A stretch of DNA of 64,000 nt from contig NZ_MDSK01000030.1 of assembly GCF_002940205.1 (NCBI RefSeq), forward strand, positions 1-64,000. Direction: 5' to 3'. A program made the position numbers and the translations under genes. This DNA comes from Xanthomonas arboricola pv. guizotiae. GTDB taxonomy: Bacteria > Pseudomonadota > Gammaproteobacteria > Xanthomonadales > Xanthomonadaceae. The notes beneath the pieces were generated by a model. The model ran no database searches. It was not told the origin of the DNA and saw nothing but the letters and a program-made list of their open reading frames with translations. This document shows positions 1 to 64,000 of the stretch, one piece after another. Every line of letters starts with the position of its first letter. The first letter of the stretch is position 1.

Positions 1-392
1 CTGCATGGTCAATTGTTCGCCACTTCTGACATGTACTGGAAAATTCCGCTGGTTGCGCCTCGCGTCGCGGCTGGTATTTCAGCAGCCTGTTAGGTGCGAC
101 AGTAGCGATGGCGCGCCGGTACGGATAACGAAAAAAGCACCAGCGCCCACAGCGAACCCGAGCGGCCATGGTAGTGACCGCAAAGCCGTAAGCCCGGTAC
201 TTCCCCGTTTGCATCCCATGCATGAAACCCCCGTTCCAACTTGCACACTACCGTTATGTAGTGGCTTTGTCAGCGGGGTACCCGACATTTTGTCTCAGCG
301 GTGTCATCCGCTGTGATTGCACGCACTAAATTGCATGACTAGAGACGCCGGCCGTTGTGCCAACGCCTCTACTCATTTACTGCAGCGCTCGC
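1..392. other. Left-edge region without a supported gene
   Basis: No coding region here can be supported. A minus-strand reading frame of 69 codons (79-288) encodes a peptide with one possible hydrophobic segment, but it matches no family I recognise and has no good ribosome binding site. GC content is lower than in the neighbouring genes. Whether the region belongs to something beyond the left edge cannot be judged. Confidence 0.4.
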
Positions 393-536
393 TTACTTCT
401 TTTTGCTTTTCTTGTCCGGTGCTTGACTCAAAGCGGACGCGGCCGCTGTTTTTGAATCCTTGCCGGTGTTGCCGCTACGCAAGACCTTGCTTGCAGCCTT
501 GGCCGCTTTCGGGCCGGTTTTCTCGTTGGTCGCCAT
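393..536 (-). CDS. Small Lys/Ala-rich basic protein
   Basis: A 47-residue protein starting MATNEKTGPKAAKAASKVLR and ending in a lysine-rich tail (DKKSKKK). The start is set by a near-perfect Shine-Dalgarno sequence, GAGGAGGT, a few bases upstream of the ATG. Short, highly charged proteins of this composition are common in Xanthomonas, Burkholderia and Pseudomonas, where they are annotated as hypothetical. Low complexity and strong positive charge could suit nucleic-acid binding, but that is a guess. No operon partner is visible. Confidence 0.7.
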   Translation of the reverse strand: MATNEKTGPKAAKAASKVLRSGNTGKDSKTAAASALSQAPDKKSKKK

Positions 537-609
537 GCGTGTGACCTCCTCGCCACCGGAATGGCGGCCAGGCGACGCTAGGCCGATTAAGTTGGCCGCA
601 CAAGTCTGG

Positions 610-681
610 TTACAGCGCGCGATGCGGCAGATACTGCAAGACCATCAGCTTCAAGCGCTTGTCAGTGTCTTCCGCAGACAT
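610..681 (-). CDS. Possible 23-residue peptide or gene remnant
   Basis: An ATG-initiated frame encodes a 23-residue charged, helical-looking peptide beginning MSAEDTDKRLKLM, then a TAA stop. There is no clear Shine-Dalgarno sequence. It could be a small peptide or the leftover end of a decayed gene. The composition looks protein-like, but this is weak evidence. Confidence 0.2.
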   Translation of the reverse strand: MSAEDTDKRLKLMVLQYLPHRAL

Positions 682-754
682 CCGTAATACGGGTTAGCCG
701 TCCATTACGACGGACCCGCGTCCTTGGCGTTGCCACTTGTGCTTGCCTGAAATG

Positions 755-775
755 AAAAAACCGGCGCAAGGCCGG
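755..775 (-). terminator. Rho-independent terminator after GST pseudogene
   Basis: On the minus strand a GCCGGC-CTTGC-GCCGG hairpin is followed directly by six T residues. It lies about 100 bases beyond the stop codon of the glutathione S-transferase pseudogene and is oriented to end its transcript. Confidence 0.65.
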
Positions 776-876
776 CTGTTTCTCCCTGACTACTACGGTG
801 CAAGCCCGTAGCAATGAGGTCAGTTGGTTGGGCAGGCATGCGATTGCGGCCAATCCTTCATGGAGCCGTTGGCTGC

Positions 877-1565
877 TTACGCCGGCACACACACCGCCTC
901 TGCCAGCAGGGCGCGCTGCCTGTGCAGATGCTGCTGGAAGCGGCTGGCGTAGTCCTGCCCCACCGCGCCGATGACGCTGGGCCGGGCGGCCAGGGCGGCG
1001 CGCCAGGCGCCGATGCGCGGCAGCCCTTCAAAGATGGGTGCACAGACACCGGCGGGCAGCAGGCCGAAGTAGCGCAGCAGCGGGGCGAACACCACATCGA
1101 CCATGCCGAACGTGGGGCCGGCGAAATACGGGCCCTGGCCCAGCGCCTGCTCGAGCGTTTGCAGCTTGCCGCGGAAGGCGGCGCTGGCGGTGTCGGCGCT
1201 GGCCTGGTCGCTGGCATTGAGGAACTGCTAGGCGTCGGCAACCGTGGGCGCGGCAAACTCGATCCAGGCGCGGTGCTGCGCACGTTGCAGCGGGTCGCGC
1301 GGGTACAGGCTGGTGCTGCCGCTGGTCTCGTCGAGGTGGTCGCAGATCACCACGCTCTCGAACAGGGTGGCACGCTGCCGTCCGGCTGGCCGATGCGCAG
1401 CAGCGGCACCTTGCCGGTGGGCGACAGGGCCAGGAACCAGTCCGGCTTGGCGTGCAGGTCGATATCCACGCGCTCGAAGGCAACCGCGTGTTCCAGCAGC
1501 ACGATGGCGGCGCGTTGCACGAACGGGCACAGCGGGTGGCTGATCAGGGTGAGGGTGTTGGGCAT
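877..1565 (-). pseudogene. Glutathione S-transferase pseudogene (frameshift plus amber stop)
   Basis: The N-terminal thioredoxin-like domain starts MPNTLTLISHPLCPFVQRAA, with the CPF motif typical of GSTs. About 60 codons in, near 1363-1380, the frame is lost. The protein resumes in another frame at LFESVVICDHLDE, the conserved SxxI segment of the GSH site. This second frame is then cut by a TAG at 1228-1230, after which the alpha-helical C-terminal domain continues in the same frame (QFLNASDQ to the end). Start to stop is 689 bases, not a multiple of three. The two independent lesions show a decayed gene rather than programmed frameshifting. An intact GST-family gene lies at 3961-4632, but the two are not close copies. 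Confidence 0.85.
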
Positions 1566-1746
1566 GCGGGCTTCCCACTCGAGTAGCATTGGGGTCTACA
1601 GTCCAAGGTTGATGACGGTGATGCCGCCCCGGTGCCTGACGCGGCCGGCAGATCCCACGCCACCGCTCTACAGGCCCTGGACATTGCCCACCTTCGGCGC
1701 CGCATCCGCTGTGGAGACTGCGCCCTGCAGCCACGAGGCGTATGCC

Positions 1747-2952
1747 ATGACGCTTGCCGAGCCAGCCTCCATGCGACCCCGCGCTGCACTGGTGGCGATC
1801 ATCGTGGCGCAGCTGCTGGGTACCTCGTTATGGTTTTCCGCCAATAGCGCGGCCGACGACTTGATGCGGCAGTGGGGCGTGGGTACATCGGCGATCGGTT
1901 TGCTGACCATGGCCACGCAGGTGGGTTTTATCCTGGGCACGTTGGGCTTGGCGCTCAGCGGCTTGGCAGACCGGTTTGCGGCCAGCCGCATCTTTGCCGG
2001 CTGTGCATTTGCGGGTGCGGCGTGCAACCTGGGCTTTGCGGTGTTTGCCAGCGATGTGACCACTGGGATGGTGTGGCGCTTTGCGGTGGGGCTGAGCCTG
2101 GCGGGCGTCTACCCGATCGGGATGAAGCTGGTGGTGCAGTGGGCGCCGCAGCATGCGGGCAAGGCACTGGCGTGGCTGGTGGGCATGCTGACGCTGGGCA
2201 CGGCGTTACCGCAGGGTATCAAGGCGCTGGGCGGCGCAATGCCGTGGCAGACGCCGATGGTGGTGGCATCGACACTGGCGGTGATTGCAGCGTTGATGAT
2301 CCTGCGCCTGGGGCACGGCGCGTCCGCGCCGCAAGGTGCTGGCGGCAGGCTGGCATTCGGCGCGGTGTTGCAGGCGTTTGCATTGAAGGACTTCCGTGCG
2401 GCCGCCTTTGGCTACTTCGGCCATATGTGGGAGTTGTATGCGCTGTGGACGCTGACGCCGCTGCTGATCGCGCGCGCAGGGTTGGCGCAGGCGCTTGGGG
2501 TGAGTACGGCCGCACTGGCGTTTGCGGTGATTGCCGCCGGAGCGGTGGGCTGCGTACTGGGCGGGCAGTTGAGTGCACGCATCGGCAGCGCGCGGGTGGC
2601 GGCGTTGGCGTTGCTGGTGTCGGCACTGTGTTGCCTGGCGTTGCCGTGGGTGGGGGCCTTGTCGGCTTACGCGGGGTTGGCGCTGATGCTGGTGTGGGGC
2701 GCCAGCGTGGTGGCGGACTCGCCGCAGTTTTCGGCATTGGCCGCACGCGCCTGCCCGCCTGCGATCGTGGGCAGTGCCCTGTCGATACAGAACGCGATCG
2801 GCTTTGCGATCACGGTGGTGGCGATCGGCCTGACCACACGGCTGATGGAGACGCTGGGGCTGCACGTTGCGTGGGTGCTGCTGCCCGGCCCGCTGCTTGG
2901 GCTACTGGCGCTGATGCCACTGTGGCGCAGGCGGCCTGAGGCATCGGCATGA
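1747..2952 (+). CDS. Major facilitator superfamily transporter
   Basis: A 401-residue hydrophobic protein with about 12 predicted transmembrane helices and the usual two-halves arrangement. A GLADRFAASR loop follows the second helix, as in the MFS motif A (GxLaDrxGrr). The substrate cannot be inferred; the overall pattern resembles uncharacterised MFS permeases of the CynX/NreB type. The start at MTLAEPASMRPRA was chosen because it leaves a short cytoplasmic leader before helix 1 (LVAIIVAQLLGTSLWFSANS). A second in-frame ATG eight codons later is possible. It diverges from the GST pseudogene and stands alone. Confidence 0.85.
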   Translation: MTLAEPASMRPRAALVAIIVAQLLGTSLWFSANSAADDLMRQWGVGTSAIGLLTMATQVGFILGTLGLALSGLADRFAASRIFAGCAFAGAACNLGFAVFASDVTTGMVWRFAVGLSLAGVYPIGMKLVVQWAPQHAGKALAWLVGMLTLGTALPQGIKALGGAMPWQTPMVVASTLAVIAALMILRLGHGASAPQGAGGRLAFGAVLQAFALKDFRAAAFGYFGHMWELYALWTLTPLLIARAGLAQALGVSTAALAFAVIAAGAVGCVLGGQLSARIGSARVAALALLVSALCCLALPWVGALSAYAGLALMLVWGASVVADSPQFSALAARACPPAIVGSALSIQNAIGFAITVVAIGLTTRLMETLGLHVAWVLLPGPLLGLLALMPLWRRRPEASA

Positions 2953-3146
2953 TGCTCGGCTGACAGCATGTGCCCCAGGTTGAGTGTGGCAGGTGGCAAG
3001 GCATCAATGCAGCCGGGCCGGCGCCCGTGAAGCACTCGGCGGGCCGGTGTTTGGCGAGCGCATGCGTTGAAGGCCGCGCATCGGCGCGCTGCGATGTGGG
3101 TTTGCCGGGCAGCCGACATCCGGGACGTGCCTGACGAGGCACTAGG

Positions 3147-3860
3147 TTATTCAAACGGCCGTGGAGACGGTGGCCGGTTCTTGGCGTAGGTTTGGTACAG
3201 CGAGGCGGCGCGCTCGTCTACGGCGATATGTTCGACGCCGCTCAAGCCCTGCGCTGCAAGCGCAGTGGACGCCTTGCGGTCGCCCAGCAGGTACGCCAGC
3301 CGCAGGTAGGCCGCGCTATCCACGCGATTGGTGTGCGGGGTATGGCCGGCGTAGACCTCGGACAGGCCGTAATACGCATAGAGGTTTCCGCTGGCTGCGG
3401 CGTTGCTCAGGATGGCCAGGCCCTGAGCGAAGCGGCCACTCAGCGCTGTCTTGACGCCGTAGCGCACTGTTGCCGCCTGGTTGCCTGCCTGCGATTCGGC
3501 GTTTAGCTGGGCCAGGTCCATGCCGCCCAGGCGGGCAGCTTCGGTCTGCGAGGGGTAGCCGTGGGCCAGCAGCCAGCGCGCTTCTGCCTGCGTGTCGGCC
3601 ACCAGTGGCCCACTGCTGGCGCAGGCGTTGACGCCGCGCTCGCACAGGTAGGGCGTTATGCCGGCAGCGGTGCTGGCTGCACGGTTGCCGGCTGCTGGCG
3701 TTGCCTTGCCCGGTGCGGCGCTGCCACCGGCCGTGGAGGCATCGCTGCGTGGCGGTTGGGTGGTGGGCGCCGCATCAGCCTGGGCGTGGTGCTGCGCGTT
3801 TGTGCGGCCAGCCAGGACGGCGGCAAACAGTGCCATGCACATGCTGCGGGTTGGTGTCAT
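3147..3860 (-). CDS. Secreted protein with Sel1/TPR-like helical repeats
   Basis: A 237-residue protein with an N-terminal signal sequence (MTPTRSMCMALFAAVLAGRT), then an Ala/Pro/Thr-rich linker, then a helical region. Alternating motifs such as FAQGLAILSNAAASGNLYAY and SAAYLRLAYLLGDRKASTAL resemble Sel1-type repeats. An envelope scaffolding or interaction role would fit such repeats, but no specific function can be named. It lies 100 bases downstream of the GST gene on the same strand and may be co-transcribed with it. Confidence 0.7.
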   Translation of the reverse strand: MTPTRSMCMALFAAVLAGRTNAQHHAQADAAPTTQPPRSDASTAGGSAAPGKATPAAGNRAASTAAGITPYLCERGVNACASSGPLVADTQAEARWLLAHGYPSQTEAARLGGMDLAQLNAESQAGNQAATVRYGVKTALSGRFAQGLAILSNAAASGNLYAYYGLSEVYAGHTPHTNRVDSAAYLRLAYLLGDRKASTALAAQGLSGVEHIAVDERAASLYQTYAKNRPPSPRPFE

Positions 3861-3960
3861 CTCACTCTCCGTGTGTGTGCGGTAGCGCAAGGCGCGGCGC
3901 CACCGCGTTGGTCGTGCATTGCTGGGGGCTGGCGCACCTTGGCGCGCAGTGGCGCCGTGG

Positions 3961-4632
3961 TCAAGGCCGGTCTGGGCGCACTGGTGGCGCAGTGCCATCG
4001 CCATTGATGGCCCACTGCGCGGCAAATGCGCGTTGATAGGCGGGGCGCTGTTCGCCGCGGGTGACATAGTCCTGCAGGTTGGCAAATCCATCCAGCAGGC
4101 CGGTGAGCTTGATGCGGATGAGCACCGAGATCATGAGCAGGTCGCCGGCACTGAACTCGCCTTCCAGCCAGGGGTTGCTGCCCAGGGAGTCGCCCAGGTG
4201 CTGCAGGCGGCGCTGGATGCGCTTGTGCAACAGCGGCAGGCGCTCTGCCATCCAGGGTTTGTCGGCTTCCAGCAGCAGGGCGTTGCCCAGCTCCAGCATG
4301 GGCGGCTCGACGGTGTTGAGTGCGGCAAACATCCAGGCGATGGCGCGGGCGCGGGCGTTGTCGTCGTGCGGCAGCAGGCCGGGGTAGCGCTGGGCGATGT
4401 GCAGCACGATGGCGCCGGTTTCGAAAAGCGCCAGCTCGCCGTGCTCGAAGGTGGGAATCTGGCCGAACGGGTGGATGGCCAGGTGCGCCGGTTGCTTGAG
4501 CGCGCGGAACGGCAGCAGGCGCACTTCGTACGGTTGGCCCACTTCTTCCAGCGCCCAGCGCAGGCGGGTGTCGCGCACCAGGCCTTGGCCACCATCGGGC
4601 GAGCGCTCGAAGGCGGTGATGGTGATCGTCAT
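3961..4632 (-). CDS. Glutathione S-transferase family protein
   Basis: A 223-residue protein with the N-terminal thioredoxin fold (residues about 1-85: ERSPDGGQGLVRDTRLRWAL, then FGQIPTFEHGELALFETGAI with the cis-proline and the E-T/S GSH contacts). The all-helical C-terminal domain contains the N-capping box and hydrophobic staple (WLEGEFSAGDLLMISVL). GSTs of this type conjugate or reduce electrophiles with glutathione in the cytoplasm; the substrate is unknown. The ATG at MTITITAFERS gives the family's usual length and was preferred over in-frame starts further upstream. Confidence 0.85.
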   Translation of the reverse strand: MTITITAFERSPDGGQGLVRDTRLRWALEEVGQPYEVRLLPFRALKQPAHLAIHPFGQIPTFEHGELALFETGAIVLHIAQRYPGLLPHDDNARARAIAWMFAALNTVEPPMLELGNALLLEADKPWMAERLPLLHKRIQRRLQHLGDSLGSNPWLEGEFSAGDLLMISVLIRIKLTGLLDGFANLQDYVTRGEQRPAYQRAFAAQWAINGDGTAPPVRPDRP

Positions 4633-5143
4633 GGTGGCCAGGCTCCCTGTGGTCGGCGGCTGAGGCCGTAGGGTACGCCTGCGATGGGCCGGCGCCATGG
4701 GGGGGCCGGCCCCTGCGTTGCCGGGCGGCGCGGCCTGTCACCTCTGGCGAACGGGCCGCCTTGGTCGGGCCGCGCCTGGTCCATGCACGGCCGTGTAGGA
4801 GCCGCCTGCTACCCGGTGAAAGACCCACCTTCTGTTGCCGCGCCTGCAAGCGGCCGCTGCCTGCGCGTGCGGCCCTGCCCGATGCGCCTGCTTTGCCGGA
4901 CAGCCCCTGCATTCCACTGCCACCGGGCAGCGCGCCTTGCCGTGCCGGTTGCTGCGCGGCGCCGCCCTTGCTGCCGACGACCGGCCCGAACCGGCCCGAT
5001 TAGGCGTAAGCGCCGGTTTCTTTGCGTCATCGGGCCGGTTGGGACGTTTTGCCACCCTCGTCTCACCCATTAGATATACCGTGCGTTCCGTCACATTTTA
5101 ATGTGACGCACACCGCACTTATCGACCGGAAGAGGGAGCTGTC
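4633..5143. other. Intergenic region with strong inverted repeats
   Basis: This 511-base gap lies between the divergent GST and TupA-like genes. It holds a 12-bp perfect inverted repeat, AACCGGCCCGAT / ATCGGGCCGGTT (4989-5000 and 5029-5040). A smaller GGCG/CGCC stem sits inside its loop, at about 5003-5014. A separate 9-bp palindrome lies at 5089-5108. No gene is evident in either strand. Confidence 0.5.
5089..5108. promoter_or_regulatory. Palindromic operator candidate upstream of TupA-like gene
   Basis: CGTCACATTTTAATGTGACG is a 20-base dyad with perfect 9-bp arms around TT. It lies 35 bases upstream of the ATG of the 5144-6238 gene, where a repressor or activator dimer would act. The half-site order is TCACA...TGTGA, the inside-out form of the CRP/Clp site, so Clp binding is not implied. 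The cognate regulator is unknown. Confidence 0.5.
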
Positions 5144-6238
5144 ATGACCGATCACAGAATGGGGCTGCAGGCGCAGCCGCTGGGCGCGCCAGGCAGTGCC
5201 GGGCGGGGCTGGGCCACGCTGTTGCCTGCGTTGGAAACCCCGTTTACCGACAACCGGCCGGTACGTTTGTCGCCGGCACCGGTGCCGCAGCCAGACAGCC
5301 CCAACCTCAAACGGCTGCTGCGCAAAGGCGCGCGCCGCCTGGTCAGGACACTGCCGTGGCGGCATCAGGACCGGCTGTATTTCCTGAATACCTTCGGGCG
5401 GCTGCCCAACCTGTACAACCCCACCTGCTTCAACGAGAAGGTGCTCTACCGCAAGTGCGTGCACGGTGATTACCCGCTGTACCGCCGGCTGGCAGACAAG
5501 TTTGCGGTGCGCCCGTATGTGGCGGCCAGGATCGGCGAGGCGCACCTGATCCCGCTGCTGCTGGACACCACCGACCCGCAGGAGCTGGTGCGCCTGCCGC
5601 AGTGGCGGCAGACCGTGATCAAGGCCAACCACGGTGCGGCGATGGTGGAGGTGGTGCGCGATGAGCCGGATGCGCAGCAAAAGCGCCGCATCATCGAGCG
5701 CTGCGACCAATGGCTGCGCACCGACTTCTCCGACAAGGTGCGCGAGATCCATTACCGCGATATTCCGCCGCGCATTCTGGTGGAGCAGTACATCGGCGAT
5801 GCGCAGCAGGTGCCGGTGGACTACAAGTTCCACATGTTCCGGCAGGTAGACGGCAGTTTTCAGTACGTGCTGCAGGTGATCTATGGGCGCTTCGACACGC
5901 CGAAGCTGGGCATGACCTTCTTTGTCGGCAACCTGCACGAGGCCTTCCACCGCATCCGCGACGACGGGCGGGCGCCCCCGTGCACGCCGGCGCTGCTGGA
6001 ACAGGCGCTGGGGCTGAGCAAGCAGCTGGCAAGCGACTTCGATTACGTGCGGGTGGACTGGTATATCCAGCACGGGCAGGTCTATTTCGGCGAGCTGACC
6101 TTTACCCCCGGTGCGGGGCTGGTGACCGGCCTGGACCGCGGGCTGGACCGGATCATGGGCAATATGTGGGTGCAGCAGCGTGCACCGGCGGCGGCGTGCC
6201 TTGCCACGGACGGCATCCGCGTGCGGCTGCCGTCGTGA
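5144..6238 (+). CDS. TupA-like ATP-grasp protein (glycan modification)
   Basis: A 364-residue protein of the TupA-like ATP-grasp family, often annotated as a polysaccharide biosynthesis protein or glycosyltransferase. Conserved features include LNTFGRLPNLYNPTCFNEKV, KFAVRPYVAARIGE, VIKANHGA, the ILVEQYIGD segment (ATP-grasp acidic residues), DYKFHMF and VDWYIQHGQVYFGELTFTPG (metal-binding acidic strand). The founding member, TupA of Bacillus, adds polyglutamate to teichuronopeptide. Proteobacterial homologues sit near capsule or LPS genes and probably attach amino-acid or similar groups to surface glycans, which is inference. The first 50 residues are variable. The start follows GGAAGAGGGAGCTGTC, a clear ribosome binding site. 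Confidence 0.8.
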   Translation: MTDHRMGLQAQPLGAPGSAGRGWATLLPALETPFTDNRPVRLSPAPVPQPDSPNLKRLLRKGARRLVRTLPWRHQDRLYFLNTFGRLPNLYNPTCFNEKVLYRKCVHGDYPLYRRLADKFAVRPYVAARIGEAHLIPLLLDTTDPQELVRLPQWRQTVIKANHGAAMVEVVRDEPDAQQKRRIIERCDQWLRTDFSDKVREIHYRDIPPRILVEQYIGDAQQVPVDYKFHMFRQVDGSFQYVLQVIYGRFDTPKLGMTFFVGNLHEAFHRIRDDGRAPPCTPALLEQALGLSKQLASDFDYVRVDWYIQHGQVYFGELTFTPGAGLVTGLDRGLDRIMGNMWVQQRAPAAACLATDGIRVRLPS

Positions 6239-6608
6239 AGTGCGCGCGGCAGTGACGCGCTGCCGACCGCGCGCGCCGCGATCGAGCAGAGACAGGACAG
6301 CCGCGGAGCTGGCAGCGATCCGCATCCACCGCGCGCGGCTGCTGCCGGATGCGGAAAACGCGCAGCGCGCCCGGAGGCCGGGCATTTCACTGCAGCAGCC
6401 TGGCTGTACGCTCACCGACGTGCGCCAGCGCACCGTTCGCACGATTTTGTTGCTGGGCGAGGTCGATGGCGTTGGCGTGAACAGCACCAGCGCCTGCGCG
6501 ATCCATCTGACAGCCTGCTGCAGCCGGTGACCTACGAAGACGGGTGTGGGCGCGCGCGCGCAGCAATGCGTGTTCAACGCGAGACGGGTGGAAAGAGGGT
6601 CGCGCTTG
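6239..6608. other. Intergenic region, no gene seen
   Basis: 370 bases between the TupA-like gene and the parE-like stop codon. Short frames exist on both strands, but none has a credible start, ribosome binding site or family signature. Nothing regulatory stands out. Confidence 0.4.
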
Positions 6609-6908
6609 TCAGCGCGAAAGACGATTCTTGCGAAAGAATCGCTCCGACCGCATCACGTGAACCACCACGACGCGCTGCCCGTCCACACGATAGAACACGC
6701 GGCAAGGTGGCTCGACGATCTGACGATAGCGAGAGCGCTTGAGCTCCTGCGGCCGGCTTCCACTCTCCGGGTGCTCGGCCAATTGCTCGACATGCGCAAA
6801 CACCCGTCTCACCAGCGCCGCTGCGGCGGCAGCGTCCTCAAGTGCAATGTAATCGGCAATCGCGTCCAGGTCGGCCAGTGCCGGCTCCGACCAGACTATT
6901 TCAGCCAT
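6609..6908 (-). CDS. ParE/RelE-family toxin
   Basis: A 99-residue toxin of the RelE/ParE superfamily. It contains the opening strand and helix (IVWSEPALADLDAIADYIAL), the ESGSRPQEL segment, the central YRQIV...CRVFYRVDGQRVVVVHV strands, and a basic C-terminus (RSERFFRKNRLSR). ParE-type toxins poison DNA gyrase, while RelE types cleave mRNA at the ribosome. The FYRVDGQ...VVHVMRSERFF pattern favours the ParE group, but the target is not proven. It overlaps the antitoxin gene by 13 bases, so the two are translationally coupled. Confidence 0.9.
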   Translation of the reverse strand: MAEIVWSEPALADLDAIADYIALEDAAAAAALVRRVFAHVEQLAEHPESGSRPQELKRSRYRQIVEPPCRVFYRVDGQRVVVVHVMRSERFFRKNRLSR

Positions 6909-7153
6909 CGCGCCAGGCGTTGCTTGGCTTGCTCGTGGCTCAGGCTGCGGCCTTCCGCTACGGCCATTTCACCACGGGCAATTCCTTCGAGGATCAGCAT
7001 CCGCTGCTGCATGCGCTCATAGCTGGCGACATCCACTAGGTAGGCGCTGGGCAGGCCATGCTGGGTGATCAGGATCGGCTCCTTGTCGCGCTCGACATCT
7101 GCGAGGAGCTCGGTGGCCTGCCGCTTGAGCGTCGTGACGAGTTCTGTGCGCAT
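6896..7153 (-). CDS. Phd/YefM-family antitoxin
   Basis: An 85-residue antitoxin. The N-terminal Phd/YefM DNA-binding fold (residues 1-55) includes LKRQATELLADVERDKEPIL, then ITQHGLPSAYLVDVASYERM. The C-terminal tail, about residues 60-85, would wrap and neutralise the toxin. It lies upstream of the toxin, the usual antitoxin-first order. The start codon is only three bases from an operator palindrome and lacks a Shine-Dalgarno sequence at normal spacing, so the transcript may have a very short leader. Confidence 0.9.
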   Translation of the reverse strand: MRTELVTTLKRQATELLADVERDKEPILITQHGLPSAYLVDVASYERMQQRMLILEGIARGEMAVAEGRSLSHEQAKQRLARWLK

Positions 7154-7155
7154 AC

Positions 7156-7175
7156 AGTGACACTAAAGTATCACT
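7156..7175. promoter_or_regulatory. Autoregulatory operator of the toxin-antitoxin pair
   Basis: AGTGACACTAAAGTATCACT has 8-bp arms matching at 7 of 8 positions around TAAA and abuts the antitoxin start. A GATACT sequence inside it on the minus strand could be the -10 element, so Phd-type binding here would block transcription directly. Autoregulation by the antitoxin, modulated by the toxin, is the family rule. Confidence 0.6.
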
Positions 7176-7208
7176 CCGGGTAGGGCAAGCCGGCTGCGCC
7201 CGGCGAGG

Positions 7209-7871
7209 CTACACCCCGCCCAGCGGCTGCAGGCACAACCAGATGGCATACCAGTGCGACAGCGCACCGCCCAGCACGTGGGCGTGCCAGATGGCGCGGT
7301 TGTAGACCATCGCCTTGCGCACGTAGAACGCCACGCCCACGGTGTAGAACGCGCCGCCAGCCACGATGAGCCAGAGCACGGCGCTGTCCAGGCCGGCAAT
7401 CATCTGGTTGATCACCACAATGCCGGCCCAGCCCAGCAGCAGGTAGATCGCCACCCAGAAGCCCTTGGCGATGCCGGGCAGGAACAGCTTGGCGAACACG
7501 CCGAACAAGGCCACGCCCCACACGCCCAGGATCATCGCCCAGCGCCAGGTGCCGTCGAGGGCGACCAGCAGGAACGGGGTGTAGGAGCCGGCAATCATCA
7601 CGAAGATGCCGGCGTGGTCGAACTTGCGCAGCATCGGCTGGCGTTGCGGCGGGGCGAAGTTGTAGGCCGCCGAGCAGCCGAACATCACCAGCAGCCCCAG
7701 CGCGTAGACGCAGGTGGCCAGCAGCATGGTCTGGTTGGCATGCGCGCGCCAGACCATCCAGGCGCCGCCGACGATGGCCAGGAACAGGCCGGCGGCATGC
7801 ACGATCACATCGGCAAGTCGGGCGGAACGGGTCTTGTAATGCGGAGCGGTGACGCTGGGGGCAACGGGCAC
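7209..7871 (-). CDS. HlyIII/TrhA-family seven-helix membrane protein
   Basis: A 220-residue integral membrane protein of the haemolysin III / adiponectin-receptor-like family. Seven hydrophobic segments are visible. The family's metal-site residues lie in FGCSAAYNFA (near helix 2), LRKFDHAGIFVMIAGSYTPF (His and Ser/Thr) and NRAIWHAHVLGGALSHWYAI (paired histidines near the C-terminus). Bacterial members have been linked to membrane-fluidity homeostasis; the haemolysin name is historical. No ATG is available, so the GTG at 7871 (protein starting MPVAPSVTAPHYKTRSARLA) is chosen. Another in-frame GTG lies about 14 codons further upstream. Confidence 0.85.
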   Translation of the reverse strand: MPVAPSVTAPHYKTRSARLADVIVHAAGLFLAIVGGAWMVWRAHANQTMLLATCVYALGLLVMFGCSAAYNFAPPQRQPMLRKFDHAGIFVMIAGSYTPFLLVALDGTWRWAMILGVWGVALFGVFAKLFLPGIAKGFWVAIYLLLGWAGIVVINQMIAGLDSAVLWLIVAGGAFYTVGVAFYVRKAMVYNRAIWHAHVLGGALSHWYAIWLCLQPLGGV

Positions 7872-7990
7872 GGGGGTTCTTCGAGATGGGGGAGCCCACG
7901 GCGTGCAGGGCACGGTGACGCGGCGGGGGGCGACAGAATACCCGGCTTGCTGAATCCGCTCAGTGACACAGGCTCGCCGGTTCGGCGCTG

Positions 7991-8027
7991 GTCTCATACC
8001 CTGAGACACCTCCCCTGTCTCATGCCC
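7991..8027. promoter_or_regulatory. Repeated GTCTCAT element upstream of mrfA-like gene
   Basis: GTCTCATACCC (7991-8001) recurs as GTCTCATGCCC (8017-8027), 26 bases apart. The first copy also forms a 6-bp inverted repeat with TGAGAC at 8002-8007. The element lies just before the chosen start of the helicase gene and could be a regulator site. It does not match the LexA boxes known from Xanthomonas. Confidence 0.35.
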
Positions 8028-8045
8028 CTCTTTGGGAGCCGCCGT

Positions 8046-10541
8046 ATGCCTCCGTTTGCCCTCGCTCCCCGCACCGAAACCGCCGAACGCGCGCTGGCCA
8101 CCACCGACGGTCGGCCCAGCCGCGATGGCGCACTGCTCACCGAACGCCTGGAACGGCGTTACCACGACCGCATCACCGGCAGCTTCACCCTGCCCGGGCG
8201 CGACGGCCGTTATGCGCCGATTCCCGCCGACGTGCCGGCCGCGCTGGCCGACGCCTTGCGTGCGCGCGGCATCAGCCAGCTCTACAGCCACCAGGCCGAC
8301 GCCTGGGCGGCCACCCAGCGCGGCGAACATGTGGCGATCGTGACGCCCACCGCGTCGGGCAAGTCGCTGTGCTACACGTTGCCGGTGGTGAGCGCGGCGA
8401 TGAGCGCCAGGGCCAAGGCGCTGTACCTGTTCCCGACCAAGGCGCTGGCGCAGGATCAGGTGGCCGAGTTGCTGGAATTGAACCGCGCCGGCGAGCTGGG
8501 GGTGAAGGCCTTCACCTTCGATGGCGATACGCCCGGCGATGCGCGTCAGGCGATTCGTTTGCATGGCGACATCGTGGTGAGCAACCCGGACATGCTGCAT
8601 CAGGCGATCCTGCCGCATCACACCAAGTGGGCGCAGTTCTTCGAGAACCTGCGCTATGTAGTGATCGACGAAATCCACACCTATCGCGGCGTGTTCGGCA
8701 GCCACGTCACCAATGTGCTGCGCCGGCTCAAGCGCATCTGCGCGTTCTATGGCGCCAACCCGCAGTTCATCCTGTGCTCGGCCACCATCGGCAACCCGCA
8801 TGCGCACGCGCAGGCCCTGATCGAAGAGCAGGTGCATGCGATCACCGAATCCGGCGCACCCACCGGCGACAAGCACGTGCTGCTGTGGAACCCGCCGGTG
8901 GTCAATGCCGATTTGGGCCTGCGCGCATCGGCACGCTCGCAGAGCAACCGCATTGCGCGCATCGCGATCAAGAGCGGCCTGAAGACGCTGGTGTTCGCGC
9001 AGACGCGCTTGATGGTGGAAGTGCTGACCAAATACCTGAAAGACATCTTCGACCACGACCCGCGCAAGCCGCCACGCATTCGCGCGTACCGTGGCGGCTA
9101 CCTGCCCACCGAGCGCCGCGAGGTGGAGCGTGCGATGCGGGCGGGCACCATCGACGGCATCATTTCCACCTCGGCGCTGGAACTGGGCGTGGATATCGGC
9201 GCGCTGGACGTGGTGATCCTCAACGGTTACCCCGGCAGCGTGGCGGCCACCTGGCAGCGTTTCGGCCGTGCGGGGCGCCGCCAGCAACCGGCGCTGGGCG
9301 TGCTGGTGGCCAGCTCGCAACCCTTGGACCAATACGTGGTGCGGCACCCGGATTTCTTTGCCGATGCCTCACCCGAGCACGCGCGCACCGCGCCGGACCA
9401 ACCGCTGATCCTGTTCGATCACATCCGTTGCGCCGCGTTCGAATTGCCGTTCATTGCCAACGAACCGTTCGGGCCGATCGACCCGCTGGTGTTCCTGGAA
9501 GCGCTGGCCGAAAGCGAAGTGATCCACCAGGAAGGCGACCGCTGGGAGTGGATCGCCGATAGCTACCCGGCCAATGCGGTGAGCCTGCGCTCGGTGGCCG
9601 ACGGCAACTTCGTGGTGGTGGACAAGAGCGACGGCAAGCAGCAGATCATCGCCGAGGTGGATTATTCGGCCGCGGCGCTCACCTTGTACGAAGGCGCCAT
9701 CCACATGGTGCAGAGCACGCCGTACCAGGTGGAGCGGCTGGACTGGGAAGGCCGCAAGGCCTATGTCACGCGTACGCATGTGGACTACTACACCGACAGC
9801 ATCGACTACACCAAGCTGAAGGTGCTGGACCGCTTCGACGGTGGCGTGGCCGGGCGCGGCGACTCGCATCACGGCGAGGTGCATGTGGTGCGGCGCGTGT
9901 CCGGCTACAAGAAGATCCGCTATTACACGCATGAAAACATCGGCTACGGGCCGGTCAATCTGCCCGACCAGGAACTGCACACCACCGCGGTGTGGTGGCA
10001 GCTGCCGCAGGCCACGCTGGGCAAGGCGTTCGCCTCCAAGCAGGATGCGCTGGACGGTTTTTTGGGTGCGGCCTACGCGCTGCACGTGGTGGCCACGGTG
10101 GCGGTGATGGCCGATGCGCGCGACCTGCAAAAAGCGGTGGGCAATGGCGACGGCGCCTGGTTTGCGGTGGCCGACCAGACCGGGCGCGGGCAGCTGCGCG
10201 GCGTGGACGAGGGCGAAGAAGGCGCGGTGGAGTTGCAGCAGGCCTTCGTACCCACGGTGTATTTGTACGACAACTTCCCCGGCGGGGTGGGCCTGAGCGA
10301 GCCGCTGTGGCTGCGCCAGGCCGAGCTGCTGCAGCGCGCCGACGAGCTGGTGCGGCGTTGCGACTGCAGCGCCGGCTGCCCGGCCTGCGTGGGCCCGGTG
10401 CTGGCCGCCCATGAGGAAGGCAAGGGCGAATCGCCCAAGTCATTGGCCTTGACGGTGCTGGCGCTGTTGTTCGATGCGGATGCGCCGTTGCGGCATGCCA
10501 CCCAGGTGGACGATGACCTGGCGCTGGACGTGCTTGCATGA
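8046..10541 (+). CDS. mrfA: MrfA/YprA-like DNA helicase with DUF1998 domain
   Basis: An 831-residue superfamily 2 helicase. Walker A is at about residues 100-108 (TPTASGKSLCY), the DEIH box near 208 (VIDEIHTYRG), SATIGNP is motif III, STSALELGVDIGALD is motif V and QRFGRAGRRQQ is motif VI. The C-terminal DUF1998 region ends in a four-cysteine cluster (CDCSAGCPACVGP) expected to bind zinc. In Bacillus subtilis the YprA/MrfA helicase acts with the MrfB exonuclease in UvrABC-independent repair of mitomycin C damage; the same role here is inferred from architecture and pairing. The start was set by GGGAG seven bases upstream of this ATG; an ATG eight codons earlier is the alternative. The stop overlaps the next gene by four bases (ATGA). 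Confidence 0.85.
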   Translation: MPPFALAPRTETAERALATTDGRPSRDGALLTERLERRYHDRITGSFTLPGRDGRYAPIPADVPAALADALRARGISQLYSHQADAWAATQRGEHVAIVTPTASGKSLCYTLPVVSAAMSARAKALYLFPTKALAQDQVAELLELNRAGELGVKAFTFDGDTPGDARQAIRLHGDIVVSNPDMLHQAILPHHTKWAQFFENLRYVVIDEIHTYRGVFGSHVTNVLRRLKRICAFYGANPQFILCSATIGNPHAHAQALIEEQVHAITESGAPTGDKHVLLWNPPVVNADLGLRASARSQSNRIARIAIKSGLKTLVFAQTRLMVEVLTKYLKDIFDHDPRKPPRIRAYRGGYLPTERREVERAMRAGTIDGIISTSALELGVDIGALDVVILNGYPGSVAATWQRFGRAGRRQQPALGVLVASSQPLDQYVVRHPDFFADASPEHARTAPDQPLILFDHIRCAAFELPFIANEPFGPIDPLVFLEALAESEVIHQEGDRWEWIADSYPANAVSLRSVADGNFVVVDKSDGKQQIIAEVDYSAAALTLYEGAIHMVQSTPYQVERLDWEGRKAYVTRTHVDYYTDSIDYTKLKVLDRFDGGVAGRGDSHHGEVHVVRRVSGYKKIRYYTHENIGYGPVNLPDQELHTTAVWWQLPQATLGKAFASKQDALDGFLGAAYALHVVATVAVMADARDLQKAVGNGDGAWFAVADQTGRGQLRGVDEGEEGAVELQQAFVPTVYLYDNFPGGVGLSEPLWLRQAELLQRADELVRRCDCSAGCPACVGPVLAAHEEGKGESPKSLALTVLALLFDADAPLRHATQVDDDLALDVLA

Positions 10542-12046
10542 GCGTGAGTGCGGACCGGCTGCGCTTGCTGCGGCGTCAGGCCGGGCATGCGGATGTGCGT
10601 GCGCCGGCGGCGCTTGCAGATGGCGCTGCGGTGGATGGTGCGGACGTTTCCGCTGTGGCCGACGCGCAGGCCGATGCCCACCCGCTGCGCGCGGCAGTGG
10701 TGGCGCGTACCTCGGGCGATGCAGTCGGTGCGGGTGCTGTGGCAGGGGATGCACGCACGCGCGCCGCAGGTGACATGCCTGCGGCGGCGCAGCCGATGCG
10801 TGCGCCGGCAGTACCGATGCCTGGCAGCGCTCCTGGCGTGAGCGCAGAACGTTTGCGCCTGCTACGCCGCCAGGTCGGTGGGCTGACGCCCACGGCGCGC
10901 AAGGACGATGCGGTGATGCCCACGCGTGCGCAACGCCAGCCTGCGCCGGGTGCTGCGGCGTCTGGGTCACGCGCTTTGCCGCACGAGGCGGCTGTGCGAA
11001 GCGCGCAGCCCGGCAGCGCAGAGGCGGCCGGCGCACCGCGCACCCCGCCCAGCGCACCGGCCATGACGCGCCGCGCCCTGCAGGCACCGGTTGCTGCAGC
11101 GCCTGCGCGCGATAGCTCGGCGTTTGCCTGGGTGGACCACGATGTGCGCCACACCCCGGCAGGTGGGGCGGCCGCTGCGGCAGCACGCATGCCGGCTGCG
11201 CGCGCGACACCGGCTGCAGCCACATCCAGCCCGCCACCGCAGCGCCGCACCGATATCGCCGGCCTGCGCAAGATGATCGGCCTGCGCGAGCGCGCGGTCT
11301 CGGCGCACGGGCCGGTACGCGCGGCGTCCACCGACCGGCATCTGCCCGGCAACGAGATCGCGCCCGGCCTGCACCTGATCGAAGCCTTGCTGCCGCAGGC
11401 GATCCCGCGCCAGGCGCTGTCGCTGGCGTTCGCCAAGCGCGAGGACGCGGTGGACCCGATGGACCTGCTGTTCTTCGACACCGAAACCACCGGCCTGGCC
11501 GGTGGCACCGGTACCCGCGCCTTCATGATCGGCGTGGCCGATTGGTACGTCGATGCCGTGCAAGGCAGCGGCCTGCGCGTACGTCAGTTGATGATGTCCA
11601 CGATGGCGGCCGAAAGCGCAATGCTGGATCTGTTCCGCACCTGGCTGACGCCACGCACGGTGCTGTCCAGCTACAACGGCCGCTGCTACGACGCGCCGTT
11701 GTTGAAGACGCGCTACCGGCTGGCGCGCCGCGGCGACCCGATCTCTGCACTGGACCATGTGGACCTGCTGTTCCCCACCCGGCGCCGTTATCGCGGCACC
11801 TGGGAGAACTGCAAGCTGGCCACCATCGAACGGCAGCTGCTGCGCGTGGTGCGGGAGGACGACCTGCCCGGCTCCGAAGCGCCGGCCGCCTGGCTGAGCT
11901 ACCTGCGCGGCGGCAGCGCGCGCAACCTGCGCCGCGTGGCCGAGCACAATCACCAGGACGTGGTGACCTTGTCGCTGCTGATGCAGTGCCTGGTGGCAGT
12001 GGAAGCGCAGGACCGTGACGTGATTCCGATGCTGGAGACGCGCTGA
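10538..12046 (+). CDS. mrfB: MrfB/YprB-like RNase H-fold exonuclease
   Basis: A 502-residue protein whose C-terminal half (from about residue 305) is a DEDD-type exonuclease domain of the YprB family. Motif I is LLFFDTETTGLAGGTGTRAF, later acidic positions lie around LSSYNGRCYDAPLLKTRY, and the HNHQDVVTLSLLM segment supplies the last Asp. The N-terminal 280 residues are Ala/Pro-rich and probably disordered. They contain two copies of a basic helical motif, SADRLRLLRRQAG (4-16) and SAERLRLLRRQVG (102-114). The gene starts within the helicase stop codon, so the two are translationally coupled, as for the B. subtilis mrfAB pair that repairs mitomycin damage. Nuclease activity is expected but not shown. 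Confidence 0.8.
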   Translation: MSVSADRLRLLRRQAGHADVRAPAALADGAAVDGADVSAVADAQADAHPLRAAVVARTSGDAVGAGAVAGDARTRAAGDMPAAAQPMRAPAVPMPGSAPGVSAERLRLLRRQVGGLTPTARKDDAVMPTRAQRQPAPGAAASGSRALPHEAAVRSAQPGSAEAAGAPRTPPSAPAMTRRALQAPVAAAPARDSSAFAWVDHDVRHTPAGGAAAAAARMPAARATPAAATSSPPPQRRTDIAGLRKMIGLRERAVSAHGPVRAASTDRHLPGNEIAPGLHLIEALLPQAIPRQALSLAFAKREDAVDPMDLLFFDTETTGLAGGTGTRAFMIGVADWYVDAVQGSGLRVRQLMMSTMAAESAMLDLFRTWLTPRTVLSSYNGRCYDAPLLKTRYRLARRGDPISALDHVDLLFPTRRRYRGTWENCKLATIERQLLRVVREDDLPGSEAPAAWLSYLRGGSARNLRRVAEHNHQDVVTLSLLMQCLVAVEAQDRDVIPMLETR

Positions 12047-12080
12047 CAACAGGCCGTCATCGGCAGTGGAACAACCGCAC

Positions 12081-13211
12081 TCACACACGCACTTCCAACA
12101 GCTCGGTCACCATCTGCCATGCTGCAAACTCCTGCTCGAATTCGGCCAGGGTCAACAAGCCCATGCAGGCATGCGCGCCGATCGGTAACGCCTGCCCTGC
12201 TGCAAGCTTGCGCACCAGCAGGATGGCGGCGAAGCAGGGAATCTCCGGGCCGTGCAGCATCGCAGCGGTGAGGTCCCACTGCAGTCGCAGCGGCCGGGGA
12301 TCGCCAGCCTGGGGATGGCTCATGCCACGCAGCTCCACGCGCATGCCGCCGAGGTCGGTGCCGAAGCGGTCAAACCAGCGTGCCGCGCGTGCAAACACCT
12401 CGGCCAGGCGCGTCATCGGCAATGGCACGCCGTGCTGACGCAGCCGGGCGACACCGGCCAGGCAGCGCTGCAGGAATAGCACCTCCAACGCGGCGCGAAA
12501 CTGCACGCTCTGTACGCCTGGATAGCGCTGTGGCAGCAGATCGTGATCGGGCACATCGCACGGCGACGCAAGCCGCGGCGCGAGCCGGGCGAACTGCACG
12601 CGCGTGGGTCTGGCCCAACCCACCACCGTTTGCCAGCGGCCCTCATGCAGCCATGCAAACGGCGTGCCGCAGTACGACAACACCGCACGCACGGTGGCCA
12701 GGCCAAGCGGTGTGCCTTGCGCGGGCGCGATGACCATGCGGATGCCATGCAAGGCGGAAAAACGCGGCAGCAAGGCATCGATGACCGCGCTCGACAGCGC
12801 CGGCAGGGTGCTGGCGCCGCTGATGGCCACACGCTGCGCTTGCCTTGCCACTGCATCCATTGCCGCGGGGAAATCGCGCACGAACGCGCGGCCGTCGGCC
12901 AGGTCGATGTAGTGCATGCCGGCCTGCAGGCAGGTGTGCGCCACGGCGTAATCCTGGCCCTGGAACGGGCCTGCGGTATGCACCACCGCATCGGCGGCAG
13001 TGGCCGCCAGTTGCGCGGCAAAATCGCTTGCGTCGATATCCAGGCGACAGCACGCGATGCGACCGGGCGCGATATCCGGCCACCTGGCCGCCACATCGCC
13101 GGGATGCCGCCCGGCCGCGATCACCTGCAGTTGCGCCGTCGCCGCCAGCGCCCGCACGATGCGCGCGCCGAAATGCCCGAAGCCGCCCAACACCACCACC
13201 CGGTACGTCAT
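12081..13211 (-). CDS. Saccharopine dehydrogenase-like NAD(P)-binding protein
   Basis: A 376-residue protein with an N-terminal Rossmann fold (VVVLGGFGHFGARIVRALA, a GxGxxG variant) and the family's AVVHTAGPFQGQDYAVAHTC and GMHYIDLADGRAFVRDF segments. The C-terminal part is typical of uncharacterised saccharopine-dehydrogenase-like proteins rather than of true lysine-pathway enzymes. Substrate unknown. It converges with the mrfB-like gene, their stops 34 bases apart. The promoter region contains one copy of a 29-base direct repeat. Confidence 0.75.
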   Translation of the reverse strand: MTYRVVVLGGFGHFGARIVRALAATAQLQVIAAGRHPGDVAARWPDIAPGRIACCRLDIDASDFAAQLAATAADAVVHTAGPFQGQDYAVAHTCLQAGMHYIDLADGRAFVRDFPAAMDAVARQAQRVAISGASTLPALSSAVIDALLPRFSALHGIRMVIAPAQGTPLGLATVRAVLSYCGTPFAWLHEGRWQTVVGWARPTRVQFARLAPRLASPCDVPDHDLLPQRYPGVQSVQFRAALEVLFLQRCLAGVARLRQHGVPLPMTRLAEVFARAARWFDRFGTDLGGMRVELRGMSHPQAGDPRPLRLQWDLTAAMLHGPEIPCFAAILLVRKLAAGQALPIGAHACMGLLTLAEFEQEFAAWQMVTELLEVRV

Positions 13212-13214
13212 TGC

Positions 13215-13397
13215 CTGCTCGCCGTCTGCGCCTGTTGCACAGTATCGGCGAGCCGCGGCGTCACCAAGTCACCAGCGCTATGTGTCGCCCGCCGCGCGTG
13301 CCTGCATGGCGCGTGCGGCGCCGAGCCGGTTTGACGCCAGTCACTGCCTCCGGCCGAGATGGCGCCAGCTGCTCGCCGTCTGCGCGTGCTGCACAGT
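13215..13397. repeat. Imperfect 29-base direct repeat pair
   Basis: Positions 13215-13243 and 13369-13397 are identical at 27 of 29 bases (shared core CTGCTCGCCGTCTGCGC) and lie 154 bases apart in the same orientation. They fall between the saccharopine-dehydrogenase-like start codon and the M56-protein stop codon, suggesting a local duplication of a regulatory or terminal segment. Confidence 0.65.
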
Positions 13398-13422
13398 CTC
13401 CGCGCGCAGCGGCCTGCGGCGA

Positions 13423-15246
13423 TCAGCCGTCGATCTGCGTGGCCAGCCCCTGTGCGATCGCCTCGCGCATGATGCGCCGGGCTTCCTTGTCGGCACGCAC
13501 GCTGGCGGCGGCCTGCTGGCTGGACAGGGTTGCCTGTTCGGTGGCGAGCGCCGCCTGCTGCCTGGCCAGCGCCTGCATCCGCTGATCGGCGCCGCTGCGC
13601 TGCATGGCCAGTTCGGCCTGGCGTACTGCGCGTTCCGCCTCCCGCGCCGCACGCTCGGCGGCCTGTTGTGTACGCGCATCGGTGTCGAGCAAGGATGCAT
13701 TGACGTGCTTGGCCGCGGCGGCGGCAGCACGCGCACCCAGCTCGGCCATCTGCGCGCCCAACTCGCCCTGCTGTTCGCCGAGCTTGCCCTGGCGCTCGCC
13801 CAGCGCGCCCTGCGCCTGGCCCAATTTGGTGATGGGCGCATACGCCGCATTCAGGCGCTTGAAGGTGTCGAGATCGCGCACGACGTACTGCTTGCCATCC
13901 TTGCGGAACCACATCAGCTGGCCATCCTTGCCGGCCAGGCGACGCACATGCTTGAGATCGTCCACCGAGCCATGCATGACGCTGTCGTTGCCCTGCAGCA
14001 GCACGTAGGCATCGCGGTCGGGGTCATGCGACAGGTTGATCTGGCCGTGCGTGGAGGTGGTGGTGAAGGTCTGGCTGGTGGATGACGCCGCTGCAGTCGC
14101 TGCGGCGGCGTTTGCCGGTGCGGCGTTCGCTGCCGCAGTTGCCGGCGCGGCGGCGGCGGCGGCGGCCGGTGCCACGGTGCTGGACAGGCCGGTAGGTGGC
14201 TTGGCGGGTGCGGCAGCCGGCGCGGCGGGCATCGCCACCAGGCGCAGCGGCAGCACGCCGGTGATGGCCACCGCGCCCAGGATCAGGGCCGCGCCAAGCC
14301 GCGGGAACGAGGTCGGGTTCTGCAACATGAGCAATCTCCGTTTGAGGCTGAGGAAGGACGGCGAGGCGCTGGCCACGCCGCCGTGCGGGCGCGGTGCCAC
14401 GCCCAGTTGCAGCAACAGCCGGCCATAGTCGTGGCGGCAATGACGGTGGCCTGCGACCACCGCAGCATCACAGGCGGCCTCGCGGGCAGTGGCGTATTCG
14501 CGCGCGGCCAGATGCACCAGCGGGTGGAAGAAGAACAGGTGCTGGGCCAGCGACGGCAGCAAGCCCCACCACAGATCGCGCCGGCGCAGATGGATCAGTT
14601 CGTGGGTCAGCGCCATATCCAGATCGTCGTCGGCCATGTGCGGCAGGCGGGCGGCGGGCAGCAGCAAGACCGGGCGCCAGGGTCCGATCAACTGCGGCGA
14701 GGCGATCTGCTGCGACAGCCGTATTTCCGGCGGCTGCGACAGGCCATGCGCTTCTGCGGCCATGCGCAGTGCGGCGACCAGGGCACGATCGGTGCACGCT
14801 GCGGCAGCGCGTACCAGGGCGCGGCTGCGTCGGTAGGCGCGTAAGGTGCCGAGCGCCATCACGGCAACGCCGGCAACCCACAACGCAGCCAGCCACAGCG
14901 CCCAGGACGGACCGCTTGCACCCTGCAGCACGCCTGCCGCACCCGCACTGGCGACCGCGCTGGCGCCGGTGGCAGTGGCAGTGGCCATCACCATCGGCGC
15001 CAGGCTGTCGCCGGCAATCAAGGCAGGCGTGGGCGTGGTTGCGGGCAACACCGGCAACTGCAGCGGCGCGTTCCACAGCAGGCCGACCACCGCCTGCACT
15101 CCCACCAGCCACCACAGCCAGGTCTGCGTGGTGGCCCGCAGCCGCCGCACGCTGCGGCACAGCGCCCACACCGCCAACGCCAGCACGGCGGTCTGCACGC
15201 TGGTGGCACCCAGTTTCCACAGCAAGGCTTCGATCATCGGCGACAT
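13423..15246 (-). CDS. BlaR1-like M56 membrane metalloprotease
   Basis: A 607-residue protein with N-terminal transmembrane helices, a cytoplasmic M56 peptidase domain carrying the zinc site HELIH (MALTHELIHLRRRDLWWGLL), and another transmembrane segment near TSFPRLGAALILGAVAITGV. The rest is a periplasmic region rich in Ala with a long predicted coiled coil. BlaR1/MecR1 proteins sense a signal outside and cleave the BlaI repressor. This one lacks the penicillin-binding sensor domain and has a Gln/Ala/Arg-rich coiled-coil tail instead, so beta-lactam sensing should not be assumed. It begins two bases after the BlaI-like stop. The MSPMIEALLWKLG start was preferred because it sits right at the first membrane helix. 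Confidence 0.85.
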   Translation of the reverse strand: MSPMIEALLWKLGATSVQTAVLALAVWALCRSVRRLRATTQTWLWWLVGVQAVVGLLWNAPLQLPVLPATTPTPALIAGDSLAPMVMATATATGASAVASAGAAGVLQGASGPSWALWLAALWVAGVAVMALGTLRAYRRSRALVRAAAACTDRALVAALRMAAEAHGLSQPPEIRLSQQIASPQLIGPWRPVLLLPAARLPHMADDDLDMALTHELIHLRRRDLWWGLLPSLAQHLFFFHPLVHLAAREYATAREAACDAAVVAGHRHCRHDYGRLLLQLGVAPRPHGGVASASPSFLSLKRRLLMLQNPTSFPRLGAALILGAVAITGVLPLRLVAMPAAPAAAPAKPPTGLSSTVAPAAAAAAAPATAAANAAPANAAAATAAASSTSQTFTTTSTHGQINLSHDPDRDAYVLLQGNDSVMHGSVDDLKHVRRLAGKDGQLMWFRKDGKQYVVRDLDTFKRLNAAYAPITKLGQAQGALGERQGKLGEQQGELGAQMAELGARAAAAAAKHVNASLLDTDARTQQAAERAAREAERAVRQAELAMQRSGADQRMQALARQQAALATEQATLSSQQAAASVRADKEARRIMREAIAQGLATQIDG

Positions 15247-15248
15247 GC

Positions 15249-15635
15249 TCAATCCTCCTTGCGCTGCGACTGCAGCTTGGCGACCAGGGCTTCGAGCTCG
15301 GCCAGTTCGCTGTCGCTGACCTCGGCGCGCTGCGACATCCACGCCACGAACGGCGACACCGAGCCCTGCAAGGTCTTTTCCACGAACTGCCCCACAGCCG
15401 AGCGCACCACCGCGTCCTGCCCGCTGGTGGCGCTGTAGCGGTACATGCCATCCACCTGCTTGCGACGCAGAAAGCCCTTGGCGCGCAGGCGCTCCATCAT
15501 GGTCAGCACGGTCGAGCGCGCCAGCCCGCGCGGCTCACCGAACGCGGCCGCCACTTCGCCGACGCTGGCCTGTCGCTGTTCTTCGATGTGTTGCAGCAGG
15601 GCCAGCTCCTGGTCCCCGATGGTCTTGCCACGCAT
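15249..15635 (-). CDS. BlaI/MecI/CopY-family transcriptional repressor
   Basis: A 128-residue winged-helix repressor. Its features are TIGDQELALLQHIEEQRQAS, the recognition region (GLARSTVLTMMERLRAKGFL), the wing, and a C-terminal dimerisation helix containing the Met/Ser-rich protease-sensitive zone. BlaI-family proteins dimerise on palindromes and are inactivated when the partner M56 protease cleaves them. The start follows AAGGAGAGCGGC, a strong ribosome binding site. A perfect inverted repeat lies directly upstream, as expected for autoregulation of this two-gene operon. Confidence 0.9.
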   Translation of the reverse strand: MRGKTIGDQELALLQHIEEQRQASVGEVAAAFGEPRGLARSTVLTMMERLRAKGFLRRKQVDGMYRYSATSGQDAVVRSAVGQFVEKTLQGSVSPFVAWMSQRAEVSDSELAELEALVAKLQSQRKED

Positions 15636-15645
15636 GCCGCTCTCC

Positions 15646-15692
15646 TTGACTACAGTTGTCGCTACCGTAAGCGTGACGACAACTGTAGTCAA
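15646..15692. promoter_or_regulatory. 16-bp perfect inverted-repeat BlaI-type operator
   Basis: TTGACTACAGTTGTCG (15646-15661) and its exact inverse complement at 15677-15692 flank a 15-base spacer. Each arm contains a TACA-N2-TGT(A) core, the BlaI/MecI box with one deviation. The element thus looks like two operator boxes in a larger dyad, ending 10 bases from the repressor start codon. Confidence 0.8.
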
Positions 15693-16115
15693 TAGGTCGA
15701 ATGGCAGGGGGGCGCGTCTGCTGAAGGCAGGGCTATGCAGCTACACCCCCATCGCGGCATGTGGCGCCGAGGCGCGTGAGCCGAGACGAGGCGCGGCAAT
15801 GCGCGTGCCGCGGCGCGCTGTATGCGCGCGCTGTCGCACGTGTCTGGGCGCACCGATGCCGCGCTGCCTGTCCCCTGCGTTAAGACGCGGCCATTGATGG
15901 AATAACCGGAGGACCTGCAGCGGAGTCGTCCAAGAATCGAAGCAATCGCTGAGGCTTGGCAGTCCTGATCACGCAGGAAGGATCAGCCCTGCGCTCCATG
16001 CAACGGTGTCAGGGCGTGGCGCGCCCTGGCACCGCCGTGGGCGCGCGGGCGGTCTTCATGCCACGCCGACAACGCTTTCTTCACGCTTGCGGCATTCTTC
16101 CGCTGGAGATCCCCG
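15693..16115. other. Intergenic region, no gene seen
   Basis: 423 bases between the divergent blaI-like gene and the first I78-like lipoprotein gene. No reading frame in either strand has a family signature or convincing start. The promoters of both flanking genes must lie here, but I cannot point to clear -35/-10 elements. Confidence 0.4.
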
Positions 16116-16460
16116 ATGATCCGCACCCTTGCTCCGCTCGCTGCCGTGTTGTTGCTCTCGGCCTGTGCCTCCAACCAGGTCGTGCAGGTGCAGCCCATCG
16201 ACGGGGCCATTTCCGGGCAGTGCCATATCGACAAGGTGCGGGGTGCAGTCGGCCTGGCGGCGGCGGCGCAGACCATCGAGCGTGCGCGCGTGGACAGCGA
16301 CAGCCAGCAGGTCAGCGTGCGCCGTGGCGAGCGCGCCACCGGCGGCGGCACCGCCAGCGGCCTGGCCGACCCGGCCCAGGGCGCCAGCGAAAGCGGCGGC
16401 GACCACCTTACCGTCGAGACCGGGCCGAACAACAACATCACCGCGATCTACTGCGGCTGA
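16116..16460 (+). CDS. I78-family inhibitor-like lipoprotein
   Basis: A 114-residue lipoprotein precursor with signal peptide and lipobox LLLSACAS (Cys at about residue 17). The mature part follows the I78 inhibitor pattern: a Cys-containing start (GQCHIDKVRGAVGLAA), a central QQVSVRRGE strand, and a C-terminal strand ending NNNITAIYCG, allowing a Cys-Cys bridge. A Gly/Ser-rich insertion (about residues 70-90) separates the last two strands. I78 proteins inhibit serine proteases; whether this diverged copy does is unknown. GGAGATCCCCG precedes the ATG. A second, closer I78 relative lies at 17843-18223. Confidence 0.7.
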   Translation: MIRTLAPLAAVLLLSACASNQVVQVQPIDGAISGQCHIDKVRGAVGLAAAAQTIERARVDSDSQQVSVRRGERATGGGTASGLADPAQGASESGGDHLTVETGPNNNITAIYCG

Positions 16461-16471
16461 AAATCGGGAAT

Positions 16472-16506
16472 CGGGAATCGAAGAGCATTGCGGCTGTCGA
16501 TTCCCG
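16472..16506. terminator. Hairpin between convergent genes
   Basis: CGGGAATCGA and TCGATTCCCG form a perfect 10-bp stem around a 15-base loop. It sits between the convergent lipoprotein gene and the topoisomerase gene and could end transcription from both sides, though no T-run follows. The preceding duplicated GGGAATC is typical of Xanthomonas intergenic repeats. Confidence 0.5.
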
Positions 16507-16515
16507 GTCCTCGCG

Positions 16516-17697
16516 CTACCTGCGTCTGGACGCCGCCTTTGCCGGCGTCCTGGTCCTGGCGCGCGAGGTGGTCAGGAATTTCAGCGTCGCCGCCTCCCAT
16601 TGGCGCTCGCCGCGCACGCCGGTGGCCATGGCCTGCAACTGACCGGCGCGCCAGCCCTCGAATACGCATGGGTCGATATACGCCTTGCGACACACCGAGG
16701 GCGTATTGCCCAGCGCATCGGCCACTTCACGGATGACATCGTTCTGCACCTGGGTCAGCGCGCGTTCGCTGATGCACTCGGGCAGCGGCAAGCGTGCCAG
16801 ACGTTGCAGTGCCGCCAGCGTGCCGCCCCAGGTGCGGAAATCCTTGGCGGTGAAATCCTCGCCCATCGCCTCGCGCAGGTAGTCGTTGACCTCGCCCGAA
16901 TCCACCGGCTGCAGCTGGCCGTCGTCATCGCGGTACTGGAACAGCGATTGTCCGGGCAATTGCTGGCACTCGCGGATCAGCTTGACCAGTTGCTTGTCGT
17001 CCACTTCGATATCGTGATCCTGGCCACTCTTGCCGCGGAACTTCAACCGCGCACGTCCGCCGCGCAAAAATTCCATGTGCCGGTTGCGCAACGTGGTCAG
17101 CCCGTAGGACCGATTGCTGCGCGCATATTCGGCGTTGCCCACGCGCACCAGCGTATCGGCCAGCAACGCCACCACGATTGCCAGCACCTTTTCGCGCGGA
17201 AAGCCCGGCAGCACCAGGTCGCGACGCAAGCGCCGCCGCAGTTTGGGCAGCGCGGTGCCGAAGGCGATCACCCGTTCGAACTTGCCTTCGCCGCGCACCT
17301 GCGCCCAATCGGCGTGATAGCGGTATTGCTTGCGCCGGCGCGCATCGCGCCCGGTCGCCTGCAGGTGGCCGTTGGGCTTGGCGCAAATCCAGACTTCGGT
17401 GTAGGCCGGCGGAATCGCCAGCGAACGGATGCGTTGCAAGGTCTCGGCATCGCCGATGCGTTGCCCGTCGGCATCGCGGTAACTGAAGCTCTTGCCGGCC
17501 TTGCGGCGGCTGATACCGGGCTGTTGGTCGTTGACGTAGGTCAGTCCGGCCGCGCGCGCGGTGGCCTTGGCCTGTGCCACTGCGGCCACGCTGGCCACCG
17601 CAGCCGTGGCGACGACGGCGCCGGTGGCCGCGGCTGCAAGCTTGCCGGCGGTGCTGGCGGTGACTGCGGCATTGCGAAGAACACGTTTGGCTTTCAT
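16516..17697 (-). CDS. Type IB DNA topoisomerase
   Basis: A 393-residue poxvirus-like/bacterial type IB topoisomerase, which relaxes supercoils through a 3'-phosphotyrosyl intermediate. Visible features are the N-terminal DNA-binding domain (ISRRKAGKSFSYRDADGQRI), the catalytic Arg/Lys region (VRVGNAEYARSNRSYGLTTL, LKFRGKSG), the FRTWGGTLAAL segment and the active-site tyrosine in VCRKAYIDPCVF. The first 50 residues are an Ala-rich, hydrophobic leader and not part of the core fold. The family is typically about 350 residues, so this N-terminal extension is unusual. The start is the ATG of MKAKRVLRN. Confidence 0.9.
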   Translation of the reverse strand: MKAKRVLRNAAVTASTAGKLAAAATGAVVATAAVASVAAVAQAKATARAAGLTYVNDQQPGISRRKAGKSFSYRDADGQRIGDAETLQRIRSLAIPPAYTEVWICAKPNGHLQATGRDARRRKQYRYHADWAQVRGEGKFERVIAFGTALPKLRRRLRRDLVLPGFPREKVLAIVVALLADTLVRVGNAEYARSNRSYGLTTLRNRHMEFLRGGRARLKFRGKSGQDHDIEVDDKQLVKLIRECQQLPGQSLFQYRDDDGQLQPVDSGEVNDYLREAMGEDFTAKDFRTWGGTLAALQRLARLPLPECISERALTQVQNDVIREVADALGNTPSVCRKAYIDPCVFEGWRAGQLQAMATGVRGERQWEAATLKFLTTSRARTRTPAKAASRRR

Positions 17698-17842
17698 TGC
17701 GCACAGGTCGGAGGACTGGCCGCGATTGTCAAGCGCGGCAAGACTAGGCTGCGTCAACGCAATGACAACGCCGTGTGGGCAAGCGATGCCGGTCGTGCGC
17801 GTTTGTGCTTATGCTTGGGTACCCCCTTTGCTGGAGTCATCG

Positions 17843-18223
17843 ATGCGCGCTGTCCTGCCTATTGCCCGCCTGGCTTGCACCTTGGTTGTGCTGACTGCAT
17901 TGACTGCCTGCAACAAACCGCAACCCGATGAGCAGGAAGCCGTTGCCGCCAATGCCCAGCACGCGGCCGAGCAAGCCTCTGCGCCCGCACCGGATGCAGC
18001 GCCGGAAGCGCCGCCGATCGGCAGCTGCGATGCCACCCAGGTGCAGTCGCTGGTGGGCCAGCCGTTGACCGATGCGGTGGGCGAACAGGCGCGCAGCGAC
18101 GCCGGCGCCAAGTCGGTGCGTGTGCTCAAACCCGGCCAGATGACCACCATGGAGTTCAACGGCGAACGGCTCAATCTGGAAGTGGACGCCAAGAACCTGA
18201 TCGCCTCGGTGCGCTGCGGCTGA
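17843..18223 (+). CDS. I78-family peptidase inhibitor lipoprotein
   Basis: A 126-residue lipoprotein: signal peptide, lipobox (LTALTACNKP, Cys about 23), an acidic Ala/Pro linker, then a typical I78 domain (CDATQVQSLVGQPLTDAV, AKSVRVLKPGQMTTMEFNGE, RLNLEVDAKNLIASVRCG). I78 members include an elastase inhibitor, and the fold resembles potato inhibitor I. It would sit at the outer or inner membrane on the periplasmic side, guarding against serine proteases. It diverges from the topoisomerase gene. CTGGAGTCATCG precedes the ATG. Confidence 0.85.
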   Translation: MRAVLPIARLACTLVVLTALTACNKPQPDEQEAVAANAQHAAEQASAPAPDAAPEAPPIGSCDATQVQSLVGQPLTDAVGEQARSDAGAKSVRVLKPGQMTTMEFNGERLNLEVDAKNLIASVRCG

Positions 18224-18425
18224 TGCGATGCTGGCGCCTGTCGCAAGACCGGCGCCAAGCCTGCTGGCACAAGGGATTGCAGCGGCCCTCGTTGCAGCTG
18301 TAACGGTGTATTGCGGCACCGCATCAACTGTGGTCTAGTCGATCATCCGGTGACCTCTTCGAAACGCTCCACGGATCGAGCGCTGCAATGTCGTCGCCGC
18401 TCTCCCAGATCGCAAAGAGGCAGAC

Positions 18426-24507
<6,082 letters not shown>

Positions 24508-24527
24508 CCGTCTTAGGTGCACAAAAT

Positions 24528-24944
24528 ATGAGATTGCAGGTACCAGATCAGGCCGTAGCGCTCATTTCCGCTCTGACTTCCTTGCAACCGTCGCCAGACT
24601 CGATCTGGCTAATCGGATCTCGCACTAACGATCGTACAACTCACCAATCGGATACGGATCTGATTGTATTCGGCTCAGAAGCATTTATTCGCGCCGCAAT
24701 AGCGCAAATAGCACAGCCGCAGGATGTGGATTGTTTGGTCGTATTCAACGGCGATGACTATCGAGACCCCTGGCAAGAAAAAAGCGGATCACTTAGCAAA
24801 CTCGAGTGGCGACAGATTGATGCCGACTCGGCACGGTACATCGGCACCAAGTGGATGCCGGACGACGAGTCCTCGCGAGAGTTTGGTGCTCTTATGGGAG
24901 ACCTCGTTGATCGTGAAGAACTCGCCATTAGGCTTTGGCCGTAA
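24528..24944 (+). CDS. Nucleotidyltransferase-fold protein, low GC
   Basis: A 138-residue protein with the pol-beta nucleotidyltransferase signature: GSRTNDRTTHQSDTDLIVFG (GSx8-9 DxD at about residues 30-49) and a third acidic position near DVDCLVVFNGDD. Such domains occur in toxin-antitoxin (MNT), tRNA-modifying and antibiotic-resistance enzymes. The HEPN partner usual in MNT/HEPN pairs is not present next door. The gene is clearly poorer in GC and uses A/T-ending codons more than gltD, 20 bases upstream, suggesting recent acquisition. The start is the ATG in AAAATATG; no strong ribosome binding site is seen. Confidence 0.7.
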   Translation: MRLQVPDQAVALISALTSLQPSPDSIWLIGSRTNDRTTHQSDTDLIVFGSEAFIRAAIAQIAQPQDVDCLVVFNGDDYRDPWQEKSGSLSKLEWRQIDADSARYIGTKWMPDDESSREFGALMGDLVDREELAIRLWP

Positions 24945-24979
24945 GCGCATCAAGCTGCGCTGGTGACAAACTGCCGCGC

Positions 24980-25016
24980 GCCACCGCCTGCGTCTAACAA
25001 CAACGCAAGCGGTGGC
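24980..25016. terminator. Bidirectional terminator between convergent genes
   Basis: GCCACCGC-C-TGCGT pairs with ACGCA-A-GCGGTGGC, a 13-bp stem with one internal mismatch, around a 9-base loop. It lies between the nucleotidyltransferase-like gene and the alcohol dehydrogenase stop and is followed by ATTTC on the plus side. Confidence 0.65.
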
Positions 25017-25042
25017 ATTTCATACATTTGATGCAATCTTGA

Positions 25043-26101
25043 TCAAGCCGCCTTATCCAACGTCGCCATATCGATCACGAAGCGGTACTTCACGTCGCTC
25101 TTGAGCATGCGCTCGTAGGCCTCGTTGATCTGGTCGGCGCGGATGGTTTCGATGTCCGAGACGATGTTGTGCTTGGCGCAGAAATCCAGCATTTCCTGGG
25201 TCTGGCGGATGCCGCCGATCAGCGAGCCTGCCAGGGTGCGGCGCTTCATCACCAGGTTGAACACGGCCGGCGACGGGTGCGACTGCTCGGGCACGCCGAC
25301 CAGCACCATCGCGCCGTCGCGCTTGAGCGCGTTGAGGAACGGGTCCAGGTTATGCGGCGCGGCCACGGTGTTGAGGATGAAGTCCAGCGTGTTGTACTGC
25401 GCCGCCATCTGCGCCTCGTCCTTGGAGATCACCACTTCGCTGGCGCCCAGGCGCAGCGCATCGGCGCGCTTGCTCTCGGAGGTGGTGAACAGCACCACGG
25501 TGGCGCCCATCGCCTTGGCGATCTTCACTGCCATGTGGCCCAGGCCGCCGAGGCCGACCACGCCCACCTTCTGACCGGGACCGACCTTCCAGTGCGCCAG
25601 CGGCGAATACGTGGTGATGCCGGCGCACAGCAGCGGCGCCACTGCGGCCAGGTTGTCGCTGTGGGTGATGCGCAGCACGTACTTCTGGTCGACCACGATA
25701 TGGTCGGAGTAGCCGCCGTAGGTGTTCTCGCCGCCGCCGAACATCGGGCCGTTATAGGTGCCGGTGAAGCCCTGCTCGCAATACTGCTCTTCGCCTTCCT
25801 GACAGGACGCGCAGCTGCGGCAGCTGTCGACCATGCAGCCGACACCGGCCAGGTCGCCGACCTTGAAACCGGTGACCGCATCGCCGACCGCGGTGACGCG
25901 TCCGACGATCTCGTGGCCCGGCACCGACGGGTAGCGCGTGTTGTGCCATTCGTTGCGTGCGGTATGCAGGTCCGAGTGACACACGCCGCAGTAGGCGATA
26001 TCGATCTGCACATCGTTGGGGCCTGGCGCGCGCCGTTCGAACACGAACGGTGCAAGCGGCTGATCGGCAGTTTGGGCGGCGTACGCGTGGGCTTGGCTCA
26101 T
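25043..26101 (-). CDS. Zinc-dependent alcohol dehydrogenase (YahK/CAD type)
   Basis: A 352-residue medium-chain dehydrogenase/reductase of the cinnamyl-alcohol-dehydrogenase/YahK group, reducing aldehydes with NADPH. Catalytic zinc ligands are in YCGVCHSDLHTARNEW (Cys, His-Ser) and GHEIVGRVTAVG. The structural zinc cysteines are in CMVDSCRSCASCQEGEEQYC. The nucleotide-binding motif is VGVVGLGGLGHMAVKIAK. It is divergent from the first endoglucanase across a 309-base region with repeated GCGACAGTGCG motifs. A role in detoxifying plant-derived aldehydes is plausible in this niche but not shown. Confidence 0.92.
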   Translation of the reverse strand: MSQAHAYAAQTADQPLAPFVFERRAPGPNDVQIDIAYCGVCHSDLHTARNEWHNTRYPSVPGHEIVGRVTAVGDAVTGFKVGDLAGVGCMVDSCRSCASCQEGEEQYCEQGFTGTYNGPMFGGGENTYGGYSDHIVVDQKYVLRITHSDNLAAVAPLLCAGITTYSPLAHWKVGPGQKVGVVGLGGLGHMAVKIAKAMGATVVLFTTSESKRADALRLGASEVVISKDEAQMAAQYNTLDFILNTVAAPHNLDPFLNALKRDGAMVLVGVPEQSHPSPAVFNLVMKRRTLAGSLIGGIRQTQEMLDFCAKHNIVSDIETIRADQINEAYERMLKSDVKYRFVIDMATLDKAA

Positions 26102-26410
26102 GGGGAGACTCCAGGATGTGACGTCCCCCGCGACAGTGCGGGAGACCTAAGAATAGGTGGCGCTAGCTTAAGACAGCTGCCTGTCGCACTCCTGCGACAG
26201 TGCGTCTTGCCTGCCGGGTTGCGGACGCGACCGCAGCGGCATGGTGCGCCCTGCAGGTGTTTGCGCACGATCAAATCCGCGTTTGCCGGCGTGAATGGCG
26301 CGCTAACGCCGGAGCTTCTACGCTGACCAACCACCATCCTGCCCTGCACCATCCCTGCTGGCCGTGCCCTCCCCCTGCGGCCGCCTACGTCGATGCCGAA
26401 GGAGGCTTCC
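26102..26410. other. Divergent intergenic region
   Basis: 309 bases with no gene. It holds the repeated GCGACAGTGCG element near the dehydrogenase end. I could not find a convincing Clp/CRP-type TGTGA-N6-TCACA site for the endoglucanase in it. Confidence 0.4.
26130..26204. promoter_or_regulatory. Repeated and palindromic motif in a divergent promoter region
   Basis: GCGACAGTGCG occurs at 26130-26140 and again at 26194-26204. CTGTCGCA-CTCC-TGCGACAG (26181-26200) is a perfect 8-bp dyad overlapping the second copy. The region lies between the divergent alcohol dehydrogenase and endoglucanase genes, a natural place for a shared regulator. Confidence 0.5.
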
Positions 26411-27484
26411 ATGTTTCGCTCTTCCCCCAACCTCCCATCCGTGCGCAGTGCCGCACTCGCACTGACCCTGCTGGCCGCATTGCCGCTGGCGCACGCCAAG
26501 GAGCCTGCGCGCCCCGGAAAGGAAGCCAGCGGCCTGAAGTATGTCGGCGTCAATCTGTCCGGTGCCGAGTTCAACTCACGCAAGAAGCCCGGCACCCTGT
26601 TCAAGGACTACACCTACCCGGCCGCGGCGGACTTCAGTTATTTCGCCGGCAAGGGCATGAACACGATTCGCCTGCCGTTCCTGTGGGAACGCCTGCAACC
26701 ACAGCTCAACGGCGACCTGGATGCGGCGCAACTGGCGCTGCTGAAGAAATCGGTGGCTGCGGCCAAGGCCAACAAGCAGTACCTGATCCTGGACGTGCAC
26801 AACTACGCCAAGTACGACGGCAAGCGCATCGGCAGCAGCGAGGTGCCCACCGCCGCGGTGGCGGATCTGTGGCGCCGGTTGGCGCTCGAATTCAAGGACG
26901 ACAAGTCGGTGATCTTCGGGCTGATGAACGAGCCCAACGGCATTTCCGCCACCGATTGGGCGAGCGCGGCGCAAGGCGCGATCAACGCGATCCGCAAGAC
27001 CGGCGCCCACAACCTGATCCTGGTGCCGGGTACCGCCTACAGCGGCGCGCATAGCTGGCGCAGCGCCAGTTATGGCGTCTCCAATGCCAAGGCCCTGGAA
27101 ATCCTCAAGGACCCGGGCAACAACCTGGCCTTCGAAGCGCATCAATACCTGGACAACGACTACAGCGGCACCAAGCCGGTGTGCACCAGCGCCACGGTTG
27201 GCGAGGACAAGCTGCGCGGCTTCACCGAGTGGCTGCGCGAGAACAAGCAGAAGGGCTTCCTGGGCGAGTTCGGCACCGCCAACAATCCGGTCTGCGACCA
27301 GGCGCTGGAAGGCATGCTGACCTACATGGAAAAGAACAGCGACGTGTGGCTGGGCTGGACCTGGTGGGCCGCTGGCGCATGGTGGAAGCCGGACTACTTC
27401 TTTACCGTGCAGCCGGGCAAGGACGGCAGCGACAAGCCGCAGATGTCGATCCTGAGCAAGTACGCCCGCCGCGCGACCAGGTAA
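26411..27484 (+). CDS. Secreted GH5 endoglucanase (first of three)
   Basis: A 357-residue endo-1,4-beta-glucanase of glycoside hydrolase family 5, resembling subfamily 5. A signal peptide (about residues 1-31, ending LPLAHA) directs export, probably followed by type II secretion. The conserved KYVGVNLSGAEFNSRKKPG opening, LRLP-type NTIRLPFLWERLQP, DVHNYAKYDG, the acid/base Glu174 in FGLMNEPNG, EAHQYLDNDYSG and the nucleophile Glu286 in GFLGEFGTANNP are all present, followed by the WTWWAAGAWW substrate-binding strand. There is no carbohydrate-binding module. The start follows AAGGAGG five bases upstream. Such enzymes degrade plant cellulose. Confidence 0.95.
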   Translation: MFRSSPNLPSVRSAALALTLLAALPLAHAKEPARPGKEASGLKYVGVNLSGAEFNSRKKPGTLFKDYTYPAAADFSYFAGKGMNTIRLPFLWERLQPQLNGDLDAAQLALLKKSVAAAKANKQYLILDVHNYAKYDGKRIGSSEVPTAAVADLWRRLALEFKDDKSVIFGLMNEPNGISATDWASAAQGAINAIRKTGAHNLILVPGTAYSGAHSWRSASYGVSNAKALEILKDPGNNLAFEAHQYLDNDYSGTKPVCTSATVGEDKLRGFTEWLRENKQKGFLGEFGTANNPVCDQALEGMLTYMEKNSDVWLGWTWWAAGAWWKPDYFFTVQPGKDGSDKPQMSILSKYARRATR

Positions 27485-27504
27485 GCCGCGCGGGCCGGTC
27501 GATC

Positions 27505-27539
27505 ACGGTGGTCGCCGCGGTTGCTGCGGCCACCGTTTT
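27505..27539 (+). terminator. Terminator after first endoglucanase
   Basis: CGGTGGTCGC pairs with GCGGCCACCG (one T-G wobble) around a 10-base loop, followed by TTTTC. It starts 20 bases beyond the stop codon, so the first endoglucanase is probably its own transcription unit. Confidence 0.75.
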
Positions 27540-28204
27540 CTCTGCGCCATCCGCCCTGTCCTGCCACGCGTCACCGATGACATCCACCGACGATTGCAGA
27601 TCGCGCGCTGCATCCATCGCAGCCGCAATCCGATCTGCCTGTTGCAGCAGGCGCATTGGCTGCCCGCTGCCGAGAGCATGACGCAGCCCACACCTATCGC
27701 GCGCTGCACATGACAGGTGCCGAAGTTCCGCGAGCGCACCAGGTGACTTTGCATGTGCATGCGTGTCGATCCCGCAGCAGCACGGTTGCGATTGCGCGTG
27801 CTGTGCCGCGCGTTGCGTTCTGATAATTCCCCGCGCAGTGCGGCACCTGTCGCAATTGCGATGTGCATCGCTGCCGCGCGTGCGACGCGATCAACCTACG
27901 GCGTTGCGATCGCACCACAGCCCTCCAGCGATGCGGGATGCGGCGTATTTCCGCAGCCAGTCGGCGCAGAGTGCAGTCGGCATGCAGCGCGAGTGACTGC
28001 GCGGTGTCGCCTTATCACAACGAAGCGCGTGCATGTCTGACAATAACTGCGAAGTCGCCTACAGATCGAATTAAGTGATATCTCGCATTCGTAGTTTGAA
28101 TGCCCAGATGCGCTTAGGGTGAAACGCGATGCAGTGTCGTCATGCACGTGGCAGGCCCACGCCAGGGCAATGCATCTCCCCCGCAAATGCTTCAGGAGCC
28201 ACCC
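27540..28204. other. Gap between first and second endoglucanase loci
   Basis: About 660 bases without a supportable gene. The reading frames here are short, Arg/Cys-rich and lack start signals. The last 150 bases are AT-richer and should hold the promoter of the broken second copy. Confidence 0.4.
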
Positions 28205-29267
28205 ATGTTGCCCTCCCCCACTCCGACGCGCCGGCTGTCCAGCCGTGCGCTCTCATTGCTGCTGCCTGTCATGGTGCTGCTTGCGAGTGCGCCGTTCGCA
28301 CAGGCAAAGAACCGCCTGAAATACGCAGGCGTCAATCTTTCCGGTGCCGAAATCAGATCCTCGCAAAAGCGCCGGAGTACTCAACGTCGACTACCTGTAT
28401 CCGGCTGCCAGCGATTACCGCTACTTCGCCGGCAGACACATGAACATCGTTCGGCTGCCCATCCTGTGGGAGCGCCTGCAACCCAAGGCCGGCGGCGCAC
28501 TGGATGCGGCACAGCTGGCACTGATTCGCCATGCCTTGACCAACGCAAAGGCCGCCAAGGTTTACCTGATCCTGGATATCCACAACTACGCCAGGCATTA
28601 CGGCAACAAGATCGGCAGCGCGCGCGTGCCGATCAGCACCTTCAACGATCTGTGGCGACGCCTGGCGATCTGCTTCAAGAACGACAACAGCGTGATCTTC
28701 GGGATGATGAACCAGCCTTACGACATCAATCCGCAATCCTGGGCCAACGTCGCGCAGGCATCGATCGACACCATCCGCAAAACCGGTGCCAACAATCTGA
28801 TCCTGGTGCCCGGCGCGCTATGGAGCGGCGCGCACAGCTGTTATTCCACCGTGGCCGGCCAGTCCAACGCAATGGCGCTGGCCTCCATTCGCGACCCGCT
28901 CAATCGCTACGCCATCGAAGTGCATCAATACCTGGACACGGACTCCAGCGGCACCAGCGCCGGGTGTGTCAGCGGCACCGCCGGTGGCGAGCGCCTGCGC
29001 AGTTTCACCCAGTGGCTACGCCTCAATCACAAGCAGGGCTTTCTCGGCGAGTTCGGCACCGGCAACAACGCCACCTGCAACAGCGCACTCAACGGCATGC
29101 TGGGCTACATGGAGAGCAACCGCGAGGTGTGGGTGGGCTGGACCTGGTGGGCCGCCGGCGCATGGTGGAACCGCAGCTACCCGTTCAACGTGCAGCCGGA
29201 TGCGCAGTGCCGCAACAAGCCGCAGATGTCCATCCTGAGCGCGCGCGCAAAACGCGTCACCCAGTAG
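28205..29267 (+). pseudogene. Broken GH5 endoglucanase (second of three)
   Basis: The signal peptide and opening (MLPSPTPTRRLSSRALSLLL to KYAGVNLSGAEIRSSQK) are in one frame and the remainder (AGVLNVDYLYPAASDYRYFA to the end) in another. The locus is 1063 bases, one more than a multiple of three, and the alignment with its neighbours places an extra base in CAAAAGCGCCGG at about 28362-28376. The acid/base glutamate is also gone: GMMNQPYDIN has Gln where the two paralogues have NEPNG (codon CAG at 28713-28715). The nucleophile region GFLGEFGTGNN is intact. A CAGGAG ribosome site precedes the ATG. This copy is almost certainly not an active endoglucanase. Confidence 0.85.
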
Positions 29268-29719
29268 TCGAAGCAAGCAGTGTGCGATGGGCAACCGTCG
29301 CACGCTGCGGAGCAAACACCCAGCTCAAGCCAGGCAGCAGCCGTGCCCAGCCGCGGTGAGCACAGTCGTCACGCAATAAAACGCCAGCACGTGGCGCGCG
29401 CAATAGCGGTGCAGCGTCAGTGATCCGACGTCGCACCGTTGACGGCGAGCGCATCCATTCGCCGATTTTTCGACAGCGCCATGCATGCGATGGCGGTGTC
29501 GACAAGCGTGCGCGACCGCTTTTCAGCGCGGCGCGTCACAGCATGTTGTTCCAGAACGTGACCCCTGCGGTAAGTGACTGCGACCCAGCCTTCACATTCG
29601 ATGTGGAGGGCATTTAGGCACGACAGATGCATTGGTTACGACAGGTGTGGCGCACTTCGCGCAGATCGCACGCAAACCGCTGCGACACACCATCCCCCCG
29701 CCGTCGAAGGAGTTGTTTC
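29268..29719. other. Gap between second and third endoglucanase loci
   Basis: About 450 bases without a gene. A weak GGCGA/TCGCC hairpin followed by ATTTTT lies near 29444-29468 and might end the upstream transcript. The promoter of the third endoglucanase must lie in the rest. Confidence 0.35.
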
Positions 29720-30778
29720 ATGTCTGCTGTCCCTCACACGCTGCGTGCCGTTGTCCGCTGCGTCCTGCTCTGCATCCTGTTGGGCACATTCGCAACCGTC
29801 CACGCACAAACACGTGCACTGACGTATGCCGGCGTCAATTTATCCGGTGCCGAATTCACATCGTCCCAAAAGCCCGGCGTGCTCAACAAGGATTACATGT
29901 ATGCCGCGGCCAGCGATTACACCTATTTCGCCGGCGTCGGCATGAACACGATCCGCCTTCCGGTGCTGTGGGAACGCCTGCAGCCAAGTGCACGCGGCGA
30001 ACTGGATCCGACCCAACTGGCCCTGGTACAGCAAGCCGTGGCACGCGCCAAGGCATCGGGCATGTATCTGGTGCTGGACATCCACAATTACGGCAAATAC
30101 TACGGTGACAAGATCGGCGACGAAGTGCCGATCGCCACATTCGCCGATCTGTGGCGCCGCCTTGCGCTGGCATTTCCCAGCGACAACGCGGTGATCTTCG
30201 GGCTGATGAATGAGCCCAACGGCGTCTCGGCCAGCGCCTGGGCTGCCACTGCACAGGCAGGCATCGATGCGATTCGCGCCACCGGCGCGAACAACCTGAT
30301 CCTGGTGCCCGGCGCATTGTGGACCGGTGCGCACAGCTGGTATTCACCCACCAGCGACGGCTATTCCAACGCAACCGCATTGGTTTCGATCTACGATCCG
30401 CTCAATCGCTACGCGTTCGAAGTGCATCAATACCTGGATGCCGACTCCAGTGGCACCAGCAATGTCTGCGTCAGTGCCACCATCGGCGTCGAGCGTCTGC
30501 GTAGCTTCACCGAGTGGCTGCGCACCAACCACAGGCGCGGGTTTCTGGGCGAATTCGGTACCGCCAACAACCCCGTCTGCAATGAAGCGCTGCGCGGCAT
30601 GCTCCGCTATATCGATGCCAACGCAGATGTCTGGTCGGGCTGGACATGGTGGGCTGCCGGTTCGTGGTGGAACGTCAGTTATCAGTACAGCGTGCATCCC
30701 AACAAGGACGGCACCGACAAGCCGCAGATGTCCATCCTCTCGCCGCAGGCGGTGCGCGCCACACGCGCCATTCCGTAA
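29720..30778 (+). CDS. Secreted GH5 endoglucanase (third of three)
   Basis: A 352-residue GH5 endoglucanase closely related to the gene at 26411. Signal peptide about residues 1-29 (LLCILLGTFATVHA). Conserved blocks are TYAGVNLSGAEFTSSQKPGV, NTIRLPVLWERLQPSAR, DIHNYGKYYG, acid/base Glu165 (FGLMNEPNG), EVHQYLDADSSGTSNVC, nucleophile Glu278 (GFLGEFGTANNP) and WTWWAAGSWW. No binding module is attached. The start is the ATG after GAAGGAGTTGTTTC. Tandem copies with long spacers and their own terminators suggest separate transcription units made by duplication. Confidence 0.95.
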   Translation: MSAVPHTLRAVVRCVLLCILLGTFATVHAQTRALTYAGVNLSGAEFTSSQKPGVLNKDYMYAAASDYTYFAGVGMNTIRLPVLWERLQPSARGELDPTQLALVQQAVARAKASGMYLVLDIHNYGKYYGDKIGDEVPIATFADLWRRLALAFPSDNAVIFGLMNEPNGVSASAWAATAQAGIDAIRATGANNLILVPGALWTGAHSWYSPTSDGYSNATALVSIYDPLNRYAFEVHQYLDADSSGTSNVCVSATIGVERLRSFTEWLRTNHRRGFLGEFGTANNPVCNEALRGMLRYIDANADVWSGWTWWAAGSWWNVSYQYSVHPNKDGTDKPQMSILSPQAVRATRAIP

Positions 30779-30802
30779 TGTGAGGCAGATGGGTTGAGTC
30801 AA

Positions 30803-30826
30803 GCGAGCCGCCGCAAGGCGGCTCGC
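30803..30826 (+). terminator. Terminator after third endoglucanase
   Basis: GCGAGCCGCC-GCAA-GGCGGCTCGC, a perfect 10-bp stem with a GCAA tetraloop, followed by CTTTG, 24 bases after the stop codon. Confidence 0.8.
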
Positions 30827-31101
30827 CTTTGCGTCCTTGCGCCGGCGGTATGTCGGCTCACACAGCGAGCACGGCTGTCTTGATGCGACCACGTTGAAGT
30901 GTGCAAAGCGCGCTGCGCGTCCATTGCACCGCAATGCCGCACGCACCCAGTGGATGTACGTGCGTACGGCACGGCCGCGCCGTGCGCGCATCATCACCGA
31001 CGCTTGAGCTCACTGAACTCTTGTGGCGGCTTGCAGCGGTTTTCACCTGGCAGCGATAACGCTGCGTCCAGCATGGGCGCACTTCACTGCAGGAGCATCA
31101 C
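30827..31101. other. Gap upstream of PepSY gene
   Basis: About 275 bases without a gene. It presumably holds the promoter of the PepSY-protein gene, but no clear elements stand out. Confidence 0.35.
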
Positions 31102-31551
31102 ATGGCACATCGACTGATGAAGACCGCGCTGATCGGCGCACTCGCAGTGGCAGCGCAGGGCGCGTTCGCGCAGGCCGCCGCCGACAAGCCGGCCAAGGCG
31201 CTGACCTCCCGCGAGGTCACCAGCATGCTGACCGACAAGGGCTATACCAAGGTGCACGACGTCAAGTTCGACCATGGCGTGTGGACCGCCGACGCACGCA
31301 GCGGCGACGGCAAGGATGTGGATGTGCGTATCGATCCGGTGACTGGCCGCGTGTATGGCGACCAGACCACCTCCAAGCTGAGCGAGGCCGATATCCGCGC
31401 TGCGTTGTCGGCCGGCGGCTATTCCAACGTACACGACCTCACGTTCGAAGACGGCTTGTGGAAGGCCGACGCCGAGCAACGCGGCGGGCAGAAGGTGGAT
31501 CTGCATGTCGATCCGGATGACGGGCACGTGGTGAGCGTGGATAACGATTGA
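31102..31551 (+). CDS. Exported protein with two PepSY-like repeats
   Basis: A 149-residue protein with a signal peptide (ALIGALAVAAQGAFAQA) and two similar halves: SREVTSMLTDKGYTKVHDVK ... KDVDVRIDPVTGRVYGD, and SEADIRAALSAGGYSNVHDL ... KVDLHVDPDDGHVVSVD. Each has the PepSY layout of a helix followed by strands with a V-D-P-xTG turn. PepSY domains are associated with inhibition of proteases or with sensing at the cell surface; the role here is unknown. GCAGGAGC precedes the ATG; an alternative start is MKTALIG five codons later. Confidence 0.8.
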   Translation: MAHRLMKTALIGALAVAAQGAFAQAAADKPAKALTSREVTSMLTDKGYTKVHDVKFDHGVWTADARSGDGKDVDVRIDPVTGRVYGDQTTSKLSEADIRAALSAGGYSNVHDLTFEDGLWKADAEQRGGQKVDLHVDPDDGHVVSVDND

Positions 31552-31591
31552 CCATCGCATCTCGGGGGCGGCGGCGTGCCGACAGTGCCGC

Positions 31592-31623
31592 CGTGCTGAT
31601 GGCAACGCATTGCCGTCAGCACG
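31592..31623 (+). terminator. Stem-loop downstream of PepSY gene
   Basis: CGTGCTGATGGCAA pairs with TTGCCGTCAGCACG, a 14-bp stem with one wobble, around CGCA. It starts 41 bases after the stop. No T-run follows, so it may be a terminator or an mRNA-stabilising hairpin. Confidence 0.5.
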
Positions 31624-31759
31624 ATCGACTGCATCGCCCATGCCGGTGGGATCTTCTGGCGGAACAGCGACGAAGAAGAGCAGTACGTCAGGTGAGGTGC
31701 GGTGCGCGATCTGGCACATCCATGCACCTCCGCAACCGTCACTGCCAGAACGAACCCAT

Positions 31760-31789
31760 GCAAAGGGCCTCCTGTTGGAGGCCCTTTGC
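31760..31789. terminator. Strong bidirectional hairpin between convergent genes
   Basis: GCAAAGGGCCTCC and GGAGGCCCTTTGC form a perfect 13-bp stem around TGTT. It lies between the PepSY gene and the M28 peptidase stop codon and could serve either strand, though T-runs are weak. Confidence 0.7.
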
Positions 31790-31890
31790 GTTGATCGCGA
31801 TTTGCGGGCGCGGCGCTGCCGCTCACCTTGCAGGCCGCATCGCGACGCCATGCATCGGCTGCATGACATCGCATGCGGTGCAGGCGTCGG

Positions 31891-33684
31891 TCAACGCGCC
31901 GGCGCCGCCTTCTCGCCCTCGGCGGCGTCTTTCCCGGCCTCAGGCGCCGCTGCCGCGGCGTCCGCAGCGGGCTTGCCGGCCATCATGCGATCGCGCGCGG
32001 CCTTGAACGGGTTGCCGGCATACCAGTTCGGCCAACGCTGGCCGGCGGCCACCTCCTTGCCCACGCCATACACCGCCTGCAGGTCTTCGATGGTGCCATC
32101 GAGCTTACAGCTGGCCGCATCGTATTCGTCGCCCGGGGCGTGATAGCGATTGCGCCCGTAGTCTTCGGCGGCCGCGCGTCCGGCAGCGGTACCGCCCTCG
32201 CGCAGGTCTTCGCCGCCATCGGCATACAGCGCCGGCACGCCGGCCTTGGCGAAGTTGAAATGATCCGAGCGGAAATACGAGCCGCTTTGCGGCGTGGCTT
32301 CGGCATGCAGGGTACGGCCCTGCATCGCGGCGATCGGCTTGAGGATGTCTTCCAGCTCCGAGCTGCCCATGCCGACCACGGTGACATCGCGTGCGCGCCC
32401 GGCCACCGACATCGCATCCAGGTTGATCACCGCCGCGATCTTGTCCAGCGGAAAGCTCGGGTTGGCCACGTAGTACTTGGAGCCGAGCAGGCCGGATTCT
32501 TCCAGCGTCACCGCCACGAACACCACCGAACGCGCCGGCTTGGGATCCTGGTGCGCAAACGCATCGGCAATCTCGAGAATGCCGGCCACGCCGGTGGCGT
32601 TGTCCACCGCGCCGTTATAGATGTTGTCGCCGCTCTCGCCCGGGTGTTTGCCCAGGTGATCCCAGTGCGCCATGTACAGTACTGCCTCGTCGGCATGGCT
32701 GGTGCCCGGCAGCACGCCGACCACATTGCGCGAGGATTTCTCCGCGATCGTGCTCTTCAGGTCGACCGACCAGCTGGCCTTCAACGGCACCGGTTTGAAG
32801 CCGCGCTTGCTGGCGTCCTTGTAGGCCTGCGCCAGATCCAGCCCGGCATTGGCGAACAACTGCTTGGCGGTCTCGGCGCTGACCCAGCCCTGCACCGGCA
32901 GGCGCGGATCGGGATCGTCCTTGGCCGGCAGGTCGTATTGCGGGCCGGCCCAGGAGTTCTTGACCACGTCCCAGCCATAGCTGGCGCCCGGGGTGTCGTG
33001 CACGATCAGCGCGGCGGCCGCGCCCTTGCGGGCGGCTTCCTCGAACTTGTAGGTCCAGCGCCCGTAATAGGTCATGCGCTTGCCGTCGAACAGCTTGGCA
33101 TCGCCGGTGTGGAAGCCGGGATCGTTGACGAACATCACCACCGTCTTGCCCTTCCAGTCCTGGCCGGCGTAATCGTTCCACTGCTGTTCGGGCGCATCCA
33201 CGCCGTAGCCGACGAACACCAGCTCGCTGTTGTCCAGCTTGACCTCGGCCTGGCCGGTGCGGGTGCCGACCACGATGTCGGTGCCGAAGGCCAGGGTGCG
33301 GGTCTGCTCGCCGCTGCGCAGGGTCGGCGCGGTAGCCGCATCGGCGGTGGTTTCCACCATCGGCACCTCCTGGAACCAGCTGTCGCCGTTGCCCGGCTGC
33401 AGGCCGATGCGCTGCATCTGGTCGCGGATATAGGTGACGGTCTTCTCTTCGCCCGGCGTGCCGGGGCCGCGGCCTTCGAAGTCATCCGAGGCCAGTGTCT
33501 TGACCAGCTCGGCAAAGTCGTCGCCGGTCAGCTCCGGCGAAAAGGTGTGGCGGCTGACCGGTGCGCTGGCCGCCGTGTCCACCGGCGCCTGTGCGGCGGG
33601 CGCGCTCGGCGCATCGGCGGGTTCACGCTTGCAGCCGGCCAGGGCCAGCGTCGCGGCCAGGCACAACAGGATCTTGCGGGGCAT
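31891..33684 (-). CDS. M28-family zinc aminopeptidase lipoprotein
   Basis: A 597-residue lipoprotein peptidase. The signal peptide ends in a lipobox (LALAGCKRE, Cys18). A PA-domain insertion (about residues 160-280) precedes the catalytic M28 domain. Zinc ligands and the general base are visible in YMAHWDHLGKH (His-x-Asp), GAVDNATGVAGILEIADAFA (bridging Asp), LEESGLLGSKYY (Glu-Glu) and YHAPGDEYD (His). Family members release N-terminal residues from peptides, here in the periplasm or at the outer membrane. It is followed by a strong hairpin 100 bases downstream. Length is in the range for PA-containing M28B-type enzymes. Confidence 0.9.
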   Translation of the reverse strand: MPRKILLCLAATLALAGCKREPADAPSAPAAQAPVDTAASAPVSRHTFSPELTGDDFAELVKTLASDDFEGRGPGTPGEEKTVTYIRDQMQRIGLQPGNGDSWFQEVPMVETTADAATAPTLRSGEQTRTLAFGTDIVVGTRTGQAEVKLDNSELVFVGYGVDAPEQQWNDYAGQDWKGKTVVMFVNDPGFHTGDAKLFDGKRMTYYGRWTYKFEEAARKGAAAALIVHDTPGASYGWDVVKNSWAGPQYDLPAKDDPDPRLPVQGWVSAETAKQLFANAGLDLAQAYKDASKRGFKPVPLKASWSVDLKSTIAEKSSRNVVGVLPGTSHADEAVLYMAHWDHLGKHPGESGDNIYNGAVDNATGVAGILEIADAFAHQDPKPARSVVFVAVTLEESGLLGSKYYVANPSFPLDKIAAVINLDAMSVAGRARDVTVVGMGSSELEDILKPIAAMQGRTLHAEATPQSGSYFRSDHFNFAKAGVPALYADGGEDLREGGTAAGRAAAEDYGRNRYHAPGDEYDAASCKLDGTIEDLQAVYGVGKEVAAGQRWPNWYAGNPFKAARDRMMAGKPAADAAAAAPEAGKDAAEGEKAAPAR

Positions 33685-33744
33685 CGGGACTCCTCGTGCG
33701 GCGAAGGTGCCCCGATTCTAGGCGCTGGCCCCGTGGTGAGCGCG

Positions 33745-34401
33745 TCAGTCCTTGGGTGCCACGTCGCTGTCGAAGCTGCGCGCGGTGGCGCCGGTGACGG
33801 CACCGATCTTGGCAGTGCGGTGCACGTACAGGCTGACCTCGCGCTCGAACTCCAGCGGGCCGTCGACCACCGCCTCCGGGCCGATCACCACGCGCGGCTT
33901 GCGCGCCGGCTTGAACGAAAAGCTGAAGTTGGGCTTGGTCACCTCGATCCCGCCACGCACATGCGAGCGCACCCCGACGGTGATGTCGCCGTTGACGGTC
34001 TCGATGCCCTTGCCGAGCTCGGTTTCCACCAGGCCGATGCTGCCGTTGACGGTTTCCACGCCGCCGCTGATGCGGCTGCCGCGCTCCACCAGCACGCTGC
34101 CGTTGACCGTCTCCAGCCCGCCGGACACCACCACCTTCTGCCCCAGCGTGATCGCGCCATTGACCGTGGACACGTCGCCGGTGCGGGCGTTGTCGCCGAT
34201 CTGGATACTGCCGTTGACCGTTTCCACGCTCCGGGTCTGCGCGCCGGCGCCGACCTCGATGGAGCCGTTGACGGTTTCCAGCGCGCCATAGACCTTGCCG
34301 GCCTCGGCGCTGATGCGGCCGTTGACCTTGCTGATGTCCTCGTCGGCCCAGGCGCTTGCGCAGACCAGGGACAATGCCAGGAGAAGATGCTGGGGCTTCA
34401 T
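33745..34401 (-). CDS. Exported repeat protein with (E/S)TVNGxI repeats
   Basis: A 218-residue protein with signal peptide (HLLLALSLVCASAWA) and about seven short repeats built on TVNG (LETVNGSIEVG, VETVNGSIQIG, VSTVNGAITLG, LETVNGSVLVE, VETVNGSIGLV, IETVNGDITVG), spaced about 17-20 residues apart. Such spacing suggests a beta-solenoid, as in DUF4097-type putative adhesins or bactofilin-like polymers. The C-terminus (VVIGPEAVVDGPLEFEREVS) continues the solenoid. Function unknown. It is divergent from the envC-like gene. Confidence 0.75.
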   Translation of the reverse strand: MKPQHLLLALSLVCASAWADEDISKVNGRISAEAGKVYGALETVNGSIEVGAGAQTRSVETVNGSIQIGDNARTGDVSTVNGAITLGQKVVVSGGLETVNGSVLVERGSRISGGVETVNGSIGLVETELGKGIETVNGDITVGVRSHVRGGIEVTKPNFSFSFKPARKPRVVIGPEAVVDGPLEFEREVSLYVHRTAKIGAVTGATARSFDSDVAPKD

Positions 34402-34498
34402 GCTGAACCTTGCGCGGCGGCGGCTGTCTTGGGCGTGGCGGCGATCACACCATGCTTGGCTACAATCGCGCACCTGCCTGAAGTCACTGGACCTTTCG

Positions 34499-35797
34499 TT
34501 GCCCCTGTCGCCCGCCCCGCGATCGCGCCCGCTGCCTGCCCCCGCCACCGGCCGCTCCCGCGCGTGGCTGGCGGCCACCGTGCTGGCCTGCGCGCTGCTG
34601 GGCAGCACCGCGGCCGGTGCGCAAAGCCAGCGCGAGGCCGAGCGCAAACTGCAGCAGCTGCGCGACGAACTCAAGACCATCAGCGCCGACCGCCGCGAGC
34701 TGGAAGGCAAGCGCGGCACTGCCGCCCAGCAACTGCGCCAGGCCGATGAGAAAGTAGCCAGGACCTCGCGCGCGTTGAGCGAGACCGAAACGGCGATGCG
34801 CGCGCAGGAACAGCATCTGGGCAAGTTGCAGCAGGAGCGCGCGCAGCTGCAGCGCGGCCTGCAGAACCAGCGCGTGCAGCTGGCTGCGCTATTGCGCGCC
34901 GCCGACCAGGTCGGCCGCAACGCGCCGTTGAAGGTGCTGTTGTCGCAGGACACCGTGGGCGATGCCACGCGCATGCTGGCCGATCATCGCTACGTGCAGA
35001 ACGCGCGTGCACAGCGCATCCAGGCACTGACCACGCAGCTGGATGCGCTGACCAAGGTGGAGCAGGACATCGCCAGCCGTCGCCAGGCGCTGGATGCGGC
35101 GCGTGCGCAGCAAAAGGCGCAGGCCGCATTGCTGCAGAAGGACCGCTCGCAGCAGGCGGCGACGGTCGCGCAGCTGGACGACCGCTACAAACAGCGCGCC
35201 GAGCGCGAAAAAGCCCTGGGCCAGGACGCCAGGTCGCTGGAACAGCTGCTTGCCAACCTGCGCGCGGCCGCTGCCAAGGCCGAGGCCGAACGGCGCGCCG
35301 CCGCCAGACGCGCCGCCGCCGAAGCCGCCGCGCAGGCCAAACGCAGCAAGACCGAGCGCCCCGAGCGTCCCGGCAAGACCCCGCCCAAGGTCATCACCAG
35401 TGCGCCGGCACCCAAGGTCGGCGGCATGAGCTGGCCGGTGTCGGGCAACCTGCTGGCGCGCTTCAACGCCACCTTGCCCGACGGCCACACCAGCAAGGGG
35501 GTGTTGATCGGGGCGCCCAAGGGCAGCACCGTCACCGCAGTGGCCGACGGCACGGTGGTGTTCTCCGACTGGATGACCGGCTACGGCATGATCCTGATCG
35601 TGGACCACGGCAACGGCTACATGAGCCTGTACGCGCACAACGACACGCTGTTGCGCGATGCCGGCGCGTCGATCAAGCGCGGCGAAGCGGTGGCCAAGGT
35701 CGGCAGCTCGGGCGGGCAGGGCGTGCCGGCGCTGTACTTCGAACTGCGTCGCAACGGGCAGCCGGTGGATCCGTCGAGCTGGTTGCAGCGCCGCTGA
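34499..35797 (+). CDS. envC: EnvC-like murein hydrolase activator
   Basis: About 432 residues: a signal sequence (RAWLAATVLACALLGSTAAG), a long coiled coil (about residues 40-300), an Ala/Arg/Lys-rich linker, then a C-terminal LytM/M23 domain. In that domain the metal ligands of active enzymes are missing: SKGVLIGAP replaces HxGxD, and PALYFELR replaces HLHFE. This is how EnvC differs from true endopeptidases, because it activates cell-division amidases. The start is uncertain: no ATG fits, and the TTG at 34499 leaves a plausible leader. A TACAAT -10 candidate lies at 34460-34465. It is 142 bases upstream of the ctpA-like gene. Confidence 0.8.
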   Translation: MPLSPAPRSRPLPAPATGRSRAWLAATVLACALLGSTAAGAQSQREAERKLQQLRDELKTISADRRELEGKRGTAAQQLRQADEKVARTSRALSETETAMRAQEQHLGKLQQERAQLQRGLQNQRVQLAALLRAADQVGRNAPLKVLLSQDTVGDATRMLADHRYVQNARAQRIQALTTQLDALTKVEQDIASRRQALDAARAQQKAQAALLQKDRSQQAATVAQLDDRYKQRAEREKALGQDARSLEQLLANLRAAAAKAEAERRAAARRAAAEAAAQAKRSKTERPERPGKTPPKVITSAPAPKVGGMSWPVSGNLLARFNATLPDGHTSKGVLIGAPKGSTVTAVADGTVVFSDWMTGYGMILIVDHGNGYMSLYAHNDTLLRDAGASIKRGEAVAKVGSSGGQGVPALYFELRRNGQPVDPSSWLQRR

Positions 35798-35939
35798 GTG
35801 CGGCGCACGCAGCGCGCGTGACGGTGCATGACCGCCAACCATCCCTGGCTCTACCGAGTCAACGCGGATTTACCGCCGCTTCGCGCATAATCCGAAGCGC
35901 TCCGTTGCGGGGCGTCTTATCTCTTTGTCGGAGTGCTTC

Positions 35940-37451
35940 ATGCGCGTAGCCGTCCTGTCCGTTGCCCTGTCGCTGGCGTTGTTCGCCTCACCCGGTTGGG
36001 CGCAGAAAGCCAGTCCCGCCGCCGCCCAGGCCACTGCGGACGATCCGGAAGCCAACGAAGCCGCCGTCTCCAAGGTGCCGCTGGACGAGATCCGCCGCTT
36101 CGTGGCGGTGTACAACGCGGTCAAGCAGGCCTACGTCGATCCGGTCGAGGACAAGAAGCTGATGCATGCCGCAGTGCGCGGCCTGCTCTCGGATCTGGAC
36201 CCGCACAGCACCTACTTCGACAAGGAAGATGCCGAAGCCTTCGACGAGCAGGCCACCGGCGCCTACGACGGCATCGGCGTGGAATTGCTGCAGCAGCAGG
36301 ACAACACGCTCAAGGTGATCGCGCCGATCGACGACACCCCGGCCGCACGTGCCGGCATCCGCGCCGGCGACGTCATCGTGGCCATCGACGGCAAGCCGAT
36401 CGACGCCAGCAAGGCGATGGAACCGCTGCGCGGCGAATCCGGCAGCAAGGTCGTGCTGACCATCGTGCGCGACAAGGCGCCCAAGCCGTTCGACGTGACC
36501 CTGCAGCGGCAGACCATCCGCGTGGCCAGCGTGCGCAGCAAGCTGCTGGAGCCGGGCTATGGCTACATCCGCATCAGCACCTTCCAGGCCGACACCGGCG
36601 CCGACTTCCAGAAGAACCTCAAGCAGCTGCAGGCCGGCGGCAAGTTGCGCGGCCTGGTGCTGGACCTGCGCAGCAACCCGGGCGGTCTGCTGACCTCGGC
36701 GGTGCAGGTGGCCGACGACCTGCTCGACAAGGGCAACATCGTCAGCACGCGCGGGCGCATCTCCATCAGCGATGCCAAGTTCGACGCCACCCCGGGCGAT
36801 CTGCTCGGCGGCGCGCCGGTGGTGGTGCTGGTGGACGCCGGCTCGGCCAGTGCCTCGGAAGTGCTGGCCGGCGCGCTGCGCGACAACCAGCGCGCGCGCA
36901 TCATCGGCAGCCGCACCTTCGGCAAGGGCTCGGTGCAGACCGTGCTGCCGCTGGACAACGGCGACTCGGTCAAGCTGACCACCGCGCGCTATTACACCCC
37001 CAGTGGCAAGTCGATCCAGGCCAGCGGCATCGTGCCCGAAGTGCTGCTCACCCCCGAACCGCAGCCCGGCGATGCCGACGTGCCGGCCAGCCTGGCCGAC
37101 TTCAGCGAAGCCACGCTGCCGGGCCATCTGCGTGGCGATGCCGAAGGCGAGGAGGGCTACACCGCCGGCGACGTGCTGCCGGGCGATGGCCCGATCGCCT
37201 CCGCGCTGGCCGAGCTCAAGCAGCCCGGCTCGGCGGCCAAGGCGCAAGCCGCCGCGCTCAAGGCCAAGGCACAGGCAGCGCAGAAGGCCAAGGCCGCCAA
37301 GACCGCAGCCGAGCCCAGGCCGGCCGCCGCGCGCCCGGCAGCAGCCGACAAGCCCAAGCCTGCCGACAAGCCGAGCGAACCCGCCGACAAGGCCAGGCCC
37401 GCGCCGCCGGTGGAACCGGCCGCGCCTGCGCCGGCCGAACCGGTCAGGTAA
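35940..37451 (+). CDS. ctpA: S41 C-terminal processing protease (CtpA type)
   Basis: A 503-residue periplasmic serine protease. Signal peptide about residues 1-21 (ALFASPGWAQ), then the helical cap, a PDZ domain (DGIGVELLQQQDNTLKVIAP to about residue 190) and the S41 catalytic core. The core has the Ser of VLVDAGSASASEVLAGAL and the Lys of SRTFGKGSVQT, making the Ser-Lys dyad. A C-terminal tail of about 80 residues rich in Ala, Lys and Pro is extra to the family and probably disordered. CtpA-type proteases trim or degrade envelope proteins, including cell-wall hydrolases, which fits the EnvC-like neighbour. GGAGTGCTTC before the ATG set the start. Confidence 0.92.
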   Translation: MRVAVLSVALSLALFASPGWAQKASPAAAQATADDPEANEAAVSKVPLDEIRRFVAVYNAVKQAYVDPVEDKKLMHAAVRGLLSDLDPHSTYFDKEDAEAFDEQATGAYDGIGVELLQQQDNTLKVIAPIDDTPAARAGIRAGDVIVAIDGKPIDASKAMEPLRGESGSKVVLTIVRDKAPKPFDVTLQRQTIRVASVRSKLLEPGYGYIRISTFQADTGADFQKNLKQLQAGGKLRGLVLDLRSNPGGLLTSAVQVADDLLDKGNIVSTRGRISISDAKFDATPGDLLGGAPVVVLVDAGSASASEVLAGALRDNQRARIIGSRTFGKGSVQTVLPLDNGDSVKLTTARYYTPSGKSIQASGIVPEVLLTPEPQPGDADVPASLADFSEATLPGHLRGDAEGEEGYTAGDVLPGDGPIASALAELKQPGSAAKAQAAALKAKAQAAQKAKAAKTAAEPRPAAARPAAADKPKPADKPSEPADKARPAPPVEPAAPAPAEPVR

Positions 37452-37587
37452 TCCGGCCACCGCGCAGCGGGGGATCACTCCCGCTGCGCGCCAGGCCCGA
37501 TCGATCCGCGCCGGCACTGCCACGCCACCTGCACGCATCCCTGGATCACCCGGCCGCCACAGCGCCGGCGGGTTTGGACCCCAAGGC

Positions 37588-37618
37588 GCTTGTAGGAGCG
37601 ACCCCGGTCGCGACAAGC
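37588..37618. repeat. REP-type hairpin repeat
   Basis: GCTTGT and ACAAGC flank GCGACC-CC-GGTCGC, a nested stem-loop containing GTAGGAGCG, the head of a REP sequence widely scattered in Xanthomonas and Stenotrophomonas genomes. It lies between the convergent ctpA-like and dehydrogenase genes. Confidence 0.65.
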
Positions 37619-37656
37619 CTCCCCAAGCGCACGATCACCACCACGTCAACCACGCG

Positions 37657-38643
37657 CTATCGCGCAATCGCCAACGCCTCGGGATTGACCAGGTTGCGTG
37701 GCGCACCGGCGGCAAACGCCAGCAGATTGTCGAACGCCGCTTCGAAGTACAGCGCATAGCTGTCGCTTTCCACGTAGCCCAGATGCGGCGTCGCCAGTAC
37801 GCGCGGATGCTGCAGCAGCGGGTCGCGCGGATCCAGCACCGGCTCGCGCTCGAACACATCCACTGCCGCCTGTGCCGGCCGGCCCGCATCCAGCGCGGCC
37901 AGCAAGGCGCCGGGCGCGATCAGCTCCGCACGGCTGGTGTTGACCAACAACGCATCCGGGCGCATCCGCGCCAGATCCTGCGCACTGATCTGGTGGCGGG
38001 TCTGCGCGGTCAGGCGCCGATGCAGCGACAGCACATCGCTGCGTTCGAACAGCTCCTGCCGGCTGGCGGCGATGTCGAAGCCATCGCGCGCGGCCTGTGC
38101 GCACGAGGCCTCGCCGCCCCACACCAGCACCTGCATGCCGAATGCACGCCCGAAGCCGGCCACGCGCTGGCCGATCCGCCCGTAACTCCAGATGCCCAGC
38201 GTGCGCCCGTGCAACGCGCGTCCCAGGCCGGGATCGCCCAGCGCCTGCCAGCGGCCCTGGTGCAGCGCGCGCTGGTACTCGCCCAGGCGCCGGCTGGCCG
38301 ACAGGATCAAGGCCCAGGTCAGTTCGGCCGGTGCCACCGGCGAGCCGACGCCTTCGGCCACCGCCACCCCGAACTCGGTGCACGCGGCCACGTCCACATG
38401 CGCGCCGACCCGGCCGGTCTGGCTGATCAACTTGAGTCGCGGCAGGCGCCGCAACAGCGTGGCGTCCACGCGGGTGCGTTCGCGGATCAGCACCAGCGCA
38501 TCGGCTTCGACCAGCCGCTCGGCCCATTCGTTGGGGTCGGTGGCCAGCGCGCCCAGCACCTGCACATCGTGGCCGTGCAGGCGCTGCAGGCAGGGCAGGT
38601 GACGCACGGCGCCCTGGTAATCGTCGGGCACCAGGATGCGCAT
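37657..38643 (-). CDS. D-2-hydroxyacid dehydrogenase family protein
   Basis: A 328-residue NAD(P)-dependent dehydrogenase with the D-isomer-specific fold. The nucleotide-binding loop is LGIWSYGRIGQRVAGFGRAF (an SYGRIG variant of GxGxxG), the catalytic Arg is in LVNTSRAELI, the Glu in VDVFEREPVLDPRDPLL and the His in LATPHLGYVE. Phosphoglycerate dehydrogenase-like members act on 2-hydroxyacids; the substrate is not clear from the sequence. Its start codon overlaps the DUF1820 stop by one base (TGATG), indicating translational coupling. Confidence 0.88.
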   Translation of the reverse strand: MRILVPDDYQGAVRHLPCLQRLHGHDVQVLGALATDPNEWAERLVEADALVLIRERTRVDATLLRRLPRLKLISQTGRVGAHVDVAACTEFGVAVAEGVGSPVAPAELTWALILSASRRLGEYQRALHQGRWQALGDPGLGRALHGRTLGIWSYGRIGQRVAGFGRAFGMQVLVWGGEASCAQAARDGFDIAASRQELFERSDVLSLHRRLTAQTRHQISAQDLARMRPDALLVNTSRAELIAPGALLAALDAGRPAQAAVDVFEREPVLDPRDPLLQHPRVLATPHLGYVESDSYALYFEAAFDNLLAFAAGAPRNLVNPEALAIAR

Positions 38644-38963
38644 CAGCGCGGCTTGGTCGGCAACGGGAACGGCGTGACCACCTTGTCGCCGGTGCTGGCA
38701 TCGCGGATCACCGACTGGCCCTTCTTCTCGACTTCCTCGATGCGCACGATGCTCTGCATCGGCAGGTGCAGCGTCTTGGTGTTGCCGAACTCTTCGCGCA
38801 GGCGCTCTTCGGTGGGATCGACCACCAGCCCGTCGTGCACGTCGAACACCAGCTCGCCGATCTGGTTGAAGCCCCACAGGTGGCTGCCGGTGACCTGGCG
38901 GGCGTAGAGCTCGTAGACCTTGCCGTGATTGAGGAAGGTGACTTTGTACAGAGGCTTGGACAT
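38643..38963 (-). CDS. DUF1820 family protein
   Basis: A 106-residue protein of the DUF1820 family: KPLYKVTFLNHGKVYELYAR, GSHLWGFNQIGELVFDVHDG and LHLPMQSIVRIEEVEKKG are the conserved blocks. The family is widespread in Gammaproteobacteria with no known function; the compact beta-rich pattern suggests a small cytoplasmic adaptor. It is the first gene of an overlapping pair with the hydroxyacid dehydrogenase. Confidence 0.85.
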   Translation of the reverse strand: MSKPLYKVTFLNHGKVYELYARQVTGSHLWGFNQIGELVFDVHDGLVVDPTEERLREEFGNTKTLHLPMQSIVRIEEVEKKGQSVIRDASTGDKVVTPFPLPTKPR

Positions 38964-39054
38964 GCGGCGATTATAGGCGCGCCACCGCGCAGCGACGCAG
39001 CGCGCGGCCGGCGCAACACGGCGCTCCGGTGCGCCGTGCACGATTGCCGCCGCG

Positions 39055-39747
39055 CTAGAACCCGTGGCGCTTGCGCAGCCGCCGCGCGATCGCCGCGCGC
39101 ACGTACAAGCCGTAGACGATGCCGAACACGAAGCCGGCGATATGCGCCGACCACGCCACCATGCCGAAGGCCGGGCCGATGTAGGCAAACACCACCTGCA
39201 GGATCGCCCAGGCGCCGATCAACAACGGCGCCGGCACGCGGATGAATTCCAGAAATACGCCCAGCGGCAGCACCACCCCCAGCTTGGCACCCGGAAACAG
39301 CGCCAGGTACGTACCGATCAACGCCGACACCGCGCCCGAAGCGCCGATGATCACCCGGTCCGGCGTGCCGATGGCAAAGATCGCCGCCAGGTTGGAGGCC
39401 GCGCCGCCGACCAGAAACAGCAGCAATAACCGCCATGGGCCCAGGATGCGTTCGGCCGGCAGCCCGAAGATCAGCAGGAACACCAGGTTGCCGAGCAGAT
39501 GCGACCAATCGGCATGCAAAAACAGCGCAGTGAACAGCCGCAGTACGCTGCCGTCGCGCAAGGTCGCCCACCAATCGCCCAGATTGGAGACGCCGCTGGA
39601 AAGCGCGCCCCAGTCCAGCCACAGCGTATTGCGCGCCTCGCCCGGCCGGCTGATCGACCACAGATAGGCCAACCACACCGTGGCGAACAGCAGCGGCACC
39701 GCCCAGCGTGGCGTGGGTTTCTTGCGGGAAGGGAGAGAGACGAACAT
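39055..39747 (-). CDS. Rhomboid-family intramembrane serine protease
   Basis: A 230-residue membrane protein with about six to seven helices and all rhomboid landmarks: HADWSHLLGNLVFLLIFG (the conserved HxxxN in helix 2), the catalytic Ser in IGASGAVSALIG (GxSG) and the catalytic His in AHIAGFVFGIVYG. Rhomboids cut single-span membrane proteins inside the bilayer; substrates are unknown here. A purine-rich TCTCTCCCTTCCC complement (GGGAAGGGAGAGA on the plus strand) covers its first codons, so the first residues of the start (MFVSLPSRKK) are worth checking. Confidence 0.9.
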   Translation of the reverse strand: MFVSLPSRKKPTPRWAVPLLFATVWLAYLWSISRPGEARNTLWLDWGALSSGVSNLGDWWATLRDGSVLRLFTALFLHADWSHLLGNLVFLLIFGLPAERILGPWRLLLLFLVGGAASNLAAIFAIGTPDRVIIGASGAVSALIGTYLALFPGAKLGVVLPLGVFLEFIRVPAPLLIGAWAILQVVFAYIGPAFGMVAWSAHIAGFVFGIVYGLYVRAAIARRLRKRHGF

Positions 39748-39964
39748 CGGAATGGGACAATAGCCGGTCCGCGCTGCTGAATGCAGCCCTAACCTGTCGG
39801 CGCGTTCAGCGCGCGACTCGTTATTGTTCGGTTAATCGGCATGGGTATACTGCGTACGGCGTCGTATGTCGGGGGGGGTCTCCGGCGCGTTCCGGGCACT
39901 GGATTGGTGCTGGACGCGGGCGCTGAACCGACCATTGCAGTCCTTACCCGGAGAGCTACAACTT

Positions 39965-41305
39965 ATGTCTACCGCTTCCACTCTCAGCCGCGCCACCCTG
40001 TTGGCCGTCGGTATCGCTGGCGTGCTGGCCATTGGTCAGGCGCACGGCGCCGCCTTCCAGCTGAAGGAAAACAGCGCCAAGGGCCTCGGCCGCGCGTTTG
40101 CAGGTTCGGGCAGCGCCCCGGACGATGCCTCGATCATGGTCAACAACCCGGCCGGCATGCGCCAGCTGGACGGCCGCCTGTTCCAGGCCGACGTCAGCGC
40201 CATCCACTTCTCGGCCAAGTTCCAGCCCGACACCGCGACCTATGCCAACGGCGCTCCGGTCTCCGGCGGCAATGGCGGCGATGCCGGCATGATCGCGCCG
40301 GTCCCGGCGATGTACTTCCACGTGCCGTTCGGCGAGAACGACAATATGCACCTGGGCACCTCGCTGACCGTGCCGTTCGGCTTCAAGACCGAATATGACA
40401 GCAACTGGGTCGGCCGCTACCACGGCACCAAGACCGAGCTGCAGGCGATCGACTTCAATGTCGCGTTCTCCTACGACGTGAACCCGTACGTGTCGTTCGG
40501 TGCCTCGGTGTTCGCCGAGCGCCTGGATATCGAACTGGGTAACGCGGTGGATGTCGGTTCGATCCTTGCGCGTTCGCGCGTTCCGGGCTTTGCGCCTGGC
40601 AATGCCGATGGTTCGCTGAAGATGAAGGGCCATAGCACCGAAGTGGGTTTCACCCTCGGTGGCTTGTTCAGCATTGATGAGAACACCCATCTCGGCTTCA
40701 GCTACCGCTCGCAGGTAGAGCACAAGATCACCGGCGCAGATGTCGATTTCACCATCCCGCCGAATGCGTCGGCGGTATTTGCACGTGCCGCTCCGGGCAC
40801 CTTCATCGACACCAGTGGCCGCGCCACCGTCAAGCTGCCGGCCAGCGCCACCGCCAGCTTCACCCACAACGTCAATGAGCAGTGGTCGATCATGGCCGAC
40901 GTTACCCGCACCGCCTGGAGCAAGTTCGACCAGGTGACGTTGGACTTCGCCTCCAACCAGCCCAATACCGTGCTGGACTTCTCCTACCGCGACACCACCT
41001 TCGCCTCGATCGGTGCCGACTACCGCATGAGCGACACGCTGACCCTGCGTGGCGGCCTGGCGTACGACCAGACCCCGACCACTGCCGAACACCGCGACGT
41101 GCGCGTGCCGGATGCGAGCCGCAAGTGGGTCTCGCTGGGTCTGAGCTGGCGTCCGTCGCCGAAGGCCGAATACAACTTCGGTTATACCCACCTGTTCACC
41201 AGCGACCCGACCAGCGATACCGTCAGCGCCACCGGCGACCGTCTGGCAGGTAGCTACGAGGTGCAGGGCAACATCCTGGCCGGGTCGATCAACTACAAGT
41301 TCTGA
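39965..41305 (+). CDS. fadL: FadL/OmpP1-family outer-membrane porin
   Basis: A 446-residue outer-membrane protein of the FadL family, which imports long-chain fatty acids or other hydrophobic compounds. After the signal peptide (residues about 1-29, ending GQAHG) comes the N-terminal hatch with the NPA-type motif (AAFQLKENSAKGLGRAFAGS, MVNNPAGMRQL). Alternating beta strands follow, ending in an aromatic C-terminal residue (GSINYKF), as outer-membrane barrels require. GGAGAGCTACAACTT precedes the ATG. A strong terminator follows the stop. The cargo here, fatty acids or plant aromatic compounds, is not determined by sequence. Confidence 0.92.
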   Translation: MSTASTLSRATLLAVGIAGVLAIGQAHGAAFQLKENSAKGLGRAFAGSGSAPDDASIMVNNPAGMRQLDGRLFQADVSAIHFSAKFQPDTATYANGAPVSGGNGGDAGMIAPVPAMYFHVPFGENDNMHLGTSLTVPFGFKTEYDSNWVGRYHGTKTELQAIDFNVAFSYDVNPYVSFGASVFAERLDIELGNAVDVGSILARSRVPGFAPGNADGSLKMKGHSTEVGFTLGGLFSIDENTHLGFSYRSQVEHKITGADVDFTIPPNASAVFARAAPGTFIDTSGRATVKLPASATASFTHNVNEQWSIMADVTRTAWSKFDQVTLDFASNQPNTVLDFSYRDTTFASIGADYRMSDTLTLRGGLAYDQTPTTAEHRDVRVPDASRKWVSLGLSWRPSPKAEYNFGYTHLFTSDPTSDTVSATGDRLAGSYEVQGNILAGSINYKF

Positions 41306-41333
41306 TCGTCGCAGCAAATGGCGTCTGATGAAG

Positions 41334-41360
41334 AACCCCGCTTCGGCGGGGTTTTTCTTT
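41334..41360 (+). terminator. Rho-independent terminator of the fadL-like gene
   Basis: AACCCCGC-TTCG-GCGGGGTT followed by TTTCTTT: an 8-bp stem with a stable TTCG tetraloop and T-tract, 29 bases beyond the stop. Confidence 0.9.
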
Positions 41361-41570
41361 GGGGCCTTGCACGCCCGACACGCAACACGCCCTAACGACA
41401 ACAAGCGAAGCAGGCACATAACGCTTGTCAGCGCAGCGCGTCACCACCATGCGCGGTGTTGCCACGTCGCCATGCACCGGTGATGTCTACAACGGCGCGC
41501 GCTGATCCAACCTGTGCGCCATGCATGGCGCACGCTGCAGGCGGCGCGCCAGATTGCTATGGTCGTGCGC

Positions 41571-42275
41571 ATGAGCCCACCCGACTTCATCCAGATCACC
41601 GATAACGCCGTCTCGCGCGAGGATTGCGCCGCCATCGTGCAACGCATGCGCGCGAGCCAGCAGCTGCATCCGGGCCGCATCGGTGGCGGCGTGTTTCCCG
41701 ACCTCAAGCACAGCCGCGACCTGCGCATCAGTGGCATGGCCGAATGGGCTGCGGTGGAAAGCCGCCTGCAACAGGCCGTGTTCGACGGCGTGCTCACCTA
41801 TCTGCGGCAGTATCCGCAGGCGCTGATCTCACCGCTGATGCTGCAGGTCACCACCGCCGACGGCACGCCGCATCGTCTGGTGGCCGAGGACATCGTGCAG
41901 ATGAGCGACCAGGCGCTGGGCGATCTGGCGCGCACCTGCCTGCGCCCGGGCGCGATCAATCTGCAGTGGTATACCGCCGATCAGGGCGGCTACCCGTACT
42001 GGCATTGCGAGCTGTATCCGCGCGATGCCAGCGCCGACACGCTGCATCGCCATCTGCTGTGGACGCTGTATCTCAACGAGGAATTCGAGCAGGGCGAAAC
42101 CGAATTCCTGTTCCAGCAACGCAAGGCCCGTCCACGCACCGGCAGCCTGCTGATCGCTCCCACCGCCTTCACCCACACCCACCGCGGCAACCGCCCGGTC
42201 GGCGGCGACAAGTTCATCGCCACCAGCTGGATCCTGTTCCAGTCGGCGAGTGCCCTGTACGGCGGGGATTCGTAA
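41571..42275 (+). CDS. 2-oxoglutarate/Fe(II)-dependent oxygenase (prolyl-hydroxylase-like)
   Basis: A 234-residue protein of the P4Hc/2OG-FeII superfamily. The double-stranded beta-helix contains an H-x-E iron motif (GGYPYWHCELYPRDA), a distal His and a 2OG-contacting basic residue (FTHTHRGNRPVGGDKFIATSW), separated by GETEFLFQQRKARPRTGSLL. Members hydroxylate proteins or small molecules; the target is unknown. The N-terminal region (ITDNAVSREDCAAIVQRMRA) is typical of the family. ATG 41571 is preferred over ATG 41559, four codons upstream. It converges with the radical SAM gene across a large stem-loop. Confidence 0.8.
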   Translation: MSPPDFIQITDNAVSREDCAAIVQRMRASQQLHPGRIGGGVFPDLKHSRDLRISGMAEWAAVESRLQQAVFDGVLTYLRQYPQALISPLMLQVTTADGTPHRLVAEDIVQMSDQALGDLARTCLRPGAINLQWYTADQGGYPYWHCELYPRDASADTLHRHLLWTLYLNEEFEQGETEFLFQQRKARPRTGSLLIAPTAFTHTHRGNRPVGGDKFIATSWILFQSASALYGGDS

Positions 42276-42360
42276 TTGGGGATTGGGGATTGGTAAGGGC
42301 AGGTCACTGCAGTGCGTCGGCTGTTGCGAATCCCCAATCCCAAATCCCCGATTCCCCGCC
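42261..42360. repeat. Large imperfect stem-loop of GGGGATT repeats
   Basis: GGGGATTCGTAATTGGGGATTGG (from 42264) faces CGAATCCCCAATCCCAAATC (from 42327), with outer arms GGCGGGGA and TCCCCGCC. ATTGGGGATT-type arms recur in Xanthomonas intergenic regions. It overlaps the end of the 2OG oxygenase gene and reaches the radical SAM stop, likely a bidirectional terminator. Confidence 0.7.
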
Positions 42361-42361
42361 G

Positions 42362-43456
42362 CTAGAACAGACTGCCTTGCGGCGATTGCGGTACCGGTTT
42401 GGGCAGCGGAGCGGGGCGGCGGAACTTGGTCGTGTCCAATGCCGGCATGTCGCGTGCGTCGAAACCGCTGCGGCGGTGGGCCAGGGCGAAACGGCGTGCC
42501 AGCAACTCCGCGTACACGCCCTGGCCACGCAGGCGCGTGCCGAAGGCGCTGTCGTAATCCTTGCCGCCGCGCAGTTGCTGGATCGTGCTCATCACATGCC
42601 CGGCGCGTTGCGGGTGATGGGTCTGCAACCAGTCGCGGAACAGCGGCGCCACTTCGTGCGGCAGCCGCAGCAACACGTAGCCGGCACTGTGCGCGCCGGC
42701 AGCGGACGCGGCCTGCAGGATCGCCTCCAGCTCATGGTCGTTGATCCACGGGATCACCGGCGCGGCCATCACCCCGACCGGCACGCCGGCCTCGTGCAGC
42801 ACCCGCATCGCGCGCAGGCGGGCATGCGGCGCGGAGGCGCGCGGTTCCAGCCTGGCCGACAGATGCGGGTCCAGCGTGGTCACCGAAAAATGCACGTTGA
42901 CCAGGCCCTCGCGTGCCAGCGGTGCAAGCAGGTCCAGATCGCGCGTGACCAACGCATTCTTGGTGATCAGCGTGAACGGGTGCCGGGTCTCCCACAGCAC
43001 CTCGATCAGGCGCCGCGTCAGTGCGCGTTTGCGCTCGATCGGCTGGTAGGCATCGGTGTTGATGCCCAGTGCGATCGGGCTGGGCACATAGCCCGGCCGC
43101 GACAATTCGCGGCGCAACAGCTCAGGCGCATTGGTCTTGGCGAACAGCCTGGTCTCGAAATCCAGCCCGGGCGACAGATTGAGATAGGCATGCGACGGCC
43201 GCGCAAAGCAGTAGCTGCAGCCATGCTCGCACCCGCGATACGGATTGACCGATTGCGAAAAGCCGATGTCCGGCGATTGATTACGGCTGATGATGCTGCG
43301 CGCGGTTTCCTCGGTGACCTGGGTGCGCAACGACGGCGCGGCGAACTCCTCGCCGTCGTCGGCGTACCAGCCATCGTCCACCGGTTGTGGGGTGGTGGTT
43401 TCGAAGCGTCCGGGCAGATGGCCGGTCGCACCACGGCCCTTGATCGCAGTTGCCAT
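42362..43456 (-). CDS. PA0069-family radical SAM protein
   Basis: A 364-residue radical SAM protein of the SPL-like PA0069 family. The 4Fe-4S ligands lie in NPYRGCEHGCSYCFARPSHA (CxxxCxxC). Other conserved blocks are LGINTDAYQPIERKRALTRR, HPFTLITKNALVTRDLDLL and INDHELEAILQAA. SplB-like radical SAM enzymes repair UV photoproducts or act on nucleic acid or protein; the role of the PA0069 group is unknown. The protein starts MATAIKGRGA and carries a conserved GRGA...GRF N-terminal block. It is divergent from the cardiolipin synthase gene. Confidence 0.88.
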   Translation of the reverse strand: MATAIKGRGATGHLPGRFETTTPQPVDDGWYADDGEEFAAPSLRTQVTEETARSIISRNQSPDIGFSQSVNPYRGCEHGCSYCFARPSHAYLNLSPGLDFETRLFAKTNAPELLRRELSRPGYVPSPIALGINTDAYQPIERKRALTRRLIEVLWETRHPFTLITKNALVTRDLDLLAPLAREGLVNVHFSVTTLDPHLSARLEPRASAPHARLRAMRVLHEAGVPVGVMAAPVIPWINDHELEAILQAASAAGAHSAGYVLLRLPHEVAPLFRDWLQTHHPQRAGHVMSTIQQLRGGKDYDSAFGTRLRGQGVYAELLARRFALAHRRSGFDARDMPALDTTKFRRPAPLPKPVPQSPQGSLF

Positions 43457-43591
43457 CGCGGCATCGTACGGCCGGCGGATCTCAAGCGATGCGACCAGGC
43501 GCGCGCCACGATGAAGCTTTCAGACCCGGCGCGGCGATCGCATCGTCCCCACGCTCACCGCAGCGGTGCGTGCGCCCCGTAGAATCCGCAC

Positions 43592-45052
43592 ATGCTCGCA
43601 TCCGTACAGGGCGCGTGGGATCGGCTGGCCACCATTCCCCACCTCGAAGCGCTTCTCCTCGCCGCCTACGTGCTGTACCTGCTGTGGATCGCCGGCTGGA
43701 TCGTGCTGCAGAAGCGCGAGCCGGTGGCCACGCTCAGCTGGGTGCTGTCGCTGGCGGCGCTGCCGTATCTGGGCCTGCTGATCTACTACTGGCTCGGCCC
43801 GCAGAAGGTCAAACGCCAGCGGCTGCGACGCGGGCGTTCGCGCTCTGGCATGGAGAGCTATAGCAGCGTCTGCCCGCCGGATGCGGACTGCACCGAGCTG
43901 GCCAAGATCGCCCAGTCCACCACCGGGCTGGCGCCCAGCAGCGCCACCGAGGTGCACTGGCTGGTGGATGGCGCGGCCACCTATGCGGCCATCATCGGGG
44001 CCATCCGCGGTGCACGCGACCATATCCATCTGCAGTACTACATCTTCCAGCCCGACCACAGCGGCACCGCGATCTGCGATGCGCTGATGGAGCGCGCACG
44101 CGCCGGGGTCAAGGTGCGCCTGCTGATGGATGCGGTGGGCTCATCGGCGATGACCCGGCGTAGCTTGCGCACGCTGCGCGCGGCCGGGGTGGAGACCGCC
44201 TGGTTCCATCCATCCCAGCTGCTCAAGCCGTTCAAGCGGCCGTGGTTGAACCTGCGTACCCACCGCAAGCTGGTCGTGGTCGACGGCAGGATCGGCTTCA
44301 CCGGCGGCATCAACGTCACCGACGAAGAGAACGAGCAGGTCCGCAGCGATGCCTATCGCGACCTGCACATGCGCCTGCGGGGCCACGTGGTGCGCAGCCT
44401 GCAGCTGGTATTCCTGGAGGACTGGCTGTACGCCACCGGGCAGGGTCGCGCTGCCTTCCACGGCCAGCAGCTCTGGCCCGAAGACGTGCCGAGCCGCGCG
44501 CAGGGCGATGTCGACGCGCAGGTGCTGGTCTCCGGGCCGGATTCGTCGTGGGAGTCCATCCACCGGCTGATGGTCGCTGCGATTCACGAAGCCCGGCATC
44601 GGGTCTGGCTGGTCACGCCGTATTTCGTCCCCGGCGAGGCCGCGCGCATGGCGCTGACGTCGGCCGCACTGGGTGGCCTGGACGTGCGCCTGCTGGTGCC
44701 ACGCGTCAGCGACTCGCGCCTGGTCACCTACGCGGCGCGTTCGTATTTCGACGAGCTGCTCGAGGCCGGCGTGCACATCTACGAATACGGCCCGCGCATG
44801 CTGCACACCAAGGCGCTGCTGGCCGACGACGAGGTCTGCATCGTCGGCAGCGCCAATTTCGACAGCCGCAGCTTTCGCCTGAATTTCGAGCTGTCGATGC
44901 TGTTCCGCGACCAGGCGGTGGCCGCCGAACTGGCCGGCTTGATCGACGCCGATCTGCAGCAGGCGCAGGAAGTGCGTTTCGTCCGCCACCGGCCGTTGTG
45001 GCGCTCGCGGCTGCCCGAAGCCTGCGCACGGTTGCTGTCGCCGCTGCTTTGA
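43592..45052 (+). CDS. cls: Cardiolipin synthase, phospholipase D type
   Basis: A 486-residue membrane enzyme that joins two phosphatidylglycerols into cardiolipin. Two N-terminal transmembrane helices (residues about 18-40 and 50-70) precede two PLD domains. The HKD motifs are THRKLVVVDGRIGFTGG (about residue 225) and HTKALLADDEVCIVGSANFD (about residue 410). The sequence LQYYIFQPDHSG lies before the first domain. Length matches ClsA-type synthases. No clear ribosome site precedes the ATG. The next gene follows after about 75 bases. Confidence 0.95.
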   Translation: MLASVQGAWDRLATIPHLEALLLAAYVLYLLWIAGWIVLQKREPVATLSWVLSLAALPYLGLLIYYWLGPQKVKRQRLRRGRSRSGMESYSSVCPPDADCTELAKIAQSTTGLAPSSATEVHWLVDGAATYAAIIGAIRGARDHIHLQYYIFQPDHSGTAICDALMERARAGVKVRLLMDAVGSSAMTRRSLRTLRAAGVETAWFHPSQLLKPFKRPWLNLRTHRKLVVVDGRIGFTGGINVTDEENEQVRSDAYRDLHMRLRGHVVRSLQLVFLEDWLYATGQGRAAFHGQQLWPEDVPSRAQGDVDAQVLVSGPDSSWESIHRLMVAAIHEARHRVWLVTPYFVPGEAARMALTSAALGGLDVRLLVPRVSDSRLVTYAARSYFDELLEAGVHIYEYGPRMLHTKALLADDEVCIVGSANFDSRSFRLNFELSMLFRDQAVAAELAGLIDADLQQAQEVRFVRHRPLWRSRLPEACARLLSPLL

Positions 45053-45126
45053 GCCGCATCGCCGCGCCCACGTGGAACCGTGCCGGGCGCGGCGCTACAC
45101 TGCCGCCACTGATCGGGGAGCTCGTC

Positions 45127-45396
45127 ATGCACTGGCTGTTTCTGCTTATGGCATTGGGTGCGCTGGTGCTGGCCTTCAGCACGCCGCACGTGTGGTTGCT
45201 GGTGGCCTCGCTGCTGGTGGCACTGCTGTTGCTGTTGCTGTGGACGCGCGGCTGGTTCGCCTCGCGCATGGGCGATACCCAGCGCGACACCAGCAGCCTG
45301 ATCGACCCGGCCGAGTTGCGCCGCCTGCGCGAGATCGCCGAAGCCCGCAAGGCGGCCGCCCTCAATGCCACGCGCGACGGCGAGCCGCAGGCCTGA
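45127..45396 (+). CDS. Small inner-membrane protein
   Basis: An 89-residue protein with two hydrophobic segments ([20 protein letters not shown] and [16 protein letters not shown]) and a charged cytoplasmic tail ([20 protein letters not shown]). GGGGAGCTCGTC precedes the ATG. It lies between cls and pdxJ, 10 bases upstream of pdxJ, so probably in the same transcript. Function unknown. Confidence 0.8.
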
Positions 45397-45406
45397 GACC
45401 GACGCA

Positions 45407-46174
45407 GTGACCACCCAGCTCAGCGTCAACGTCAACAAGATCGCGGTATTGCGCAACTCGCGCGGCGGCCACGATCCGGATGTGGTACAGGCCGCACGCA
45501 CCTGCATTGCCGCCGGTGCGCACGGCATCACCGTGCACCCGCGCCCTGACCAACGGCATATCCGCGCCGACGATGTGCTGGCGCTGAGCGCGCTGACGCG
45601 CGCGCACGGCGTCGAATTCAATATCGAAGGCAACCCGTTCGCACCGCCGCGCGACGGTTATCCGGGTCTGCTGGACTTATGTCGTGCCACCCGCCCCGAA
45701 CAGGTCACCCTGGTACCGGATGGCGATGGACAACTGACGTCCGACCACGGATTCGATTTTGCCCAGGACACCACCCAACTGGCCACGCTGATCGCCTCGT
45801 TCAAGGCGATCGGTGCGCGCGTCAGTCTGTTTGTCGATGCCGGCAATCCCGCTATCGCGCAGGCGGCAGCACTCGGTGCAGACCGCATCGAGTTGTACAC
45901 CGGCCCGTATGCGCAGGCGCATCTGAGCGGCCAGCCGGATGCTGCATTCAAGCTGTTTTCCAATGCGGCGCAACGCGCAGCCGCCGCAGGTCTGGGCATC
46001 AATGCCGGACACGATTTGTCGCAGGCCAATCTCGGCGACTTTCTGAGCGCTGTGCCGGGCGTGCTCGAAGTCTCGATCGGCCATGCATTGATCGGCGAAG
46101 CCTTGTATCACGGCCTGGATGCGACCGTGCGCGCCTATCTGGGCATACTGCGCGGCGCATCGATCAGCGCTTGA
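45407..46174 (+). CDS. pdxJ: Pyridoxine 5'-phosphate synthase
   Basis: A 255-residue TIM-barrel enzyme of the DXP-dependent vitamin B6 pathway, condensing 3-amino-2-oxopropyl phosphate and 1-deoxyxylulose 5-phosphate. Conserved blocks are [20 protein letters not shown] (with the catalytic His), [65 protein letters not shown] and [16 protein letters not shown]. The GTG at 45407 gives the start [11 protein letters not shown] (initiator read as Met), matching the usual N-terminus. Confidence 0.95.
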
Positions 46175-46220
46175 GATAATCAAGTCGATTATGTGGATGC
46201 GTTGCTTGGTTACCCGGATA

Positions 46221-46253
46221 TTGCATCGGGGCAGGGTTTCTGCCCCGATGCAA
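46221..46253. terminator. Perfect 14-bp stem-loop between convergent genes
   Basis: TTGCATCGGGGCAG and CTGCCCCGATGCAA form an uninterrupted stem around GGTTT. It lies between pdxJ and the third exbD-like gene. There is no T-run on either side, so it may terminate by pausing or protect the message ends. Confidence 0.65.
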
Positions 46254-46302
46254 TCGTTATCGATGACTTACGGCTGATTTACCAGGCTGGTTAATCACCC
46301 AT

Positions 46303-46710
46303 TTACTGCACAAAACTGATGCGGTCCACCTGCGCGTTCTTGGCTGCAGCCAGCACCTTGGCCATTAGCGCGTACTCGGCATCCGCACTGGCGGCGATGC
46401 GCAGCTCTGGCTGATTGCCGGCTGCCTGGCGCATCTGTTCGATCAACCTGGGCTGCAATTGCTGCAGCGTTATCGGGCTGGCATTCCAGGACACTTGCCC
46501 GCTGGCGTCCACACGCAACGCGATCGGTGCAGGCGGCTGCATTCGTGACTGGGCTTGCTCGCTGCGCTGTGGCAGGTCCACCGTGATTGGCCGCGCCAGC
46601 ATCGGAGCGGTGACGATGAAGATGATCAACAACACCAACATGACATCCACCAGCGGCGTGACATTGATCTCCGCCAGCGGTCCCCGGTTGCCCGCCGTAC
46701 TGAAATCCAT
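46303..46710 (-). CDS. ExbD-like protein (third copy)
   Basis: A 135-residue ExbD/TolR family protein: short cytoplasmic leader, one transmembrane helix with the proton-relay Asp ([20 protein letters not shown]), then the periplasmic domain ([15 protein letters not shown] ... [21 protein letters not shown]). It closely resembles the ExbD at 47066 and probably arose from it by duplication, but is a separate unit: a terminator and a 355-base gap lie between. The start [10 protein letters not shown] matches the paralogues. Its energy-transduction role is inferred from family. Confidence 0.85.
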
Positions 46711-46993
46711 GACTGCCTCCTGTGCTATGAGCGTGGGTGCTGCACGCTCGAGCATAGCCCTGGTCGGCAGTGAGGGAAGGGCAGGGCAGACGCCTCTGGC
46801 GGGCCGAGCCCCGAAGCGTACCGTTGCGACTTGCCGCTGCACCTCCGGCGGTTTGCTTGCGCGGACGACCTGAGGGTCACTGCATGCATCACTCGCCCGG
46901 TGCCCGGGAAACGGATATCACGTCCTGGCAAACAGCCGGCCGCATGCATGCGCGTCGAACATAGCGGCAGCAACCACCCCATTGATCGAGCAT
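46711..46993. other. Gap between the third exbD and the exbB-exbD operon
   Basis: No gene is supportable here. The interval must supply any independent promoter for the third exbD-like gene, since a terminator lies just upstream of it. Confidence 0.4.
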
Positions 46994-47022
46994 AAAAAAA
47001 CGCCACCGTTTCCGGTGGCGTT
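46994..47022 (-). terminator. Rho-independent terminator of the tonB-exbB-exbD operon
   Basis: On the minus strand, AACGCCACCG-GAAA-CGGTGGCGTT runs directly into a T-tract of at least seven. It lies 44 bases past the second exbD stop and separates the operon from the third exbD copy. Confidence 0.9.
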
Positions 47023-47065
47023 GCAGTCGCGTCATGACTGTTGTGTTGCGGTCTTGCAGATACGT

Positions 47066-47479
47066 TTACTGCTGCATGAAGCCGATTTTCTTCATCTGCG
47101 AGTTCTTCGCAGCGGCAAGCACCTTGGCCATCACCTCGTACTCCGCATCCTGATTTGCATCGATGCGCAGTTCCGGCTGATTGGTCGGATCGGCCTGCAC
47201 CACTTCTTCCATCTTCTGCTGCAACTGATCGACCGGGGTCGGACTGTTGTTCCAGAACACCTGGTTGCTGGCGTCGATACGCAACTCGATCGGCGGCGGC
47301 GGTTCGGTCGTCTGCGGTGGCGGGTTGAGCACCCGCTGCGGCAGATCCACGGCAATCGGGTAGGTCATGATCGGCGCGGTCACGATGAAGATGATCAGCA
47401 GCACCAGCATCACGTCCACGAGGGGCGTGACGTTGATGTCGGCCATCGGCCCACGGCTTCCACCAGTACTAAATGCCAT
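47066..47479 (-). CDS. exbD2: ExbD biopolymer transport protein (second copy)
   Basis: A 137-residue ExbD with one transmembrane helix containing the essential Asp ([20 protein letters not shown]) and a proline-rich stalk ([20 protein letters not shown]) before the periplasmic domain. ExbB-ExbD couple the proton gradient to TonB-driven import through outer-membrane receptors. It follows the first exbD by three bases. In Xanthomonas campestris a second ExbD at this position is known to matter for virulence rather than for iron uptake; I assume the same locus. Confidence 0.92.
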
Positions 47480-47482
47480 GGC

Positions 47483-47905
47483 TTACTGCCCCTTCACTTT
47501 GGTTGCAACGAAACCGACGTCCAGCATGCCCTGACCCTGCGCGATCTTGGTGATCTCGTTGATCGTACGCATCTTGGTCGTGCGGTCGCCACGCAAGTTG
47601 AGCGGCGGCTGCGGGGTCTGCTGTGCGGCGGTGGACAGGCGCGACTCCAAGGCTTCCTTGGAGATCGGCTCGTCGTTCCAGTACAGCGACCCATCTTCCT
47701 TGACGGCCAGAGTGATCGGCGCGGCGCGTTTCTCCGCATCTTCCTTCTGGATCAAGTTGGCCTCTGGCAGCTCCACCTTGACCTTATGGGACATCAGCGG
47801 TGCCGTAATGATGAAGATGATCAGCAGCACCAACATCACGTCCACGAGGGGCGTCACGTTGATGTCGGCCATCGGGCCACCGCTGTTTCCACTACTGAAG
47901 GCCAT
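47483..47905 (-). CDS. exbD1: ExbD biopolymer transport protein (first copy)
   Basis: A 140-residue ExbD. The cytoplasmic leader MAFSSGNSGGPMAD is followed by the transmembrane helix [20 protein letters not shown] with the conserved Asp, then a periplasmic domain (KVKVELPEANLIQKEDAEKR ... TKIAQGQGMLDVGFVATK). It differs from the second copy in this domain, so the two are not redundant by recent duplication. It sits 45 bases after exbB and is probably the core ExbD for iron uptake. Confidence 0.93.
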   Translation of the reverse strand: MAFSSGNSGGPMADINVTPLVDVMLVLLIIFIITAPLMSHKVKVELPEANLIQKEDAEKRAAPITLAVKEDGSLYWNDEPISKEALESRLSTAAQQTPQPPLNLRGDRTTKMRTINEITKIAQGQGMLDVGFVATKVKGQ

Positions 47906-47950
47906 AACGGGCTCCGTCTAAATCGTTGCGAAGTCGTTCTTTACTACGGA

Positions 47951-48712
47951 TTAGCGAACGCGCGAACCAGTGGCGAAGAAGTCGTGCAGGTCGTGGGCAA
48001 AGGTGTCGAACTTGGCGATCACCGAGCTGTTGACCTTGGAGAAGAAGTTGAACGCGAACACGGCCGGGATGGCGACGAACAGACCGATCGCGGTCATGAT
48101 CAGCGCTTCACCCACCGGGCCGGCAACGGCGTCGATGGAGGCCGAACCGGTTGCACCGATCTTGATCAGCGCGCCGTAGATGCCCCACACCGTACCGAGC
48201 AGACCGACGAACGGCGCGGTCGCACCGACGGTGGCCAGCAGGGTCATGCCCGACTGCAGCTTGGTGCTTTCGCGGGTCACGGCCTGACGCAGGGCGCGAT
48301 CGACAAATTCCGAGCGGCTCAGGCTCTCGCCCAGACCACCGGTGCTGCCTTCGGCGCGCTGGTGGTGAGCAGCAGCCTGCGCTGCGTCCAGTGCGATCTT
48401 GGAGAACGGCTCGGAAGCCGGCTGCTCTTCCATGGCGCGGATGGCGTCCTGTGCATTCGGGGCATCCCAGAACGCGGTGGTGACGCGGTCAGCCGCGCTC
48501 TTCAGACGGGTGGCACGGAAGATATTGATGACGGTCCAGTACCAGGAGGCAGCGGACATGGCGATCAGGGTGATCAACACGACCCAGGACACGGCGAAAT
48601 CGCCGGGGCTGGACGTCATTTCGGTGATCAAGTGCTCGAAGCCCATCTGCGACAGGGCGGCCGACGGATTGGAGCCCCCTGCAGCGGCGGCGATAAAGAA
48701 TTCCTGCAGCAT
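47951..48712 (-). CDS. exbB: ExbB proton channel protein
   Basis: A 253-residue MotA/TolQ/ExbB family protein with three transmembrane helices (VSWVVLITLIAMSAASWYWT near residue 45, LLATVGATAPFVGLLGTVWG, and LIMTAIGLFVAIPAVFAFNF) and a large cytoplasmic loop between the first two. The conserved TAPFVGLLGTVWGIY and EALIMTAIGLFVAIPAV blocks line the channel. It forms the pentameric scaffold around ExbD. It is preceded by tonB and followed by two exbD copies. Confidence 0.95.
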   Translation of the reverse strand: MLQEFFIAAAAGGSNPSAALSQMGFEHLITEMTSSPGDFAVSWVVLITLIAMSAASWYWTVINIFRATRLKSAADRVTTAFWDAPNAQDAIRAMEEQPASEPFSKIALDAAQAAAHHQRAEGSTGGLGESLSRSEFVDRALRQAVTRESTKLQSGMTLLATVGATAPFVGLLGTVWGIYGALIKIGATGSASIDAVAGPVGEALIMTAIGLFVAIPAVFAFNFFSKVNSSVIAKFDTFAHDLHDFFATGSRVR

Positions 48713-48797
48713 GACGCTTACCTTTGTTGTGTGTGGTGATGAAGGGTGGAGCGAAAGGAAGACAGGATCCTGGGCCGACCGTAGCCGGCCCGTGGGA

Positions 48798-49469
48798 TCA
48801 GTTCAGAGCAAAGTTGACCGGGACGCGGACACGTCCGGCGGCTTTCTGCCCGTTGACGGTGGAGGCGTTGAACTTCCACTTGCGTGCTGCGTCCATCGCG
48901 GCACGGTCAAGGTCGCGGTTGCGGCTGGACTTTTCGACCGACACATTGGTCACGTTGCCGTTGGCATCCACATCCACGATCAGGATGACCTCACCTTGGA
49001 CACCGGCCCGGAATGCAGCCGGCGGGTACTTCGGCGGGTTCATGTTCTTGGACGAGATATCGACACTTGCGCCAATGTCACTTGGCGGCTGCGGCGGAGC
49101 CGGTGGGCTCGGCGGCGTGACGATATCGCTCGGACGCGGTTCGGGAACGTCGACCACCGGAGCTTCCGGCGGCGGCGGAACCGGTGACGGCTTCGGCGGC
49201 GACAGATTCTTGACCGGCGGCGGCGGCTTGTCTTCCGGCGGCGGCGGCGGCGGCGGCGGCGGGGGAGGCGGCGGTGCATCCACCAGGGTGACCATGGTGG
49301 TGCGCTCCTTCTCTGCCGGAGCCTTCGGCGCCACTGCAGGGATCAGCAACATCATCAGTGCAGTGAGGTGCAAGGCAATTACAAAAGCAATACCGATAAT
49401 GCGGGCCCAGCTCAGACCCTGGTTCCCGGCATCATAGTCATGCCTGTGGATAACGAGTTGTTCCGTCAT
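48798..49469 (-). CDS. tonB: TonB energy transducer
   Basis: A 223-residue TonB. The N-terminal cytoplasmic tail and single helix (IGIAFVIALHLTALMMLLIP), preceded by arginine, anchor it. A proline-rich periplasmic spacer (residues about 60-125, mostly Pro, Lys, Glu) spans the periplasm. The C-terminal domain (PPKYPPAAFRAGVQGEVILI ... RKWKFNASTVNGQKAAGRVR) binds the TonB box of outer-membrane receptors. The spacer's uninterrupted run of at least ten prolines is extreme. Family members power uptake of iron, vitamins and plant carbohydrates, numerous in Xanthomonas. Confidence 0.93.
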   Translation of the reverse strand: MTEQLVIHRHDYDAGNQGLSWARIIGIAFVIALHLTALMMLLIPAVAPKAPAEKERTTMVTLVDAPPPPPPPPPPPPPEDKPPPPVKNLSPPKPSPVPPPPEAPVVDVPEPRPSDIVTPPSPPAPPQPPSDIGASVDISSKNMNPPKYPPAAFRAGVQGEVILIVDVDANGNVTNVSVEKSSRNRDLDRAAMDAARKWKFNASTVNGQKAAGRVRVPVNFALN

Positions 49470-49622
49470 GCGCCAATGGCTCTTTCAGTGGGGGCCCGGA
49501 TCACTGTGATGATCCCCAGGTTTTCGGACGGCTTTGACACCGCAGGAACTCCCAAGCTTATACCAATCCCGAGTCCTGTAACCACTAAAAACACAGGGAA
49601 TTCGGGGGTTTATTTGCTTTTT

Positions 49623-50819
49623 TTACTTCAGGTTGATGATCTTCTTCGCGTCTTCGGGTTTTTTAACGCCCTTGGCGATCGCCTGCTGTGCGGCCTGCTT
49701 GGCCTCCGGGATGCGACCTTCCGAGTGCAGCACCTTGGCCAGATTCAAATACGTCTCGCCATCCTTGGAAAGCGGTGCGGCCTTCTGCCAGTTCTCGATC
49801 GCCTTCGGCACATCCTCGCTGTAGTAATACGACTGTGCCAGCGCTAGGTATGTCTGATAATCAGGCTTGAGGATGCCTTTTTGCATACCTTCATTGATGA
49901 CCGCGATGACGTCCTTTTCCTTGTTCTCGGTATTGGCGTAGATGGAATACAACTGCTTGTATTCCTTTTCTTCGGTCAACTGCCCGGCAGCACGCAGCTT
50001 GTCCATCACGCCTGCGGCCTTGTCCATCTGGTCGGCCTGCATATACATGCTGGCCAGGTTGAGCTGGGCCTTCTTGTCGTTCGGCGTCTTGGCGGCGAGC
50101 GCCTCGGCAGCCGCGACAGCTTCACCGGTCTGGCCGGCTTCGGCATAAGATGCCATCAGCAACTGGTTCCAGGTGTCCTTGGGCTCGGGCGAGGCGGCAA
50201 TGGCCTGCTTCAATACCGGAATCGCTTCCTTGTAGCGCTCGGCCTGGTACAGCGCCTGACCCTTGAGGATCAGGTCTTCCGGACGCTGCGACTTGCTCTC
50301 TTCCAGATACTTGTCCAGCGTGGCCAGGCCTTCGGCCTGCTGGTCGTCCTGCATCTGCAACTGCGCCAGCATCAGCATCGACTGGAACTGGCCGTTGTTG
50401 TCCAGCGCATTCAGGCCGATCGCCTGCTGCAGGTAGGTCTTGGCAGCAGCAGTGTCGTCCATGTTGTACGCCGCCTGGGCGGCCAGCTGCGAGGCCAGCG
50501 CCTTGTCGGCTTCGTTGGCCGAGCCGTTGGCGAGAATCTCGTCGGCCTGGGTGCGCACGGCCGGGAAGTCTTCGCCCTTGTTGAAGGTTTCGATCAGCTT
50601 CTGCAGCTTGCTGCCCAGCTTGGACGAAGGCTTGATCGTCGGCGCGGTGCGGGTGGACTGCGGATACAACTCTTCGGCCTTGCCGCTGTTCTTGGACTTG
50701 CGGCTGGCGCGCTCGGACGAACGATCCGACTGCGCAACCGCGTCGGTGACGACAGCCCCGCCCAGGGACGCGGCGATGAACAGGGACAACAGGGCTTGCT
50801 TGCGGTTGAGCAGTTTCAT
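49623..50819 (-). CDS. Exported TPR-repeat protein
   Basis: A 398-residue protein: signal sequence (LLSLFIAASLGGAVVTDAVA), a Ser/Lys-rich linker, then many TPR-like helical pairs, for example AADKALASQ..., ALYQAERYKEAIPVLKQAIA, AQLNLASMYMQADQMDKAAG and YLNLAKVLHSEGRIPEAKQA. TPR arrays bind other proteins; the partner here is unknown. Its place 150 bases upstream of tonB on the same strand, without an obvious terminator between, suggests a link to TonB-dependent transport, which is inference. Confidence 0.8.
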   Translation of the reverse strand: MKLLNRKQALLSLFIAASLGGAVVTDAVAQSDRSSERASRKSKNSGKAEELYPQSTRTAPTIKPSSKLGSKLQKLIETFNKGEDFPAVRTQADEILANGSANEADKALASQLAAQAAYNMDDTAAAKTYLQQAIGLNALDNNGQFQSMLMLAQLQMQDDQQAEGLATLDKYLEESKSQRPEDLILKGQALYQAERYKEAIPVLKQAIAASPEPKDTWNQLLMASYAEAGQTGEAVAAAEALAAKTPNDKKAQLNLASMYMQADQMDKAAGVMDKLRAAGQLTEEKEYKQLYSIYANTENKEKDVIAVINEGMQKGILKPDYQTYLALAQSYYYSEDVPKAIENWQKAAPLSKDGETYLNLAKVLHSEGRIPEAKQAAQQAIAKGVKKPEDAKKIINLK

Positions 50820-50971
50820 GTTTCACCTCGGACGAGCCGCCGTCGGGCGGTACGAAAAGCGGAATAAACGCTGTACGAAAAATCTGAGCCGGCAAACTTA
50901 GCAGAAAGTCTCAGTTCCCGAAAACGGTTTCCATGCTGTGTTGCGACATTCGGTACGTAAGCGCTGCGAAA

Positions 50972-51778
50972 TCAGCCGCAACGCGGCACGCGCCCGTCCT
51001 GTCGCGCCTGCTGGTAAACCGGTTCGAGTTGGTTGACGTCTGCCTGCAGTTCGCGGATGCGATTGGCGGGGTCGGGGTGGGTGGACAGCCACTGCGGCTG
51101 GCGATTGCCGCTGGCGGCCATCATGTTCTGCCACAGCGTGACTGCCTGGGCAGGGTCGAAGCCGGCCTGGGCCATCAGGCGCTGGCCGACCACATCGGCT
51201 TCGCTCTCCTGGGTACGCGAGCCGGGTAGCAGGAACACAGTCTGGGCGGTCATCCCGCCGACCTGGTTGACCGCACTGGCGGCGCCGTCGCCGTAGGCCG
51301 CACCGGCCAACGCGCCAATGATGCCCAGGCCGGTCTGTGCGCCGAGCTGGCGGGTGATGCGCTCTTCGTGATGGCGGGAGATCACATGCCCGATTTCGTG
51401 CCCGAGCACGGCAGCCAGCTGATCCTGCGTCTTGGCGACAGTGAAGATGCCGGTATTCACGCCGACCTTGCCACCGGGCAGCGCAAAGGCGTTGGCTTCG
51501 TTATCGACAAACAGCGCGGTTTCCCAGCGGGTTTCGCGCCACTGCGGCGGCAGTTGCGCCACCAGCGCATTGACCACGCACTGCACATAGGCGTTCTGCT
51601 TGCCGTCGGTGCTGACTTTTTCCTTGGCCTTGGTCTGCGCGAACGATTCGGCGCCAAGCTTGTCGAGCTGGTCCTGCGTGACGCCTCCCACCACCTGTCG
51701 GCGGCCGGTCGGCGAGGTTGTGGTGGCGCATGCCGTCAGTGCAACGACGGCGACAACGATCAACAGCCTGGCTTTCAT
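50972..51778 (-). CDS. M48-family zinc metalloprotease lipoprotein
   Basis: A 268-residue lipoprotein (lipobox VVALTACATT, Cys17) of the M48B type. The zinc site HEIGHVISRHHEER (HExxH) and the third ligand Glu in RTQESEADVVGQRLM are visible, as is the C-terminal STHPDPANRIRELQ block. Relatives such as LoiP and BepA cleave or quality-control outer-membrane proteins in the periplasm. It lies upstream of the CPBP-family gene on the same strand. Confidence 0.9.
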   Translation of the reverse strand: MKARLLIVVAVVALTACATTTSPTGRRQVVGGVTQDQLDKLGAESFAQTKAKEKVSTDGKQNAYVQCVVNALVAQLPPQWRETRWETALFVDNEANAFALPGGKVGVNTGIFTVAKTQDQLAAVLGHEIGHVISRHHEERITRQLGAQTGLGIIGALAGAAYGDGAASAVNQVGGMTAQTVFLLPGSRTQESEADVVGQRLMAQAGFDPAQAVTLWQNMMAASGNRQPQWLSTHPDPANRIRELQADVNQLEPVYQQARQDGRVPRCG

Positions 51779-51840
51779 TCAATCCCCCTTGAACCCTTGG
51801 GGCATTTTGGCAGGCTCGTCTTAACTTTTCGTCAAACCAG

Positions 51841-52677
51841 TCAGCCGATGCCAAAAAAGTACAGCGCCGCCAGGGCGGTGGCGTTGTTGACGCCATGCGC
51901 CACGATCGGTGCCCACAGCGTGCCGGTGCGCCAGTACAGCCATGCGAACGCCGCGCCCATGCCGCCGTACACCAGCCATAGCTGCGCGATGGCGGCCGGT
52001 CCGTTGCCGCTGACGCCGGGCACTTCGTGCACCAGCGCAAAGATCGCGCTGCTCAGCGCGATGCCCAGCCAGGGGCGGCCAGCGGCGAGCAGGCGGCCGA
52101 ACAAGACGCGTCGGAACAGCAACTCTTCGTACGCCGGGGCGATCGCCACGGCAAACACCACCAGCGCCAGCGGCCATTGCCTGATGGCTTCTTCCATCAG
52201 CGGCAGGTTGGTCGGCACCGGTTTGATGCCCAACGCGGACGCCGCGACGCTGACCAGATTGCTGAGCAGGAACACGCCAACCGCGATCAGCGCGGTCCAG
52301 CCCCAGGTGGAGGCACGCCTTGCAGCGGCGCGCGAGGCCCGGTGTTCGTCTGCGGTCGCACGCCGGCGCCAGTAATGTAGCAGCAGCGCCGGCGAGGCGG
52401 TGCTGACCAGCGCGGTGAGCAATTGCACCAGCACGCCGGGTTGGCCGATGGTGGCCATGATCTCGCTCGAGGACAGCGTCAGGCCCTGCGCCTTGGCGGC
52501 CTGCACGGCACTGACGCCGCGGAACACGCCCCAGAGCGCAAACCCGGCCACGCTCAGCGACAGCAGCAGGCCGGTGGCGATCAGCACATCGATGCCGAAG
52601 CCGAGCAATGGCGGCAGCAGCGGGGCGGTGCCGGCGGCCAGCGTCGGTACCGGCCGCGGGGAAGGATCTGCGCTCAT
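51841..52677 (-). CDS. CPBP-family (CAAX/Abi) intramembrane protease
   Basis: A 278-residue polytopic membrane protein of the CPBP (Abi) family of glutamate intramembrane proteases. The catalytic EExxxR is in IAPAYEELLFRRVLFGRLLA, a second motif in SSAIFALVHEVPGVS (FxxxH) and the third in WAPIVAHGVNNATALAALYF (HxxxN). About eight hydrophobic segments are present. Such enzymes process prenylated or peptide substrates or act in bacteriocin self-immunity; substrates are not known here. The start MSADPSPRPVP was chosen over an upstream in-frame start; it lies 67 bases from the gyrB stop. Confidence 0.85.
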   Translation of the reverse strand: MSADPSPRPVPTLAAGTAPLLPPLLGFGIDVLIATGLLLSLSVAGFALWGVFRGVSAVQAAKAQGLTLSSSEIMATIGQPGVLVQLLTALVSTASPALLLHYWRRRATADEHRASRAAARRASTWGWTALIAVGVFLLSNLVSVAASALGIKPVPTNLPLMEEAIRQWPLALVVFAVAIAPAYEELLFRRVLFGRLLAAGRPWLGIALSSAIFALVHEVPGVSGNGPAAIAQLWLVYGGMGAAFAWLYWRTGTLWAPIVAHGVNNATALAALYFFGIG

Positions 52678-52744
52678 CGTCGTCCTGAAAAAACCGCAGG
52701 CGTCGACGCAACGCCTGAGCGGTGCGCCGATGGGCAACGGTGGC

Positions 52745-55270
<2,526 letters not shown>

Positions 55271-55303
55271 TTATACCAGTCGGCCCACCTGCGCCGCCGA
55301 CGG

Positions 55304-56410
55304 TTACGCGGGGGGTGTCAACACGGCCACTTCGCCGTGTTCCACGTGGAACCGATGCAATAGCTTGCCGGATTCGGCCAGGCCGGGCGGCATTTCGGTT
55401 GCGGTGATCAGTACCTGCGCCGGTGCGGACGCCAGGCGCTGCAGCACGCGAGCCTGGTGGTGGCGGTCCAGCTCCGAGCCCAGGTCGTCCAGGGCGATCA
55501 CCGGCCATTCGCCGCGCTCGTGGGCAAAGTCTTCGGCCTGTGCCAGCAGGCAGGCGAGGGCGGTGAGCTTTGCCTGGCCGCGGGAGAGCGCATCCTTGCC
55601 CGGCAATGCATCGAAGGCTGGCGCCCAATCGGCCCGGTGCGGCCCTTGCGAGGTGTAGCCGTTCTGACGATCACGCTCGCGGGCCAGTAGCAGCGCGTCG
55701 GCCAACGACACCTCATGGCGCTTCCAGCCCGGTGCGAACGTCAGCGCGGACAGCCCGAGCGACGGGGCGATCGCGGTTGCGACCGGAATCAATCGCTCCT
55801 GCAGGCGTTCCAGATAGCGAAGGCGACGCGATGTCAGCGTTTCGCCGGATTCGGCGAGTTCGTGATCCCAGGCATCGAGCATGCGCGGCTGTGCGCCCTG
55901 CTTGAGCAAGGCGTTGCGCTGTTTGAGCGCTCGCGCATAGCGCCGCCAAAGCGTCAGAAAATCAGGTTCCACGTGGAACAGCCCCCAATCGAGGAAGCGC
56001 CGCCGCGGCTCACCGCCGCCGCTGATCAACACATGGCTGCCGGGCTCGAAGGTCACGACAGCCAGCGCGGCACACAAGGCGCCCAGCTGGGCAACATCTT
56101 CGCCATCCAGCCGGCCGGTCCACTCCTGGCCGCTGTGGCGTAGGCCCGCCCGCCGCGTGCGTTCCTCCACCGCAGCGGTTCCTTCGCGCCACTCCACGAA
56201 GACTTCCAGATCGCCGGCGCCTTGCTGGATCAGCCCGTCGCGCACACGGCCACGAAAACTGCGGCCATAGGCCATCAGATGCAATGCTTCCAGCACGCTG
56301 GTCTTGCCCGCGCCGTTATCGCCGGTCAGCAGGTTCAAGGAACTGGCAGGGTGGAGGTCGACGGTCTCGAAACGACGAAGTCGATGGATGGACAACCGCA
56401 CTACGTGCAT
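55304..56410 (-). CDS. recF: RecF recombination mediator
   Basis: A 368-residue ABC-type SMC-like ATPase that loads RecA at single-strand gaps. Walker A is in [20 protein letters not shown] (about residues 28-47), the signature in [20 protein letters not shown], and Walker B in [20 protein letters not shown]. Length matches the family. Two perfect parS palindromes lie inside the reading frame, at 55339-55352 and 55966-55979, coding for FHVEHG and FHVEPD segments. Confidence 0.96.
55339..55352. other. parS site 1 (within recF)
   Basis: GTTCCACGTGGAAC, a perfect 14-bp palindrome in the context TGTTCCACGTGGAACC, identical to parS sites of Pseudomonas and close to the TGTTTCACGTGAAACA consensus. 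ParB is expected to load here to organise the origin. Confidence 0.85.
55966..55979. other. parS site 2 (within recF)
   Basis: A second perfect GTTCCACGTGGAAC, in the context GGTTCCACGTGGAACA, 627 bases from the first. Confidence 0.85.
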
Positions 56411-57440
56411 CGATCGGTCTGCTCTGCGCTGTGATCCGGCATCCCGGTCGGAGCGGAGGATACGTGATCGATGTGGATCCTGCCCGTGCAGACGTGAAGC
56501 GACCTGCGGGACAGACAGGGGGCAACCTGTGGATAAAAACCAGGGCTGAGCAACGTCTCCCGCTTATCCACAGGGTATCGCCCCCTCCGCAGGGGTCTAA
56601 ACACAGGGTTTCGCGACCTAAAAGTCATTTAAAAACAAACACATAGGGTAGTTTCTGGCCAAATCTGGGCCTACCATCACCACCAAGCTCTTAAATTATT
56701 TATAGATTTAAAAGCAAAGCTCGATGTGCATAAGTCAAAAACGAGGGGAGAACGCTCACATCAGACATCGCTGTGCGTGCTGGTCCGGATCGACCACTTG
56801 GCTTTTGATGAACTGGTTCAGGCTAACTCCAGTAAGGGTAACTTCCCCCGGACGACAAAACCGCAGCGCGCATGACTGCCGAATCTCACTAAGGCTGCGA
56901 CAAAGCCAGCTTTGCCAATATCGGTTGGTGGCATGAGGAGAAGTACGTTGTTCCACGTGCACTCCGTGGACCTGCCAACAGAGTCTTCGTAACTCGACAG
57001 GTCCCGGGTGGGTTACCTGCTTGCGCGGAGCACGCCGATCTCACGTGGCACATTCCCTAGGCGAGACAGCTCGCTGATCCTTTGGGATGCCTCCAATCAA
57101 AAATGAGCCAAGCAACCATGCCGGCGACAGCAGCGGACCAGGCTCATGCCCCTTTTTGATAACGCCCGGCTCCGAACTCAGGCACGTCAATCCAAGCAAA
57201 CCAACCAATGCGCCTGTCCGGTCGTTGAAGTCTGGCTACCCGGGAGTGGCGTCTATCCAACCGGCCTTGGCTTGGTGACCGTGCGGCGCTGCCACTCCAA
57301 GGATCATGCCTCAAGGCAGGGCAGCTCCAGCTAAGGCACCAAGCCGTTTCGGCACCTGATACCAGCGCAAAAGCGGATGCCCAAAGACGCTCAAGCGTCC
57401 CAAAGCCTCACATCGCAGCGGACTCAGCGCTCTCGACCGT
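56411..57440. other. Gene-free kilobase between recF and dnaN
   Basis: No gene is supportable in either strand. Frames are short and carry no family signature, and base composition is markedly less GC-rich than around it. It contains an origin-like element at 56528-56715 and a degenerate parS half-site (TTGTTCCACGTGC, around 56949-56961). The rest, 56720-57440, shows nothing I can name. Confidence 0.6.
56528..56715 (+). other. Origin-like element, copy 1 (recF-dnaN gap)
   Basis: Two perfect DnaA boxes, TGTGGATAA at 56528-56536 and TTATCCACA at 56564-56572, start 36 bases apart. They are followed by AAACAAACA, then CTACCATCACCACCAAGCT at 56671-56689, then the AT-rich TTAAATTATTTATAGATTTA. The order and spacing match the dnaA-dnaN gap (copy 2) in the opposite orientation. 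It could be part of oriC or a relic. Confidence 0.7.
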
Positions 57441-57472
57441 CAAAACGAAGAGCCCGGCTTTCGCCGGGCTCT
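57441..57472 (-). terminator. Terminator of dnaN
   Basis: AGAGCCCGGC-GAAA-GCCGGGCTCT forms a 10-bp stem read on the minus strand, followed by TCGTTTTG. It lies 24 bases beyond the dnaN stop codon. Confidence 0.8.
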
Positions 57473-57476
57473 CCGT

Positions 57477-57490
57477 GTTCCACGTGGAAC
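57477..57490. other. parS site 3 (next to dnaN stop)
   Basis: Third perfect GTTCCACGTGGAAC, in the context TGTTCCACGTGGAACG. It sits between the dnaN stop codon and its terminator, 1.5 kb from site 2. Confidence 0.85.
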
Positions 57491-57496
57491 GTGGCG

Positions 57497-58597
57497 TCAG
57501 AGCCGCAGCGGCATCACCACGTGGCGGGACTTCTCGCTGCTGGCCTCGCGCACCAGCGCCGACGAGTTCGCATCGCGCAGCTGGATGACCACGTGCTCGT
57601 CGCGCAGTGCAGACAGCGCGTCCAGCAGGTAGTTGACGTTGAAGCCGATGGCCAGATCGTCGACCTTGGTGTCGGCCTCGATTTCTTCCTGCGCTTCTTC
57701 CTGCTCCGGATTGTGCGCGCTGATCTTCAGCTGACCCGGCGAGACTTCCACCCGCACGCCGCGGTACTTCTCGTTGGACAGGATCGCCGCACGTTGCAAG
57801 GATGCGCGCAGTGCTTCACGGTCCACCTTGACCTCGCGATCGGCGCCGATCGGAATCACCGCCTCGTAATCCGGGAAGCGGCCGTCGATCAGCTTGGAGG
57901 TGAAGGTGACATCGCCACGCTTGACGCGGATATGGCTGCGACCGACTTCCAGCTCCACTTCGCGATCTGCAGCTTCCAGCAGGCGCAGCAGCTCGGTTAC
58001 GCCCTTGCGCGGCACGATGATCTGGCGCTTGGCACCGCCGGATTTCTCCAGCTCGGTCTCGCACAGCGCCAGACGGTGGCCATCGGTGGCTACGCAGCGC
58101 AGCAAGCCTTCGCGCAGGTCGAACAGCAAGCCGTTGAGGTAGTAGCGCACGTCCTGCTGGGCCATGGCGAACGCAGTGCGCTCGATCAGCTCCTTCAACG
58201 CCGCTTCCGGCACCGCAACGCGCTCGGTGGCTTCGACTTCATCCACCGACGGGAAATCGTTGGCCGGCAGCGTGGCCAGGGTGAAGCGGCTACGCCCGGC
58301 CTGCACCGTGACCTTGTCGCCGGTCTGCGAGATGGTGACGCGGCTGCCGTCGGGCAGGGCACGCAGGATGTCGAACAACTTGCGCGCCGGGATCGTGGTT
58401 TCGCCGTCCTGCGCGTCTTCCACCATCGTGCGCGAGATCATTTCCACTTCCAGGTCGGTACCGGTAAACGAGACCTGTCCGTCCTTGACCTGCACCAGCA
58501 GATTGGCGAGAACCGGCAGGGTTTGACGGCGTTCGACCACATTGACCACCTGAGCCAATGGTTTGAGGAAGGCTTCGCGCTGCAGTGTAAAACGCAT
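57497..58597 (-). CDS. dnaN: DNA polymerase III beta sliding clamp
   Basis: A 366-residue clamp subunit that tethers polymerase III to DNA. It starts MRFTLQREAFLKPLAQVVNV and shows three repeated clamp domains. The C-terminal stretch ALVREASSEKSRHVVMPLRL is the typical end of the family and forms the partner-binding pocket. It lies 277 bases from dnaA across an origin-like region. It has its own terminator, so recF is not co-transcribed by simple read-through. Confidence 0.97.
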   Translation of the reverse strand: MRFTLQREAFLKPLAQVVNVVERRQTLPVLANLLVQVKDGQVSFTGTDLEVEMISRTMVEDAQDGETTIPARKLFDILRALPDGSRVTISQTGDKVTVQAGRSRFTLATLPANDFPSVDEVEATERVAVPEAALKELIERTAFAMAQQDVRYYLNGLLFDLREGLLRCVATDGHRLALCETELEKSGGAKRQIIVPRKGVTELLRLLEAADREVELEVGRSHIRVKRGDVTFTSKLIDGRFPDYEAVIPIGADREVKVDREALRASLQRAAILSNEKYRGVRVEVSPGQLKISAHNPEQEEAQEEIEADTKVDDLAIGFNVNYLLDALSALRDEHVVIQLRDANSSALVREASSEKSRHVVMPLRL

Positions 58598-58611
58598 GTG
58601 GTTCCGTGCCC

Positions 58612-58805
58612 CTATGCTTTAAAAGATAATGGAATAAATCAAAAGCTTGGTGGTGATGGTAGGGCCGTTTTCAGCGGATAACCACCATAACTGTTTGTTT
58701 CCAAAGAAAAATTGGCGCCTGAAAGTCGTTGGACTAGTACCCCTGGTCTAACGGTAAAACCTGTGGATAGTTTTCCGCCCGACCCGCGAGGCAACGTTAT
58801 CCACA
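58612..58805 (-). other. Origin region, copy 2 (dnaA-dnaN gap)
   Basis: Read on the minus strand: DnaA boxes TGTGGATAA (58805-58797, perfect) and CTATCCACA (58770-58762, one mismatch), whose outer ends lie 35 bases apart. Then come AAACAAACA, CTACCATCACCACCAAGCT (58662-58644) and the AT-rich run with TTTGATTTATTCCATTATCTTTT. This is the position where Xanthomonas genomes usually place oriC. The 19-base block is an exact inverse copy of 56671-56689. Confidence 0.75.
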
Positions 58806-58874
58806 GATTCTCCCGCATTTGACCCCAACGTTTCCACGCTTTTCTCCAAGCGGGCCGTCAAGACCGTTGCCGGC

Positions 58875-60203
58875 TTACTCGCTGAGCTTGCGAATCAGCT
58901 TTTCCCAGTCCTCGCGCAGCTTGCCGTCGGCCTCCATCAGCGTGCGGATCTGCCGGCAGGCATGCAGCACGGTGGTGTGGTCGCGGCCGGCGAAGGCGTC
59001 GCCGATCTCCGGCAGGCTGTGTTCGGTCAGCTCCTTGGCCAGCGCCATCGCCACCTGGCGCGGACGCGCCAGCGAGCGGGTGCGCCGCTTGGAGAGCAGA
59101 TCCTTCATCTGCAGGCCGTAGTAGTCCGCCACGGTCTTCTGGATGTTGGGGATGCCGATCGCCTGCTGCTGGGCGCGTAACAGGTCGCGCAGCGTCTCCT
59201 GGGCGAATTCCACCGTGATCGAGCGGCCGGTGAAGTTGGCGCGTGCCACCAGCGTGTTGAGCGCCCCTTCCAGGTCGCGCACGTTGGAGCGCATCTTCTT
59301 GGCGATCAAAAACGCCACGTCGTCCGGAATCTCGGCGCCGCGCTCGCGCGCCTTGGCCAGCACGATCGCCGCACGGGTTTCGAAATCGGGCGGGTCGATC
59401 GCCACCGACAGGCCCCAGGCCAGGCGCGACTTCAGCCGCGGCTCCAGGCCTTCGACCTCACGCGGGTAGCGGTCGCAGGTCAGGATGATCTGCTGGCGGC
59501 CATCGAACAGCGCGTTGAAGGTGTGGAAGAACTCTTCCTGCGTGCGGTCCTTGCCGGCGAAGAACTGGATGTCGTCGATCAGCAGCGCATCGATCTGCTG
59601 GAACTGGCGTTTGAACTGGTCCATCGCCTTGTCCTGCAACGCCCGGATCATCGCGCTGAAGAACTGTTCCGAGCGCAGATACATCACCTTGGCGGCCGGA
59701 TTGGCCTGGCGCAGCGCATTGCCGGCGGCAAACATCAGGTGGGTCTTGCCCAGGCCGGTGCTGCCGTACAGCAGCAGCGGGTTGTGCGCGCGGTCGCCAG
59801 GCTTCTGCGCGGCCTGGACCGCGGCGGCCAGACCGAGCTGATTGCTGCGGCCCTCGACGAAGTTGGCGAATGTGTAATGCGAATCCAGATTGCCGGCGAA
59901 CGGCACGATCGGCGCCGCGACCGGCGCGCTGGGCGCGGCCATCGGTGCCGGCTGCGGTTCCGGCGCACGTGGGCGCGAGCCGACCGCCAGCGCCACTTCG
60001 CCGTTGCCGACGAAATACGCCACCAGTTCGCGGATGCGCGGCAGGTAGCGCTCGCGGACCTGGTCGACGATGAAGGCATTCGGCGCATACAGCACGATGC
60101 TGTCGCCGCGGTCTTCGGCTTGCAGGGGTTTCAACCAGGTGTGGACGTCCTCGGGCGGGAATTCGGCTTCGAGACGTTCCAGGCAGCGGGGCCAAGCATC
60201 CAT
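58875..60203 (-). CDS. dnaA: Chromosomal replication initiator DnaA
   Basis: A 442-residue initiator. Domain I is [20 protein letters not shown], domain II a Pro/Ala-rich linker ([20 protein letters not shown]). Domain III is AAA+, with Walker A ([19 protein letters not shown]), Walker B ([20 protein letters not shown]) and the arginine finger region. Domain IV has the DNA-binding signature ([20 protein letters not shown]). The ATG at 60203 is chosen; the preceding codon is TTG. DnaA-box-like sequences upstream, near 60317 and 60329, suggest autoregulation. Confidence 0.98.
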
Positions 60204-60316
60204 CAAAGTATGATCATCTGTTGCTGGCTGCGGCGCGCAGAAAAGCGCCGTGCTCGCAGCCCGGTAGTGAAAAGAGGATGCGCCAGACTAGCACCGAGGG
60301 CAGGGTTTTCCCAGAC

Positions 60317-60337
60317 TTATTCACAGGTCCATCCACA
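60317..60337. promoter_or_regulatory. DnaA-box-like sites upstream of dnaA
   Basis: TTATTCACA (60317-60325, one mismatch to TTATCCACA) and CCATCCACA (60329-60337, two mismatches) lie between divergent dnaA and rpmH. They would allow DnaA to repress its own promoter, as in other Proteobacteria. Confidence 0.55.
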
Positions 60338-60377
60338 GGGCTTGACCGTCGTCACCTCCGCTAACGTCTCCGGGGAG

Positions 60378-60405
60378 TTGACCCGACCTCTGCGGACCCT
60401 ATAGA
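60378..60405 (+). promoter_or_regulatory. rpmH promoter
   Basis: A -35 element TTGACC (60378-60383) and a -10 element TATAGA (60400-60405) with 16-bp spacing, about 40 bases upstream of the rpmH ATG. This is one of the cleanest sigma-70-type promoters in the window, as expected for a ribosomal-protein gene. Confidence 0.75.
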
Positions 60406-60445
60406 ATTGCCGGTTCTATTCGTCTCCAATCATGCAGAGGGCCCC

Positions 60446-60586
60446 ATGGCCACCAAGCGTACTTTCCAACCCAGCAACCTCAAGCGAGCACGCGACCATG
60501 GCTTCCGCGCACGTATGGCAACCGCCGACGGCCGCAAGATCCTGGCTCGCCGCCGCGCCAAGGGCCGCAAGCGCCTGAGCGCTTGA
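60446..60586 (+). CDS. rpmH: 50S ribosomal protein L34
   Basis: A 46-residue, highly basic ribosomal protein: [20 protein letters not shown], then [20 protein letters not shown] and KRLSA. It matches the universal L34 pattern (KRTFQPS...HGFRARM...R). It starts the rpmH-rnpA-yidC operon running away from dnaA. Confidence 0.98.
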
Positions 60587-60624
60587 TTGCCGCGCCGCTC
60601 CCTGCGGCCGAGGCAGTCCTTAAC

Positions 60625-61071
60625 GTGAACGCATCGAACCCGTGCAGGCGATTTCCTCGCTCTGCGCGGGTTCGTACGCGTGCGCAATATACGGTCGTTT
60701 TCGATACTGCACTTCGTACCTCGGACCCGTTGCTCAGCCTGCACTGGCGGACCGGCGATACGCCGCCGCGCCTGGGCATGGCGGTATCGCGCAAGGTCGA
60801 TCCACGTGCGGTGGGACGTAACCGGATCAAACGTGTATTGCGCGATGCCATGCGGCATCTGCTGCCCGAGCTTGCCGGCGGCGACTACGTGATTGTGGCG
60901 CGCTCGGCAGCCGCAAAAGCGACCAATCCACAGATTCGCGACGCCTTCCTGCGTCTGCTGCGCCGTGCCGGCGCATTGCCCCTGCCTGCTGCGCCCGGCA
61001 CAATGCCGCCCGCCAGGACGCTGCACCCATCCTCCCTTTCCCCGACAGAGCCGGAACCCAGTTCCGACTGA
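60625..61071 (+). CDS. rnpA: Ribonuclease P protein component
   Basis: A protein of about 148 residues that helps the RNase P RNA mature tRNA 5' ends. The core is [40 protein letters not shown] and [20 protein letters not shown], with the RNR signature ([11 protein letters not shown]). The C-terminal 40 residues are Pro/Ser-rich and extend past the usual 110-120 residue core. The start is uncertain: GTG at 60625 was chosen, with a weak GAGG 11 bases upstream. A TTG overlapping the rpmH stop (60583) is possible. Confidence 0.9.
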
Positions 61072-61086
61072 GCGAGTTGCTGCCCG

Positions 61087-62808
61087 ATGAACCAGACCCG
61101 TGTTTTCCTGATTTTTGCCTGGCTGATGGTCGCGGCGCTGCTGTGGATGGAGTGGGGCAAGGATAAGGCCGCCGCCAATGCGCCGGTGGTTGCGGCGACG
61201 CAGTCGGTGCCGGCTGCGCGCGATCTGGACGCTGCGGCACCGTCGGCCAATGTGCCGGCGGCCCAGGCCATTCCGCAGGCAGGCGTGCCGGGCGCCGTAC
61301 CGGCGACCAGCACGACTGCCGCGACGCCGGCCGCTGCCGGCGCTGCGCCGGTGATCACCCTGACCTCGGACGTGCTGCGCCTGAAGCTGGATGGCCGCAG
61401 CGTGCTGGATGCCGAACTGTTGCAGTTTCCGCAGACCAAGGACGGCACCGCGCCGGTCAGCCTGCTGACCGAGGACCCGGCGCACCCGTACAACGCCACC
61501 AGCGGCTGGGCCAGCGAGCATTCGCCGGTACCGGGGGTGGGCGGCTTCCGCGCCGAACAGCCGGGCACCGCATTCGAACTGGCCAAGGGCCAGAACACCC
61601 TGGCGGTGCCGTTCGTGTGGAATGGCCCCAACGGCGTGTCGATCCGCCGCACCTTCACCCTGGAGCGCGGTCGCTACGCGATCTCGATCAAGGACGAGGT
61701 GATCAACAAGAGTGGCGCGCGGTGGACCGGCTACGTGTTCCGCAAGCTGAGCCGGGTGCCGACCATCCTCAGCCGCGGCATGACCAACCCGGATTCCTTC
61801 AGCTTCAACGGGGCGACCTGGTACAGCCCGCAGGAAGGCTACGAGCGTCGCGCGTTCAAGGACTACATGGACGACGGTGGCCTCAATCGCCAGATCACCG
61901 GTGGCTGGGTGGCGTTGCTGCAGCACCACTTCTTTACCGCGTGGATCCCTCAGAAGGACCAGGCCTCGCTGTACGTGCTGAACCAGGACGGCCCGCGTGA
62001 CGTGGCCGAACTGCGTGGCCCGGCCTTCACCGTGGCGCCGGGCCAGACCGCGACCACCGAAGCGCGCCTGTGGGTGGGTCCGAAGCTGGTCAGCCTGATC
62101 GCCAAGGAAGACGTGAAGGGCTTGGACCGCGTGGTCGACTACAGCCGCTTCTCGATCATGGCCATCATCGGCCAGGGCCTGTTCTGGGTGCTGAGCCATC
62201 TGCACAGCTTCCTGCACAACTGGGGCTGGGCCATCATCGGCCTGGTGGTGCTGCTGCGCCTGGCGCTGTATCCGCTGTCGGCGGCGCAGTACAAGTCCGG
62301 TGCCAAGATGCGCCGCTTCCAGCCGCGCCTGGCGCAGCTGAAGGAGCGTTACGGCGACGATCGCGTCAAGTACCAGCAGGCGACGATGGAGCTGTTCAAG
62401 AAGGAAAAGATCAACCCGATGGGCGGCTGCCTGCCGCTGCTGATCCAGATGCCGATCTTCTTCGCGCTGTACTGGGTGCTGGTGGAATCGGTGGAACTGC
62501 GCCAGGCGCCGTGGCTGGGCTGGATCCAGGATCTGACCGCGCGCGATCCGTACTTCATCCTGCCGCTGCTCAACATCGCCATCATGTGGGCCACGCAGAA
62601 GCTGACCCCGACCCCGGGCATGGACCCGATGCAGGCCAAGATGATGCAGTTCATGCCGCTGGTGTTCGGCGTCATGATGGCCTTCATGCCGGCCGGCCTG
62701 GTGCTGTACTGGGTGGTCAACGGCGGCCTGGGTCTGTTGATCCAGTGGTGGATGATCCGCCAGCACGGCGAGAAGCCGAGCAAGATCATCCAGGCCAACG
62801 CCAAGTAA
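61087..62808 (+). CDS. yidC: Membrane protein insertase YidC
   Basis: A 573-residue Oxa1-family insertase. The N-terminal helix ([18 protein letters not shown]) is followed by an Ala/Pro-rich linker, the large periplasmic beta-sandwich domain (about residues 90-330), and five conserved C-terminal helices, including [20 protein letters not shown] and [20 protein letters not shown]. The hydrophilic-groove Arg region lies around [20 protein letters not shown]. It starts 15 bases after rnpA. The small yidD gene usually found between rnpA and yidC is absent. Confidence 0.97.
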
Positions 62809-62822
62809 GCGCAGTTGCACAG

Positions 62823-62844
62823 AGCCCGCCGCAAGGCGGGCTTT
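62823..62844 (+). terminator. Terminator after yidC
   Basis: AGCCCGCC-GCAA-GGCGGGCT followed by TTCTG: an 8-bp stem with GCAA tetraloop, 14 bases beyond the stop. Confidence 0.8.
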
Positions 62845-62904
62845 CTGCATGTCGCCGCAGTTGCTGTCTGCCCTGTTGTCTTCATCGCCAAGGACGCCGT
62901 CGTG

Positions 62905-64000
62905 ATGTCATCGCCGCTGTATCGCCTGTTGCTGTGCGCCGCTTGCGCCGGAATGCTGGCGATGGCCGGCTGCGGCAAGCAGACCGCCGGCGAGGCAGCG
63001 TCTGCTGCCAGCACCGCTGCGCCTGCAGCCACTGGTGCGCCAGCCGAAACCGACAACGACGACGCACCCGCACTGATCGCGCAGCTGCGCGAGCAACTGG
63101 ACCGGCATCGCCGCATCATCGCGTTGCTGGCCGATGCGGATGCCCAGACGCCACGCGACCGCGCCACCTCCAGCAGCGTGGGGCAGCAGCTGTTCCATGA
63201 AAACCTCCAGCAGCGCGAACGCATCGCTGCGCGATTCGAGACGGTGCTGACGTCGAACGCAGCGCGTCGCTTCGCAACCATCGCCACGGTGCTGGACGAG
63301 ATCGAATCGGCACCGGATCTCTACGATGCCGACCGCCTGGCGTTTGCCGAAGTGTTGCGCGACCTGCACGCACGCATTGGCCGCGATTCGGCACTGCCGG
63401 CAGTGAAGCTGCATCAGCGCATCGGTGAGGATCTGGAAGCGCTGGACGAGATCGAGCGCAGCTACAACAAGGAATTGACGCAGATTTTCAGCCGCTTCGA
63501 TCGCAGCCGCGCGATCGTGCCCAAGCGCGAGAAGTGGGACGACTACGTGGCGCATCTGCGCAGCCTGTACACGCGCGAAAAGATCCTGCGCGATCATGGC
63601 GTGGTGGAGCCGTACCCGGTCTCCGCGCGCGATAGCGACAGCGAGATCTTCGGCCGCGACCTGCCGCCCAGGACGGTGGTGCTGACCTTCGACGATGGCC
63701 CGCACAAGGCCTATACCGAGGAGATCGCGGCCATCCTCAAACGCTACGACGTGCCGGGCGTGTTCTTCGAAGTGGGCCGCAACCTGGGCAGCCTGGACGC
63801 GCAGGGCAAGCCGACACTCGCGCCGTTATCCAAGATCAGCCACACGCTGATGGAAGAAGGTTATGCGGTGGGCAACCACAGCCTGACCCATGCGCAGTTG
63901 TCCAAGACCACCGGAGATGCGTTGCGCAGCCATGTGCTGGATACCGACACCTTGCTGCGTGCGGTAGACGACAAGCGCGCGCCGCTGTTCCGGTTTCCGT
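62905..64000 (+). CDS. Polysaccharide deacetylase lipoprotein (cut by window edge)
   Basis: An open frame of about 365 codons running off the right edge. The signal peptide has a lipobox (GMLAMAGCGKQ, Cys23), then an Ala/Thr-rich linker, a helical region of about 200 residues with no recognised domain, and a NodB-type carbohydrate esterase domain. Motif 1 is VVLTFDDGPHKAYTEEI (Asp-Asp) and motif 2 GNHSLTHAQL (HSxTH); motif 3 would lie beyond the edge. NodB enzymes remove acetyl groups from GlcNAc polymers such as peptidoglycan or exopolysaccharide. The long helical insert before the catalytic domain is unusual. Confidence 0.85.
   Translation, partial: MSSPLYRLLLCAACAGMLAMAGCGKQTAGEAASAASTAAPAATGAPAETDNDDAPALIAQLREQLDRHRRIIALLADADAQTPRDRATSSSVGQQLFHENLQQRERIAARFETVLTSNAARRFATIATVLDEIESAPDLYDADRLAFAEVLRDLHARIGRDSALPAVKLHQRIGEDLEALDEIERSYNKELTQIFSRFDRSRAIVPKREKWDDYVAHLRSLYTREKILRDHGVVEPYPVSARDSDSEIFGRDLPPRTVVLTFDDGPHKAYTEEIAAILKRYDVPGVFFEVGRNLGSLDAQGKPTLAPLSKISHTLMEEGYAVGNHSLTHAQLSKTTGDALRSHVLDTDTLLRAVDDKRAPLFRFP

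Follow-up and report, generated by a model that had tools for sequence, protein, structure and literature searches.

An inverted duplicate of the oriC module flanking dnaN in Xanthomonas and related genera, a putative second unwinding site

On sequence comparison, the gap between recF and dnaN in Xanthomonas arboricola carries an inverted, near full-length (~184 bp) copy of the oriC module that lies in the dnaA-dnaN gap. We suggest, with moderate confidence, that this element is an old inverted duplicate of oriC which has been kept as a second DnaA-dependent unwinding module, and that the two modules form a composite origin. Comparison across the family establishes that the copies are homologous, of common origin, conserved in geometry and under constraint.

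The window, by which we mean the whole 64-kb stretch of DNA analysed, carries dnaA (58875..60206), dnaN (57497..58597) and recF (55304..56410) on its minus strand; dnaA and recF were named from their sequences, and relatives were found for each of the three genes. A gyrB gene, identified by sequence, is also on the minus strand. The dnaA-dnaN gap (58598-58874) is 277 bp long and the recF-dnaN gap (56411-57496) 1086 bp, so dnaN is located between the two modules, both of which point at it with their AT-rich ends. About 700 bp (window 56740-57440), with a mean identity of 0.25 across the Xanthomonas genus, separate the dnaN end from the second module. The recF-dnaN gap is long in the genera that carry the copy and in some others, and is 58-150 bp in many. 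Parts of the locus carry parS-like palindromes (GTTCCACGTGGAAC): one just after dnaN (57476-57491), which is invariant across 12 loci of the Xanthomonas genus and agrees with the site published for X. citri (PMC3937727), and two within recF (~55338-55353 and ~55965-55980).

The second module extends over 56517..56700 on the plus strand (nhmmer 69.7 bits, E 6e-20, model positions 5-189 of 192; E 1.3e-24 with a whole-genome, sequence-only model). Its first DnaA box is an exact match on the minus strand at 56528..56536 (TTATCCACA, reading TGTGGATAA on the plus strand), and its second an exact TTATCCACA on the plus strand at 56564..56572. The position of the IHF-like site (56633..56645, plus strand, 41 nt ahead of the first CCA triplet) holds the degenerate sequence AAACAAACACATA; it begins with AAACAAACA (56633-56641), which we take to be the left half of such a site. 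The 19-base block CTACCATCACCACCAAGCT follows at 56671..56689 on the plus strand, where sequence matching and column counts resolve the DnaA-trio-like triplets CTA CCA TCA CCA CCA, and it runs into a candidate AT-rich unwinding element (56688..56727, plus strand), the least stable 40-mer in the 64-kb window (z 4.72). Past this AT run there is a DnaA-box-like TTATGCACA(TC), whose TTATGCACA occupies 56725..56733 on the minus strand and is invariant in the 12 genus loci; the primary module of the window has no such box.

The primary module is located at 58631..58819 on the minus strand (nhmmer 124.1 bits, E 1.3e-36, positions 2-191). Its DnaA box 1 is an exact match at 58797..58805 on the plus strand, and its box 2 (CTATCCACA; 58762..58770, minus strand) has one mismatch. 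The family alignment places the IHF-like site AAACAAACAGTTA at offset -41 (58688..58700, minus strand, with AAACAAACA at 58700-58692) and a weak DnaA box, TTATCCGCT, at offset -22 (58673..58681, minus strand), 10 nt ahead of the triplets. The block itself (58644..58662, minus strand) is a 19-mer identical to that of the second module, and the candidate AT-rich unwinding element (58612..58651, minus strand) ranks second in instability among the 40-mers of the window (z 4.41). The IHF and weak-box positions are degenerate in the second copy of the window, which scores 69.7 bits versus 124.1 for the primary.

The original prediction had proposed that the two gaps carry the same elements in opposite orientation, and matching with no or one mismatch located every one of them where it had been placed. 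The boxes, predicted to be about 35 bases apart, are separated by 36 in the recF-dnaN gap and 35 in the dnaA-dnaN gap, and the distances from the second box to the 19-mer are 107 and 108, respectively, as had been claimed. The similarity is not confined to the 19-mer, which in the alignment of family modules corresponds to the trinucleotide block plus the beginning of the AT run: blastn of one gap against the other gave a match of 69 bp with 78% identity (E=3e-10), and the local alignment of the gaps spans box 2 to beyond the AT run. The 19-mer occurs twice in the window with up to three mismatches, against 0.01 occurrences expected, and a search of the whole 4.93-Mb assembly allowing up to one mismatch found it at these two sites alone. 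The best of 2000 shuffled recF-dnaN gaps scored 7.6 bits versus the 69.7 observed. Chance similarity was thus ruled out by the rarity of the 19-mer, the profile E-value and the shuffled-gap scores.

The presence of the second copy in relatives, which the original prediction had made a point to check, was examined across the family. A DnaN match was obtained in 192 of the 198 genomes of the family. From the matches listed we took 80 regions, which belong to 79 genomes of many genera, so that with the window 80 genomes were compared. A profile trained on 54 modules solely from genera lacking the copy was then run on all regions. It matched the recF-dnaN gap of 22 genomes, that is, in every genome (22/22) of five genera, with E-values of 5.6e-14 to 1.8e-33: the Xanthomonas genus (9/9, one carrier being split across two contigs, L009 and L010), g29, a Stenotrophomonas genus (8/8), g44 (3/3), g43 (1/1) and g53 (1/1). 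The matches are inverted and mostly near end to end, the shortest (L027) covering positions 9-169 of 192. No match in this gap was obtained up to E=10 for the remaining 58 of the 80 genomes, and the copy is absent from the X. albilineans-type genus g7 (8/8 genomes) and from g2.

Among 80 named loci, none of them titled Xylella, a set which overlaps with that of the 80 genomes (for example, L087/L005, L089/L020, L098/L015 and L091/L172 each look like one genome), the copy was found in 17: six Xanthomonas (arboricola, nasturtii, sp. LMG 31884, prunicola, axonopodis and phaseoli) and all 11 titled Stenotrophomonas. In the profile search it was missing from X. albilineans (L101), from a distant MAG titled Xanthomonas (L150), and from all other records, with titles such as Pseudoxanthomonas, Lysobacter, Luteimonas, Thermomonas, Arenimonas, Silanimonas, Dyella and others, although absence says little for L157, L158 and L161, where the primary module was missed as well, and for L148, where recF was not reached.

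A whole-genome model built from the sequences of 48 modules was scanned over the 198 family genomes and returned two matches in 26, one in 159 and none in 13. The 26 comprise the 22 carriers and four genomes (G105, G133, G169 and G185) with other duplications. In an order-wide sample of 200 genomes, 47 had a match; two matches were found in 15, exclusively in g1 and g29, and 11 genomes outside the family gave a single weak match each. Other arrangements were also observed. In genus g4, three of eight genomes (L166, L167 and L168) have two complete tandem modules on the same strand, ~340 bp apart, in the dnaA-dnaN gap. G105 has, besides the module in the dnaA-dnaN gap, an extra one (L165:4868-5056) ~400 bp short of the end of its chromosome record; on a circular record this would probably put it immediately upstream of dnaA. 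These two further kinds of duplication suggest that extra modules arise repeatedly in the family.

Based on the alignment of 76 modules, the module has a common plan: paired DnaA boxes, an IHF-like site, a weak DnaA box, a 10-nt spacer, NCA triplets and an AT run. The alignment begins with GGGACAAG-TGTGGATAA, TTATCCACA-GCTTGTCCC, a third, weak box and the IHF-like site, and ends with a fourth weak box, a short spacer, CCANCACCACCA and then GCTTTTGATTTATT; L063, L069, L074 and L079 were left out for want of a strict box pair. The length of the dnaA-dnaN gap ranges from 216 to 1192 bp across the 80 regions, and the geometry of the modules is as follows, the 151 primary modules, which the profile located in these regions and the named loci, and the 38 second modules including repeats. 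In the primary modules, box 1 lies 143-144 nt ahead of the block in 118 and box 2 107-108 nt ahead in 114, with the boxes 35-36 nt apart in 140. In the second modules, box 2 is 107-108 nt from the block in 30, and the box pair is 46-47 nt apart in five. Both boxes have at most one mismatch in 127 primary and 35 second modules.

The fixed letters of the block columns CCA NCA CCA CCA are kept in 125-150 of the 151 primary modules and 28-38 of the 38 second ones, and an extra leading NYA triplet is present in 86 and 27, respectively; the triplet block is altered in the copies of g44, g43 and g53. An IHF-like site with at most one mismatch was found in 104 of the primary and 16 of the second modules (shuffled modules, 1/151 and 0/38), its commonest offset being -41 (108/151 and 23/38). 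The weak box at -22, which leaves 10 nt to the leading triplet, is present in 104 primary and 20 second modules, mostly with two to three mismatches.

When set against the elements by which origins are recognised, each module has a DnaA-box cluster of two boxes, a small number that is usual in the family, and the two AT runs, which rank first and second for low stability among the 40-mers of the window, agree with AT-rich unwinding elements. The locus has two separated DnaA-box clusters, as expected of a bipartite oriC, and the independently trained profile together with the grouping of 37 of the 38 second copies in one clade indicates the common descent expected of a duplicated oriC. The series of at least three 3'-NAN-5' trios that belongs to a basal unwinding system (BUS) was not found in the block, since four of its five triplets are centred on C, with G on the opposite strand. 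The NCA triplets are possibly a deviant, GC-rich candidate form of the DnaA-trio and could work like one.

A module tree was built from 38 second and 49 primary modules (80 different rows among 87, the copy on L010 being omitted). Thirty-seven second copies form one clade (99/85); that of g53 is outside, but a topology joining all 38 was not rejected (AU p 0.489). Because the second copies form their own clade, the two modules of a genome do not appear to homogenise, and the copies are best read as one old duplication which has not been homogenised later. Recent duplication or gene conversion had been considered as the source of the exact 19-mer and was rejected, as the second copies are a clade of their own and the remaining sequence is diverged; the shared 19-mer would thus reflect parallel conservation of both modules.

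In the three-gene tree, the carriers fall into one group of 36 rows together with the non-carriers g7 (with X. albilineans) and g2; the tree is a quick one with long-branch warnings, and is compatible with either loss or later gain of the copy. L009 counts as copy-less there only because its contig ends, the copy being on L010 of the same assembly.

The mean pairwise identity in the Xanthomonas genus (12 loci) is 0.75 for the element and 0.25 for its dnaN-side flank, and the corresponding values in g29 (12 loci) are 0.75 and 0.28. Beyond the end of dnaN, the most conserved 60-mer in both genera comprises the triplet block and the AT run. The second module spans 181-188 bp in all but one of 28 loci (L027, 171), and its distances to the neighbouring genes vary across genera, from 78 to 937 bp to dnaN and from 88 to 507 bp to recF (236-507 in g29). 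Inside the Xanthomonas genus, all 13 loci have the element 103-108 bp from recF, a constant distance, and the last ~100 bp ahead of recF are also conserved (0.70-0.94). Maintenance of the duplicate by selection is well supported by the alignments in several genera. The original prediction of an old duplication kept by selection thus holds up, given the copies in five genera, their grouping in the tree and the identities of element and flank. It had attributed the selection to the boxes; selection as such is supported, but it falls on the whole module and is strongest at the trinucleotide block and the AT run.

In the composite origin that we favour, two head-to-head modules with their AT-rich ends pointing at dnaN would make up the origin of the clade. 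DnaA would bind the paired boxes of a module, IHF would bend its DNA, and a DnaA oligomer may start at the weak box, extend over the NCA triplets and melt the adjoining AT run; the helicase could then be loaded at either module, or at both joined by DnaA. The main module is probably that in the dnaA-dnaN gap, with the second as an accessory or backup. Since selection is hardest on the unwinding end, the second copy is likely to melt DNA and not only to bind DnaA, and because relatives keep the copy, the origin may have two melting sites. The earlier proposal of a bipartite origin in which either copy serves as the unwinding site is thus partly supported, being compatible with the anatomy of the locus. 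Its absence from the X. albilineans-type genus indicates that the second copy is dispensable there.

Several observations count against a composite origin: the absence of the copy in sister genera, its constant distance to recF within the Xanthomonas genus, the altered triplets in some copies, the degenerate IHF and weak-box positions and the lower score of the second copy of the window, triplets without the base that DnaA-trios require, and the box pairs 46-47 nt apart in 5 of 38. In addition, the dnaA-dnaN gap of X. campestris alone was reportedly sufficient for autonomous replication in the work of Yen et al. in 2002, who are said to have described only this gap as the origin. The skew at four-fold sites in dnaA, dnaN and recF had mixed signs between groups and is uninformative on the replication start, and the GC skew profiles are too coarse for a distance of 2 kb. 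A lone exact DnaA box is present on the minus strand at window 49445-49453, 7 kb away from the second module.

The second module might instead be the accessory half of a bipartite origin, at which bound DnaA would loop to the first module, with dnaN looped out, and help it melt while the second module itself never opens. Both of its boxes have at most one mismatch in 35 of the 38 second copies, and in Helicobacter pylori two origin parts work by DnaA-mediated looping between box clusters with one melting site (PMC5043019, PMC7561715). We nevertheless regard this as unlikely, because the most conserved 60-mer consists of the triplets and the AT run and not of the boxes, and this unwinding end, which a pure binding partner would not need, has the lowest stability in the window. 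The relic alternative, in which the copy is a functionless remnant of duplication or a chance resemblance, would fit the sister genera without it and the profile score below that of the primary. We find it hardly credible, since the flank is far less conserved than the element (0.25 vs 0.75 in one genus and 0.28 vs 0.75 in another), and its chance part is ruled out by the 19-mer count, the profile and the shuffles.

DnaA boxes can also regulate genes, and the element could be a regulatory site, either a DnaA titration or reactivation locus or one through which DnaA controls recF transcription. Control of recF can be entertained because the element is upstream of recF, always at a distance of 103-108 bp (13/13 loci) in the Xanthomonas genus, where the sequence ahead of recF is conserved as well. 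However, the distance to recF ranges from 88 to 507 bp across genera while the module length is constant, which disfavours a recF-linked element across genera, and the copy retains the complete order of oriC elements; a regulatory role seems quite unlikely to us. It is very doubtful, too, that the modules are separate strand-specific helicase-loading sites, one per fork, or alternating natural origins. If strand-specific loading were true, bidirectional replication would begin at two melted sites on either side of dnaN. The loading of two helicases at an origin is still called unclear (PMC10201434), and a single origin per chromosome has been called the bacterial norm (PMC4403523). A natural, long-conserved pair of complete modules separated by ~2 kb, which Xanthomonas and Stenotrophomonas have and sister genera lack, makes origin number and helicase loading testable by deletion. 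The module alignment also provides a candidate for a GC-rich DnaA-trio and an origin plan for the whole family.

According to a paper that cites the original work, the X. campestris origin has three conserved DnaA boxes in the dnaA-dnaN gap (PMC8453159). Like that origin, the primary module of the window has its DnaA boxes in the dnaA-dnaN gap. The taxon motif ATCACCACCACCA reported by gammaBOriS as typical of Xanthomonadaceae oriC, and annotated there as a DnaA box, is the same trinucleotide block as described here, and section 8 of that paper makes no mention of a second copy (PMC7174414). No mention of a module in the recF-dnaN gap was found in the open-access literature searched.

The BUS is described as a DnaA box no more than 16 bp from the trios, a spacer with a peak at 10-13 bp, and DnaA-trios of the pattern 3'-NAN-5', with deviant trios without that A being thought possible (PMC8287927). 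Many of the family modules resemble it in their order of a candidate weak box, a 10-nt spacer, a block with a period of three and an AT run. They differ in that most triplets are 5'-NCA, which gives 3'-NGT-5' on the other strand and not 3'-NAN-5'. The trio of C. difficile oriC2, which is located in the dnaA-dnaN gap, is CACCTACTACTATTACTACTATGA (PMC7561715), and it resembles the block here if T to C changes are allowed.

The putative double origins in DoriC (Gao 2015; PMC4403523) share the idea of two origins per bacterial chromosome. The four cases listed there concern other organisms, one of them with a second dnaA gene and the rest with a second site distant from dnaA. The parts of the bipartite oriC of H. 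pylori, Bacillus subtilis and C. difficile usually flank dnaA and have a single DUE (PMC5043019, PMC7561715). The locus studied here is similar in having two DnaA-box clusters around a replication gene and a melting site in the dnaA-dnaN gap. However, its modules lie on either side of dnaN and are inverted duplicates of each other, each with boxes, triplets and an AT run of its own.
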